Source: Puniceicoccales bacterium Verruco_02 (GTDB lineage Bacteria; Verrucomicrobiota; Verrucomicrobiia; Opitutales; Oceanipulchritudinaceae). From it: a stretch of DNA of 43,949 nt. The stretch is taken from assembly GCA_001604585.1 (NCBI GenBank), contig LVBW01000069.1, positions 164 through 44,112 of the forward strand, given 5' to 3'. The notes beneath the pieces are model-generated. The model was not told the origin of the DNA. It was given only the letters and a program-made list of their open reading frames with translations, and did no database searches. The translations under genes were made by a program, and so were the position numbers. Each line of letters begins with the position of its first letter. The stretch's first letter is position 1. Positions 1 through 43,949 of this stretch are shown piece after piece.

Positions 1-220
<220 letters not shown>

Positions 221-349
221 TTCTAAAAGCAAATTGCGTCACAAAATCAGACCCTTAATTCACCTCCAGTAAGAGCAATTGGACGAGCATACAAGCCCAT
301 CCAAACTCGAACGCAATGAGGAACAGGATACACGCTGAATAGACTTTCA

Positions 350-391
350 GCTCTTCGTGCAACGCGGCCTTAAACCACTTGCACGAAGAGC
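350..391 (+). other. Inverted repeat in the 23S-5S spacer
   Basis: A perfect 13-base inverted repeat, GCTCTTCGTGCAA at 350-362 and its complement TTGCACGAAGAGC at 379-391, encloses a 16-base loop in the 284-base spacer between 23S and 5S. No tRNA is seen in this spacer. The hairpin has no T-run and lies inside the rRNA transcript, so a processing stem (for example an RNase III site) is more likely than a terminator. That role is inference. Confidence 0.6.
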
Positions 392-504
392 AACAACTTT
401 CCAAAACACACAAAGCAATAGAGCGCAAAGCTCTGGCAAAAGGTGAAAAGGAAACGCAAACGTGACTATGGCCGGTATAACAACCGCTCTATACGCCGGA
501 AAAC

Positions 505-623
505 AACTGGTGGCCATAGGTGAAGGGAAATACCCGTTCCCATACCGAACACGAGCGTCAAGCCTTACACCGCCGATGGTAGTGCCGGCAAGATCCGGCG
601 TGAGAGTAGGTTGCTGCCAGGTT
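505..623 (+). rRNA. rrf: 5S ribosomal RNA
   Basis: The block contains the hallmark 5S elements: CTGGTGGCCATAGGTGAAGGGAAA at the start region, CCCGTTCCCATACCGAACACG near 533-553 and the GATGGTAGTGCCGGCAAGATCCGGCGTGAGAGTAGG region before the closing strand. The two ends (AACTGG and CCAGGTT) pair as the terminal helix with one bulge. Length is about 119 nt, normal for 5S. It follows 23S in the same operon. Confidence 0.95.
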
Positions 624-626
624 TAT

Positions 627-663
627 GTCCCGACTCTTCGGAAACGAAGCGCCGGGACTTTTT
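627..663 (+). terminator. rRNA operon terminator
   Basis: Arms GTCCCGACTCTTCG (627-640) and CGAAGCGCCGGGAC (645-658) form a 14-bp stem with two mismatches around a GAAA tetraloop. Five T residues (659-663) follow. It sits directly after 5S and should end the rRNA transcript. Confidence 0.85.
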
Positions 664-771
664 GCGTACGCACCACTTAATTGTTGCCATCAAGGCACTC
701 TGACAACAAGGCACATAGCTTTGCAGGGAGACCATATGCCATGTCATATGACCGTTTGTATGATTTGCTGC

Positions 772-1389
772 CTACGACCCTTGGACTCCGGCCATGTACA
801 ACAAGCTGTTGAACTGGCTCACGGCCCCGCCATCCTCCTTGCGGAAGTGCATGGTCTGCATCCCCAACCTGCCGGCGACCATAATATTGCGCTCGCGGTC
901 ATCGACGAAAAGGCAGCGTTCCGCCTTGGCCCCTGTTTCCTTCAACATGCGCTCGTAGATGGCTGAATCAGGCTTAAGTATGCCGCAGTCGGCGCTGATT
1001 ACCCACTTCTCTATCCAGCGATCCAGACGGAAACGCCGCCTCAACATCTGGGACCATTCCCTTGTGTCGTTGGACAGGCAGGCTATGCGAATACCCGCTG
1101 ACTGCATGGCGTTGAGCGCAGGAATGAGGCCTGCAGACAACTTGTGCAGGAAGGTGTAATCGCAGTCCAAACCGTCGTGCGCATCCAAGCCGCAGGCGTT
1201 CCAGAAATCGTCCGTATCGCAGTGTCCGAGGCTGCATTTGCGATAGTCGCGCAGAATGTGGTCGTCGGGGGCTTCGCAACCACGCTCGCGCAGAAATGGA
1301 ATGAGCAGTTCCTCCACATCGCGCCCCAAGGAATAGATGACGCCCATCGCGTCGAGTATTACCCATTCGACTTTGCCTGACCCACTCAT
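772..1389 (-). CDS. HAD-superfamily hydrolase (DxxG-type)
   Basis: A 205-residue protein with all four HAD motifs. Motif I is WVILDAMGVIY (nucleophile Asp13), motif II CLSND near residue 100, motif III a Lys in GILKPDSAIYERM, motif IV LFVDDRE. The usual second Asp of DxDxT phosphatases is replaced (D-A-M-G), as in haloacid-dehalogenase-like and YihX-like members, so the chemistry cannot be read from motif I. The start was set at the ATG at 1389, whose product begins just before motif I; a longer reading frame from 1446 adds 19 residues unlike the family. It points toward the rRNA operon and lies downstream of glnD on the same strand, 152 bases apart, so cotranscription is possible but unproven. 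Substrate unknown. Confidence 0.75.
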   Translation of the reverse strand: MSGSGKVEWVILDAMGVIYSLGRDVEELLIPFLRERGCEAPDDHILRDYRKCSLGHCDTDDFWNACGLDAHDGLDCDYTFLHKLSAGLIPALNAMQSAGIRIACLSNDTREWSQMLRRRFRLDRWIEKWVISADCGILKPDSAIYERMLKETGAKAERCLFVDDRERNIMVAGRLGMQTMHFRKEDGGAVSQFNSLLYMAGVQGS

Positions 1390-1541
1390 GCCTTGCGATA
1401 TTGACAGGATACGCGGCTCAGTTCGAGAAGCATTTTCGTGCCCCATCGAACAGCTATTAATTCTAAGGCGTATGACGAAGCCTTACAAGACACGCGCAAC
1501 GGACGGCGTGCAGATCTTGCAACTCCAATCCAGCGGCCTTA

Positions 1542-4352
1542 CTACTGTGCCTTCTTGCGCATGGGATCCTCGCCCTCGGCAAGGTTGCCCTCGCAGACTA
1601 TCTCGGTCAAGGTCTTGCGCAGTTCCAAGAGGTCCGCCTTTTCGGCATAGCGATTGTCAATCTGCTCGATATAGAAGGTGTCCATCGCCACGCCACGCTC
1701 CGTCGATATACGCGCAAAGCTGATGTCGAAGCCGTGGTCGAAAATCGCCTTGGCCACCCGGTAGAGAAGGCCGATGCGATCCTCGCACTGCAATTCGATG
1801 ATCGTATGGTGAAGTGACAATTCGTGATACACGCCCACGTTCGGTACTATTGCTGCACGGCTACGCTCGGCGCTTGTCCGCAGCCATGCGCTGCTCTTCA
1901 TCTTCTGTTCCTGCTCCAGAATGGCGGGCAAGAGGTCCTCATTGCGCAGCAGGGCCTTTTTTAGGCAACGGTCCACAGTTGCCTGGGCACGGGGGTTCTG
2001 CACAACTCCGCCCGTTGAGTCCACGACGTAAAAGGTATCGACCGTTATATGGTCGGCGCGGGTTATCGCCTTGCTGCTGACAATGGAAAGCCCCGCAACG
2101 CTGAAGGCCCCCGCCAGTTTGTAGAACAGTCCGGCCCTGTCCCAAGTGACGATGTTTACAACCGTCAGCGAAAGGTTAAGGTCGTTCTGCCAATGGACGA
2201 TGGGCACGAGGGCGTTGACCGACTCGGCCTCAGAAATATGCCTTAGCAGCTCGTTGACCATCTTAAGGTGCAGGGTCACCTCGTCGGCATTGTTGTATAT
2301 GAAGTAGCGATCCGGAAGCAGGTTGTAATGTGCTTCCAGCTCTTCCTCGGATATTTCAGGCAGGCGTGCCCGTATGACTTCCCTGGGTATCATTTCTTCT
2401 GGCGAGTATGTTACGCGCTTGCCTGCCAGCACGGCCTCTGTGGCCCGGAAGAGCTGCCTGTGGAGCATGTTTTTGTAACTGTTCCAGAGGTCTTCAGAGG
2501 TGCCCTTCGCGTCGCAGTAGGTCAGAACGTACAGGTAACGCAGTGTTTCTTCGTCTTTAATGACCTTGGCAAACAGTTCGGCTGTCTGCGGGTCATCTAC
2601 GTCGTAACGTTGCCAGAAGCGTGCCATGTCGAGATGGTGCTCGATAATGGCGAGAATTTTGCCAGTCAGTTCGGGATTGTAACCTAGGCGCGGCAGGGCT
2701 TCGGCTGCAATCTCTGCCCCGCGCACCGCGTGGCCTTTAATGCCCACGCCCTTGCCTATGTCGTGAAAAATTAGCGCAAGGTAGGGCAGGGTGGGACTGG
2801 AGCAGTCCCTCAGGGCCTTGAGGTAGGGCGCGCAGACCGGGTCCGAGCCGTTGCGAAAGATGTTGTCCAGCTCCTTGATTGTGTTGAGCGTGTGGTAATC
2901 GGCCGTGAAGCGGTGGTAGAACTCGTGCTGCACAAGGCAGTGCATGTTCTTCCACTCCGGCAGGAAGCGGTGCAGCACTCCGCACTCGTTCATCAGGTTG
3001 AGGTATGGGAACACGTTGCCCGGCTCGCTGACAATGGCTAGAAAGGCGCGGCTGGCGCTGGGCGATTCGACGAGCTTGCGGTCAATGAGCTGGCGATTGT
3101 TGCGGATAAGGCGGCGCAGCTCTATGTCGATATTGGCTCCCGTTTGCTGTGCAATGCGGAACACGCGGATGAGGCGCTCCGGGTCTTCGATGAAGACCCG
3201 TTCGCTAACGGGGCGAAGCTCCCCATTGCGCACAACAAAGCCATCGCTAGCCCTTGCAGCGCGGCGCGAGTCGATCGCCTCGCGGAAGCTGACCTTTGTG
3301 CGGCTGTGCTGAAGGAGCAGGAACTGCAAATACGAAGCCACGCGCTGGATGCACTCGCTATGGCGGTAGTAGTCGTGCATGAAGTACTCCACGCGCCGGG
3401 TCTGGTCGCGGTAGCGGTAGCCAAGATACCAAGCCACCTGCACCTGTTTTTCGAGGTCTAGTAGATCCGTTGCCCTCTTGGACTGGAAGTGCAGCTCGTT
3501 GCGCACGCGCAAAAGAAAGTCGTACGCGCTTGTAAATTCCTGAAGCTCCTCCTTGTTCAGGTAGCCAAGTGGCACAAGGTCGTTCACAGAGTCGATGCCA
3601 AGCTTCAGCCGCGCCATCCATATGGCGTTGTGGTAGTCGCGCAGGCCGCCCACACCGTTCTTTATCTCCGGTTCCTGAAGGAACACCGTGTTGCCGTGCT
3701 TGTCGTGGCGGGTGCGCTCGTCCTCGGCCCTGTCCTCGATGTATTTAAGGACGTTCTCCTTCTTGATGAAGCGCGAATAGGCGCTTCCAAAGTGTTTCCA
3801 GAGCTTTTCCGGGCCGTACACCCGGCGGGCCTCCAGCATGGCGTTCTTGCTTTCAACGCTCTGCCGTGCCTCGTCGAGCACCTGCTGCATGTTGCGCGAC
3901 GAATGCCCCACCTTGAAGCCCAAGTCCCAGAGCGGGTACAGCACATGGTCGGTCATCAGCTGCTGCACTGCCTTCACTTTGTCCTCGGGCACCTTGTCGT
4001 CGTAGAAGAACATGATGTCCACGTCGCTGAAGGGGCACATCTCCTCGCGCCCATAGCCGCCAAGGGCCAGCAGGGTCATGTGTTGCATCTGCGCCTCGGA
4101 TAGTTCTCCCCTTGCCGCGGCGCGGATTACGAGACTTTGCAGAAGCACGTCCACGACGACGGATCTTGCCCTTGCCACCTGAAGGCCTCCTTGTCCCTGC
4201 CTGTGCGCACGCTCCAGAAGGGCGTGCTCCTGCTGCATGTAACTCTTGTAAGCAGCAATCTCTGCCCCTTTATCGCAAAGTCCCAGTAGTTCGGCGCGCT
4301 TGCGGACGCGGCGGTACATCGGGTCTTCCAGAGCTGGGAGGGGGCTGTGCAT
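1542..4352 (-). CDS. glnD: Bifunctional PII uridylyltransferase / uridylyl-removing enzyme
   Basis: GlnD senses glutamine and adds or removes UMP on PII proteins, controlling nitrogen assimilation. The 936-residue product has the full family order: nucleotidyltransferase motif GGYGREEMCPFSDVDI at 98-113 (catalytic Asp110 and Asp112), the PII-UTase linker containing GGLRD, an HD domain (ALIFHDIGKG, then IIEHH) and two C-terminal ACT domains (DRAGLFYKLAGAF and DRIGLLYRVAKAI). Both activities therefore look intact. The ATG at 4352 has a GGAAAG ribosome site seven bases upstream; a TTG at 4496 would add 48 residues, giving an over-long protein that touches the divergent hom start. No PII gene (glnB) or glutamine synthetase lies in the window. 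Divergent to hom over a 143-base gap that must hold both promoters. Confidence 0.95.
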   Translation of the reverse strand: MHSPLPALEDPMYRRVRKRAELLGLCDKGAEIAAYKSYMQQEHALLERAHRQGQGGLQVARARSVVVDVLLQSLVIRAAARGELSEAQMQHMTLLALGGYGREEMCPFSDVDIMFFYDDKVPEDKVKAVQQLMTDHVLYPLWDLGFKVGHSSRNMQQVLDEARQSVESKNAMLEARRVYGPEKLWKHFGSAYSRFIKKENVLKYIEDRAEDERTRHDKHGNTVFLQEPEIKNGVGGLRDYHNAIWMARLKLGIDSVNDLVPLGYLNKEELQEFTSAYDFLLRVRNELHFQSKRATDLLDLEKQVQVAWYLGYRYRDQTRRVEYFMHDYYRHSECIQRVASYLQFLLLQHSRTKVSFREAIDSRRAARASDGFVVRNGELRPVSERVFIEDPERLIRVFRIAQQTGANIDIELRRLIRNNRQLIDRKLVESPSASRAFLAIVSEPGNVFPYLNLMNECGVLHRFLPEWKNMHCLVQHEFYHRFTADYHTLNTIKELDNIFRNGSDPVCAPYLKALRDCSSPTLPYLALIFHDIGKGVGIKGHAVRGAEIAAEALPRLGYNPELTGKILAIIEHHLDMARFWQRYDVDDPQTAELFAKVIKDEETLRYLYVLTYCDAKGTSEDLWNSYKNMLHRQLFRATEAVLAGKRVTYSPEEMIPREVIRARLPEISEEELEAHYNLLPDRYFIYNNADEVTLHLKMVNELLRHISEAESVNALVPIVHWQNDLNLSLTVVNIVTWDRAGLFYKLAGAFSVAGLSIVSSKAITRADHITVDTFYVVDSTGGVVQNPRAQATVDRCLKKALLRNEDLLPAILEQEQKMKSSAWLRTSAERSRAAIVPNVGVYHELSLHHTIIELQCEDRIGLLYRVAKAIFDHGFDISFARISTERGVAMDTFYIEQIDNRYAEKADLLELRKTLTEIVCEGNLAEGEDPMRKKAQ

Positions 4353-4495
4353 GGGTTTCTTTCCATCGAGAGACTTGGGCAATAGCGGTATTTCTTCCAG
4401 ACAAAACTGCAATCCTCGCTCCGCTACCAGCCCTGTATTGGCTCGCGTTTGCGGGTGCGCTTCTGTATCAACACTGGCTTTCCCTTTCGACGACA

Positions 4496-5788
4496 ATGAA
4501 AGACTGCATCAAAGTGGGCCTCATCGGCCTGGGTACGGTAGGCGGGGGCGTCGCCCGCGTCCTGCTGGAGAATGAAAAGAACCTCTGCGCACGCGCCGGG
4601 GTCCCGATCCGCCTTGTGAAGATTACCACTTTGGTGATGAAGAACCCTCTGCCCTTCCCGCTGGCCGAGGGGGTGCTGACAAGCGATGTGGCCGACATTC
4701 TCGATAACCCGGAAATTGACGTCGTAGTGGAGTGCATAGGCGGGGTCGGCGCCGCGCTGGACTTTGCTCGCCGCGCGCTCTCCTCGGGCAAGCATTTTGT
4801 AACGCCCAACAAGGAGCTTATAGCCAAGTACGGGCCGGAACTGCTCGCCATAGCAAAGGCAAAGGGTGTCAACCTCTGTTACGAGGCCAGTGTCGCAGGC
4901 GGCATCCCTATAATCCACGGGCTGAAGAACAACCTTGCAGCCGACAACGTGCGCAAGATCTTCGGCATTCTTAACGGCACGACCAACTACATCTTGGACA
5001 AGATGAGCCGCGAAGGCTCGGACTTTGCCCCAGCCCTCGAACAGGCGCAGAAGCTGGGCTATGCCGAGGCTAACCCCACAAGCGACGTGGACGGTTACGA
5101 CGCTGCCTACAAGCTGTCCATCCTCGCAGGCATAGCCTTCAACAGCGCCTTCCGCTTCGAGGACATACACTTCGAGGGCATACGCTCTGTAAGCGCCACG
5201 GACATAGCCTTTGCCCGCCGCCTCGGCTATACCATCAAGCTCATCGCCACCGGCGTTGACCGGGGCGAGGGCGGGGTGGAGCTACGCGTGCACCCGACGA
5301 TGATCCCCGTGGCGCACCCACTGGCCAACGTTGCAGGTGCTTTCAATGCCGTGTTTGTCGAGGGCGACTACATCGGGCAGGCCATGTTCTACGGCCCCGG
5401 CGCAGGCTCTCTGCCCACAGCCAGTGCCGTTGCGGGCGACGTGGTGGACATCGCCATGAACCACGAAGTGCCGCACTCGCACCCCTCCATGACGACCAAC
5501 TTCGGCCCCCGCAAGGTGGTGCCGATGGCTGAAGTGCAGTGCGAGTACTACCTGCGCCTGTCCGTGAAGGACCAGCCGGGCGTATTGGCGAAAATTGCCA
5601 CGATATGCGGCGACCTTGGCGTGTCGCTCAAGAACGTGGAGCAGCCCGAGGCCGAGGGAGGCGAGGCGGAACTCATCCTCATAACCCATGCCGTTCGCGA
5701 AGGCTCGATGCAGGAAGCCATCACCCGCATGAACGCCCTGCCCGTCGTAATCAAGGTGGAGAGCCTGATACGTGTAGGGCTTGCATAA
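4496..5788 (+). CDS. hom: Homoserine dehydrogenase
   Basis: Reduces aspartate semialdehyde to homoserine with NAD(P)H in the threonine/methionine branch of the aspartate pathway. The 430-residue product is the normal length. The Rossmann loop GLGTVGGG lies at 11-18, Lys106 in VTPNKELIA and Lys206 in DGYDAAYK are the two expected active-site lysines, NGTTNYI is at 160-166, and a C-terminal ACT domain (KDQPGVLAKIATICGDLG) gives likely feedback control by threonine. The ATG at 4496 was chosen because it starts five residues before the first strand; the reading frame is open far upstream but that part reads as antisense to glnD. lysC follows 74 bases later on the same strand and metX lies 11 kb away, so the window carries several steps of the same pathway. 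Confidence 0.96.
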   Translation: MKDCIKVGLIGLGTVGGGVARVLLENEKNLCARAGVPIRLVKITTLVMKNPLPFPLAEGVLTSDVADILDNPEIDVVVECIGGVGAALDFARRALSSGKHFVTPNKELIAKYGPELLAIAKAKGVNLCYEASVAGGIPIIHGLKNNLAADNVRKIFGILNGTTNYILDKMSREGSDFAPALEQAQKLGYAEANPTSDVDGYDAAYKLSILAGIAFNSAFRFEDIHFEGIRSVSATDIAFARRLGYTIKLIATGVDRGEGGVELRVHPTMIPVAHPLANVAGAFNAVFVEGDYIGQAMFYGPGAGSLPTASAVAGDVVDIAMNHEVPHSHPSMTTNFGPRKVVPMAEVQCEYYLRLSVKDQPGVLAKIATICGDLGVSLKNVEQPEAEGGEAELILITHAVREGSMQEAITRMNALPVVIKVESLIRVGLA

Positions 5789-5862
5789 GCGGGGCAAGTT
5801 CCTCTATTAGTTGAACGAATGCACCCATGCCTGCATCAGGCTGGGGCCAACTCTTTACGCAC

Positions 5863-7068
5863 ATGATCATCGTTCAAAAATACGGCGGCACATCGGTTGC
5901 GGACCTTGACCGGATTCGCAACGTGGCCTCGCGCATCAAGGCCACGCGCGATGCTGGCAACAAGGTGGTGGTGGTGGTGTCTGCCCGCGCAGGCGTGACC
6001 AACCGCCTCCTCGCGGATGCAAAGACGCTGGACCCGCATCCCGACAGTCGCGAGCTGGACATGCTGGCGAGCGTTGGCGAGCAGGAGACAATAGCCCTCA
6101 CCGCCATCGCCCTGCACTCCTTGGGCGTGCCCGCGGTGTCGCGCACGGGCGCTCAGGTGGGCATACACACCGACAGCGAGTTCACCAAGGCCCGCATTGT
6201 CGATATCACCGGTGGCGACCTGAACAAGCAGCTCGACGAGGGCAAGGTGGTGATCGTGGCGGGCTTTCAGGGCGTTACCGAGGATGGCCACGTAACAACG
6301 CTTGGCCGCGGCGGCTCGGACCTTTCCGCCATCGCCATTGCCAAGGCGGTGAACGCCGACCTTTGCCAGATATACACCGATGTCGATGGCGTTTACACCG
6401 CAGACCCGCGTCAGGTGCCCGGAGCGCGCAAGCTCAACGAGATTTCCTACGACGAGATGCTTGAGCTGGCCAGCCTCGGGTCAAAGGTGATGCAGGCCCG
6501 CAGCGTGGAATTCGCCAAAAAGCATGGCGTGGTTTTCGAGGTTCGCAACAGCATGAACAACAACCCCGGTACTATTGTGAAAGAAGAAGTGGCTTCCATG
6601 GAGGATGTGGTGGTTCGCGGCGTGGCTGCGGACAAGAATCAGACCAAGGTGGTCATCCTTGGCCTGCACGACCAGCCGGGCACGGCTGCGCGTCTTTTCA
6701 CGGCGCTCGCCAAGGCGAACGTCAATGTGGACATGATCGTGCAGAACGTGGGCCGCGACGGCGTGGCCAACGTCACCTTCACAGTCCCGAGCGACGACGC
6801 CTACAAGGCCGAAAAGGCCGTCGAGAAGATAAGCGCCGAGCTTGGCCCAAGGGTCAAGTTCATGACCGACCGCGTGGCCAAGGTGTCGGTGGTGGGCATC
6901 GGTATGCGCAGCCACTCGGGCGTTGCCGCAGACCTTTTCACGGCCTTTGCCGAGGCTGGCATAAACATCCAGCTAATCAGCACTTCGGAGATCAAGATTT
7001 CCGTGGCAGTGGAGGTTGACAAGGCCGACGACGCCGTGCGCGTGGCCCATGCCGCCTTCGCCCTGTAG
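5863..7068 (+). CDS. lysC: Aspartate kinase
   Basis: Phosphorylates aspartate, the first committed step to lysine, threonine and methionine. The 401-residue product begins with the kinase signature KYGGTSV (6-12), carries GRGGSDLSAIAIAKA and YTDVDGVYTADPR in the amino-acid-kinase domain, and ends with two ACT domains (DQPGTAARLFTALAKANVNVD and GMRSHSGVAADLFTAFAEAGIN). This is the monofunctional, allosteric class; the exact inhibitor (lysine, threonine or both) cannot be told. The ATG at 5863 gives the canonical MIIVQKYGG start. It follows hom by 74 bases and ends before a good terminator, so hom-lysC is probably one transcription unit. Confidence 0.96.
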   Translation: MIIVQKYGGTSVADLDRIRNVASRIKATRDAGNKVVVVVSARAGVTNRLLADAKTLDPHPDSRELDMLASVGEQETIALTAIALHSLGVPAVSRTGAQVGIHTDSEFTKARIVDITGGDLNKQLDEGKVVIVAGFQGVTEDGHVTTLGRGGSDLSAIAIAKAVNADLCQIYTDVDGVYTADPRQVPGARKLNEISYDEMLELASLGSKVMQARSVEFAKKHGVVFEVRNSMNNNPGTIVKEEVASMEDVVVRGVAADKNQTKVVILGLHDQPGTAARLFTALAKANVNVDMIVQNVGRDGVANVTFTVPSDDAYKAEKAVEKISAELGPRVKFMTDRVAKVSVVGIGMRSHSGVAADLFTAFAEAGINIQLISTSEIKISVAVEVDKADDAVRVAHAAFAL

Positions 7069-7102
7069 AATAGCCTCACGAGGCGTTCCTCGGGCAATCA
7101 GA

Positions 7103-7136
7103 AAGGCTCGTCACCGTGGATGGTGGCGGGCCTTTT
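7103..7136 (+). terminator. Terminator after hom-lysC
   Basis: Arms AAGGCTCGTCACC (7103-7115) and GGTGGCGGGCCTT (7122-7134) form a continuous 13-bp stem with two G-U pairs around a six-base loop, followed by a short T-run (7133-7136). It lies 34 bases after the lysC stop. Confidence 0.75.
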
Positions 7137-7303
7137 GCTTGTGAAGTAAGCAGAGGTATGTTGGCACCATCGAAAGTTACACTCTGCGGGAGTGGGCGTC
7201 ATGCAACCTTGCGAATGCCTACTGTATGGTACATACAATGGGTGCTCTTAATCAATCCTGCTATTCGCAGGCTTGGCCACCCTCTGCAAGGCCATTCTGA
7301 ATT

Positions 7304-8818
7304 ATGAACCTTGTCGATATGTCTCGTCCGTCGCTTCCTATCAGGGAACGCATCGTCATCGGCCTCGCCGTGCTCTGCCTTGTCTGGGCCACCTGGTCGA
7401 TGGGCGGAGTCCTTGTCTGGGCCAGAATGACTACTCTGGCGCTGGCATCGGCCTGTCTATTGACCGCAGTGTTTCCCTTCGGGCAGCGCCGCTGGGGGCC
7501 GCTAAAGACCCTGTTAAGCTTCATTCCGTTCTGGCTGGGGCTGTTCGTAGTTCTCTACATGCTCCTGCAATGGGTAAACGCGGCATGGGTTTTTGAGCGC
7601 AACGCCGAGGGGCGCGCCGTGGCCATGCGCACCGAGTATATGCGCTCTTTGCCAAGCGGAGTCCGCGCTCTGCCTGGCATGATTGACCCGCTTGTAATGT
7701 GCTCTGTCATTGCTCCGGCATGGATGCTCATGTGTGCCGTATGGGCGGGGCTACGCAGGCCAAGGTCCATGCGCATCATTATGTGGGCGATGGTCGTCAA
7801 CGGGGCGCTCTTTGCCGTGGTTGGCATGTTGCAGTCCATATTGAAGGCCAATTACATCATGTGGATCTTTGACCCCAAGACCGGCACCCGTGCCTTTTGG
7901 GGGACCATGCTCAACGCCAACCATTCCGCGGCATTCATGAACCTTGCGCTCGTTGCCGCGCTGGCCCTCTTTTTCCACTACACTGGCAGGCACTCCCGCT
8001 CCAGAGAGCTTAGTCAAGGCGGTGTGTATCTCATGCTTATACCCTTTTCCGCGATTATTGTGGCAGGTATTGTTCAGGCCATGTCGCGCGCAGGCATATT
8101 GGTGACCGCGCTGATGGCCTTGGTCGTCATCTGCATTGCCCTTGCAAGGGCGGCCCGTATGCTGCTCGAAAGAGGGCAGAGGTCCATGATCGTGGCCGTA
8201 TCGGTAGTGTGCCTCGTGTTCCTTGGCGGTGCAGTGGCGCTCGTAAGAAGCTCTGTGGATATTCAGCTTTTGGAGAGCGAGCTTCGCAGCATGATTTCTG
8301 TGGCAGAGTCTCCCGAAGAGGACCTACGCTTCCATATCAACAAGGCCAGCATCGAACTGTGGCAGCGCAAGCGCGATTTTGGCTGGGGAGCCGGGTGTTA
8401 CCGCTACTTCATAGGCAATGTGCAGAAGAAATACCCGCCCCTAGTGCGCTTCAAAGGCAGGTATGAGATAGCCTACGCACACAACGATTACGTTAACTAC
8501 CTCTGCGACATTGGCCTTGTCGGGGCAATTCCCCTGGGTATATGCGTGTTCGGGCCTTCGCTGTATGTGCTTATCTTCCGTCGCCGCGGGCTTGACGGCA
8601 TGGCGCTGATGGGGATTGCGGGTATGGGCGTTGTTATGCTGCACGCATTTGTGGAGTTTTTCATGCAGCATCCTCTGGTGCTTGCGCAGTATTTCCTGCT
8701 TCTAGGCTGCATATGCCGCAGTGCGTCGAGGCGGCACTACATGGAGATCAAGGCGGAACAGGACGAGGCCCGTGCGATACCTCTCCACGAATGGCGGGGC
8801 GGCCAGCCCTTTGCATGA
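7304..8818 (+). CDS. O-antigen ligase-like polytopic membrane protein
   Basis: A 504-residue protein with roughly ten or more hydrophobic segments and one long hydrophilic loop near residues 310-400. The loop ends with GWGAGCYRYF and AHNDYVNYLCDIGLVG, the pattern of the Wzy_C / O-antigen ligase (WaaL-like) superfamily. These enzymes transfer or polymerise lipid-linked glycans at the outer face of the inner membrane. Whether this one is a WaaL ligase, a Wzy polymerase or an exopolysaccharide-associated homologue cannot be decided, because no glycan cluster surrounds it. Start ATG at 7304; ATG at 7319 is an alternative. It follows the lysC terminator by 167 bases, so it should have its own promoter; I see no convincing -35/-10 pair there. 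Confidence 0.82.
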   Translation: MNLVDMSRPSLPIRERIVIGLAVLCLVWATWSMGGVLVWARMTTLALASACLLTAVFPFGQRRWGPLKTLLSFIPFWLGLFVVLYMLLQWVNAAWVFERNAEGRAVAMRTEYMRSLPSGVRALPGMIDPLVMCSVIAPAWMLMCAVWAGLRRPRSMRIIMWAMVVNGALFAVVGMLQSILKANYIMWIFDPKTGTRAFWGTMLNANHSAAFMNLALVAALALFFHYTGRHSRSRELSQGGVYLMLIPFSAIIVAGIVQAMSRAGILVTALMALVVICIALARAARMLLERGQRSMIVAVSVVCLVFLGGAVALVRSSVDIQLLESELRSMISVAESPEEDLRFHINKASIELWQRKRDFGWGAGCYRYFIGNVQKKYPPLVRFKGRYEIAYAHNDYVNYLCDIGLVGAIPLGICVFGPSLYVLIFRRRGLDGMALMGIAGMGVVMLHAFVEFFMQHPLVLAQYFLLLGCICRSASRRHYMEIKAEQDEARAIPLHEWRGGQPFA

Positions 8819-8911
8819 AGCTCTCCGCGCGTGTCGCCAGCGAGAGGCTTTCCACACCACACCTTGAGACTCGCAATAGGCGGCACGCTCTGGCAACAAT
8901 CGCGCTAAGCT

Positions 8912-9652
8912 ATGCAGGAAAATGAAGATAAGGCCAGCGTCCATGTGAACACCGTCTCCGGCTGGAGGGTGTTTGTCCTCTGGCTACTGTCGCTACTTGC
9001 GCGTGCGCTGTTCGTCACGCTGCGTTTTCGCATAAGCGATGCCGATCGCGAGCTACTCCACGCCACCCCGGCCGGGAACGTCTGCGCCATATGGCACAAC
9101 CGCATCCTGATGTCGCCCGCCATGTTGCGCAGTCTCAGGAACGGGTGGCCTATGTTTGCGATGATTAGCGCAAGCAAGGACGGGGCGATAATTACCCGCA
9201 TAATGGCCATGCTTGGCATACAGGCGTGCAGAGGCTCGTCCAGTAAGAGAGCTTCGGCAGCTCTGCGCGAACTGCTGCGCATACTTCGCAGCGGGGCCGA
9301 TGTGGCCATAACCCCGGACGGCCCAAGAGGTCCCGTTTACAGCTTTCACGACGGAGCGGCCACTCTGGCGCTCATGTCCGGCGCTCCGGTTCTTGTAGTA
9401 TGTCCCAACCCGCGCCGTGCCCTGCGCTTTGACTCTTGGGACGGTCTGTACCTGCCGGGGTTATTTTCCATTGTGGACGTGCGCGTCAGGCTCATTGCCC
9501 ATGAAGATTTGCCAAGGGAGCGCGAGCAATGCAGCGCCTTTCTGCGGGACGCGATGTTGGAGCTTACATGCGACCTGCCGGACCCTCCGCGGCTTGCCGC
9601 TCAGAAGGGCAGGGCGCAGCAGGATTCGCAGGGAGAACTTTCGCATTCGTGA
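8912..9652 (+). CDS. DUF374 lysophospholipid acyltransferase family protein
   Basis: A 246-residue protein with one N-terminal membrane segment (about 18-37) and the DUF374/LPLAT signature: IWHNR at 60-64 (the usual His-x4-Asp box appears here in its DUF374 variant), SASKDG at 86-91, RGSSSKRAS at 107-115 and TPDGPRGP at 134-141. Members acylate lipid acceptors in the envelope, and some relate to lipid A or lipoprotein acylation, but substrates are largely unassigned. It is 93 bases downstream of the O-antigen-ligase-like gene, which fits an envelope-lipid role, and two bases upstream of coaB. Function beyond acyl transfer is inference. Confidence 0.85.
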   Translation: MQENEDKASVHVNTVSGWRVFVLWLLSLLARALFVTLRFRISDADRELLHATPAGNVCAIWHNRILMSPAMLRSLRNGWPMFAMISASKDGAIITRIMAMLGIQACRGSSSKRASAALRELLRILRSGADVAITPDGPRGPVYSFHDGAATLALMSGAPVLVVCPNPRRALRFDSWDGLYLPGLFSIVDVRVRLIAHEDLPREREQCSAFLRDAMLELTCDLPDPPRLAAQKGRAQQDSQGELSHS

Positions 9653-9654
9653 AC

Positions 9655-10317
9655 ATGTCAGCCATGCCACAGATACGCCTGCTTGTATCCGCCGGTCCCA
9701 CTAGGGAGCACTTCGACCCTGTGCGCTTTATCAGCAACCCATCCAGTGGACGCATGGGCTATGCCATCGCCACTGCCGCCCTTAGGGCCGGCATGAGCGT
9801 AAGCCTTGTAAGCGGCCCGGTGGCCATCGATGCCCCCGCCGGGCTGGCTGAACTGCTGCCCGTTACCAGTGCGGCGGAAATGCTCGAAGCGATAGACAGC
9901 CGTTTCGACGCCTGCGATGTGCTCGTGATGTCTGCCGCTGTGAGCGATTACCGCCCCGTCCGCCGCATGGAGCACAAGGTGAAAAAGGACGCCCTGAGCC
10001 TCAGCGTGGAGATGGAGCCTACCGTGGACATATTGCGCCATGTGGCCGCACGCAAGAGGCCGGGCCAGTATGTGGTAGGTTTTGCCGCCGAAACTCAGGA
10101 TGTGGAAGCATACGCCATTGGCAAGATGCGCGCCAAGAATTGCGACATGATGGTGGCCAACCGCGTAGGCCTGCCCGGCTCCGGCTTCGAGAGTAGGGAC
10201 AACAGCGTGGTCCTGCTCTGGCCGGACGGTGGACGCGAGGAGAGTGGAACGGCGGGCAAGGACGAGATCGCTGCCATGATAGTGGAGCGCATCGTCAGGC
10301 GCATGGGCAGGGCTTGA
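9655..10317 (+). CDS. coaB: Phosphopantothenate-cysteine ligase (stand-alone CoaB)
   Basis: CoaB joins 4'-phosphopantothenate and cysteine in coenzyme A synthesis. The 220-residue product covers only the CoaB half of the usual CoaBC fusion: SAGPTREHFDPVRFISNPSSGRMGYAIA at the N terminus, MSAAVSDYRP with the conserved Asn/Asp region near residue 95, the HKVKK lysine motif near 107, and VGFAAET near 140. No flavin-dependent CoaC decarboxylase domain precedes it; the upstream gene is an acyltransferase that ends two bases before the ATG at 9655. ATG at 9664 is also possible. The next gene begins 68 bases after its stop. A separate coaC is expected elsewhere. Confidence 0.9.
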   Translation: MSAMPQIRLLVSAGPTREHFDPVRFISNPSSGRMGYAIATAALRAGMSVSLVSGPVAIDAPAGLAELLPVTSAAEMLEAIDSRFDACDVLVMSAAVSDYRPVRRMEHKVKKDALSLSVEMEPTVDILRHVAARKRPGQYVVGFAAETQDVEAYAIGKMRAKNCDMMVANRVGLPGSGFESRDNSVVLLWPDGGREESGTAGKDEIAAMIVERIVRRMGRA

Positions 10318-10385
10318 GCGCCGGTGTATTTCTGGCCGAAACCGGGCCTATAGCTTCACGCTCGCCAAAGTGTGGACCGGCGCCT

Positions 10386-11180
10386 ATGTTTGTCCGCATG
10401 TCCAGCCCCAGCGAAACCGAAGCCCTGAAGCAGTTCATCGTGGAAATGGCGCAGGCAAGCGCCCATTTCATAATGCCCTACTTTGCCTCGCCCGACCTCG
10501 TTGTGGAGAACAAGGGCGACATGACGCCCGTAACCGCAGCCGACAAGGGGGCAGAGCTACTCCTGCGCGATATGATCATGAAGCGCTTTCCAGAACATGG
10601 CATACTGGGCGAGGAATACGGTCAGTACCAGCCCGAGGCCAGCCACCGCTGGATTCTGGACCCTGTGGACGGCACCAAGAGCTTCACCGCCAACAATGCC
10701 CAGTTTGGAACGCTAATCTGCCTGTTGCGCGATGAAGTGCCCATCCTTGGCGCTATAAACCTGCCCGCAACCAGCCAGCTACTCATTGGCGACGGGGAGA
10801 CGAGCACGCTAAACGGCCGCCTCATCCGCGCAAAGGAGCCGGGGCCATTGTCCAAGGCCATAGTCGTCACGACCGACTACGACGACTCTGCCACAAGGCA
10901 CGGCGTCGAAGGCTGGGCGGCACTAAAGAAGGCGGTGCGCAAAATATACACCTGGGGAGACTGTTACGGCTACTACCTTGCCGCCTCTGGCGGGGTGCAG
11001 GTGGCCTGCGACCCAGCCATGAACGCCTGGGACTTGCTGCCGCTTATCCCGGTCATGCGCGGGGCTGGCCTTACAATCAGCGACTGGCAGGGCCGCGCCC
11101 CGGAAAAGGGTGACTCCTGCGTGGTAGCCCACCCATCCCTGCATCAAGAGGTGATTGCCCTACTTAACGGACGGGCCTAG
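10386..11180 (+). CDS. Inositol-monophosphatase family phosphatase, HisN-like
   Basis: A 264-residue Mg-dependent, Li-sensitive phosphatase-family protein. Metal-site motifs are GEEYG (about residue 77), DPVDGTKSF (about 97-105) and AWDLLPLIPVMRGAG near the C terminus. The segment TWGDCYGYYLAASG is typical of the branch that includes histidinol-phosphatase HisN, so histidine synthesis is the best guess, with inositol-1-phosphatase or another sugar phosphatase as alternatives. No his genes are nearby. Start chosen at ATG 10386; ATG at 10398 and a TTG at 10314 overlapping the coaB stop are alternatives. Confidence 0.8.
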   Translation: MFVRMSSPSETEALKQFIVEMAQASAHFIMPYFASPDLVVENKGDMTPVTAADKGAELLLRDMIMKRFPEHGILGEEYGQYQPEASHRWILDPVDGTKSFTANNAQFGTLICLLRDEVPILGAINLPATSQLLIGDGETSTLNGRLIRAKEPGPLSKAIVVTTDYDDSATRHGVEGWAALKKAVRKIYTWGDCYGYYLAASGGVQVACDPAMNAWDLLPLIPVMRGAGLTISDWQGRAPEKGDSCVVAHPSLHQEVIALLNGRA

Positions 11181-11251
11181 GCAGCGTCTCCATCCTTGGA
11201 ACAGGCATCGGTGTTGCACAATATCTTGAAGGCTCCTAGCCTTTGCACGGA

Positions 11252-12616
11252 ATGAGAGATGCCATCGTCATCGGCGGGGGGCTTAGCGGCCTGTCCGCAG
11301 CTTGGGAACTGCGCCGCAGAGGTGCCGATGTTATTGTGCTGGAGTTGCTTGAGCGGCCAGGCGGGGTGATGATTGGCGAGCGGCGCGAGGGTTTCCTGAT
11401 AGAGCACGGCCCTAGCGAGATGATGCTCAAGAACGCCTCAATGGAGGCGCAGATACAGGCACTCGGCCTTGGCGAAGAGCTTCAGCGCCCAAGTGCCAAC
11501 GCACAGCGTCGCTACATAGTGCGCGATGGTCGTCCAGTGGCCCTGCCGCAGAACCCGCTTTCTGGCGTTTTTAACCCGATTCTCAGCCTCCGGGGCAAAC
11601 TGGGGCTTGCCAGCGAATGGCTCCGCGGCAAAGGCGTGCAGGACGACGAGAGCGTGGCCGCATTTGTGCGCCGCCGTCTGGGGCAGGATTTTCTGGACTA
11701 CGCCGTGGGGCCTCTCTGCTCGGGCATATACGCTGGCGACCCAGAGCAGCTCTCCATGAGGCACGCTTTTCCGGTCCTCTGGAACCTCGAAAAGCAGTAT
11801 GGAGGCATGATACGCGGGGCCATCGGCAAGATGCGCGAACGCCGTGCGGCAGGCACCCCTGCCTATATAAAGCAGCTCGTATCCTTCCGCGGCGGTATGC
11901 GCAGCCTGCCCGACGCCATTGCAGCCAGTCTTGGCGAGGTAGTAATCTGCAAGGCGCGTGTGAAGGGCGTAAGTCAGGACGCAGGCGGCTGGACACTGGA
12001 CTACGAACGCGAGGGGAGGAGCTACTGCGAACGCGCGCGTAAGCTCGTGATCGCAGTGCCAGCATACGAGCTTGCCCATCTACCACTCCCGGCGGCCATT
12101 CAGGACACGCTTTCCCCGCTGGCCTCGCTGCCGTATTCGCCGGTGGCCACTGTGTTCACCGGCTTTCGGCGCGAGGACATCGCGCACGCCTTGGACGGGT
12201 TCGGCGTTCTAGTGCCGCGCAAAGAGAGCAGGGGGCTTATCGGCACCCTTTTCCTCTCCTCGCTCTTCGAGGGGCGCGCCCCGGAGGGCTGTGTTGCGCT
12301 CCTATCCTTTGTTGGGGGCATGTATTCTCCCCAGTATGCCCGATTGGACGCCCTAGCCCTCTGCTCGCTGGTGCGGGAGGAACTGGGCCGCCTTCTGGGC
12401 GCAAGGGCAGTTCCGCTCGTAGAGCAGGCGCACCACTGGCCCAAGGCCATACCGAACTTCCCAGTCGGGTATCAGGCAATGCTGGACTCGCTCGATCTAG
12501 CCGAGCAGCGTTGGCCCGGTCTATCCATTGTCGGCAACTACCGTGGCGGCCCTGCCGCGGGGGACAGCATGATGGCGGCCATCAATGCGGCTGCTAGGCT
12601 GCTTGCCCGCGATTGA
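11252..12616 (+). CDS. hemG: Protoporphyrinogen/coproporphyrinogen oxidase (HemY type)
   Basis: FAD-dependent oxidase that makes the porphyrin ring aromatic in late haem synthesis. The 454-residue product begins with the dinucleotide-binding motif VIGGGLSGLSAAWELRRRG, followed by LELLERPGG and HGPSEMML, and contains GPLCSGIYAGDP and the C-terminal GNYRGGPAAGDSMMAA FAD signature. This is the oxygen-dependent PPOX class, not the E. coli HemG flavodoxin. Since ferrochelatase next door is of the protoporphyrin type, the protoporphyrin route is likely. ATG at 11252 chosen; a TTG at 11243 is in frame. hemH starts 43 bases later, so the two are probably cotranscribed. Confidence 0.93.
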   Translation: MRDAIVIGGGLSGLSAAWELRRRGADVIVLELLERPGGVMIGERREGFLIEHGPSEMMLKNASMEAQIQALGLGEELQRPSANAQRRYIVRDGRPVALPQNPLSGVFNPILSLRGKLGLASEWLRGKGVQDDESVAAFVRRRLGQDFLDYAVGPLCSGIYAGDPEQLSMRHAFPVLWNLEKQYGGMIRGAIGKMRERRAAGTPAYIKQLVSFRGGMRSLPDAIAASLGEVVICKARVKGVSQDAGGWTLDYEREGRSYCERARKLVIAVPAYELAHLPLPAAIQDTLSPLASLPYSPVATVFTGFRREDIAHALDGFGVLVPRKESRGLIGTLFLSSLFEGRAPEGCVALLSFVGGMYSPQYARLDALALCSLVREELGRLLGARAVPLVEQAHHWPKAIPNFPVGYQAMLDSLDLAEQRWPGLSIVGNYRGGPAAGDSMMAAINAAARLLARD

Positions 12617-12659
12617 CGGGTTGCGTTTTTTCGCACTAGCGGGCACTCTCCAAGGCAAG

Positions 12660-13694
12660 ATGCGCAAGGCGGTGCTGATGGTCAATCTTGGCTCTCCCGA
12701 CGGCGCGGACGTGCCCTCGGTGCGCCGCTTTCTACGGGAATTTTTGTCGGACCCAAGGGTTATCGACATGCAGCCTCTGGCCCGAAAGATGTTGTTGGAA
12801 CTGGCCATTCTGCCCTTCCGGCCCCGCCGCAGCGCGGCCGCCTACCGCCGGGTGTGGACGGACGATGGTTCACCCCTTGTCTCGCTAAGTCGCAGGCAGA
12901 TGGACGGCTTGCAGGCACGTGTGGACATGCCCGTGCACCTTGCCATGCGCTACGGCAACCCGTCCATCCGAAGCGCGCTGGAAACGGTGCGCCGCGACGG
13001 CACCCAGCGCCTGCTCTTGATGCCCATGTTCCCGCACTACGCCATGTCCAGCTACGAGACTGCGGTGGCGCGCGTCATGGAGCTTTCCCGGCAGATTGCT
13101 CCCATGCTGAAGGTGGACCTTGTCCAGCCCTTCTACGAAGAGCCAGCCTACATAGATGCCCTCGTTGCCTCGGCAAAGCCCTTCCTTGGCGACGGCTTCC
13201 AGCGCCTTCTCTTCAGCTTTCACGGCATACCCGAGAGGCATGTTCGCAATAGCGACCCTTCGCACGCGCACTGCCTCTGCGCCAAGGACTGTTGCCACAG
13301 CGAACACCCTGCGCAGGCAAGCTGTTACCGGCACCAGTGCCTGCGGACTGCGGAGCTGTTTGTGCGCAGGGCCGGGCTGGACGGCAAGACCTGCGCCATT
13401 TCCTTCCAGAGCCGCCTAGGCCGGGCGCAGTGGCTTGCCCCATATACTGTGGATGCCCTGCAACGCTTCGGTCAGGAGAAAATCGGCACCCTGCTTGTCA
13501 TGACGCCCAGTTTTGTGACGGACTGCCTCGAATCGCTGGACGAGATAGCCAACGAGGGGCGGGAGGTGTTCCACAAGGCCGGTGGTGGCGAGATGGTGCT
13601 TATCCCATGTCTTAACGACCATCCCTTATTTCTGGACTTTCTGGCGGGCAAGGTGCGCCATTGGCAGGAGAGCCTTCCGGAACTGGCCTTCTAG
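12660..13694 (+). CDS. hemH: Ferrochelatase with internal cysteine cluster
   Basis: Inserts Fe(II) into the porphyrin, the final haem step. The 344-residue product has the catalytic His188 in FSFHGIPERH, SFQSRLGRAQWLAPYT at 248-263 and the acidic SLDEIANEGREVF at 292-304. Between the His motif and SFQSR lies a cysteine-rich insert with Cys205, 207, 211, 212, 222 and 227. This matches the class, described for Myxococcus xanthus, in which four internal cysteines hold a [2Fe-2S] cluster; E. coli ferrochelatase lacks them. ATG at 12660 begins right at the first strand (MRKAVLMVNLGSP) with AAGG five bases upstream. Partner of hemG. Confidence 0.95.
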   Translation: MRKAVLMVNLGSPDGADVPSVRRFLREFLSDPRVIDMQPLARKMLLELAILPFRPRRSAAAYRRVWTDDGSPLVSLSRRQMDGLQARVDMPVHLAMRYGNPSIRSALETVRRDGTQRLLLMPMFPHYAMSSYETAVARVMELSRQIAPMLKVDLVQPFYEEPAYIDALVASAKPFLGDGFQRLLFSFHGIPERHVRNSDPSHAHCLCAKDCCHSEHPAQASCYRHQCLRTAELFVRRAGLDGKTCAISFQSRLGRAQWLAPYTVDALQRFGQEKIGTLLVMTPSFVTDCLESLDEIANEGREVFHKAGGGEMVLIPCLNDHPLFLDFLAGKVRHWQESLPELAF

Positions 13695-13908
13695 GGTGTT
13701 TTTCAAAGGAACCCCGAGAACAATTCACACGCCTGACGGATGAATACGCAATGCGGACGGCTTGGGTCAGCCGTAACTACCCGCAAGTCAGTCAACATGT
13801 TGCAAACGCAGGGGAGGGTACGCATCTACTAGACACCCGAAATCAAGTTGCATCTGCCCTCTTTCTGCGAAGTAGCCAACAGGCCTTGCCGGGCAACGGC
13901 TCCAGTAG

Positions 13909-14229
13909 CTACTTGCCGAAGCGGTAAACCTTCTCGTTGGGCTTGGCAAACCCCATCCGCTCCCTCACCACGCGGTCGATGAACTCGGGATCGTCCAGCA
14001 CCATGCGAAGGTATTCCTGCCTTTGGCGAAGCTCTGCCTGTCTTGCGTCCAAGACGGCGGCCAGCTCGGTCTCCCTCTGCTTCATGGCGCTGTATTCGCG
14101 GTAGGTTCCCAGCAGTGCGGTGCCCATTACGGCAATAACCAGCACGAGAGTCGAGCTGAGGAGGATTACAAGGCCCTTTGCGATGAATCTGAACATCGGG
14201 AGTACGTTGTTGAATATATCGGCATACAT
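13909..14229 (-). CDS. FtsB/DivIC-like septum formation initiator
   Basis: A 106-residue bitopic protein: short cytoplasmic N terminus, one membrane segment about 16-42, a charged coiled coil about 43-77, and the family's C-terminal block DPEFIDRVVRERMGFAKPNEKVYRF. FtsB/DivIC proteins bridge FtsL and FtsQ in the divisome. Two starts are possible: ATG 14229 (used) or ATG 14196, eleven residues shorter; neither has a clear ribosome site. It lies 25 bases after nrdG on the same strand. The function comes from family architecture; sequence identity in this family is always low. Confidence 0.8.
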   Translation of the reverse strand: MYADIFNNVLPMFRFIAKGLVILLSSTLVLVIAVMGTALLGTYREYSAMKQRETELAAVLDARQAELRQRQEYLRMVLDDPEFIDRVVRERMGFAKPNEKVYRFGK

Positions 14230-14254
14230 CGCACAGGGGAAGCAAAAAGTGCCC

Positions 14255-15001
14255 CTAGTGGACCAGTCCCATGCCGGGCCGGGAAGCGTCTATCGCAAGA
14301 CGCTCGGGCGCGCCGCGCAGTTCAAATGCCTTAACCCTAGCCTCGAACCATGCCCTTTCCAGTAACAATTCCGTCATGTCGTAGGCTGGCAACTGGCCGC
14401 AGGCCGGGTCAAGGCAGCTTCCCGGTCTGAATGCCTGCACCGCGTAGCGGTCGGCCCCGCGCACCATTTCGCAGAGGGCTTTCAGGCTCTCCAGTGTGTG
14501 CAGACCAGGTACTGCGGTCGTGCGAAATTCGTGCGCCACGCCGCTGCTCATGACAAGGTCGATGGAGGCGCGGACGGACTCTGCCGGTATGGCAGCCCCG
14601 CAGTAACGTTTGTAGTCGCCGGGGTCGCCCTTTATGTCCATAGCCACGAACGACAATAGGCCCTCGTCGAGCAGGCCCTTCAGCATGAAGGGGTTACTGC
14701 CGTTGGTATCCAGCTTTATCTCGTAGCCCATGCTGCGGATTCGGCGCAGGAAGGCGGGCAGGTCGCGATGTATGGTGGGTTCCCCTCCGCTTACGACGAC
14801 TCCGTCTAATCTGCCGCGCCGCTTTTCGAGAAAGTCCCACAGGCTGGCCTCGTCCAGCAGGGCCTCGAACTGTGCAGGGATAACCAGCGATGGATTATGG
14901 CAGTAGGCGCAGCGCATGTTGCAGCCCTGAGTGAACACCACAGCAGCCACCCGGCCGGGAAAGTCTATTAGCGAGGTCTTTTGCAGCCCACCGATTCGCA
15001 T
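14255..15001 (-). CDS. nrdG: Radical-SAM activase, NrdG (NrdG2-like)
   Basis: A 248-residue radical-SAM protein with the 4Fe-4S motif CNMRCAYCHN (Cys27, Cys31, Cys34), GGEPT near residue 77 and the N terminus GGLQKTSLIDFPGRVAAVVFTQGC typical of the long NrdG2-type activators of anaerobic ribonucleotide reductase. It would generate the glycyl radical on NrdD under anoxia. No nrdD lies nearby, so target assignment is from family only; an activase for another glycyl-radical enzyme is possible. ATG 15001 is used; a reading frame upstream to 15073 is open but unlike the family. Confidence 0.82.
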   Translation of the reverse strand: MRIGGLQKTSLIDFPGRVAAVVFTQGCNMRCAYCHNPSLVIPAQFEALLDEASLWDFLEKRRGRLDGVVVSGGEPTIHRDLPAFLRRIRSMGYEIKLDTNGSNPFMLKGLLDEGLLSFVAMDIKGDPGDYKRYCGAAIPAESVRASIDLVMSSGVAHEFRTTAVPGLHTLESLKALCEMVRGADRYAVQAFRPGSCLDPACGQLPAYDMTELLLERAWFEARVKAFELRGAPERLAIDASRPGMGLVH

Positions 15002-15359
15002 GATGAGCAGTCTGGCATCCTTTGCCTTTGCGGGAAACAAGAATCCCGACTGGCCCGTAAAAACGATTGCCACAACGCCAGCTCAGAGCTTTTGTAGGCG
15101 TGGCAGCGGCCCGCCATGCGGACCTTGCTGCTAACATACATTGGTTATTTCTCCGGTGCCGCCGGAAATGATGGGCCAGCCGCTCAAATGCGCGCTGGAA
15201 GCCCGGTCTGGATGGCGGCGTTTTTCAGTCCAGTCAGGGCTTGTTAGCCCGGTGCATGGCCTGAAACACGCCGCCCGCCACAGGGGACTTCCGCCGCTAC
15301 GGTTCTGCCTGCTTTTTCCGGTTTGCACCAACACACAGCACAAGCCGTTATTTGCAGCC
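15002..15359. other. Gene-free divergent region between nrdG and the exonuclease gene
   Basis: About 358 bases without a well-supported gene. A frame open from TTG 15141 leads into the exonuclease gene, but its translation (arginine-, proline- and cysteine-rich) does not resemble the family, so I treat it as noncoding. The region should hold promoters for both divergent genes. A -35/-10-like pair TTGCAC (15323-15328) and TTATTT (15348-15353) lies just before the exonuclease start. No RNA gene or repeat recognised. Confidence 0.4.
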
Positions 15360-15974
15360 GTGGGCACTAAACCACAAGAACTTACATTCCCGACGACAAT
15401 CAGCAAGGAAGTGATCAACGATCTTCCCTTGAGCCGCTTCGACGGCCCCATTGAGCTAATACACACTCAGGGGCAGTTGAACGTCGCCGTCGCAGAGCTA
15501 AAGAAGGAAAAGATACTCGGCTTTGACACCGAGACTCGCCCCAGCTTCAAGCGCGGGCGCAGTTACCCGCCCGCCCTGCTCCAGCTTGGCGGTGCCGAAA
15601 AGGTGTATCTGTTCCAACTCCAACGCCTAGAGGACATCTCACCCGTCCTGGAGGTGCTGGCCAATCCCGACATCGTCAAGGTGGGCGTGGCCATACGGGA
15701 CGATGTGCGCAAACTGCGCGAGATGAAGGACTTTTACCCGGCAGGATTTGTAGAGCTGGCGGATATTACGCAAAAGGCCGACATTGTGAACACGGGCCTG
15801 CGCAGTCTTGCGGGGATATTCCTCGGGGTGCGCATTTCCAAGGGCGCACAGGTCTCCAACTGGAGCCGCGACCACCTGACGGAGGCCCAGACAGTGTATG
15901 CCGCGACAGACGCATGGATAAGCCGCGAGATATACATCAAGCTGCTGGATCTGGGCATGGTTGACGAATACTAG
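15360..15974 (+). CDS. 3'-5' exonuclease, RNase D/WRN-like (DEDD)
   Basis: A 204-residue protein made of a single DnaQ-like 3'-5' exonuclease domain. Exo I is GFDTETRP (about residues 56-63), Exo II is GVAIRDDVRKL (about 109-119), Exo III is YAATDAWISREIY (about 180-192). It lacks the HRDC domain of true RNase D, so RNA or DNA as substrate is open. The start is uncertain: GTG 15360 was chosen because homologous sequence begins soon after it and no ATG is available; TTATTT, a possible -10 element, ends six bases before the GTG. Convergent with metW. Confidence 0.8.
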   Translation: MGTKPQELTFPTTISKEVINDLPLSRFDGPIELIHTQGQLNVAVAELKKEKILGFDTETRPSFKRGRSYPPALLQLGGAEKVYLFQLQRLEDISPVLEVLANPDIVKVGVAIRDDVRKLREMKDFYPAGFVELADITQKADIVNTGLRSLAGIFLGVRISKGAQVSNWSRDHLTEAQTVYAATDAWISREIYIKLLDLGMVDEY

Positions 15975-15994
15975 CCGGGAAGTGGGTAAGCGCC

Positions 15995-16612
15995 TTATAC
16001 CCCCGCCCGCTCAAGCGCGTACAGGGCGTATGCTGCGCATGTGGCCGGGTTTGCCTCCACCTCGCTCCTCCAGTCCTCGCCCAGATACTTGCGGCGAATG
16101 ATGGTTATGCCGCTGTTTTGGCAGTATTTCTCAAACTCTGTCACGCCCACAGGGTTTTGCGGACGGCGCAAAGGCCAAGGTTCGGCACCGGCATCGCCCC
16201 GCTCCGGGCATTCACTGCACACCGCGCGCATCTGGTTGCAGCAGTAGTCGTGGTTGGCGAAGCCCACGGCTAGGCGTCGCCCCACACGCAGGGCCTCATC
16301 CAGCACCAAGGCGGGTTTTTCCAGCTCCTGCATCGTGCGGGAAATCACCACCCAGTCGAAATGTCCGGCGTCAAAGACCTTTAGAAACTCGGCCGCGTCG
16401 CCCTGATACACGGGGACGCCGCGCCGTACGCAGGCCTCCACCTTGTCCGCATCGGTATCCACTCCTATGCCATTGACATTGCGCTTGAGGCGAAGCTGCT
16501 CAAGGAGCACGCCGCGCCCGCAACCAAGGTCCAGCACCCGGCTGCCCGGCTCTATCCATTCACCGATTATCTGAAGGTCGGTGTCTCTTTTGCTGCTGTG
16601 GGCGGGTTTCAT
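15995..16612 (-). CDS. metW: MetW-type methyltransferase-fold protein
   Basis: A 205-residue class I SAM-dependent methyltransferase-fold protein. VLDLGCGRGVLLEQL is motif I, followed by GIGVDTDADKVEACVRRG, DWVVISRTMQELEKP and the MetW-typical GFANHDYCCNQM and RRPQNPVGVTEFEKYCQ blocks. MetW is found beside MetX and is thought to act together with it in homoserine acylation; its own reaction is not firmly established. The ATG at 16612 is four bases after the metX stop, so the pair is translationally tight. A TTG at 16627 would overlap metX. Confidence 0.92.
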   Translation of the reverse strand: MKPAHSSKRDTDLQIIGEWIEPGSRVLDLGCGRGVLLEQLRLKRNVNGIGVDTDADKVEACVRRGVPVYQGDAAEFLKVFDAGHFDWVVISRTMQELEKPALVLDEALRVGRRLAVGFANHDYCCNQMRAVCSECPERGDAGAEPWPLRRPQNPVGVTEFEKYCQNSGITIIRRKYLGEDWRSEVEANPATCAAYALYALERAGV

Positions 16613-16616
16613 GGTG

Positions 16617-17762
16617 TTAGTTCGCAAGAAAGCCGCTTATAAGGCGGTAAAGTTCGGGCGCGTGGACAAGGAAGCTGTCGTGCCCAAGGGTCATGTCCAA
16701 CTGGGCATAGCTTGCCTGCTTGCCGCAGCGCAAGAGGGCATGGGCGATGGCCCGGTTCTGCTCTGGTGGATAGAGCCAGTCCGAGGTGAAGCCTGTGACT
16801 AGAACGCGACTTTTTACCCCCGCAAAGCTGTCCTCCATACGCCTGCCCTCGCCGTACATGTCGAAACGGTCCAGCGCCTTGGTAAAATACAGGTAAGTGT
16901 TGGCGTCGAAGCGGTTTATAAAGCTCTGTCCCTGATAGTGCAGGTAGCTTTCGACCTCGAACTCTGCGCCAAACTTCTCGTCCCCCTCCACGACGCGGCG
17001 GCTACGGCCGAACTTCTCCTCCAGCCCCCGGTCTGAAAGGTAGGTTATGTGCGCCATCATGCGCGCAACCGACAGGCCCACATGCGGCCCCTGCCCGGAT
17101 GCGTAGGCACCGTTCTGCCAGCCCGGGTCCTGCATTATCGCGCTTCGGCCCACTTCGTTGAAGGCAATTGCCTGCGCGCTCTGCCTGCCGGTGGTGGCTA
17201 GGGCAAGGACGCGCCGCACAAAGTCGGGATAGTCGGTCATCCACTGTAGCACCTGCATCCCGCCCATCGAGCCGCCGACAACGGCGTAAAGGCTCTGCAC
17301 GCCCAGTTCGCGAACGAGCAGGCGCTCCTGCGCACGCACCATGTCGCGGATGGTGATGGATGGGAAATCAGTACCGTAACGCTTGCCTGTCAAGGGGTTG
17401 ATACTGCTAGGGCCTGTGGACCCCTGACAGCCGCCAAGGCAGTTGGAGCAGATTACAAAATACTGGTTCGTATCCACGGCCTTGCCGGGGCCAATCAGGT
17501 TGTTCCACCAGCCGGGCTTGGAGTCGCGTATGCTGTGGACGCCCGCGCAGTGATGATCGCCCGACAGGGCATGACAAATGAGTATGGCGTTGTCCCGCGC
17601 AGCGTTAAGACGGCCATAGGTCTCGTAGCGCAGGGTAAAGCCCGGCAATTCCCGCCCGCACTCAAAGAGGAAGGGTTCCGCGCACACATAGTCCCGCCAG
17701 CGTACAAGGCCTATCTCGCCGGGCGCATCGTCGGGCAAATCGTGTGGAAAGGAATCGTTCAT
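16617..17762 (-). CDS. metX: Homoserine O-acyltransferase
   Basis: Acylates homoserine to activate it for methionine synthesis. The 381-residue alpha/beta hydrolase has nucleophile Ser165 in VVGGSMGGMQ, Asp328 in FTSDWLYPP and His361 in LGHDSFL. Other family blocks are CHALSGDHHCAG, SNCLGGCQGSTGP and INPLTGKRYGTDFP. MetX members use acetyl-CoA or succinyl-CoA; pairing with MetW is common in both, so the acyl donor cannot be settled here. First gene of a metX-metW unit. The 101-base gap to the antiporter stop upstream may hold the promoter; none is obvious. Confidence 0.95.
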   Translation of the reverse strand: MNDSFPHDLPDDAPGEIGLVRWRDYVCAEPFLFECGRELPGFTLRYETYGRLNAARDNAILICHALSGDHHCAGVHSIRDSKPGWWNNLIGPGKAVDTNQYFVICSNCLGGCQGSTGPSSINPLTGKRYGTDFPSITIRDMVRAQERLLVRELGVQSLYAVVGGSMGGMQVLQWMTDYPDFVRRVLALATTGRQSAQAIAFNEVGRSAIMQDPGWQNGAYASGQGPHVGLSVARMMAHITYLSDRGLEEKFGRSRRVVEGDEKFGAEFEVESYLHYQGQSFINRFDANTYLYFTKALDRFDMYGEGRRMEDSFAGVKSRVLVTGFTSDWLYPPEQNRAIAHALLRCGKQASYAQLDMTLGHDSFLVHAPELYRLISGFLAN

Positions 17763-17863
17763 CGGCAGCTAAATGACTCTGACTGTGTGCGAGACTATTC
17801 CACAAGCCGCGCCTGCGGGCAAGTAAGGAAGTTGCACGGCAAGTTCTGCACCCTCCGCACTCT

Positions 17864-20164
17864 CTATGCGCCCTGCTCCAGCCAGCGGCGGAACGCCTCC
17901 TGCTCGTTCAGGCTGCCCACGGTCAGCACTATGTCCCCGGCTTCCAGAGTCTGTCTGCCGTCGGGGGTCAGGATATGCTTGCCTGCGCGCTGCACTCCCA
18001 CAATGCGAACACCCGTCTGCTGCGTCAGCTTCAGCTCGGCAAGCGTCTTGCCCGTGCGCGGCCCCTCGGGGACCACGGCCTGCTCCATCACAGCGCCGCT
18101 GAAGGTTCGGGCCTTCTCTTCAAGGTCCAGCCTTGCCCCGCCAAGGTAGGCGAAAGCCTCGGCCAGATTCTCTCCGCTGCCAAGGAGCAGGAGCCTGTCG
18201 CCAGGGTACACATGCATAGTTGACAGTATGCGCGTAATTATGAACCCGTTGCGCTCTATCTCCAGCACCGGACAGCCGAAACGGGCCGGCAGGGACAGTT
18301 CCGCAATGGTATGACCCGCATAGGCCGCGTCCTGAGGCACCACAAAGTCCTCCAGGCGCAGCTTCCACGACTCCAGCCCCTTGTCCATTGCGTTGCGCGC
18401 ATCGGCTCTAGGGTCGTGCCGGGCGCGCTCGTTTTTAGCACCGGCGGCGAATACGTCGTGTACGGATACTCTCCACACGCCATGCCAGTAGATAAGGCGG
18501 CGCGAAAAGAACACCACAACGGCCAGAGCCAGAGTCCCGATCACAACCCAGCCCTCAAGCGGTAGCGACTGCACAGGCAGGAGCAGATACAGCCAGTAGC
18601 CAAGTACAAGGGCCGAAATCACTCGAAAGCTGAAACTGACAATACCTCCCGGAATGCGGCTATTTTCTGCCCCTTCGGCCAGTATCATCGCAATCGCCGA
18701 CACATTGCGCCAGATGGCAAATAGTATTACAAGGACCAACAGACCAACCCCACCCCACACGGCATAATCGGCCATCACCCTTTCCACCTCCGCACCCCCA
18801 AACGCATTCTCCACAAAAGGTATCAGCCGTGGAGGAAATATCAGTAACCCCGTAATTAGCAGCATCTCCACCGCTATCTGCAAGAGGCGCGTGCGCACCA
18901 GCCTCCAGACGATGGGGGCGGACTTGCGCGTCTGCATCTGTAATAACCAGCGGCTGTATGCGTTGAAAAGGCCAGTCAGCCAGCGCGGCTCCAGCCTTTC
19001 CACCCAATAAAGTATGCATTCGCTGCGCGAGTTCACAATCGGCGTCAACAGTACCGTGAGGACTGATACGCCCACTGTCAGAGGGTAATACTCTGGGGGG
19101 AGAATCGCGCTGCCAACGCCAAGCTGGGCAATTATGAACGAAAATTCGCCAAGGGGCGTCAAGAGGAGGCTGGCGCGCCGGGCCTCTGCGGGTGCGGTCC
19201 CTGTCACTATCATGGCAAGCCCCGTAGCGAGCGGTCTTGCCAGCATGGCAAAAAGTGTGAGGCCAAGCAGCATGGGCCAGACACCAAGTAGCAGGCGCAC
19301 ATCTATCATCATGCCGATACTGACAAAGAACACGCTGCTGAACACGTCCCTCATGCCCGTGAAGGACTTTTCGACGCCGCTCTTCTGCGGAAGCTCCGCA
19401 ACCATCGCCCCGAGTAAAAAAGCGCCTAGAGCCAGCGAATAGCCAGCCTTGGCCGCCGCTATGGCCAATAGGAAGAGAAGCCCCGTGACGATGATCGTCT
19501 GAAGCTCAGGATCGGACCGCGCGTCCAACCTCTTGAATATGCGAGGCACAAGGAGCAGCCCTCCACCAACAAGCAGCACGACAAAGGCGCTCATTGTGGC
19601 CAATAGGGCACCGAGGTTCAGGTTCACCTCGCCCCCGTTTTCACTGCTCAGGCTGGAAAGGACAGTCAGAGTGATGACAGCAACCACGTCCTCCAGCACC
19701 GTGATGCCCATCGCCCTCTGGGCCGATGCATCGTGCGAAAGCTTCAGCTCTGCAATGATCTTCGAGATAACAGCCGAGCTTGAAACAAGGAATATGCCCG
19801 CAACAAACACGCTTTGCAGCGAGGACCACCCCACCACGTAACCGAGAAGCCGGGTCAGATTAATGACAAAGAAGGCGGCAAGCACGGTTGCCAGCAAAGT
19901 GGGCAGGCCCATGCGTCCCAGCCTGCTCAGGCTTAGGCCCAGCCCAATGGCGAACATGAGAAACACTAGGCCCACCTGCGAGAGCATCTGCACCCTGTCG
20001 ATGTCCGATACGAAGGAAAAGGGGGGCGTGTATGGGCCGATGATTACCCCGGCCAAGAGGTAGCCAACGATTACGGACAGGTTGATGCGTTTGCACAGTG
20101 CCCCGGCAAGACCTGCGGCCAATAGCACGATGGCAAGATCCTGAATAAAGCTGATGCCGTCCAT
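17864..20164 (-). CDS. CPA2-family cation:proton antiporter with extra membrane block and two RCK_C domains
   Basis: A 766-residue membrane protein. Residues ~1-385 are a Na+/H+-exchanger fold of the KefB type (VGYLLAGVIIGPYTPP, GLVFLMFAIGLGLSLSRL, VSSSAVISKIIAEL, ITVLEDVVAVITLTVL, ALGAFLLGAMVAE). Then follows a second hydrophobic block of about four segments (~435-595) that standard KefB proteins lack, a charged linker, and two RCK_C/TrkA_C domains (~625-690 and ~695-766). No RCK_N nucleotide-binding Rossmann domain is visible between them. K+ or Na+ efflux is likely; which ion is unknown. Start ATG 20164 gives a proper first helix; the frame is open to 20293 without family resemblance. The response-regulator gene lies 85 bases upstream on the same strand. 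Confidence 0.85.
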   Translation of the reverse strand: MDGISFIQDLAIVLLAAGLAGALCKRINLSVIVGYLLAGVIIGPYTPPFSFVSDIDRVQMLSQVGLVFLMFAIGLGLSLSRLGRMGLPTLLATVLAAFFVINLTRLLGYVVGWSSLQSVFVAGIFLVSSSAVISKIIAELKLSHDASAQRAMGITVLEDVVAVITLTVLSSLSSENGGEVNLNLGALLATMSAFVVLLVGGGLLLVPRIFKRLDARSDPELQTIIVTGLLFLLAIAAAKAGYSLALGAFLLGAMVAELPQKSGVEKSFTGMRDVFSSVFFVSIGMMIDVRLLLGVWPMLLGLTLFAMLARPLATGLAMIVTGTAPAEARRASLLLTPLGEFSFIIAQLGVGSAILPPEYYPLTVGVSVLTVLLTPIVNSRSECILYWVERLEPRWLTGLFNAYSRWLLQMQTRKSAPIVWRLVRTRLLQIAVEMLLITGLLIFPPRLIPFVENAFGGAEVERVMADYAVWGGVGLLVLVILFAIWRNVSAIAMILAEGAENSRIPGGIVSFSFRVISALVLGYWLYLLLPVQSLPLEGWVVIGTLALAVVVFFSRRLIYWHGVWRVSVHDVFAAGAKNERARHDPRADARNAMDKGLESWKLRLEDFVVPQDAAYAGHTIAELSLPARFGCPVLEIERNGFIITRILSTMHVYPGDRLLLLGSGENLAEAFAYLGGARLDLEEKARTFSGAVMEQAVVPEGPRTGKTLAELKLTQQTGVRIVGVQRAGKHILTPDGRQTLEAGDIVLTVGSLNEQEAFRRWLEQGA

Positions 20165-20249
20165 TACCTGAACATGATGCGCGTGAAGAGCGTGTTTGTC
20201 AGCTACATGAATCGATGAATATCCGCACGCGCCAAGCCTGCAATACCAG

Positions 20250-20897
20250 CTATGCCCCGCCGGGAATGTCCACAACGCCGCAGGAAATGGCAATGCGGGT
20301 AAGACCCACGGCGCTGTGCGTGTCCAGCTTGCCCATGATGTTGTTGCGGTGAACCTCTGCCGTGCGCGCGCTTATGCCCAATGCCTCGGCAATGTCGCGC
20401 GAGGACAGCCCCTCCGCTATCAGGCGCAGCACTTCCATCTCCCGGCTTGTGAGAGTCTCCAGCGCGGGCAGTTCCATCTTGCCCGACACCAAATCGGGCA
20501 TACTGCGCACCACCATGTCGCCAAAATAGCTGCGCCCGGAAGCCACGGCCAGAACGGCCCTTTCCATCTCGGCCAGTCCGGCCTTCTTTTCCACAATGCC
20601 GTCCACCTTGGCAAGAAGGGCGCGGCGGATTATCGGCATGTTGAACAGTCCGCTAAAAAGCAGGATTCGCATGCCGGGCATAGCCTCGCGAAGCTGACGA
20701 GCCAGCTCCACCCCGTCCATGCCCGGCAGGCGCACGTCGGTAATGAGCATGTCGGGCTTGAGGCGCAGGCATTGGGCAAGCCCTTGGGCGCCATCGCCGC
20801 AGTCGCCAAGTACCGAGAAGCCCTCCCGAGAAGTCAGCATCTCGCGGACTAGGTCGCGCAGCAGTGTTTCGTCCTCTACGATATATACGGATGGCAT
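20250..20897 (-). CDS. NarL/LuxR-type response regulator
   Basis: A 215-residue two-domain regulator. Receiver domain 1-120: acidic pair Glu8/Asp9 in IVEDE, phosphoacceptor Asp54 in LITDVRLPGMDG, Ser82 in LFSG and Lys104 in VEKKAG, so all switch residues are present. C-terminal LuxR helix-turn-helix from about 148: LTSREMEVLRLIAEGLSSRDIAEALGIS and TAEVHRNNIMGKL. No histidine kinase is adjacent. Start ATG 20897 gives the canonical MPSVYIVEDE. It may be cotranscribed with the antiporter downstream and could control it, which is inference. Divergent to lgt. Confidence 0.93.
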   Translation of the reverse strand: MPSVYIVEDETLLRDLVREMLTSREGFSVLGDCGDGAQGLAQCLRLKPDMLITDVRLPGMDGVELARQLREAMPGMRILLFSGLFNMPIIRRALLAKVDGIVEKKAGLAEMERAVLAVASGRSYFGDMVVRSMPDLVSGKMELPALETLTSREMEVLRLIAEGLSSRDIAEALGISARTAEVHRNNIMGKLDTHSAVGLTRIAISCGVVDIPGGA

Positions 20898-21044
20898 GAT
20901 TGGGAGTTGGGAGAATGTGGGCCTTGCCTCTCCATCAGATAAAGAAAGAAGCTTGCCTTGCGCAAGAGATGAGCGGGAGCCGTGTTGCAAATGCTGCCTT
21001 TTCGTGCGTGGATGCCATGCGTCGGCCTGTGCTAGGCCATGACT

Positions 21045-21072
21045 TTGCATACACCAATGCTCACCGGATAAA
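21045..21072 (+). promoter_or_regulatory. Candidate promoter of lgt
   Basis: TTGCAT (21045-21050) and GATAAA (21067-21072) are separated by 16 bases. The -10 ends ten bases before the lgt ATG, so the transcript would have almost no leader. Seen by eye only. Confidence 0.4.
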
Positions 21073-21082
21073 GGCCCTCACC

Positions 21083-21985
21083 ATGACGCTCCCCGCGCTT
21101 GCCTACTTTGTCTGCGATTTCGACCCCGTCATCCTGCACATATGGGGGCCGCTGTCCCTTCGCTGGTACGGGCTGGCCTATGTGGCTGGCTTTGCCGTGG
21201 CGTATCTACTCTGGACAAGGGCCGTAAGCCAAGGGGCCACCCCGCTGAACAAGGACAACGTGGAGGAACTGATGACCTGGGGCATCGCAGGGGTGCTTGT
21301 CGGGGGGCGACTCGGCTACATGCTCATGTATGACTTTGGCACGCTCGTGGCGGACCCGCTCTCCCTTATCCGCGTTTACGAAGGCGGAATGGCCTTCCAC
21401 GGCGGGGCGCTGGGCTGCATCGGGGCCGTTTTCTTTGTGGCGCTGAGGCGGGGGCTAAGTCCCTTCAGGGTGGGGGATCTCGGCGTCATGGGTGTTGCAT
21501 GGGGCCTGTTTTTTGGCCGCATTGCCAACTTCATCAATGGCGAACTCTGGGGAAAGCCCAGCTCTCTGCCTTGGGCCGTGGTGTTCCCCAAGGCCCCGCT
21601 CGCAGAAGGCGCGCCAATAGTGCAGGTGGATTACGCGGGCCTGTCCATAATGGCCAATCTGCGCCACCCATCCCAACTTTACGAAGCCGCGCTGGAGGGC
21701 CTTGCACTGGGCATAATCATGCTGCTTCTTTTCTGGCGCACAGGACTTAGGGAGCGCGTTCCGGGCCTTATCTCGGGCCTCTTCCTTGTTCTATACTCCG
21801 TATCACGGATAATCTGTGAGCTATTCCGCGAGCCTGACGCAGGGGTGACACCCATTCTTGGCTTCAGCCGGGGGACAGTATTCAGCTTCTTTCTCTTTGA
21901 AATTGGCTTTGCCGTGATGGTCGTTGCGATTGTAATGGCCAAGCGCCGCACTCGCTTGGCAGACAGTGGAGGGAGAAACTCATGA
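21083..21985 (+). CDS. lgt: Prolipoprotein diacylglyceryl transferase
   Basis: Transfers diacylglycerol from phosphatidylglycerol to the lipobox cysteine of prolipoproteins in the inner membrane. The 300-residue polytopic product shows the family blocks LSLRWYGLAYVAGF (Arg and Tyr of the active region), GGRLGYML, YEGGMAFHGGALG with the catalytic His region, FFGRIANFINGELWG (the Lgt signature) and HPSQLYEA. Length is normal. ATG 21083 was chosen at the first hydrophobic segment. It overlaps the next small gene by ATGA. Substrates in this window include at least the two lipoproteins near 33-35 kb. Confidence 0.96.
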   Translation: MTLPALAYFVCDFDPVILHIWGPLSLRWYGLAYVAGFAVAYLLWTRAVSQGATPLNKDNVEELMTWGIAGVLVGGRLGYMLMYDFGTLVADPLSLIRVYEGGMAFHGGALGCIGAVFFVALRRGLSPFRVGDLGVMGVAWGLFFGRIANFINGELWGKPSSLPWAVVFPKAPLAEGAPIVQVDYAGLSIMANLRHPSQLYEAALEGLALGIIMLLLFWRTGLRERVPGLISGLFLVLYSVSRIICELFREPDAGVTPILGFSRGTVFSFFLFEIGFAVMVVAIVMAKRRTRLADSGGRNS

Positions 21986-22149
21986 TCGAGGCCGAACATG
22001 ACACCCAAGTTGAAACAAGCGTGCAGGAACAAGTGCCCCAAGCGCGTATGCGCCCGATGGCTAGGGACTTTTTCATGTTTCTATGCTGGGGCCTGCTCAT
22101 CGTGTTCGTCGCGGCACAGTTTGTCATAGCGGCATGGACCATGCGCTAA
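21982..22149 (+). CDS. Small single-span membrane protein coupled to lgt
   Basis: A 55-residue open frame whose ATG overlaps the lgt stop (ATGA, 21982-21985) and is preceded by a strong GGAGGGAG ribosome site inside the end of lgt. The product has an acidic, glutamine-rich N terminus (MIEAEHDTQVETSVQE), a short basic stretch (ARMRPMARDF) and one hydrophobic segment of about 20 residues (~30-52) near the C terminus, so an N-in, single-span protein is predicted. I recognise no family. The ribosome site and overlap are the main evidence that it is real. A role linked to lipoprotein processing is only a guess from position. Confidence 0.7.
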   Translation: MIEAEHDTQVETSVQEQVPQARMRPMARDFFMFLCWGLLIVFVAAQFVIAAWTMR

Positions 22150-22180
22150 ATCCATCCAGCGCAACAGCAAGGAGTTCTGC

Positions 22181-22690
22181 GTGAGAGAGGAGATATTCGA
22201 CGTAGTGGACAGCGAGGATCGCGTCGTGCAGCGCCTGCCGCGCAGCCTTGTCCATGCACAACGCCTCATGCACCGCGCGGTGCATGTGTTGGTATTCAAC
22301 GCCAAGGGGGAGCTGTTCCTGCAAAAGCGTTCCATGCAGAAAGATCTCTGCCCGGGCATGTGGGGCAGCTCCTGCGCCGGGCACTTGGAAAGTGGCGAGG
22401 ACTACGACAGCGCCGCGCCAAGGGAGTTTGCCGAAGAGCTGGGACTGCCCTGTCCACCGCTGGAAAAGCTCTTCAAGCTGCCCCCATCGGCAGGCACGGG
22501 GCAGGAGTTCGTATGGGTGTACCGCTGCAAACACGAGGGGCCGTTCATCCTAAACGCCAGCGAGATAGAGCGCGGCGAATGGCTGCCTGCGGAGGGACTT
22601 GCGGAAATGATGGATAAGCGAAGGGACGAATACACTGCTTCGCTCCGCACTGTGTGGGCAGCTTACCTAGCTTGGGCCGGGCAAATGTGA
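22181..22690 (+). CDS. Nudix hydrolase, YfcD/Idi-like
   Basis: A 169-residue Nudix-fold protein. The Nudix box matches fully: GHLESGEDYDSAAPREFAEELG, with Gly, Glu, Arg-Glu and Glu-Glu in place. The flanking HRAVHVLVFNAKGELFLQKRS and CPGMWGSSCAGH resemble the YfcD and isopentenyl-diphosphate-isomerase-like group, which hydrolyse or isomerise diphosphate compounds; true type I Idi cysteine/glutamate catalytic pattern is only partly present, so a Nudix hydrolase is the safer call. The start is GTG 22181 with AAGGAG (22169-22174) six bases upstream. It follows the small lgt-coupled gene by 31 bases. Confidence 0.85.
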   Translation: MREEIFDVVDSEDRVVQRLPRSLVHAQRLMHRAVHVLVFNAKGELFLQKRSMQKDLCPGMWGSSCAGHLESGEDYDSAAPREFAEELGLPCPPLEKLFKLPPSAGTGQEFVWVYRCKHEGPFILNASEIERGEWLPAEGLAEMMDKRRDEYTASLRTVWAAYLAWAGQM

Positions 22691-22717
22691 CAAGCGAACC
22701 GGTTTTTCCGACATCGC

Positions 22718-22747
22718 TTGCCCGACACCCCCAGAGGCTGCTAAACT
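22718..22747 (+). promoter_or_regulatory. Candidate promoter of the DUF2062 gene
   Basis: TTGCCC (22718-22723), an 18-base spacer and TAAACT (22742-22747), 21 bases before the ATG at 22769. A 7-base inverted repeat, CAAGCGA (22691-22697) and TCGCTTG (22714-22720), overlaps the -35 and could be an operator or a weak terminator of the Nudix gene. Confidence 0.4.
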
Positions 22748-22768
22748 TCCGTCCATCATTACCCCTGC

Positions 22769-23455
22769 ATGGAACACGAGGAAGCAAAACTGCTGAACAA
22801 GCACCACCGCCGCATTCGGCGCATGAAGTGGCTGCTGCGTTTCCTGCCAAGACGGGCCAATGTCCACCGCTATCCCGGCCTGAAGTGGTTTGCTGGGTTT
22901 GCCAAGGAGCGCATGTATCTTTGGAGCTTCCGCTACCGCGCCGTTGCCCCGGCCCTGTACGCGGGCACGATTCTGTCCCTACTGCCCATATTCGGCATTC
23001 AGATACCCTTGGCCTTCCTGCTATCGCTGCTCATGCGGGCCAACCTGCCGGTATTTGTCGGGCTACAGTTCATCACGAACTGGTTCACAGTGGTGCCCAT
23101 CTACTACATCTGCTACCAGATAGGCCGCTTCTCGCTGAAGCTGGTGAACGTGGACGAGGCTGCGCTGACCATCGAACAGCTGCGCGAGTTCATGGAGCAT
23201 TTTGCTCACCACCAGTGGGCCGCCAACGGGCAGTTCCTACTGCATGTGTTCCTTGTCACATCGCTCGGCAGCCTGATTCTGGGCGTGTTTCTGGGCACAG
23301 TGTTCGACCACCTGTACAAACTCATGGCCTGGCGGGCCGCGGTTACATGGGAAAAGCTCCAGCATATACGCGAACTTCGCAGCCAAGAGCATGAAAAACA
23401 GGCAGGGCAGACTCTCAAAGCCCGCTTTTTCCCCAAGGGCAGGCGCTGGCGCTGA
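22769..23455 (+). CDS. DUF2062 domain membrane protein
   Basis: A 228-residue membrane protein. A basic N terminus (HHRRIRRMKW) is followed by the DUF2062 core: SFRYRAVAPALYAGTILSLLPIFGIQIPLA and LQFITNWFTVVPIYYICYQIG, then a hydrophilic middle and another hydrophobic pair around 165-190, with a charged C-terminal tail. The family is widespread in Gram-negative bacteria and uncharacterised; no catalytic motif is evident. It follows the Nudix gene by 78 bases and precedes namZ by 33 bases. Confidence 0.85.
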   Translation: MEHEEAKLLNKHHRRIRRMKWLLRFLPRRANVHRYPGLKWFAGFAKERMYLWSFRYRAVAPALYAGTILSLLPIFGIQIPLAFLLSLLMRANLPVFVGLQFITNWFTVVPIYYICYQIGRFSLKLVNVDEAALTIEQLREFMEHFAHHQWAANGQFLLHVFLVTSLGSLILGVFLGTVFDHLYKLMAWRAAVTWEKLQHIRELRSQEHEKQAGQTLKARFFPKGRRWR

Positions 23456-23488
23456 CCCAGCCCAAGGACTGACCACGCAGCACAGGAC

Positions 23489-24835
23489 ATGATGCAAAAA
23501 CCTCTTCTCATAAAGATCATAGCAGCCACCGTCCTCGCCCTACTCGCGGCGGGCATATGTCTTTCGGCTCCGGCCTCCGGGCGCAGTGCGCCACTTTCCC
23601 AGATGCCCGCTTCGGCCGCGGCTGCACAGCCACCCCGCACCAATCGCGTTCTCCCAGGCATCGACACCCTGCAAATGCGCGCCTTTCGCGAGCTGAAGGG
23701 CAAGCGAGTGGGCCTGTTGACCCATCCTGCTGGCGTAAACAGTCAGGGCCTGCCCACGATAGACGTTCTTCACAAGGCCCCCGGAGTGAAGCTAGTCGCC
23801 CTTTTCGGCCCCGAGCACGGCATACGTGGCGACGCCAAGGCAGACGTTTACGTTCACGACGCCATCGACGCCAAGACGGGGCTCACCGTGTATTCGCTCT
23901 ACGGAAAGACTCGGCGCCCCACGGCCAAGATGCTGGAAGGCATCGATACGATGGTCATCGACCTTCAGGATGTGGGCACCCGCTCCTACACCTACATCAG
24001 CGCCATGCGCTACGTGATGGAGGAGTGCTTCAAGGAGGGCAAGGAGGTCATGATACTTGACCGGCCAAACCCCCTAGGCGGCCTCAAGGTGGACGGCCCG
24101 CCGATGGACAAGGAGCTGATTAGCTACGTGGGCGCTTACCAGATACCCTACGTGTACGGCCTAACAATTGGCGAACTGGCCCTGATGGCCAAGGCTACTC
24201 CCGGCTGGCTGGATGTACCGGACAAGGTGCGCCGGAGCGGCAGGCTCAGCGTCATTCCCATGACGGGCTGGCGCAGGGACATGCTTTGGCACGACACGGG
24301 GCTGTCGTGGAGGGCCACAAGCCCGGCCATACCGGACTTTTCCGCCGCGATGGGCTACCCGATGACGGGGCTTGGCTGTATGCAGGGGGGCTTTGTCCAC
24401 GGCTACGGCTCAAACTTCCCCTTTCGTATGCTCCAGTTTTCCGGGAAAAGGCCGGAGCAGATCCGCGCTGCCCTGCTCGAAGAGCGCATCCCCGGTCTGG
24501 AGTACGACGTGTTGCCATTCCAGCAGAACGGCAAGGCGCACAGGGGCGTGTACGTCATCGTGAACAACTGGGACACGCTGCGCCCGACCCAACTGAATCT
24601 GCATCTTATGAAGCTGGCCGCGCAATGGGCGCGGGAGTCGGGCAAGCCCAACCCATTCGCCGCCCTGAATGCGGATCAGGCCCTGCTATTCAACAAGCAC
24701 ATGGGGTCGATGGAGTTCTGGAACGCCCTTGTGCGCGATGGAGAGCGGATAGACATAGCGGCCTTCATTCGCAAGTGGGATGCCGAGGCCACCCGCTTCC
24801 GCGAACAGAGCCGCAAATACTGGCTCTACAAATAG
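23489..24835 (+). CDS. namZ: Exo-beta-N-acetylmuramidase NamZ (DUF1343)
   Basis: A 448-residue exported protein. Residues ~1-31 are a signal peptide (basic MQKPLLIK, hydrophobic core, APASG). The rest is the DUF1343 family: GIDTLQMRAFRELKGKRVGLLTHPAGV, LFGPEHGIRGDA, VYSLYGKTRRPTAKML, VIDLQDVGTRSYTYI, ILDRPNPLGG and YPMTGLGC. The characterised member NamZ of Bacillus subtilis removes terminal N-acetylmuramic acid from peptidoglycan fragments, so cell-wall recycling or turnover in the periplasm is the likely role. GACATG with AGGA just before the ATG at 23489. Its stop is two bases from the convergent membrane gene. Confidence 0.9.
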   Translation: MMQKPLLIKIIAATVLALLAAGICLSAPASGRSAPLSQMPASAAAAQPPRTNRVLPGIDTLQMRAFRELKGKRVGLLTHPAGVNSQGLPTIDVLHKAPGVKLVALFGPEHGIRGDAKADVYVHDAIDAKTGLTVYSLYGKTRRPTAKMLEGIDTMVIDLQDVGTRSYTYISAMRYVMEECFKEGKEVMILDRPNPLGGLKVDGPPMDKELISYVGAYQIPYVYGLTIGELALMAKATPGWLDVPDKVRRSGRLSVIPMTGWRRDMLWHDTGLSWRATSPAIPDFSAAMGYPMTGLGCMQGGFVHGYGSNFPFRMLQFSGKRPEQIRAALLEERIPGLEYDVLPFQQNGKAHRGVYVIVNNWDTLRPTQLNLHLMKLAAQWARESGKPNPFAALNADQALLFNKHMGSMEFWNALVRDGERIDIAAFIRKWDAEATRFREQSRKYWLYK

Positions 24836-24837
24836 TC

Positions 24838-25383
24838 TTAGTAAAACAGCACCGGAACGAGCAGCAGCCACGTGCCGTATGCGCTGAACAGGCCGCCTGT
24901 TACAAGGCCCGCCTTCGGCCTTGCGGCGAACCATTCCATAAGATCGCGCACCCTGTACGGGGCCGCCGCGAAATACAGCGCAAATATCAGCCCCAGATAG
25001 AGGGGTGCCACCATGAAGATGCGGGCCGGAACCTCGTAATGGCCGAAAGCAGCGCCCAGTAGCTCCCATGAAAGGAGCATGTATATGGCGCACAGGGCGC
25101 GTACGCCCAGAAAGTCCGGCACGTAGAGGCATGCCCCGACGGCCACAGCCCCGAACACAGCAAAAAGCAGCATCTTGTAATCGCCAAAGTCCGCCTGCCC
25201 AAGGTTTAGCACCACCCAGAGAAACCAGGTCGAGGCGATGAGGTGCAGCACTGTATCGACGCGACGATTGCGTAGCAGCGCCTTGCCGCGCGTAAGGGCT
25301 GTTTCGGAGCGAAACAGCAGCATCGTAAGGCCCTTTGCAAGTAGAAGCAGGCCGAAAACAAGTGTGGCGATGGTCATGGACAT
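24838..25383 (-). CDS. Uncharacterised polytopic membrane protein
   Basis: A 181-residue protein with about five hydrophobic segments (2-22, 44-62, 70-88, 92-112, 120-142, with a last one near 160-180), separated by short charged turns such as RGKALLRNRRVDTV. No catalytic motif and no family that I recognise. The gene ends two bases from namZ, facing it. Even spacing of helices and ordinary codon use support a real gene. Confidence 0.7.
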   Translation of the reverse strand: MSMTIATLVFGLLLLAKGLTMLLFRSETALTRGKALLRNRRVDTVLHLIASTWFLWVVLNLGQADFGDYKMLLFAVFGAVAVGACLYVPDFLGVRALCAIYMLLSWELLGAAFGHYEVPARIFMVAPLYLGLIFALYFAAAPYRVRDLMEWFAARPKAGLVTGGLFSAYGTWLLLVPVLFY

Positions 25384-25470
25384 GGCTGAGTAAGAGAGAA
25401 CCGCAAAACCCAGCGTCGGGAAAGCGAAATCTCAGCTATTGAGATACCCTATGGGGGCGTCTGTACATGC

Positions 25471-25491
25471 AAAATCCCTTCAAGGAAGGGA
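25471..25491 (-). terminator. Terminator of the small gene at 25.5 kb
   Basis: On the minus strand TCCCTTC, a CTT loop and GAAGGGA (25491 down to 25475) form a 7-bp stem followed by TTTT (25474-25471). It lies 58 bases after the stop of the 25549-25773 gene. Confidence 0.55.
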
Positions 25492-25548
25492 ACATGCTGC
25501 TGCGAAGGGATACAAAAAAAGCGACACTGCGGCCGCCATCTTCAGAAG

Positions 25549-25773
25549 CTACTGGCAGTTATGGGAACAATGTTGCTCGCGCCTGCTGCGACGCCAGCCG
25601 TCGCGGTGGTTGCGTATCCAGTCCAGAAGGGCGCGTTCAAAGCCGATGTCGCGTCCTGCCTTCTCGGATTCCAGCCACTTATGGCGCATGATTTCCTGAC
25701 GTTCCGCCAGAAATTCCTGATACAGGCTGGAACGCTGGATGAATTCCTCCCCGTTGTGACCGTTTTCCGTCAT
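25549..25773 (-). CDS. Small conserved-looking charged protein
   Basis: A 74-residue soluble protein rich in Glu, Arg and Trp. The central block MRHKWLESEKAGRDIGFERALLDW followed by a basic WRRSRR tail looks like a conserved motif; a similar HxW-SEKAGRDxG pattern occurs at the end of DUF4032-type proteins as I recall, but this cannot be confirmed here. Start ATG 25773 has GGGGAGG just upstream; a GTG at 25794 is the alternative. A promoter-like pair lies upstream and a hairpin with T-run lies downstream, so it forms a neat single-gene unit. Function unknown. Confidence 0.65.
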   Translation of the reverse strand: MTENGHNGEEFIQRSSLYQEFLAERQEIMRHKWLESEKAGRDIGFERALLDWIRNHRDGWRRSRREQHCSHNCQ

Positions 25774-25800
25774 AAGCCTCCCCGCTATGAGCACAGGAGC

Positions 25801-25830
25801 AAATTACACCAAAACAAACGAGTGTGTAAA
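25801..25830 (-). promoter_or_regulatory. Candidate promoter of the small gene at 25.5 kb
   Basis: On the minus strand TTTACA (25830-25825), an 18-base AT-rich spacer and TAATTT (25806-25801) precede the ATG at 25773 by 27 bases. This is the most AT-rich stretch in the region and reads as a sigma-70-like promoter. Confidence 0.5.
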
Positions 25831-26028
25831 CAAAAACTGCTGCCCCACACTTACAAGAGTCGGCTGAAATGAGAATTATTGCAGGGCACTTGCGCTCGCC
25901 GTGCGTAAAAAGTGACGAACGCGAAACAAAGGGTGACGAACGGCAGGGTAAAACGGAAAGAATCAAAACTTTTCGATGCTCCCGCTTGAGGTTACGTTTT
26001 TGTGACGCAACGGGGCGGGGCCGTAGAG

Positions 26029-27123
26029 CTACCTGCCGAGCGCGGCGAGAACTTTGCGGGCGGCTTTGAAGAATTCCTTCGCGGCAGGGCTTTCCGGGGC
26101 GGAAAGGACCACTGGCAGGCCCTTGTCGGAGCCTTCGCGAACGCCAGTTTCAAGCGGCACCTCCGCCAGAAGCTCCGTATCGAGGGCAAGGGCCGTGGAG
26201 GCTCCGCCGCCGCTGCCGAAGATGTGGTTTTTTGAGCCGTCGGGCATCACAAGGTGACTCATGTTCTCTATGACGCCCAGGACTGGCACGTTCACCTTGG
26301 CGAACATGCGCGCCCCGCGCCGGGCCACGTTTACGGCGGCGGTCTGCGGGGTGGTGACGACCACGGCACCTGTGACGGGGATATTCTGCACAAGGGCCAG
26401 CTGGGCATCGCCAGTGCCCGGAGGCAGGTCCACCACTAGGACATCGAGCTGCCCCCAGTCCACGTCCTTTATAAACTGTCCGATGGCGTTGCTTACCATT
26501 GGCCCACGCCAGACAACGGGCGAATCCTCGTCCAATAGGAGGCCCATCGACATCAGCTTCAGCCCCTGCGCCTGCTCTGGCATGATGCGCCCGCCAACAA
26601 CCTCGGGCCGGGCCGAAGCGCCCAGCATGAGAGGCACCGAAGGGCCGTAAATATCGCAGTCGAGGACACCAACGCCTCTGTAATCGGCCCTTTCGCGCAG
26701 AATGGAGTCGATGGCGCAGGCAAGGTTGACGGACACAGTGCTCTTGCCAACCCCCCCCTTGCCGCTGGCTACAGCCAGCACGGCCTTTACCTCAGCCAGC
26801 GGTGGCTGCTCTTGCTTGTCCGCAGCAGGAGCCTCGGCCGGCGCGCGCGTGGCCTGGACGGATATGTTGACCGTGGCGCTGAACACGCCCGGGACAGATA
26901 GAAGGGCTTTTTCGCAGGCCTCGTTGAGCTTCGAGGGCACGGAGGCATCGGCCGTTGTCACGGCAATAAGCACAGTTGCGTGGTTCTTCTCCAGCTTGAG
27001 ATCGCGCACAAGGCCGAATGACACTATGTCGCGGGAAAAACCCGGATAGCGGACCTTTTTCAGTGCTTCTAGCAGTAGCTCTTCGCTCATGTCTTGGAAT
27101 TGTTCAGGAATAATATCCGCCAT
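26029..27123 (-). CDS. mrp: Mrp/ApbC-family Fe-S carrier ATPase, lacking the CxxC motif
   Basis: A 364-residue protein. Residues ~12-90 are the DUF59/MIP18-like domain, ~91-110 a Pro/Ala linker, and the rest a deviant Walker P-loop ATPase: ASGKGGVGKSTVSVN at 119-133, DCDIYGPSVPLMLG, WRGPMVSNAIGQF and DLPPGTGD. Family members carry Fe-S clusters to apo-proteins through a CxxC near the C terminus. Here that position, between ENMSH (286-290) and HIFGSGGG (300-307), holds LVMPDGSKN and has no cysteine; the only cysteines in the protein are Cys70, Cys136 and Cys156. ATPase function is expected, cluster transfer is in doubt. Starts ATG 27123 or 27090. Divergent to nfeD across 283 bases. Confidence 0.92.
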   Translation of the reverse strand: MADIIPEQFQDMSEELLLEALKKVRYPGFSRDIVSFGLVRDLKLEKNHATVLIAVTTADASVPSKLNEACEKALLSVPGVFSATVNISVQATRAPAEAPAADKQEQPPLAEVKAVLAVASGKGGVGKSTVSVNLACAIDSILRERADYRGVGVLDCDIYGPSVPLMLGASARPEVVGGRIMPEQAQGLKLMSMGLLLDEDSPVVWRGPMVSNAIGQFIKDVDWGQLDVLVVDLPPGTGDAQLALVQNIPVTGAVVVTTPQTAAVNVARRGARMFAKVNVPVLGVIENMSHLVMPDGSKNHIFGSGGGASTALALDTELLAEVPLETGVREGSDKGLPVVLSAPESPAAKEFFKAARKVLAALGR

Positions 27124-27406
27124 AGCGGGGCGTGTCCCACCTAATAAACACTCATGCAGGGATCAGGAAAGACCAAAGTCTGTCGGGGGCCTGTTTCCCG
27201 TTGCGCTTTTGGGGCCACCACTAACAACTTTGTTTTCTGCTGCGAACGGTCTTTGCGGCGGCTGGCGGCGTTTCATAAGTTCGCCGTATTTTATTCAATA
27301 CTACTCACTTATGAAGCCTCGCCATCCATCCGCAAATCCTCGTTCTCGCTACGAAACCATTTGTTAGTGCTGGCCTTGAGCATTACCGCGCATTATATTG
27401 CCTTAT

Positions 27407-28948
27407 ATGAAGAGTCGGCTGCCACTTCTGTTTGCCCTTTTCGCCCTCTGTTCCATTCCCGCCACTTGCGCCATCGGCGAAGAAGAGAACGCGCCGATCG
27501 CCAAGGCCGAAACTTCGCCCGAAGAGCCGGAAGCTGCCGCGCCAGAGAGCGCCCCTGCCGAGCCAAGGCCGGAGCGCACATGGACAGCGCCAAGGCCCAG
27601 TGCAGCGGCCGACGGCATGACGAACATAATCGTCATCCCCGTAAAGGAAGCCATCGGCAAGACGAACCTCTACATACTGCGCCGCGCCTTGAAGGAGGCC
27701 ATAGCCGACAAGGCCGAAGTGGTCATTCTCGACATGGACACCCCCGGAGGCCGGGCAGACATCATGCTCGAAATGATGGAAATGGTGGACCGCTACGAGG
27801 GCCGTACAATCGCCTACATCAACAAGGAGGCAATGTCCGCCGGGGCGCTCATAAGTGCATCTGCCGACGATATTTACTTTGCCCCCCGCAGCATCATTGG
27901 CGCGGCGGCCGTCGTCAAGGGCGATGGCTCCGATCTGGAACCCACGCTCAAGGCCAAGATAGACAGCTACATGGACGCCCGCCTGCGCGCCCTGACCGAC
28001 GACCATCCCCGCCGGGCCGACGTGCTGCGCGCGATGATGCAGACCGACTACGTGCTGGAACTGGACGGGGTGAAGATAAAGGACAAAGGCATCCTGCTTT
28101 CTCTGACGGACAAGGAGGCTATGAAGCTGTACGGAGAGCCGCCGACGCCACTTCTAGGCTCGGGCATTTACGAAAAGATAGAGGACCTTGCCAAAGCTGA
28201 ATACGGGGAGGGCAATTATTCGATAAAGGTCTTCAGGACTAGCTGGTCGGAATCTGGCTCCATGTACATGGAGAAGATCTCCCCCGTTCTCATAAGCATC
28301 GGCATACTCTGCCTTGTTGTGGGCTTCTACATCCCGGGCTTCGGCCTGCCGGAGATAACGGGTCTTTGCCTTTTTGCAATAGTGTTCCTTAGTAACTACA
28401 TGGCGGGCCTTGCCGGGCACGAGCCTCTCATATTTTTCGCGATCGGCTTCATGTGCCTGCTCTTGGAGCTGCTCCTTTTTCCCGGCGTTCTCGTGCTGGG
28501 TATCACGGGCGTGCTGCTCATGCTTGGCTCTCTTATCTGGTCCCTGGCCGACGTGTGGCCAAAGAGCGGCGGCGGGTTGGAGTTCGACCTTGGTAACATA
28601 GCCTCGGCCTTTGCACAGGTGTCGCTAGGGATGTTGCTCGCTCTCATAGGCTTTGCGATTCTCTACCGCTTCCTGCCAAGGAGCTGGGTCGCAAGCCGCC
28701 TCGTCCTTCAGGGCGCAGCCGGGGTGACAGTATCTGCCGCTGGCCTGCCTGCGGACTCTGCTCCTGCTCTGCCCCCGCCCGGCAGCATTGGCCGGGCTGT
28801 GAGCAATCTGCGCCCTGCGGGCAGTGTGGAAATAGACGGCCAGATTTACGAGGCGAGCCTGCTCATCGGCTCTGCCGAGCGAGGCGAACAGGTGCTGGTC
28901 AAAGGCTCCAAGGCTGGCATTCTGACGGTGGAAAAGCTCGCGCGCTAG
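27407..28948 (+). CDS. NfeD-family membrane protein with ClpP-like serine protease domain
   Basis: A 513-residue protein in the long NfeD class. A signal peptide or first helix (~1-22) is followed by a Pro/Ala/Glu-rich linker, then a ClpP-like protease domain: VVILDMDTPGGRADI (104-118), catalytic Ser144 in NKEAMSAGALIS, with Lys182 or Lys184 some 40 residues later as the likely dyad partner. Four to five membrane segments follow (~290-430) and a soluble OB-fold NfeD tail begins near GSIGRAVSNLRPAG. Such proteins work with SPFH/stomatin partners in membrane quality control; no stomatin gene is adjacent. ATG 27407 chosen; the -10-like TATATT (27394-27399) ends seven bases before it. lolC follows at 60 bases. 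Confidence 0.9.
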   Translation: MKSRLPLLFALFALCSIPATCAIGEEENAPIAKAETSPEEPEAAAPESAPAEPRPERTWTAPRPSAAADGMTNIIVIPVKEAIGKTNLYILRRALKEAIADKAEVVILDMDTPGGRADIMLEMMEMVDRYEGRTIAYINKEAMSAGALISASADDIYFAPRSIIGAAAVVKGDGSDLEPTLKAKIDSYMDARLRALTDDHPRRADVLRAMMQTDYVLELDGVKIKDKGILLSLTDKEAMKLYGEPPTPLLGSGIYEKIEDLAKAEYGEGNYSIKVFRTSWSESGSMYMEKISPVLISIGILCLVVGFYIPGFGLPEITGLCLFAIVFLSNYMAGLAGHEPLIFFAIGFMCLLLELLLFPGVLVLGITGVLLMLGSLIWSLADVWPKSGGGLEFDLGNIASAFAQVSLGMLLALIGFAILYRFLPRSWVASRLVLQGAAGVTVSAAGLPADSAPALPPPGSIGRAVSNLRPAGSVEIDGQIYEASLLIGSAERGEQVLVKGSKAGILTVEKLAR

Positions 28949-29008
28949 CGGGGGACGTTTTTGCGCTTCCCCTTTGAACGCATTCCCCGCACAATCCGCC
29001 TCACGATC

Positions 29009-30250
29009 ATGCCCTGGTACCTGCAACTTGCCCTGCGTCAGCTCTTTCCCAAAGGCAGGCGCTGGCCCTCGTTTTTTTTCCTGCTCTCGGTTCTGGGCGT
29101 AAGCCTTGGCGTCATGATCCTCGTTATCACGCAGAGCGTGATGGGCGGCTTCGACAAGGAGCACAACGCCAAGATGATCATGACTAGCGGACACGCCGAC
29201 GTGAACGCGGGCGGCTCTGTCATGCACAACAGCGGCGCGCTGATAGCGGCCATCTCGGCCCGCCCGGAGACTCTTGCCGCCGTGCCCTATGCTCAGGGCA
29301 TAGTGATGCTTACCCACGGCAATCACCCGGCCTTTCCCTTCATACGCGGGCTGGACTTATCCCAACCTAGACAGGTCGTGCCGGTCGGCGAACTGCTCAT
29401 CGCGGGCGACATTGCCGACATGGACGACGATGCCGTGCTCCTAAGCTCGCGCCTCTCTCAGGCTATCGGCGCTTGGGTAGGCTCCACTGTGGAGGTTTAC
29501 ACCCCCCTTATGATCGAAAAGCTCAAGGCCGACGAGGTGATGCTGCCCCGCCGTCTTCGCGTCTGCGGCATATACGAGACCGGCTGGACCCCTTTCGACA
29601 GCAACACGATGGTTTGCTCCCTGCCCCTGATGCAGGATCTGTATGAACTTGGCGATGGCATACACGGTATATCCATACTGCTAAGGGACGAGCGCGACGA
29701 AAGCGTGTGGAAATACGCCCGCAGCCTTGGAGCCGAACTTGGGCGCAGCCAGAGAGTGCAGACATGGATGGACATGAACCGGGACTTTCTCTGGGTGCTC
29801 GCACTCGAAAAGAACATGATGATGTTCCTTATGCTGTTCATAATACTGGTGGCCTCCTTTGCCATAGCCGCCGCACAGCTACTGACCGTGCTGCGCAAGA
29901 CGCGCGAAATCGGCCTTCTGGAAGCAATGGGCGCAAGGCCCCTGCATCTGGGCCTTCTATACTGTTTTCAGGGCTTTTTCATCGGCCTTGCAGGCACCTT
30001 GCTCGGCATGGCAGGGGCGGTGCTGGCCCTGCATTACAGAGACCCCGTGATAGCCACCCTAGCCGCGATTACGCAGAGTCAGGCCGCGCTGGAACAGTTC
30101 TACCAGTTCAGCCACCTGCCCGTGTATTACGACCCTGCCGACTTTATCCTGATAAGCATCGCCACATTGACCATCTCCACCCTTGCGGGCCTCATCCCGG
30201 CCATTCGAGCCGCGTACATGAAGCCTGCCGAAGCCCTCCGAAGCGAATGA
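29009..30250 (+). CDS. lolC: Lipoprotein-releasing ABC permease, LolC/E/F family
   Basis: A 413-residue inner-membrane permease with MacB/FtsX topology: one N-terminal helix (FFLLSVLGVSLGVMILVITQSVMGGF), a periplasmic domain of ~220 residues, then three C-terminal helices with the LRKTREIGLLEAMGARP motif after the second helix and IPAIRAAYMKPAEALRSE at the end. It would extract mature lipoproteins from the inner membrane for delivery by LolA. ATG 29009 is used. The stop overlaps lolD by ATGA. Only one permease gene is present, so a homodimer (LolF-like) or a partner encoded elsewhere is expected. Confidence 0.92.
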   Translation: MPWYLQLALRQLFPKGRRWPSFFFLLSVLGVSLGVMILVITQSVMGGFDKEHNAKMIMTSGHADVNAGGSVMHNSGALIAAISARPETLAAVPYAQGIVMLTHGNHPAFPFIRGLDLSQPRQVVPVGELLIAGDIADMDDDAVLLSSRLSQAIGAWVGSTVEVYTPLMIEKLKADEVMLPRRLRVCGIYETGWTPFDSNTMVCSLPLMQDLYELGDGIHGISILLRDERDESVWKYARSLGAELGRSQRVQTWMDMNRDFLWVLALEKNMMMFLMLFIILVASFAIAAAQLLTVLRKTREIGLLEAMGARPLHLGLLYCFQGFFIGLAGTLLGMAGAVLALHYRDPVIATLAAITQSQAALEQFYQFSHLPVYYDPADFILISIATLTISTLAGLIPAIRAAYMKPAEALRSE

Positions 30251-30930
30251 ACACCCAAGGAGAAATCATACTCCGGGCCGAGGCCCTTGCCAAAGGCTTC
30301 ACTATCGGCACGGCCCGCGTGGAAGTGCTCTGCGGGGCTGACATACTCGTTCGCGCTGGCAAAAGCGTAAGCATTCGCGGGGAGAGCGGCTGTGGCAAGA
30401 CCACGCTGCTGAACATACTCTCGCGCATGGAAAACCCGGACAGTGGCCTGCTCCAGTGGCAGGGCAGGGAAGTGGCGCAGATTCGTCCCGCCCGGCTCGC
30501 CCGCGAAAGGGGGCGCTTCATGGGCATGGTGTTCCAGTCATATTACCTCGTTCCGGAGCTGGATGTCATCGGCAATGTGCTCCTTGCCGCCAAGGTGGCT
30601 GGCATGAAGGCCGACAAGGCAAGAGCAAGGGAGCTTTTGGAGCGCGTGGGCCTAAAAGAGCGCCTATTTGCCAGTCCCTTGACCCTTTCCGGAGGCGAGC
30701 GCCAGCGCGTGGCCGTGGCAAGGGCGCTCATGAACCGGCCCGCCCTCATGCTGGCCGACGAACCCACGGGTAACCTCGATGAAAAGAGCGGAGCCGTAGT
30801 AATGGACATGCTGCTCGCCATTTGCGCGGAGCAGGGCGCGAGCCTGGTCCTTGTGACGCACAACCGCGCCTTCGCCGCCCGTGCCGACGAGAGCCTAGTC
30901 CTGCACGATGGCCGCCTCATCCCCGCATGA
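30247..30930 (+). CDS. lolD: Lipoprotein-releasing ABC ATPase LolD
   Basis: A 227-residue ABC ATPase that powers LolC. Walker A is GESGCGKTT (45-53), Q-loop VFQSYYLVPEL, signature LSGGERQRVAVARAL, Walker B LMLADEPTGNLD and the switch histidine in VTHN. This is the MacB/LolD subfamily. The ATG at 30247 overlaps the lolC stop, so translation is coupled. No terminator is obvious after it; the usp gene begins 117 bases later with its own ribosome site. Confidence 0.95.
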   Translation: MNTQGEIILRAEALAKGFTIGTARVEVLCGADILVRAGKSVSIRGESGCGKTTLLNILSRMENPDSGLLQWQGREVAQIRPARLARERGRFMGMVFQSYYLVPELDVIGNVLLAAKVAGMKADKARARELLERVGLKERLFASPLTLSGGERQRVAVARALMNRPALMLADEPTGNLDEKSGAVVMDMLLAICAEQGASLVLVTHNRAFAARADESLVLHDGRLIPA

Positions 30931-30974
30931 AGCAAGGCTTGCGGGTATGACAAACACAGGATTTTGACCGATAG

Positions 30975-30980
30975 TATAAT
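30975..30980 (+). promoter_or_regulatory. -10-like TATAAT before usp
   Basis: A perfect TATAAT lies 67 bases before the usp ATG. No -35 at a 16-18 base distance is convincing; a TTGACC only five bases upstream is too close. Weak candidate. Confidence 0.3.
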
Positions 30981-31047
30981 TACCCTGACATCATCCCCGC
31001 GCTAGGCGGAACATCAACCCCATCACTCCCAAGGAGGACATCTGATT

Positions 31048-31890
31048 ATGAAAAAGCTCATGGTATGCAGCGACGGCTCCGGTTACTCCAGCGTGAGTTG
31101 CGAATTTGCAGCATGGATAGCTGGCAAGTGCTCGGCATCGGTGGACATTCTTTACGTTACAGACATCCGCCAGTACGAGATGCCCATCGTGGCGGACATA
31201 TCGGGCAGCCTTGGTGCACAGCCCTACCTCAACCTCGTAAGCCAGCTTCAGCAGGTGGAAAAGCTGAAGGTGGAAGTGGTGGAGCAGACCGCGCGCAAGA
31301 CGATGGAGCAGGCAGGCTTTTCGGGTGAACTGAACTTCATACATGAGGAGGGCACCCTCGTGGACAAGGTCGAAGAGCTTCAGGACAAGAGCGACCTTAT
31401 CTTGATTGGCAAGCGTGGCATGAACTCCGAAGCGGCCAAGAAACACCTTGGTTCCAGCCTCGAAAGGGTGCTCCGCGCCAGCAAAAAGCCGGTGCTGGTC
31501 ACCAACCGCGCCTTTCGCCCGATAAACAAGGTGATGATAGCCTTCGACGGCACGCCCAGCAGCCGCCGTGCGCTCGACTTTGTGGCCAGTGCCAAGGTCT
31601 TTGAAGACTGCTGGATAAGTGTTGTAAGCGTGGCCGAAAAAGGCCGCCCATCGGCCGGCGAAATGGCCGACGAGGCCGCCGGGAAGCTGCTTGCCGCAGG
31701 GCATGGCTGCGAAAGAGTGGTGCTGGGCGGACAGGTCGCCGAGGCCATTTACGACTACTCAGAAAAGGCCAACATCGACATGATAGCGATGGGTGCCTTT
31801 GGGCAGAACCGTATCCACGAGTTCTTCCTTGGCAGCACGACGACAGAGCTATTGCGCACGCGCAACATGCCCATCCTCTGCGTGAAGTAG
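31048..31890 (+). CDS. Tandem universal stress protein
   Basis: A 280-residue protein with two USP domains (~1-150 and ~158-280). The second carries the ATP-binding pattern G-2x-G-9x-G-S/T exactly (GAFG ... LGST); the first has a near match with one extra residue (GKRG ... LGSS), so both may bind nucleotide. Cytoplasmic. USP proteins respond to starvation, redox or membrane stress; the specific trigger is unknown. AAGGAGGA at 31031-31038 is one of the best ribosome sites in the window and sets the start at 31048. Confidence 0.92.
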   Translation: MKKLMVCSDGSGYSSVSCEFAAWIAGKCSASVDILYVTDIRQYEMPIVADISGSLGAQPYLNLVSQLQQVEKLKVEVVEQTARKTMEQAGFSGELNFIHEEGTLVDKVEELQDKSDLILIGKRGMNSEAAKKHLGSSLERVLRASKKPVLVTNRAFRPINKVMIAFDGTPSSRRALDFVASAKVFEDCWISVVSVAEKGRPSAGEMADEAAGKLLAAGHGCERVVLGGQVAEAIYDYSEKANIDMIAMGAFGQNRIHEFFLGSTTTELLRTRNMPILCVK

Positions 31891-32013
31891 GTATAGGGAA
31901 GGGCTGCTCTTCTTGATGGTAGCGAATAGCCTCTCGCGGGGCTGTAGCCGGATTTGCTGCACCCACTGGCAGCTTGTCATTGATTGGCCGGATTTCCGCG
32001 CCGTGGTGGAAAA

Positions 32014-32097
32014 TGGTGCTCGGGGCGGGACTTGAACCCGCACGCCTTTCGGCACACGCCCCTCAAACGTGTGTGTCTGCCATTTCACCACCCGAGC
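32014..32097 (-). tRNA. tRNA-Leu (anticodon GAG)
   Basis: On the minus strand an 84-nt class II tRNA: acceptor GCTCGGG (32097-32091) pairs with CCCGAGC (32024-32018), D-arm TGGTGAAATGGCAGA, anticodon stem CACGT/GCGTG with loop TTGAGGG (32066-32060; anticodon GAG at 32064-32062), a long variable arm with stem GCC/GGC around GAAA, T-arm GCGGG-TTCAAGT-CCCGC, discriminator A and an encoded CCA (32016-32014). Reads CUC/CUU leucine codons. Confidence 0.95.
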
Positions 32098-32256
32098 AAT
32101 GAACTGCGGCTTTTGGGACTTTCGCCCCTAGCCGGAAAGCGGGTAACACAATCCAAGCAGGGGCATCTAATCAAGCCTATTTTTCATAGCAGCTGCGAAA
32201 AGAGCGCTGCGCAGCTGCTTCCGGGCCAGTCCAAGGCTCTGCCGTCCATTTGCGCT

Positions 32257-32284
32257 TTGCGCTTGGCGAGACCTCGTGTATGCT
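32257..32284 (+). promoter_or_regulatory. Candidate promoter of ribE
   Basis: TTGCGC (32257-32262), 16-base spacer, TATGCT (32279-32284). The -10 ends six bases before the ribE ATG at 32291, so the transcription start would fall on or near the A of the start codon. Confidence 0.4.
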
Positions 32285-32290
32285 TGGGGC

Positions 32291-32899
32291 ATGTTCACTG
32301 GACTTGTCGAGGAAACGGGAATTGTGCGAAGTGTTCAGCCCGGACAGGGGCAGAGCGTCCGTCTATCTGTGGATACGGGCATCGTTGCCGACGGCATCAG
32401 TATTGGCGACAGCGTGGCCGTCAATGGCTGCTGTCTGACGGTGGTCGCCATCGATGGCAAGCTGTTGTCCTTCGACCTGTTGGGAGAGACGGTGCGTCGC
32501 ACCTCGTTTGCGGGCCTTGGGCCGGGCGCCTTGGTCAATCTGGAGCGTAGCCTCGCTGTGGGGCAGCGCATGGGCGGGCACTTTGTGACGGGCCATATCG
32601 ACGGCGTGGGCACGGTGCGCTCCCTCGTGCGCGAGGGCGAGGATTTCGTAATCCGCGTGGCAGCCCCGGCAGAGCTATTGCCCTACCTTGTGTACAAGGG
32701 CAGCGTGTCGATAGACGGCATTTCCCTGACCGTGGCCGGGGTGGAGGGAGACTCTTTCCACGTCTGTCTTATTCCGCACACGATGGATGTGACCAACCTC
32801 AAGGAGCGCAAGAGTGGGGATCGAGTGAACCTCGAAGCGGACATGTTGGCCAAGTACGTGGAGCGCATAATCGAGGCGCGCTCGTCCCGGCAGGGCTGA
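32291..32899 (+). CDS. ribE: Riboflavin synthase alpha chain
   Basis: Converts two molecules of 6,7-dimethyl-8-ribityllumazine into riboflavin and a pyrimidine. The 202-residue product has two lumazine-binding repeats: MFTGLVEETGIV ... GDSVAVNGCCLTVV ... FDLLGETVRRTSF, and GGHFVTGHIDGVGTV ... GSVSIDGISLTVAGV ... LIPHTMDVTNL. Length is standard. No other rib gene or FMN riboswitch is seen nearby, so this gene is detached from a rib operon. There is no Shine-Dalgarno sequence before ATG 32291; see the promoter entry. Convergent with the lipoprotein gene downstream. Confidence 0.96.
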   Translation: MFTGLVEETGIVRSVQPGQGQSVRLSVDTGIVADGISIGDSVAVNGCCLTVVAIDGKLLSFDLLGETVRRTSFAGLGPGALVNLERSLAVGQRMGGHFVTGHIDGVGTVRSLVREGEDFVIRVAAPAELLPYLVYKGSVSIDGISLTVAGVEGDSFHVCLIPHTMDVTNLKERKSGDRVNLEADMLAKYVERIIEARSSRQG

Positions 32900-32943
32900 A
32901 AATAACCCCGCTGGTATGTGGCTTTCCGCAAGGGGCCTAGCGG

Positions 32944-33348
32944 CTATTTCACCACAATAAGCAGGTCGAAGCTGTCGAGGGCTTCGCCGCCTTCCGGGGG
33001 TAATAGTTCCATGCGCAGGGTGGTGTTGCCCACGGATTTGGCCTTGAAGGCATAGTAGTAGGTCGAGAACCTTGGCAGCGCGCCTGCCACCACGTTGCCC
33101 ATCTGCCTTGGTTCGCCCTGCAAGTCGAGTATGGAACGGTCCAGCTCAACAATCTGCCAGCGGGCGGACACTTTGAAGTTCACCGGCAGGCGGACGACGA
33201 ACATGTCGCCGACCTTGGAGGTGACGGTCAGGCCCTTGGCGTTGTAGTCGTACTGGCGTTCGTCCTCTAGGCTGGTGCACGCCCCGAGTAGAGCGGTGAT
33301 TGCAAGGAGTATGGACAGGCAGAGGCTGTTGCGGAGTATGCGGGGCAT
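32944..33348 (-). CDS. Small lipoprotein, possibly chagasin-like fold
   Basis: A 134-residue lipoprotein. Signal peptide 1-23 ends in LLGAC with lipidated Cys24. The mature part has the feel of a beta-sandwich: VTSKVGDMFVVRLPVNFKVSARWQIVE, then GALPRFSTYYYAFKAKSVGNTTLRMEL and SFDLLIVV at the end. Order and spacing (an early Gxxf-L, a central Trp, a late F-x-V strand) recall the inhibitor I42/chagasin group of cysteine-protease inhibitors, but the NPTTG and RPW signatures are absent, so this is speculative. It starts ten bases after prmA on the same strand and likely shares its transcript. Confidence 0.72.
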   Translation of the reverse strand: MPRILRNSLCLSILLAITALLGACTSLEDERQYDYNAKGLTVTSKVGDMFVVRLPVNFKVSARWQIVELDRSILDLQGEPRQMGNVVAGALPRFSTYYYAFKAKSVGNTTLRMELLPPEGGEALDSFDLLIVVK

Positions 33349-33358
33349 GGCTTGTTAC

Positions 33359-34294
33359 TTATTGGAGCTTGTCGCTGGGGTTACGAGGGGGAATCGTCTG
33401 CCTTGGGTCTTTGATGGGGCGGCCAAGCTGGATGTCGGCCCACTCGCCATCAATGCGGCTGCGTCTTTCGCAGGCACCCCAAGTGTTTCTGGCCAAAGGT
33501 TCGAAAATTGCGCGCACATCGTCCATCTCCCTTGCGAGTATGCCGGATAGAACCAGCCGACCGCCGGGGCGCACGGCATCCACAAGACGCTGCGCGTTTT
33601 GTATGAGCACGTTGGAAAGGATGTTCGCCAGCACAAGATCCGCCTTGCGGTCTTTCATGCCTGCCTCCATGCCTGCGCTGGCCCATTCGATACGGCGCTG
33701 CATGTTGTTTTCTGCCGCGTTGTTGCTGGCTATCTGTACGGCAGCCATGTCGATGTCGAAGCCGTACACAGGGTCGAAGCCCAGCCGCGCCGCGCTAATG
33801 GCAAGTATGCCCGAGCCGCAGCCAGCGTCGATGACGGAGCGCCCGCCCACGCTGTCTCCCCAGTCTGCGGCGGCCTCGACAAGGCGTATGGCGCAAAGGC
33901 GGGTTGTCTCGTGATTGCCTGTGCCAAAGGCCATTCCGGGGTCCAGATACACGGCCATTGCTCCCTCTGGCAGGGGGTAGTTGTCGCGCAGCCAGGTGGG
34001 CACCCAGTGCAGTCTGCCAACGCTCCAAGGCTGGAAGTGGTCCTTGTAGGCTTCCTTCCAGTCGCGGTCCTGCACTTTGCTCAGTATGGGCGTCTCGGGG
34101 AGGCTTGGGAAGTTTGCCCTTATACTGCGGTAAGATTCCAGCCCGTCCTTTTCAAAGTCAAAGTAGCCGATTAGGTCCAGCCTGCGGCGGATGCGGTCCT
34201 CCCGGATGGTCCAGGAGGGTATCTCCATCTCCATGAAGCGGTCTTCAAAGCCGGACGAGAACTCCGCCGGAATCTCAACTAGTAGCTGAAACAT
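33359..34294 (-). CDS. prmA: Ribosomal protein L11 methyltransferase
   Basis: SAM-dependent methyltransferase that trimethylates ribosomal protein L11. The 311-residue product has an N-terminal substrate-binding domain (~1-95, variable), a linker, the conserved DPGMAFGTGNHETTRLC, motif I VIDAGCGSGILAISAARLG, DIDMAAVQIASNNA and the NI-type active-site block LVLANILSNVL, then GGRLVLSGIL. ATG 34294 was chosen because the frame upstream (to 34366) reads as spacer. It lies between two lipoprotein genes on the same strand with gaps of 28 and 10 bases. Confidence 0.94.
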   Translation of the reverse strand: MFQLLVEIPAEFSSGFEDRFMEMEIPSWTIREDRIRRRLDLIGYFDFEKDGLESYRSIRANFPSLPETPILSKVQDRDWKEAYKDHFQPWSVGRLHWVPTWLRDNYPLPEGAMAVYLDPGMAFGTGNHETTRLCAIRLVEAAADWGDSVGGRSVIDAGCGSGILAISAARLGFDPVYGFDIDMAAVQIASNNAAENNMQRRIEWASAGMEAGMKDRKADLVLANILSNVLIQNAQRLVDAVRPGGRLVLSGILAREMDDVRAIFEPLARNTWGACERRSRIDGEWADIQLGRPIKDPRQTIPPRNPSDKLQ

Positions 34295-34322
34295 GGTGTT
34301 GCGTGTATTGGGCGTCTGCCTC

Positions 34323-34805
34323 TTATGGGGCGGTGTTGTCCGTGCTAAGTGTCCACTTTTTCCCACGGTCGGAGGTGAACTGCTTGTTTAGGTAGCGGAT
34401 AACAATCTTTTCCTCGTCGGAATTGCCGTCGATGTACACGGCTGCCGACTTGGGGTTGGTCGCGTCCTTGGCCAGCATCACTCCGCCGCGCACGTTCGTC
34501 CCGTTGATTATGCGGCCAAAGTCATACATGAGCAGATCCACGGGTTTGGGCGCGCGGAAGAACCAGTAGTTTTCGTTCTCTGCCTCGAGCGTGAAGCGGC
34601 CCGGCATCAGGCGAATACCCACGAGGGGGTCGAAGTCGCTGTCGTTGTATGTCAGGATGGCCGTGGCTTGTATAAATAGCGTGTCGCTCTGCGCCTTGCT
34701 GGCGGGAACGTGTTCCTCGATAAAGGGGGGTGTGGAGGTAGTGGCACAGGCGGCCAGCACCAGCGCGACAAAGGTCAGGAACAGGGCAGGGAGGCGTTTA
34801 TTCAT
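34323..34805 (-). CDS. Uncharacterised lipoprotein
   Basis: A 160-residue lipoprotein. Signal peptide 1-19 ends in VLAAC with lipidated Cys20. The mature part contains PLVGIRLMPGRFTLEAENENYWFFRAP and GGVMLAKDATNPKSAAVYIDG, which suggests a small beta-rich fold; I recognise no family. A reading frame extends to 34898 but the ATG at 34805 gives a proper signal peptide. Twenty-eight bases upstream of prmA, so probably the first gene of a three-gene unit. Sorting by the Lgt and LolCD encoded in the window is expected. Confidence 0.78.
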   Translation of the reverse strand: MNKRLPALFLTFVALVLAACATTSTPPFIEEHVPASKAQSDTLFIQATAILTYNDSDFDPLVGIRLMPGRFTLEAENENYWFFRAPKPVDLLMYDFGRIINGTNVRGGVMLAKDATNPKSAAVYIDGNSDEEKIVIRYLNKQFTSDRGKKWTLSTDNTAP

Positions 34806-34970
34806 AGTGAAAGAGTTGTCTGTTACAGGGGCACCGCAGCAAGTCGGCACTAGGGATGCGTTGGGTTGTAGCGTACAAACGCCGACGAATAAAGACAATC
34901 TGCCTCTTTGCGCTGTTCCGGCATCTGCCTATGTCGCCGCTGTATGCGCGATAATGCATGTGCCAGCCGA

Positions 34971-35540
34971 TTATCCCGCCAGTTTGGCAAGGACCGTCGG
35001 GAGTAGCGCATGTTCCGCAGCGTGGACTTTTGCTTCAAGAGAGTCGAGCGTGTCGCCATCTTCTATGCGGACGGCGCTCTGGTCGATAATCGGCCCCATG
35101 TCCAGCCCCGCCGTCACCCAGTGGACTGTGCAGCCGCTGTATTTTGCCCCGTAATCGTATGCCTGTTTGATGGAGTGCAGGCCTGGGAAGGCGGGCAGGA
35201 GGCTGGGATGAAGGTTGATTATCTTCATCGGGAAGGCGTTGAGCAAAGTGTCGTGAAGAACGCGCATGAAGCCCGCGAGCACAACGAGGTCCGCCCCGGC
35301 GGCGCGGATGGCATCCACGTAGCGTTGTTCGGCTTCGTCGTCCAGCTTGGTGCGGAAGCGACCTGGGTCCACATACTCGGCGCGCACGCCGTACTTTTCG
35401 CCAAGGGTCAGGATGCGGGCCTGCGGCTTGTCGGAGAATATGGCCACGGGCACGGCCTTGCCGAGGCGGCCCTGTCGCCAGCTTTCGAGTATTGCCCCGG
35501 CGTTGCTGCCAGTGCCAGAACCAAGGATTACGATATTCAC
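34971..35540 (-). CDS. purN: Phosphoribosylglycinamide formyltransferase
   Basis: Transfers the formyl group of 10-formyl-THF to GAR in purine synthesis. The 189-residue product has the phosphate-binding GSGTGSNAGAIL at 7-18, AGFMRVL, the catalytic Asn-His pair in INLHPSLLPAFPG and the Asp in GLDMGPIIDQ. Length is normal. The start is GTG at 35540. It lies 148 bases after yebC with an intervening terminator, so it should have its own promoter. No other pur gene is in the window. Confidence 0.95.
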   Translation of the reverse strand: MNIVILGSGTGSNAGAILESWRQGRLGKAVPVAIFSDKPQARILTLGEKYGVRAEYVDPGRFRTKLDDEAEQRYVDAIRAAGADLVVLAGFMRVLHDTLLNAFPMKIINLHPSLLPAFPGLHSIKQAYDYGAKYSGCTVHWVTAGLDMGPIIDQSAVRIEDGDTLDSLEAKVHAAEHALLPTVLAKLAG

Positions 35541-35627
35541 CAGAGTATGCGGCTTAGTTGGTTAAACATTTCCACTCTAGGCTGGCCTAGCGTAGCTTCG
35601 CAACGCTGCATGAGTGGCGTATGAACG

Positions 35628-35663
35628 AAAAAGCCGCCCGCGCAGTGTTTTGCGGGGGCGGCT
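35628..35663 (-). terminator. Terminator after yebC
   Basis: Read on the minus strand, AGCCGCCCCCGCA and TGCGCGGGCGGCT (35663-35651 and 35644-35632) form a 13-bp stem with a single mismatch around a six-base loop, followed by five T (35632-35628). It lies 25 bases after the yebC stop. Confidence 0.85.
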
Positions 35664-35688
35664 CTTCGCACGGGAAGGGATTGCGCGA

Positions 35689-36438
35689 CTAGTCGTCCTC
35701 GCCCAAGAGGCCCTCAGCGATGTCGCTGTTGGAATAGACGTTCTGCACATCGTCCAGTCCGTCCAGCGTGTCGATCAGCTTCATCAGCTTGCGGGCCGTG
35801 TCGGCGTCGCCCACGGGGATGTCGCTAGTGGAAATGTAGGCTATTTCGCTGGAGTCGGGGCTTATGCCAGCCTCTGCAAGCGCCTGCGAAAGGGTGTCGA
35901 ATGCGCCAATGGGGCAGAGAACCTCGAACACTTCGCCCTCGCTCTTCATGTCCTCGGCCCCGTTTTCGAGCACAAGCTCCATCAGCTTGTCCTCGCTGGC
36001 CTTTTCCTTGGATATGATGAACTGGCCCTGTTTATTGAAGAAGCGGGCGAGCGAGCCGGGACCGGCAAGGTTGCCCCCGTGCTTGGAGAATGTGCTGCGA
36101 ACGTCCGAGGCTGAACGGTTCTTGTTGTCCGTGGTGACGACCACCATGATGCCCACTCCGCCGGGGCCGTAGCCTTCGTAGAGCATCTCGAAGTACTCCA
36201 CGCCGGGCAGCTCTCCGGTGCCCTTCTTGATGGCGCGCTCGACATTCTCGCTTGGCATGTTGGCGGCCTTGGCCTTGTTGAGGATGGTGCGCAGGCGGGC
36301 GTTCGAGTCGGGGTCTCCGCCGCCGCTCTTTGCGGCGAGTGTAAGCTCCTTGCTGAGCACGGAGAAGATTTTGCCCTTCTTGGCGTCAATTGCCGCCTTG
36401 TGGCGCTTGGTGGTGGCCCATTTGCTATGTCCGGACAT
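35689..36438 (-). CDS. yebC: YebC/TACO1-family protein
   Basis: A 249-residue three-domain protein. The start MSGHSKWATTKRHKAAIDAKKGKIFSVLSKEL is the family hallmark; GGDPDSNARLRTILNKAKAANMP, YEGYGPGGVGIMVV and FNKQGQF follow. YebC/TACO1 proteins act as translation factors that ease synthesis of difficult (for example proline-rich) stretches; some were earlier annotated as transcription regulators. A possible client is the proline-rich linker of MutL encoded nearby. The neighbour upstream is hemE, 216 bases away. Confidence 0.95.
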   Translation of the reverse strand: MSGHSKWATTKRHKAAIDAKKGKIFSVLSKELTLAAKSGGGDPDSNARLRTILNKAKAANMPSENVERAIKKGTGELPGVEYFEMLYEGYGPGGVGIMVVVTTDNKNRSASDVRSTFSKHGGNLAGPGSLARFFNKQGQFIISKEKASEDKLMELVLENGAEDMKSEGEVFEVLCPIGAFDTLSQALAEAGISPDSSEIAYISTSDIPVGDADTARKLMKLIDTLDGLDDVQNVYSNSDIAEGLLGEDD

Positions 36439-36654
36439 AAGTATCTGCTTTCAGGACCGCAGGTAATCGGGGGCCTTGTGCCGATCGAGGATCTGCCTTC
36501 TGCTATCGAGGGCATATCCACAACCTTGCCTCCAGCCGCCGCCTCCTTGCCAGTCTCTAGTGATATTGAGTCGTTCCCGAGGGGTAATTGGGCCGGTAAG
36601 CCTAGCAATACAGCCCTCACAGTCAATTCCCGATGTTGGCGCAAATAGGGCATT

Positions 36655-37704
36655 CTAGAGGCGGGGCCCGCTCATGCAAACGGCCTCTACAAGTGCCTGC
36701 ACAGTTTCAAGGCGGGCCGTCGGGCGGATGCCGTGCCCGAGGTTGACGATGTGCCCCGGCCTGCCCTGCATGGATAGGAGCAGTTGCTCCGTCGCCATTC
36801 GCGCCTTTTCCGGCTCCCCATCGAGTAGTTCCGGGGCCAAGTTGCCCTGCACTGCAATGTTCGCAGGAAGGCCGTCCGCTATCTTTCGCAGCTCGCAGTC
36901 CGGCCCTAGGCCCAGCACTCTTACCCCAGTTGCTGCCATGTCCGGGGCCAGCGTCTCCATGCCCTTGGCAAAGAGTATCACGGGCACATTGTCTGGCAGG
37001 CTGGAGACGATCTCTTTTACCCAGCGAAGCGAGAGTTCGCCGTAAAGCTCCGGCGGGCAGAAGGCTGCCCAGGAGTCGAAAATCTGCACCGCGTCCGCCC
37101 CGGCCTCTATCTGAAAGCGCAGGTGCGCCGCCACGGCCTCGCAAAGCTTCTCCATCAGGGTGTGGAACAGGCCCGGCGCTTCCCGGTGCATGGCCAGGGC
37201 TTTCTGGAAGGTAGCCCCGGCGGCCCGGCCTCCGCCCTCTGCCATGTAGCAGGCGAGCGTCCAGGGCGAGCCTGCAAAGCCAATGAGCGCCCTTTCCCTG
37301 CCAAGCTCCGCCCGCGTAAGGCGCAGGGCCTTTGGCAGATATGCGAGGCGCTCTTGCAGGGTGTCCCTGTCCGCCGACAGGGCATCAACCCGCGCGGCGC
37401 TATCCACTGCAAAGTCCATCCGTATGCCCTCGCCCTCGTTCAATGTGTAGGGCTGGCCCATAGCCTCGGGCACTACGAGTATGTCGCTGAAAATTATGGC
37501 AGCGTCGAAGCCGTAGCGGCGGATGGGCTGCATCGTGACTTCCGCAGCAAGCTCGGGTCTAGTCACCATTTCCTTGAACGGATGCCCGGCTCGCAGGGCG
37601 CGGTATTCGGGCAGGAAGCGACCTGCCTGACGCATTATCCAGAGCGGGGGCCGGTCCACGGCTTGGCAGGTGGCGGCGGCGAGGAAACGTTCGCGGGAAT
37701 TCAC
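36655..37704 (-). CDS. hemE: Uroporphyrinogen decarboxylase
   Basis: Decarboxylates uroporphyrinogen III to coproporphyrinogen III. The 349-residue product has PPLWIMRQAGRFLPEYR (active-site Arg residues), the Asp in IIFSDILVVPEAMG, GFAGSPWTLACYM, DAVQIFDSW and the C-terminal NLGHGI with its His. Start: GTG 37704 gives VNSRERFL, which aligns with the normal N terminus; TTG 37740 is the alternative and would leave nine bases to the mutL stop. So mutL-hemE is likely one unit. hemG and hemH are 24 kb away on the other strand. Confidence 0.95.
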   Translation of the reverse strand: MNSRERFLAAATCQAVDRPPLWIMRQAGRFLPEYRALRAGHPFKEMVTRPELAAEVTMQPIRRYGFDAAIIFSDILVVPEAMGQPYTLNEGEGIRMDFAVDSAARVDALSADRDTLQERLAYLPKALRLTRAELGRERALIGFAGSPWTLACYMAEGGGRAAGATFQKALAMHREAPGLFHTLMEKLCEAVAAHLRFQIEAGADAVQIFDSWAAFCPPELYGELSLRWVKEIVSSLPDNVPVILFAKGMETLAPDMAATGVRVLGLGPDCELRKIADGLPANIAVQGNLAPELLDGEPEKARMATEQLLLSMQGRPGHIVNLGHGIRPTARLETVQALVEAVCMSGPRL

Positions 37705-37749
37705 GGCGCAACCAATACACAAAGCTGGGACAGCCTGCAAAGCTATCTG

Positions 37750-39720
37750 TTAAGCGCGCTTGTCCAGTTCGCTGCGGGACAGCTCGAAATACGTCGGCCT
37801 GCCCCTTGGGTCGGAAAGGGGGTTGCGGCAGGACATCAGGCGTCGGGCTAGCGACAAGACCTCCGCCTCGTCGTCTGCCCCGCTCGTATTGGCCGCGTGC
37901 AGACTGGCCATGCGGGCCAGAGTCTCGCGGGCAAGGGCGGCGTCGCGGTCGGGCCGCAGGCCGCCAGCAGAGATTTTATCCACGGCCTCTTTTACGAATT
38001 CCTCGCAGTGTTCGCCCTCGAACCACGCTGGTATGCTGCTGATGCGGAAGCTGTCCCCGCCAAAGCTTTCGATGCCGAAGCCGTTGGCGCGAAAGAAGTC
38101 CAGATGCTTTTCCAGCAAGGCCGCGAGGAGTGGGGGCAGCTCGAAAAGGTGGGGGAAGAGTAGCTGCTGGGCCAGAAGCTGCCCGCTTTCGAGCGATTGG
38201 AGGTAGTCCTCGTAGAGCACCCTGGCAAGGGCAGCCGGGCGATGCAGGCAGAGCAGCCCGTCGGGTGTTTCAAAAAGGACGTGCCGCCCGTGCGCTGTGC
38301 CGATGTAGCGCCAGCGGGCCGGGAGCGCGTCCGCGCGATGGGCGCTTGGCCGCGGCGAAGCTGTTGTCTTGGCCGTGGTAACTGGGGCTTGCGCAGGCGG
38401 CTTGAGCGGCTCCGGGGCAGGGCCTGCATCTGGCCGGGGCGGCGGCGTGGATGGCGCTATTTGCGCCGCAGATGGGCGCGCAGGGGCTTGAGGCACAAGA
38501 GCGGGCTGGGGGCTGCCCCTTTGCTGTATTGGTTCCGGGCGAGGATTATCCGCATAAGCGGGCCTAGCCAGTTGCGGGCGGATGGCGGGCGCTGGGGCTT
38601 CGATACGCTCCGGCGGATTAACTTTGGCGAACTTTGCCCCGTCCTCCCTTGCCAGTTCCTCCATGTGCTTCAGGACTGCGTCCCCGACAAAGGCGCATAC
38701 GCCGCGCTCGTCGCGAAGGCGCACCTCGCGCTTGGTCGGGTGTACGTTCACATCCACGGCGCGGGGGTCCAGCTCCACAAAGAGGAATGCGGCGGGGAAG
38801 CGTCCCTTGTGTATGAAGCCGCGGCAGGCTTCGAGTAGCGCCGTTGCAATCTGGCGGCTTTCCACGGGTCTGGAATTGACATACAGGAAAAGTTCGGAGC
38901 GCGTTGCCCTGCCCGGGCCCGGCCGCGACAAAAGCCCGTGCAGGCGCAGGCCGGGCATGGCGGCATCGAGCCTTGCCAGTCCGGCGGCCAGTTCCCGTCC
39001 GAACACCTCGCCGACGCGCTCTGCCAGTCCCTTGCAGGCGGGGCTTGCGAACGCCTCGCGTCCGTTCTCGCGCAGCGTGAAGGCCACACCCGGATGCGCC
39101 ACTGCCAGCAGGCGGCAGGAAAGGATGATGTGCGCGGCTTCTGTGCGGTCGCTCTTGAGGAACTTGCGCCTCGCTGGCACGCCCTCGAAAAGATGTGCCA
39201 CTTCCACTCGGGTGCCCTTTGGCATACCCACGGCGCGCGGTGCGGACACCCGGCCTCCGTTTACCTGAATTTCCGTCCCCTCGTCCCAGCCTTCGGCACG
39301 GCTTCGCATGGTAAAGCGCGACACGCTGGCGATGCTGGGCAGGGCCTCGCCGCGAAAGCCGAAGCTGCCGAGCGAGTCCAGATCCCTTGCGCTTTTCAGC
39401 TTGCTCGTGGCGTGTCTTTCGACGGCTCTTGGCAAATCTTCAGGGCAGATGCCGCAGCCATCGTCTTCCACCACTATCAAACGGCGTCCTCCATCCTCGA
39501 AGGCCACCTCCACGCGCCGTGCCCCGGCGTCGAGGCTGTTCTCCACCAGCTCTTTGACAACGGCGGCCGGGCGCTCCACCACCTCGCCCGCGGCTATCTG
39601 GTTTGCCACATGCGCGGGCAGCACCCGTATGACGGGAGCCTGCCTGTATGTGCCTGTATGTGGGTCTTCGCTCAAGTGGGCGTGGAAGATTGAGGTTGCG
39701 CAGGACCATTCTTTCCGCAT
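37750..39720 (-). CDS. mutL: DNA mismatch repair protein MutL, endonuclease motif lost
   Basis: A 656-residue MutL. The GHKL ATPase half is intact: ANQIAAGEVVERPAAVVKELVENSLDAGA, DDGCGI, RHATSKL and GFRGEAL. A transducer domain follows (NVHPTKREVRL), then a Pro/Ala-rich linker (~365-440) and a C-terminal dimerisation domain. The metal-binding endonuclease motif DQHAxHE(x)4E is degenerate here (HRPAALARVLYE), and the CPHGRP-type motif appears as DPRGRPTYF. So nicking activity is not expected. ATG 39720 has GGAAGG five bases upstream; TTG 39675 is another option. No mutS or mutH in the window. Confidence 0.94.
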   Translation of the reverse strand: MRKEWSCATSIFHAHLSEDPHTGTYRQAPVIRVLPAHVANQIAAGEVVERPAAVVKELVENSLDAGARRVEVAFEDGGRRLIVVEDDGCGICPEDLPRAVERHATSKLKSARDLDSLGSFGFRGEALPSIASVSRFTMRSRAEGWDEGTEIQVNGGRVSAPRAVGMPKGTRVEVAHLFEGVPARRKFLKSDRTEAAHIILSCRLLAVAHPGVAFTLRENGREAFASPACKGLAERVGEVFGRELAAGLARLDAAMPGLRLHGLLSRPGPGRATRSELFLYVNSRPVESRQIATALLEACRGFIHKGRFPAAFLFVELDPRAVDVNVHPTKREVRLRDERGVCAFVGDAVLKHMEELAREDGAKFAKVNPPERIEAPAPAIRPQLARPAYADNPRPEPIQQRGSPQPALVPQAPARPSAAQIAPSTPPPRPDAGPAPEPLKPPAQAPVTTAKTTASPRPSAHRADALPARWRYIGTAHGRHVLFETPDGLLCLHRPAALARVLYEDYLQSLESGQLLAQQLLFPHLFELPPLLAALLEKHLDFFRANGFGIESFGGDSFRISSIPAWFEGEHCEEFVKEAVDKISAGGLRPDRDAALARETLARMASLHAANTSGADDEAEVLSLARRLMSCRNPLSDPRGRPTYFELSRSELDKRA

Positions 39721-39982
39721 ACACGCCTTCCGCGCCAGCAAAAACAGGCGCGGTATTTACAGCTTGGAAGAACGGCGTGTGGGGCCGCAACAGGGGCTTG
39801 CACAGTCCTTGTTACGATAGTTTGACATATAAAACGCAAAGAGCCGTCTAAAGGCCCGGAATTGGCTTGAAAAGCCATCTTTCAGGCTTTTGCTTAGTCC
39901 CCGAAAGCAGTGCCGTTAGCTAACTCTTCCCAACCCGCTGTTTTTACCCCCCTATTACACCCCATCGGAGATAATCAAACAC

Positions 39983-40273
39983 ATGAAGAATGAGGCCATT
40001 AACAAGGCAGGTCTTGTAGCTGCTGTTCAGGAAATTCTCGGCAATGACACAACCCGCAAGGCAGCCGAGGAATCAGTAAATGCCGTCGTGGAGGCCATCA
40101 AGAAGAGCCTCAATGAAGGCAAGAGTGTGCAGCTTGTCGGCTTTGGCACCTTCTCGGTAGCCGTTCGCAAGGCCCGTACCGGCGTCAACCCCCGCACCGG
40201 TGCCAAGCTCGACATTCCAGAGTCCAAGTCTGTGAAGTTCAAGGCCGGAGCCGGTCTCAAAAGCTCCAAGTAG
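39983..40273 (+). CDS. HU-family DNA-binding protein
   Basis: A 96-residue HU/IHF protein. The N-terminal helices (MKNEAINKAGLVAAVQEIL, TRKAAEESVNAVVEAIKKSL) are followed by VQLVGFGTFSV and the DNA-binding arm VRKARTGVNPRTGAKLDIP with the intercalating Pro, then SKSVKFKAGAGLK. It compacts DNA and aids looping. HU and IHF subunits cannot be told apart with confidence. CGGAGAT twelve bases before ATG 39983 is a weak ribosome site. The 262-base gap to the divergent mutL start holds the promoters of both; none stands out. A strong terminator follows. Confidence 0.94.
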   Translation: MKNEAINKAGLVAAVQEILGNDTTRKAAEESVNAVVEAIKKSLNEGKSVQLVGFGTFSVAVRKARTGVNPRTGAKLDIPESKSVKFKAGAGLKSSK

Positions 40274-40310
40274 GCCAAGTCAAAGTTTGACTTGCTTTTT
40301 TGACTTCAAA

Positions 40311-40343
40311 AGCCCGTCCCGCTTTCCGGGGCGGGCTTTTTTT
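40311..40343 (+). terminator. Terminator after the HU gene
   Basis: Arms AGCCCGTCCCG (40311-40321) and CGGGGCGGGCT (40327-40337) form an 11-bp stem with one G-U pair and a five-base loop, followed by seven T (40337-40343). A smaller palindrome, AAGTCAAAGTTTGACTT near 40277-40293, followed by a T-run, lies just upstream and may be a second stop. Confidence 0.9.
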
Positions 40344-40413
40344 GTGGCGCGGCGGCGTGCATATCCTATTGTGCAGGCTTCACTGCCCACCCACACAAGG
40401 CACCTTTTCATAC

Positions 40414-41553
40414 ATGAGTAGCTCCTTCGCACAAGTTTTCGGCAAAGAACCCCTCGTCTGCGCGCGCGCACCCGGACGCATCGAGTTTATCGGCAACCAT
40501 ACCGACTATAACGGCGGCCTTGTCATGGGCGTTGCCGTTGACAAGGGCGTAACCGTATCGCTCGCCCCGCGTGCCGATACCTCGATCAGCTTGGCCACCA
40601 GCCACGGCGAGCGGCCTGCTGTGGCCGACATTGCGGACATTCGCCCCCTTTCCGGCCCTGAGAGTTGGTGCAACTATGTGCTCGGGGTGGCCAAGGCCTT
40701 GATGGAGCAGGGGATGAATGCATCCAAGGGCTTTGACATCTATGTGGAGAGCGACTTGCCAAGCGGGGCCGGGCTTTCGAGCAGCGCAGCGTTGGAGTTA
40801 TCGACGGGGCTAGGCTTGGCAAAGTTGTACAATTTCACAATCGACAAGGCCACTTTGGCTCGTGTGGGGCGCAAGGCGGAGAACCAGTTTGTTGGTATGC
40901 CCTGTGGCATCCTCGATCAGGGTGTGAGCGCGTTCGGCGAAAAGGACTCCATCGTGCGCATCGACTGCGCCAAGGAGAGCTTCAGCAGCATTCCGATGCC
41001 CCAGGGACTGCGCTTCTGGGTGTTCAACACGATGGAGAAGCACAACCTTGTGGAATCGCTCTACGCGACGCGGCACCGGGAATGCATGGACGCCTTCGCC
41101 TTGTTGCGCAAGGCGGGTAGCAAGGCAAATAACCTTGCCGAGGTGTCTCCGCAGAAGGTGCGTGCTGCTTCGCTACCTGCCGCGCTGGAGATGCGTGCCC
41201 TGCACGTTTGCGAGGAGCACCGCCGCGTCATCGCAATGGGCGAGGCGCTGGCCTCTTCCGATTTGTCCAGTGTGGGCCGCCTTCTCTCGGCATCGCACAA
41301 CAGCTCTCGCACACTTTTTGAGAACAGCACCGAAAAGCTCGACGCCCTGGTGGCCATACTGGACAGGACGGATGGAGTCATTGGGGCGCGCCTGACAGGC
41401 GGCGGCTTTGGCGGGGCGGCAATGGCGCTCACGTTCGACACTTTCACGCAGAAGCAGGCCGACAAGGTTTGCGAAGCTTTCGCTGCCGAGTATGCGGGCG
41501 TAAGTCCGAACGTGTTCTGCGCCACGGCCGGGGCCGGGGCCAGGCTTATCTAG
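40414..41553 (+). CDS. galK: Galactokinase
   Basis: Phosphorylates galactose at C1 in the Leloir pathway. The 379-residue GHMP kinase has the galactokinase signature GRIEFIGNHTDYNGG at about 21-35 (canonical form GEHTDY; here GNHTDY), the ATP loop LPSGAGLSSSAALEL, GMPCGILDQGVS with the catalytic Asp, and LTGGGFGGAAMAL near the C terminus. galT and galE are not in the window. ATG 40414 was chosen; the frame upstream runs through the HU terminator. It ends 261 bases before accA. Confidence 0.94.
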   Translation: MSSSFAQVFGKEPLVCARAPGRIEFIGNHTDYNGGLVMGVAVDKGVTVSLAPRADTSISLATSHGERPAVADIADIRPLSGPESWCNYVLGVAKALMEQGMNASKGFDIYVESDLPSGAGLSSSAALELSTGLGLAKLYNFTIDKATLARVGRKAENQFVGMPCGILDQGVSAFGEKDSIVRIDCAKESFSSIPMPQGLRFWVFNTMEKHNLVESLYATRHRECMDAFALLRKAGSKANNLAEVSPQKVRAASLPAALEMRALHVCEEHRRVIAMGEALASSDLSSVGRLLSASHNSSRTLFENSTEKLDALVAILDRTDGVIGARLTGGGFGGAAMALTFDTFTQKQADKVCEAFAAEYAGVSPNVFCATAGAGARLI

Positions 41554-41814
41554 TCTTTGCCAAGGCGTCATTGCAGAGGGCAGGGCGAAAAGTCCAGTGG
41601 CATAACGTTGTCGTAACGCCGTGATGATTGGTTCATTGCGGCCTTGGTTACGCTAGAAATGGGGCCTTGGGTAGGCTATGGAAATTTTCTTTGCATACGG
41701 AGCGGCCATGTGCGATAAGATAAGCTGTCAGCCCCATTAAACATTCTTTTTATTATTCCTTTAGTTGCCCGCACTTTTTCTGAACGAATACAAGGGAACC
41801 TAGTCATTCATAGC

Positions 41815-42831
41815 ATGGAGAAATCCACCAAGCCCACATTCACCCTAGATTTTGAACAGCCCATCCAGCTCCTGCGCGAGCGTTTCGAGGAGATGGTCCG
41901 CCTCTCAGGCGAGAATGGCTGCGAAGTGGGGCCGGAGCTTGAGGCGATGCGCGCTCGCATAGACGAGACGGTGCGCCGCATTTACCGGGAGTTGACGCCT
42001 TGGCAGAGGGTGCAGGTTGCAAGGCATCCGCGTCGCCCCTATGCGCTGGACTACATCAGGGCGCTCTTTGACGACTTTCAGGAGCTGCATGGCGACCGCT
42101 GCTTTGGCGACGATCAGGCGCTAATCGGCGGCACGGCATGGTTCGAAGGCCGCCCGATAATGGTCATAGCCCAGCAGAAGGGGCGTGACACACGTGAGAA
42201 CATTGCCCGCAACTTCGGTATGCCTCACCCGGAGGGCTACCGCAAGGCCCTGCGCCTGATGAAGCTGGCGGAAAAGTTCCACATGCCGGTTGTCGTCTTT
42301 ATCGACACCAAGGCCGCTTTCGCTGGCATAGGCTCCGAAGAGCGCCACGTTTCCGAAGCCATCGCGCGCAATCTTCTCGAAATGTCGGCCCTTGAGACGC
42401 CCACTCTTGGCGTCATCATAGGCGAGGGTGGCTCCGGCGGCGCGCTGGGCGTGGCTGTGGTGGACCGCCTCTTGACGATGGAATACGCCTACTACTCTGT
42501 GATACCCCCGGAAGGCTGCGCCGCCATTCTCTGGCGCTCGCGCGAGTACACCGAAAAGGCCGCAGCCGCGTTGCGCCTTGGTGGGCAGGAGCTTGTAAGG
42601 CAGGGTATTGCCGACGGGATGATCCCCGAGCCGGAGGGTGGGGCGCACAACGACCCCGACAGCGCCGCAGACATACTGCGAGAGCACATTTCCCGCAATT
42701 TGGCAGAGCTTCGCCGCATACCGCTGGAAAGGCTGTTGGAGAACCGCTACGCCAAGTACCGCAACATGGGCGTGTATGCCGAGGGTGCGGAAAGCCCGGC
42801 CATGAAGGCTGGCATAGCCGTAGCCGGGTAG
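41815..42831 (+). CDS. accA: Acetyl-CoA carboxylase carboxyltransferase alpha subunit
   Basis: With AccD forms the carboxyltransferase that makes malonyl-CoA for fatty acids. The 338-residue product has the normal frame: TPWQRVQVARHPRRPYALDYI, FQELHGDRCFGDD, IAQQKGRDTRENIARNFGMPHPEGYRKALRLM, GEGGSGGALG (203-212) and YYSVIPPEGCAAILW. The core motif usually read as IDTPGAYPG is IDTKAAFAG here (163-171). Length, flanks and the remaining residues argue for a functional AccA. ATG 41815; no Shine-Dalgarno close by. The 261-base gap upstream holds AT-rich sequence but no clear promoter. accD is not in the window. Convergent with the histidine kinase. Confidence 0.94.
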   Translation: MEKSTKPTFTLDFEQPIQLLRERFEEMVRLSGENGCEVGPELEAMRARIDETVRRIYRELTPWQRVQVARHPRRPYALDYIRALFDDFQELHGDRCFGDDQALIGGTAWFEGRPIMVIAQQKGRDTRENIARNFGMPHPEGYRKALRLMKLAEKFHMPVVVFIDTKAAFAGIGSEERHVSEAIARNLLEMSALETPTLGVIIGEGGSGGALGVAVVDRLLTMEYAYYSVIPPEGCAAILWRSREYTEKAAAALRLGGQELVRQGIADGMIPEPEGGAHNDPDSAADILREHISRNLAELRRIPLERLLENRYAKYRNMGVYAEGAESPAMKAGIAVAG

Positions 42832-42851
42832 GATCGGTAAGAACTCCGCCG

Positions 42852-43949
42852 TTACACGCCTGTGGATAGCAGGCTGCCAAGCTGTTGCAGGATTTCGTCC
42901 GGGGCGCCGTTGTCCTCCATGGCCAGATCCATGCAGGACAGTGCCTCGTGAGCCTGTTCCTCCAGGCTGCGGCCGCTTGCTATCAGGGCAAAGCGCATCT
43001 TGGGATGTGCCATTTGCAGCTCGCGCACCAGTGCCACATCCACCCCGTCCGCACCCAGCAGGATTGTCAGCAGTAGGTCCGGGCAGCGCGGCGCCTCGCG
43101 CAGGTAGCGCCTCATGGCCTCGGGCCTTTTGAAGCAGATAAGCTCCCATTCCCGCTCGTGCATACGTCCCACAATGTCGAAGGCCGCCGTGTCGGCGCTC
43201 GATAGCACCGCAACGCAGGGCCTGCGGCGCTGGTCGCATTCGCCAAGCATCTGCTCGTCGCAGAGGTTTTCGCTGAAGTCCGCCAAAGGCAGGTAGATGT
43301 AGAATACCGTGCCCTTGCCCGTCTCGCTGTGGACGGCGATTCGCCCCTTGCTCTGGGTTATGAACAGGCGGGCGTTGTATAGACCGAAGCCGGAGCCGCG
43401 CGTAGCTTCCTTGGTGGTGAAGAATGGATCCCAGATGCGCGATTGCAGCTCCTGAGGTATGCCGCAGCCGTTGTCGGAGAACTCTATCAGCACACCTTCG
43501 CGAGGGCAGGGGGCGGTGAAGCCCGGAGCCTTGTCGAAGAGTATCTCCCCTTCGGCAATGCGGCCCACCTTTATGCAGATGCGCCCGTCGCGCTCGATGG
43601 CGTCGCGGCTGTTGATGGCAAGGTTGAGTATCGTCTGGCGGAAGGATACATCGTCCAAGTACACGGGCAGCTCCTCGCCAGTGAGGACTAGGTCTATCTT
43701 TGTATGCTTTGGCAGGACGGCGCGGATGAGGTCCATCTGCTCGCCGAGGAGGTTTTCCAGATTGAAGTAGTTCTTCTGCCCAGCCACCTCGCGGTTGAGG
43801 TCTATGATGCGGCGAACGAGCTTTCGCGCCTCGCGGCTGGATTCCATTATCTGGTGCATTCCGCGCTGCCAGGGGTGCTCCTTGTCGAGCGAGGAGCAGT
43901 ACAGCTCCGACAGGGAGAATATGCCCGCCATGACGTTGGAAAAGTCGTG
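42852..43949 (-). CDS. Hybrid-type sensor histidine kinase with degenerate receiver (partial, cut by the window end)
   Basis: The frame runs off the right edge; the visible 366 residues are the C-terminal part. Its first codon in the window (43949-43947) encodes the His of the H-box HDFSNVMAGI, so the sensory N terminus and the true start lie outside. The HATPase_c domain is complete: N-box NLAINSRDAIE, G1 DNGCGIP, F-box PFFTTK and G2 GSGFGLYNARL. After YIYLPLADF comes a ~115-residue receiver-like domain (from about PCVAVLSSADTAAFD) whose phosphoacceptor position appears as PDLLLTILLGADGVD, with Thr where Asp is expected. This tail therefore looks like a pseudo-receiver. The signal sensed is unknown; it could pair with the orphan regulator near 20.5 kb, which is only a guess. 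Confidence 0.88.
   Translation of the reverse strand, partial: HDFSNVMAGIFSLSELYCSSLDKEHPWQRGMHQIMESSREARKLVRRIIDLNREVAGQKNYFNLENLLGEQMDLIRAVLPKHTKIDLVLTGEELPVYLDDVSFRQTILNLAINSRDAIERDGRICIKVGRIAEGEILFDKAPGFTAPCPREGVLIEFSDNGCGIPQELQSRIWDPFFTTKEATRGSGFGLYNARLFITQSKGRIAVHSETGKGTVFYIYLPLADFSENLCDEQMLGECDQRRRPCVAVLSSADTAAFDIVGRMHEREWELICFKRPEAMRRYLREAPRCPDLLLTILLGADGVDVALVRELQMAHPKMRFALIASGRSLEEQAHEALSCMDLAMEDNGAPDEILQQLGSLLSTGV

Follow-up and report, generated by a model that had tools for sequence, protein, structure and literature searches.

A predicted single-helix membrane protein of a new, apparently order-specific family is encoded at the end of lgt, with ATP synthase as the leading candidate partner

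Results

A small gene starts at the lgt stop codon

The window, i.e. the whole stretch of 43,949 nucleotides analysed here from Puniceicoccales bacterium Verruco_02, carries a 55-codon open frame between lgt and a Nudix hydrolase gene. The features of this region are as follows:

21083..21985, + strand: lgt, prolipoprotein diacylglyceryl transferase, 300 aa (PF01790 E 2.3e-63; TIGR00544 above cut-off)
21968..21972, + strand: GGAGG ribosome-binding site of the small gene, within lgt, 9 nt upstream of the ATG
21982..22149, + strand: small membrane protein gene, 55 aa/55 codons (open frame; profile of copies from other genomes, E 6.2e-9; shuffle controls)
22057..22143, + strand: predicted transmembrane helix, residues 26-54, with W36, Q46 and W52 (AlphaFold2)
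22117..22119, + strand: codon of Q46, the in-membrane Gln/Glu of 80/80 aligned members (family alignment)
22181..22690, + strand: Nudix hydrolase gene (YfcD/Idi-like), GTG start (PF00293 E 3.8e-20)
22769..23455, + strand: DUF2062 membrane protein gene, after the Nudix gene (PF09835 E 1.5e-23)

The ATG of the small gene (position 21982) and the TGA of lgt (21983-21985) form an ATGA overlap, just as a preliminary description of this DNA had stated. The same description counted the ribosome-binding site among the best in the window, a fair assessment given that its GGAGG match is equalled or exceeded in length in 5 of the window's 34 gene-sized frames. By themselves, however, the length of the open frame and the overlap prove little: at the composition of the window, the chance that 54 further codons stay open is P ~0.17.

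On the downstream side, the GTG start of the Nudix gene lies 31 nt from the stop of the small gene, and the best NCBIfam models for its product, YfcD and isopentenyl-diphosphate isomerase (Idi), are both under cut-off. The Nudix gene contains an 8-pair hairpin (22267-22286) followed by a T-rich tail, and terminator-like sites number seven in 20850-23500 (shuffle mean 2.3). A promoter scan of the same interval found none, which says little for the host organism. Searching viral contigs with Lgt gave one distant homologue and otherwise no useful result; the homologue (31% identity) is encoded at 2001-2639 of a 152-kb contig catalogued as viral (IMGVR_UViG_3300035210_000189), which may be viral and carry lgt, or may be a bacterial contig filed in the wrong place.

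The small protein has relatives throughout the order

A relative of the small protein is present at E 3.9e-7 in the sister genome G002, from the window's genus, and the two copies are 35% identical. The G002 copy lies on a different contig from the G002 lgt and precedes a gene whose translation reads as FAD-dependent-oxidase-like. No copy was found in G001, the genus's third species, either with the window protein or with the 20-protein profile introduced below. When 177 genomes of the window's order were searched with a two-sequence profile, short single-helix proteins were recovered from several families, with a best E of 1.4e-6 outside the genus. A search next to the atpB and trmB genes of the window's family, made without recourse to similarity to the window protein, gave further copies; the copies located by gene position share a stretch reading KDIT or KDLT in the N-terminal part and a helix at the C-terminal end.

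A 20-protein profile built without the window's genome and G002 matched the window copy at E 6.2e-9 and that of G002 at 1.2e-8; in the window's genome no other match reached E <= 0.05. At the same threshold the profile has matches in 81 of the 177 genomes of the order, and the real scores were reached by none of 15,000 shuffles. In a class-wide draw of 286 genomes 30 match, 29 of them from the window's order; the remaining match (E 0.0086) lies inside a 329-residue frame and looks like a chance hit. As judged by these searches, the family is confined to one bacterial order, that of the window, very probably Opitutales.

A window-built profile had been the first to find 14 of the 20 proteins, and for this reason we made a second profile, from six copies selected by their place among the genes. 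The candidates were hydrophobic frames beside atpB or trmB, picked by eye, to the exclusion of the more divergent ones of G015 and G016. With this profile the window copy scores 26.1 bits, a score reached by 0 of 10,000 full and 1 of 10,000 helix-only shuffles. The genomes G016 (L079, L099) and G015 (L082, L098) each have tandem short single-helix frames between atpB and trmB, with a Gln in the helix in each genome's; this is possibly a duplication within the family.

Gene neighbourhoods separate the small gene from lgt

To compare surroundings we used 81 loci: 76 from as many of the order's 81 matching genomes, plus five from the class draw (G308, G377, G410, G337 and G325). The set omits G050, where the match is inside a 250-residue frame, as well as G126, G032, G168 and G028 (E 0.0043 to 0.041), second matches within a genome, and the weak class-draw matches G419, G387 and G333. 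The names atpB and trmB, and those of the neighbours of relocated copies, were read from translated sequences. Flanks were often read over ~2.5 kb, and over less at contig ends, so the neighbour counts are lower bounds.

Typically, trmB lies at the stop side of the small gene and atpB, followed by the other atp genes, at the start side, both on the opposite strand. The flanks contain atpB and trmB at 45 loci, atpB only at 7, trmB only at 8, and neither at 21, the window included; a place beside one of the two (60 of 81 loci) is thus frequent, not defining, and absent in the window. Wherever atpB is found (52 loci across many families), it stands head-to-head with the small gene (52/52). At the 53 of 81 loci where trmB is found, its strand is opposite to that of the small gene in 51; in the two exceptions, G007 and G009, the strands agree. 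The window's own genome carries atpB and trmB on other contigs, and neither has a family copy beside it.

Relocated copies precede a CPBP-protease-like gene at six loci and a hisS-like gene at five, with a thyA-like gene elsewhere. At L165, L171 and the other f17 and f20 loci, the distance to the CPBP-protease-like, hisS-like or thyA-like gene is 2-56 nt, similar to the arrangement before the Nudix gene in the window. Since the neighbours differ between lineages, the gene has moved on more than one occasion, and its link with lgt is particular to the window's genome. Judging from its frequency rather than from a tree, the place between atpB and trmB is probably ancestral, and the direction of the move in the window's genome would have been from the trmB-atp place into the lgt-Nudix run.

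The preliminary description took the tight overlap to suggest an accessory subunit or regulator of lipoprotein modification. While the ATGA overlap and the good ribosome-binding site speak for such a role, lgt adjoins the small gene at one locus of 81, the window's own. Nor do relatives keep the frame behind lgt, where the description had proposed to look for it: the gene is absent after lgt in all 15 other readable genomes of the window's family, both sister species included. G003 has a frame of 33 codons, with a TTG start, across its lgt stop, and the family copy of that genome is on a different contig. On gene order we reject Lgt as the partner; a role as its subunit or regulator is scarcely credible, and the small protein is very probably independent of Lgt. 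The overlap would probably serve to set translation of the small gene by coupling, with no action on Lgt. More generally, a coupled start seen in a single genome should not be read as a sign that two genes share a function.

A conserved polar residue in a predicted single helix

With two input sequences, AlphaFold2 confidently predicts a helix over residues 26-54, with pLDDT block means of 92, 94 and 84 from residue 31 onwards, where the hydrophobic core begins; the tail is modelled with uncertainty (mean pLDDT 71). The protein had been described as acidic-tailed and single-span. The single predicted span stands; the tail is indeed acidic, with five acidic and zero basic residues among positions 1-21, but it is N-terminal. 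The window copy has three K/R before the hydrophobic core and one after it.

Aligning 80 members (the 81 loci minus G325) showed the same bias, with K/R commoner before the core than after it in 79 of 80 and a tie in the remaining one, from which we infer a predicted topology with the N-terminus inside. A single helix position is occupied by Gln in 69 members and by Glu in 11, i.e. in 80 of 80, and corresponds to Q46 of the window copy. A Phe near the start of the helix is found in 69 of the 80 members, and the position is kept in the window protein. By comparison, the N-terminal [DN][IL]T motif, present in about 50 of 80 rows, is frequent and not defining, although its Thr is kept in all 50 rows that have the stretch. 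The motif is absent from the window and G002 copies, and other lineages likewise lack it.

The family is under selection in relatives

Among 12 pairs of relatives, dN/dS was 0.10-0.36 in eight, while dS was saturated in the other four, the window-G002 pair included. As judged by these eight pairs, the family is under purifying selection in relatives; the near-neutral ratio that the preliminary description had named as grounds for rejecting its reading is not what we see in them, the window-G002 pair being saturated. Because the frame has homologues and its relatives are under selection, we regard it as almost certainly a real gene of the new family. A chance open frame is rejected on the profile match (E 6.2e-9) together with the shuffle controls, which bear out the earlier suspicion that a real gene had been overlooked here.

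Could the window copy nevertheless be a relic, decaying and nonfunctional after its move? Its low identity to the G002 copy (only 35%), the missing N-terminal motif and the failure to find a copy in G001 would all fit such a history. The frame is intact, however, with a good ribosome-binding site and a coupled start; the protein retains the family's conserved helix positions; and over the last 33 codons the in-frame identity to the G002 copy is 52%, as compared to 31-34% in the other frames. The absence of the motif is, moreover, shared with other lineages. We therefore consider decay very improbable.

No known family accounts for the small protein

Comparing the family with Pfam, NCBIfam, PHROGs and PDB yielded no match near a cut-off, in agreement with the first impression that the protein belongs to no recognised family, and we found no description of the family in the open-licence PubMed Central literature. 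Neither AtpI (PF03899) nor AtpZ (PF09527) is among the Pfam matches of 22 members at E <= 1. One rival reading places the protein among the small subunits of respiratory complexes, akin to NapE or CcmD: one of the 22 members matches NapE (E 0.011 in NCBIfam, 0.26 in Pfam) and one matches CcmD (E 0.11 and 0.8, respectively), and both are of like size with one helix. A relationship to NapE or CcmD is nonetheless most unlikely, as the G002 copy reaches 15.9 bits against a NapE cut-off of 68.8 (TIGR02973), and the window copy matches neither family and nothing in PDB. Resting on weak matches of single members only, both identities were set aside.

Discussion

ATP synthase as the leading candidate partner

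A single helix with the N-terminus inside and one polar residue in the membrane is expected of a protein that docks on a larger membrane complex. In the small protein, the in-membrane Gln/Glu would most likely dock the helix against such a complex, and we lean slightly towards regarding the protein as the single-helix partner of one. A candidate for the complex is the Fo part of the F1Fo ATP synthase, for which the small protein would be an assembly or stability factor. ATP synthase is the leading candidate because of the repeated head-to-head place beside atpB and the near absence of AtpI and AtpZ from the order: of 103 genomes of the order, none has AtpI (PF03899) above cut-off and one has AtpZ (PF09527). 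ATPI had already been reported to be missing in verrucomicrobia (PMC4154653), and in Bacillus AtpI has a part in stability and assembly (PMC4453477).

Several findings weigh against this assignment. The small gene and atpB are on opposite strands and thus do not form one operon, 21 of the 81 loci have neither atpB nor trmB, and trmB is as frequent a neighbour as atpB. About half of the order's genomes show no detectable copy and nearly all of these have ATP synthase, so the small gene is not strictly needed. The presence of ATP synthase was useless for discriminating gene-bearing genomes, as subunit a is found in 169 of the 177 genomes of the order; the gene-bearing genomes that lack it, G011 and G115, are both fragmented drafts.

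A possible, if not a probable, alternative is that the protein serves another membrane process, such as a protease, a respiratory enzyme or division, as a small adaptor or regulator with a single span, the place beside atpB being inherited gene order with no functional meaning. Such an adaptor would be consistent with a helix that is kept while the neighbours vary by lineage (CPBP-protease-like, hisS-like, thyA-like, FAD-oxidase-like, lgt/Nudix), with the lack of a likely functional tie to trmB, which is no rarer beside the gene than atpB, and with the lesser functional weight that divergent or convergent neighbours carry when compared with an operon. It does not readily explain why, in many families of an order nearly devoid of AtpI and AtpZ, the gene faces atpB head-to-head (52 of 81 loci), nor why no other membrane-protein neighbour recurs as often as atpB.

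On balance, we consider evenly poised the overall reading that the window carries the relocated gene of an order-specific single-helix inner-membrane accessory with ATP synthase as the leading candidate. That the partner complex is ATP synthase is a tentative proposal and, taken alone, rather unlikely. Doubtful, too, is its most specific form, in which the protein would be an order-specific F1Fo assembly or stability factor, unrelated in sequence to AtpI and AtpZ and filling their place, with a gene that moved out to unrelated operons on several occasions, in the window to the lgt operon. The proposal nevertheless provides a concrete candidate for an open question, namely how bacteria in which AtpI is reportedly missing assemble their ATP synthase.

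Comparison with known small membrane proteins

AtpI/UncI (PF03899) and AtpZ (PF09527) are likewise small membrane proteins, and their genes lie at the same end of the atp genes, that of atpB; the small protein differs from them in having no sequence match to either, in having one helix only and in being transcribed away from atpB. NapE (TIGR02973/PF06796) is also short and is weakly matched by one family member over its helix, whereas the match is far under the cut-off and the window copy has none. BpOF4_01690 of Bacillus pseudofirmus, as portrayed in PMC6120979, is likewise hydrophobic, ~60 residues long and lineage-restricted, and the authors suggest an influence of its deletion on respiratory enzymes and ATP synthesis; it comes from different bacteria and is likened to the small protein by description only. 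As judged by its sequences, the family is a new one within a known kind, that of small single-span membrane proteins, and it adds to that kind an unnamed family, without a Pfam, NCBIfam, PHROGs or PDB match, that appears to be under purifying selection in one bacterial order.
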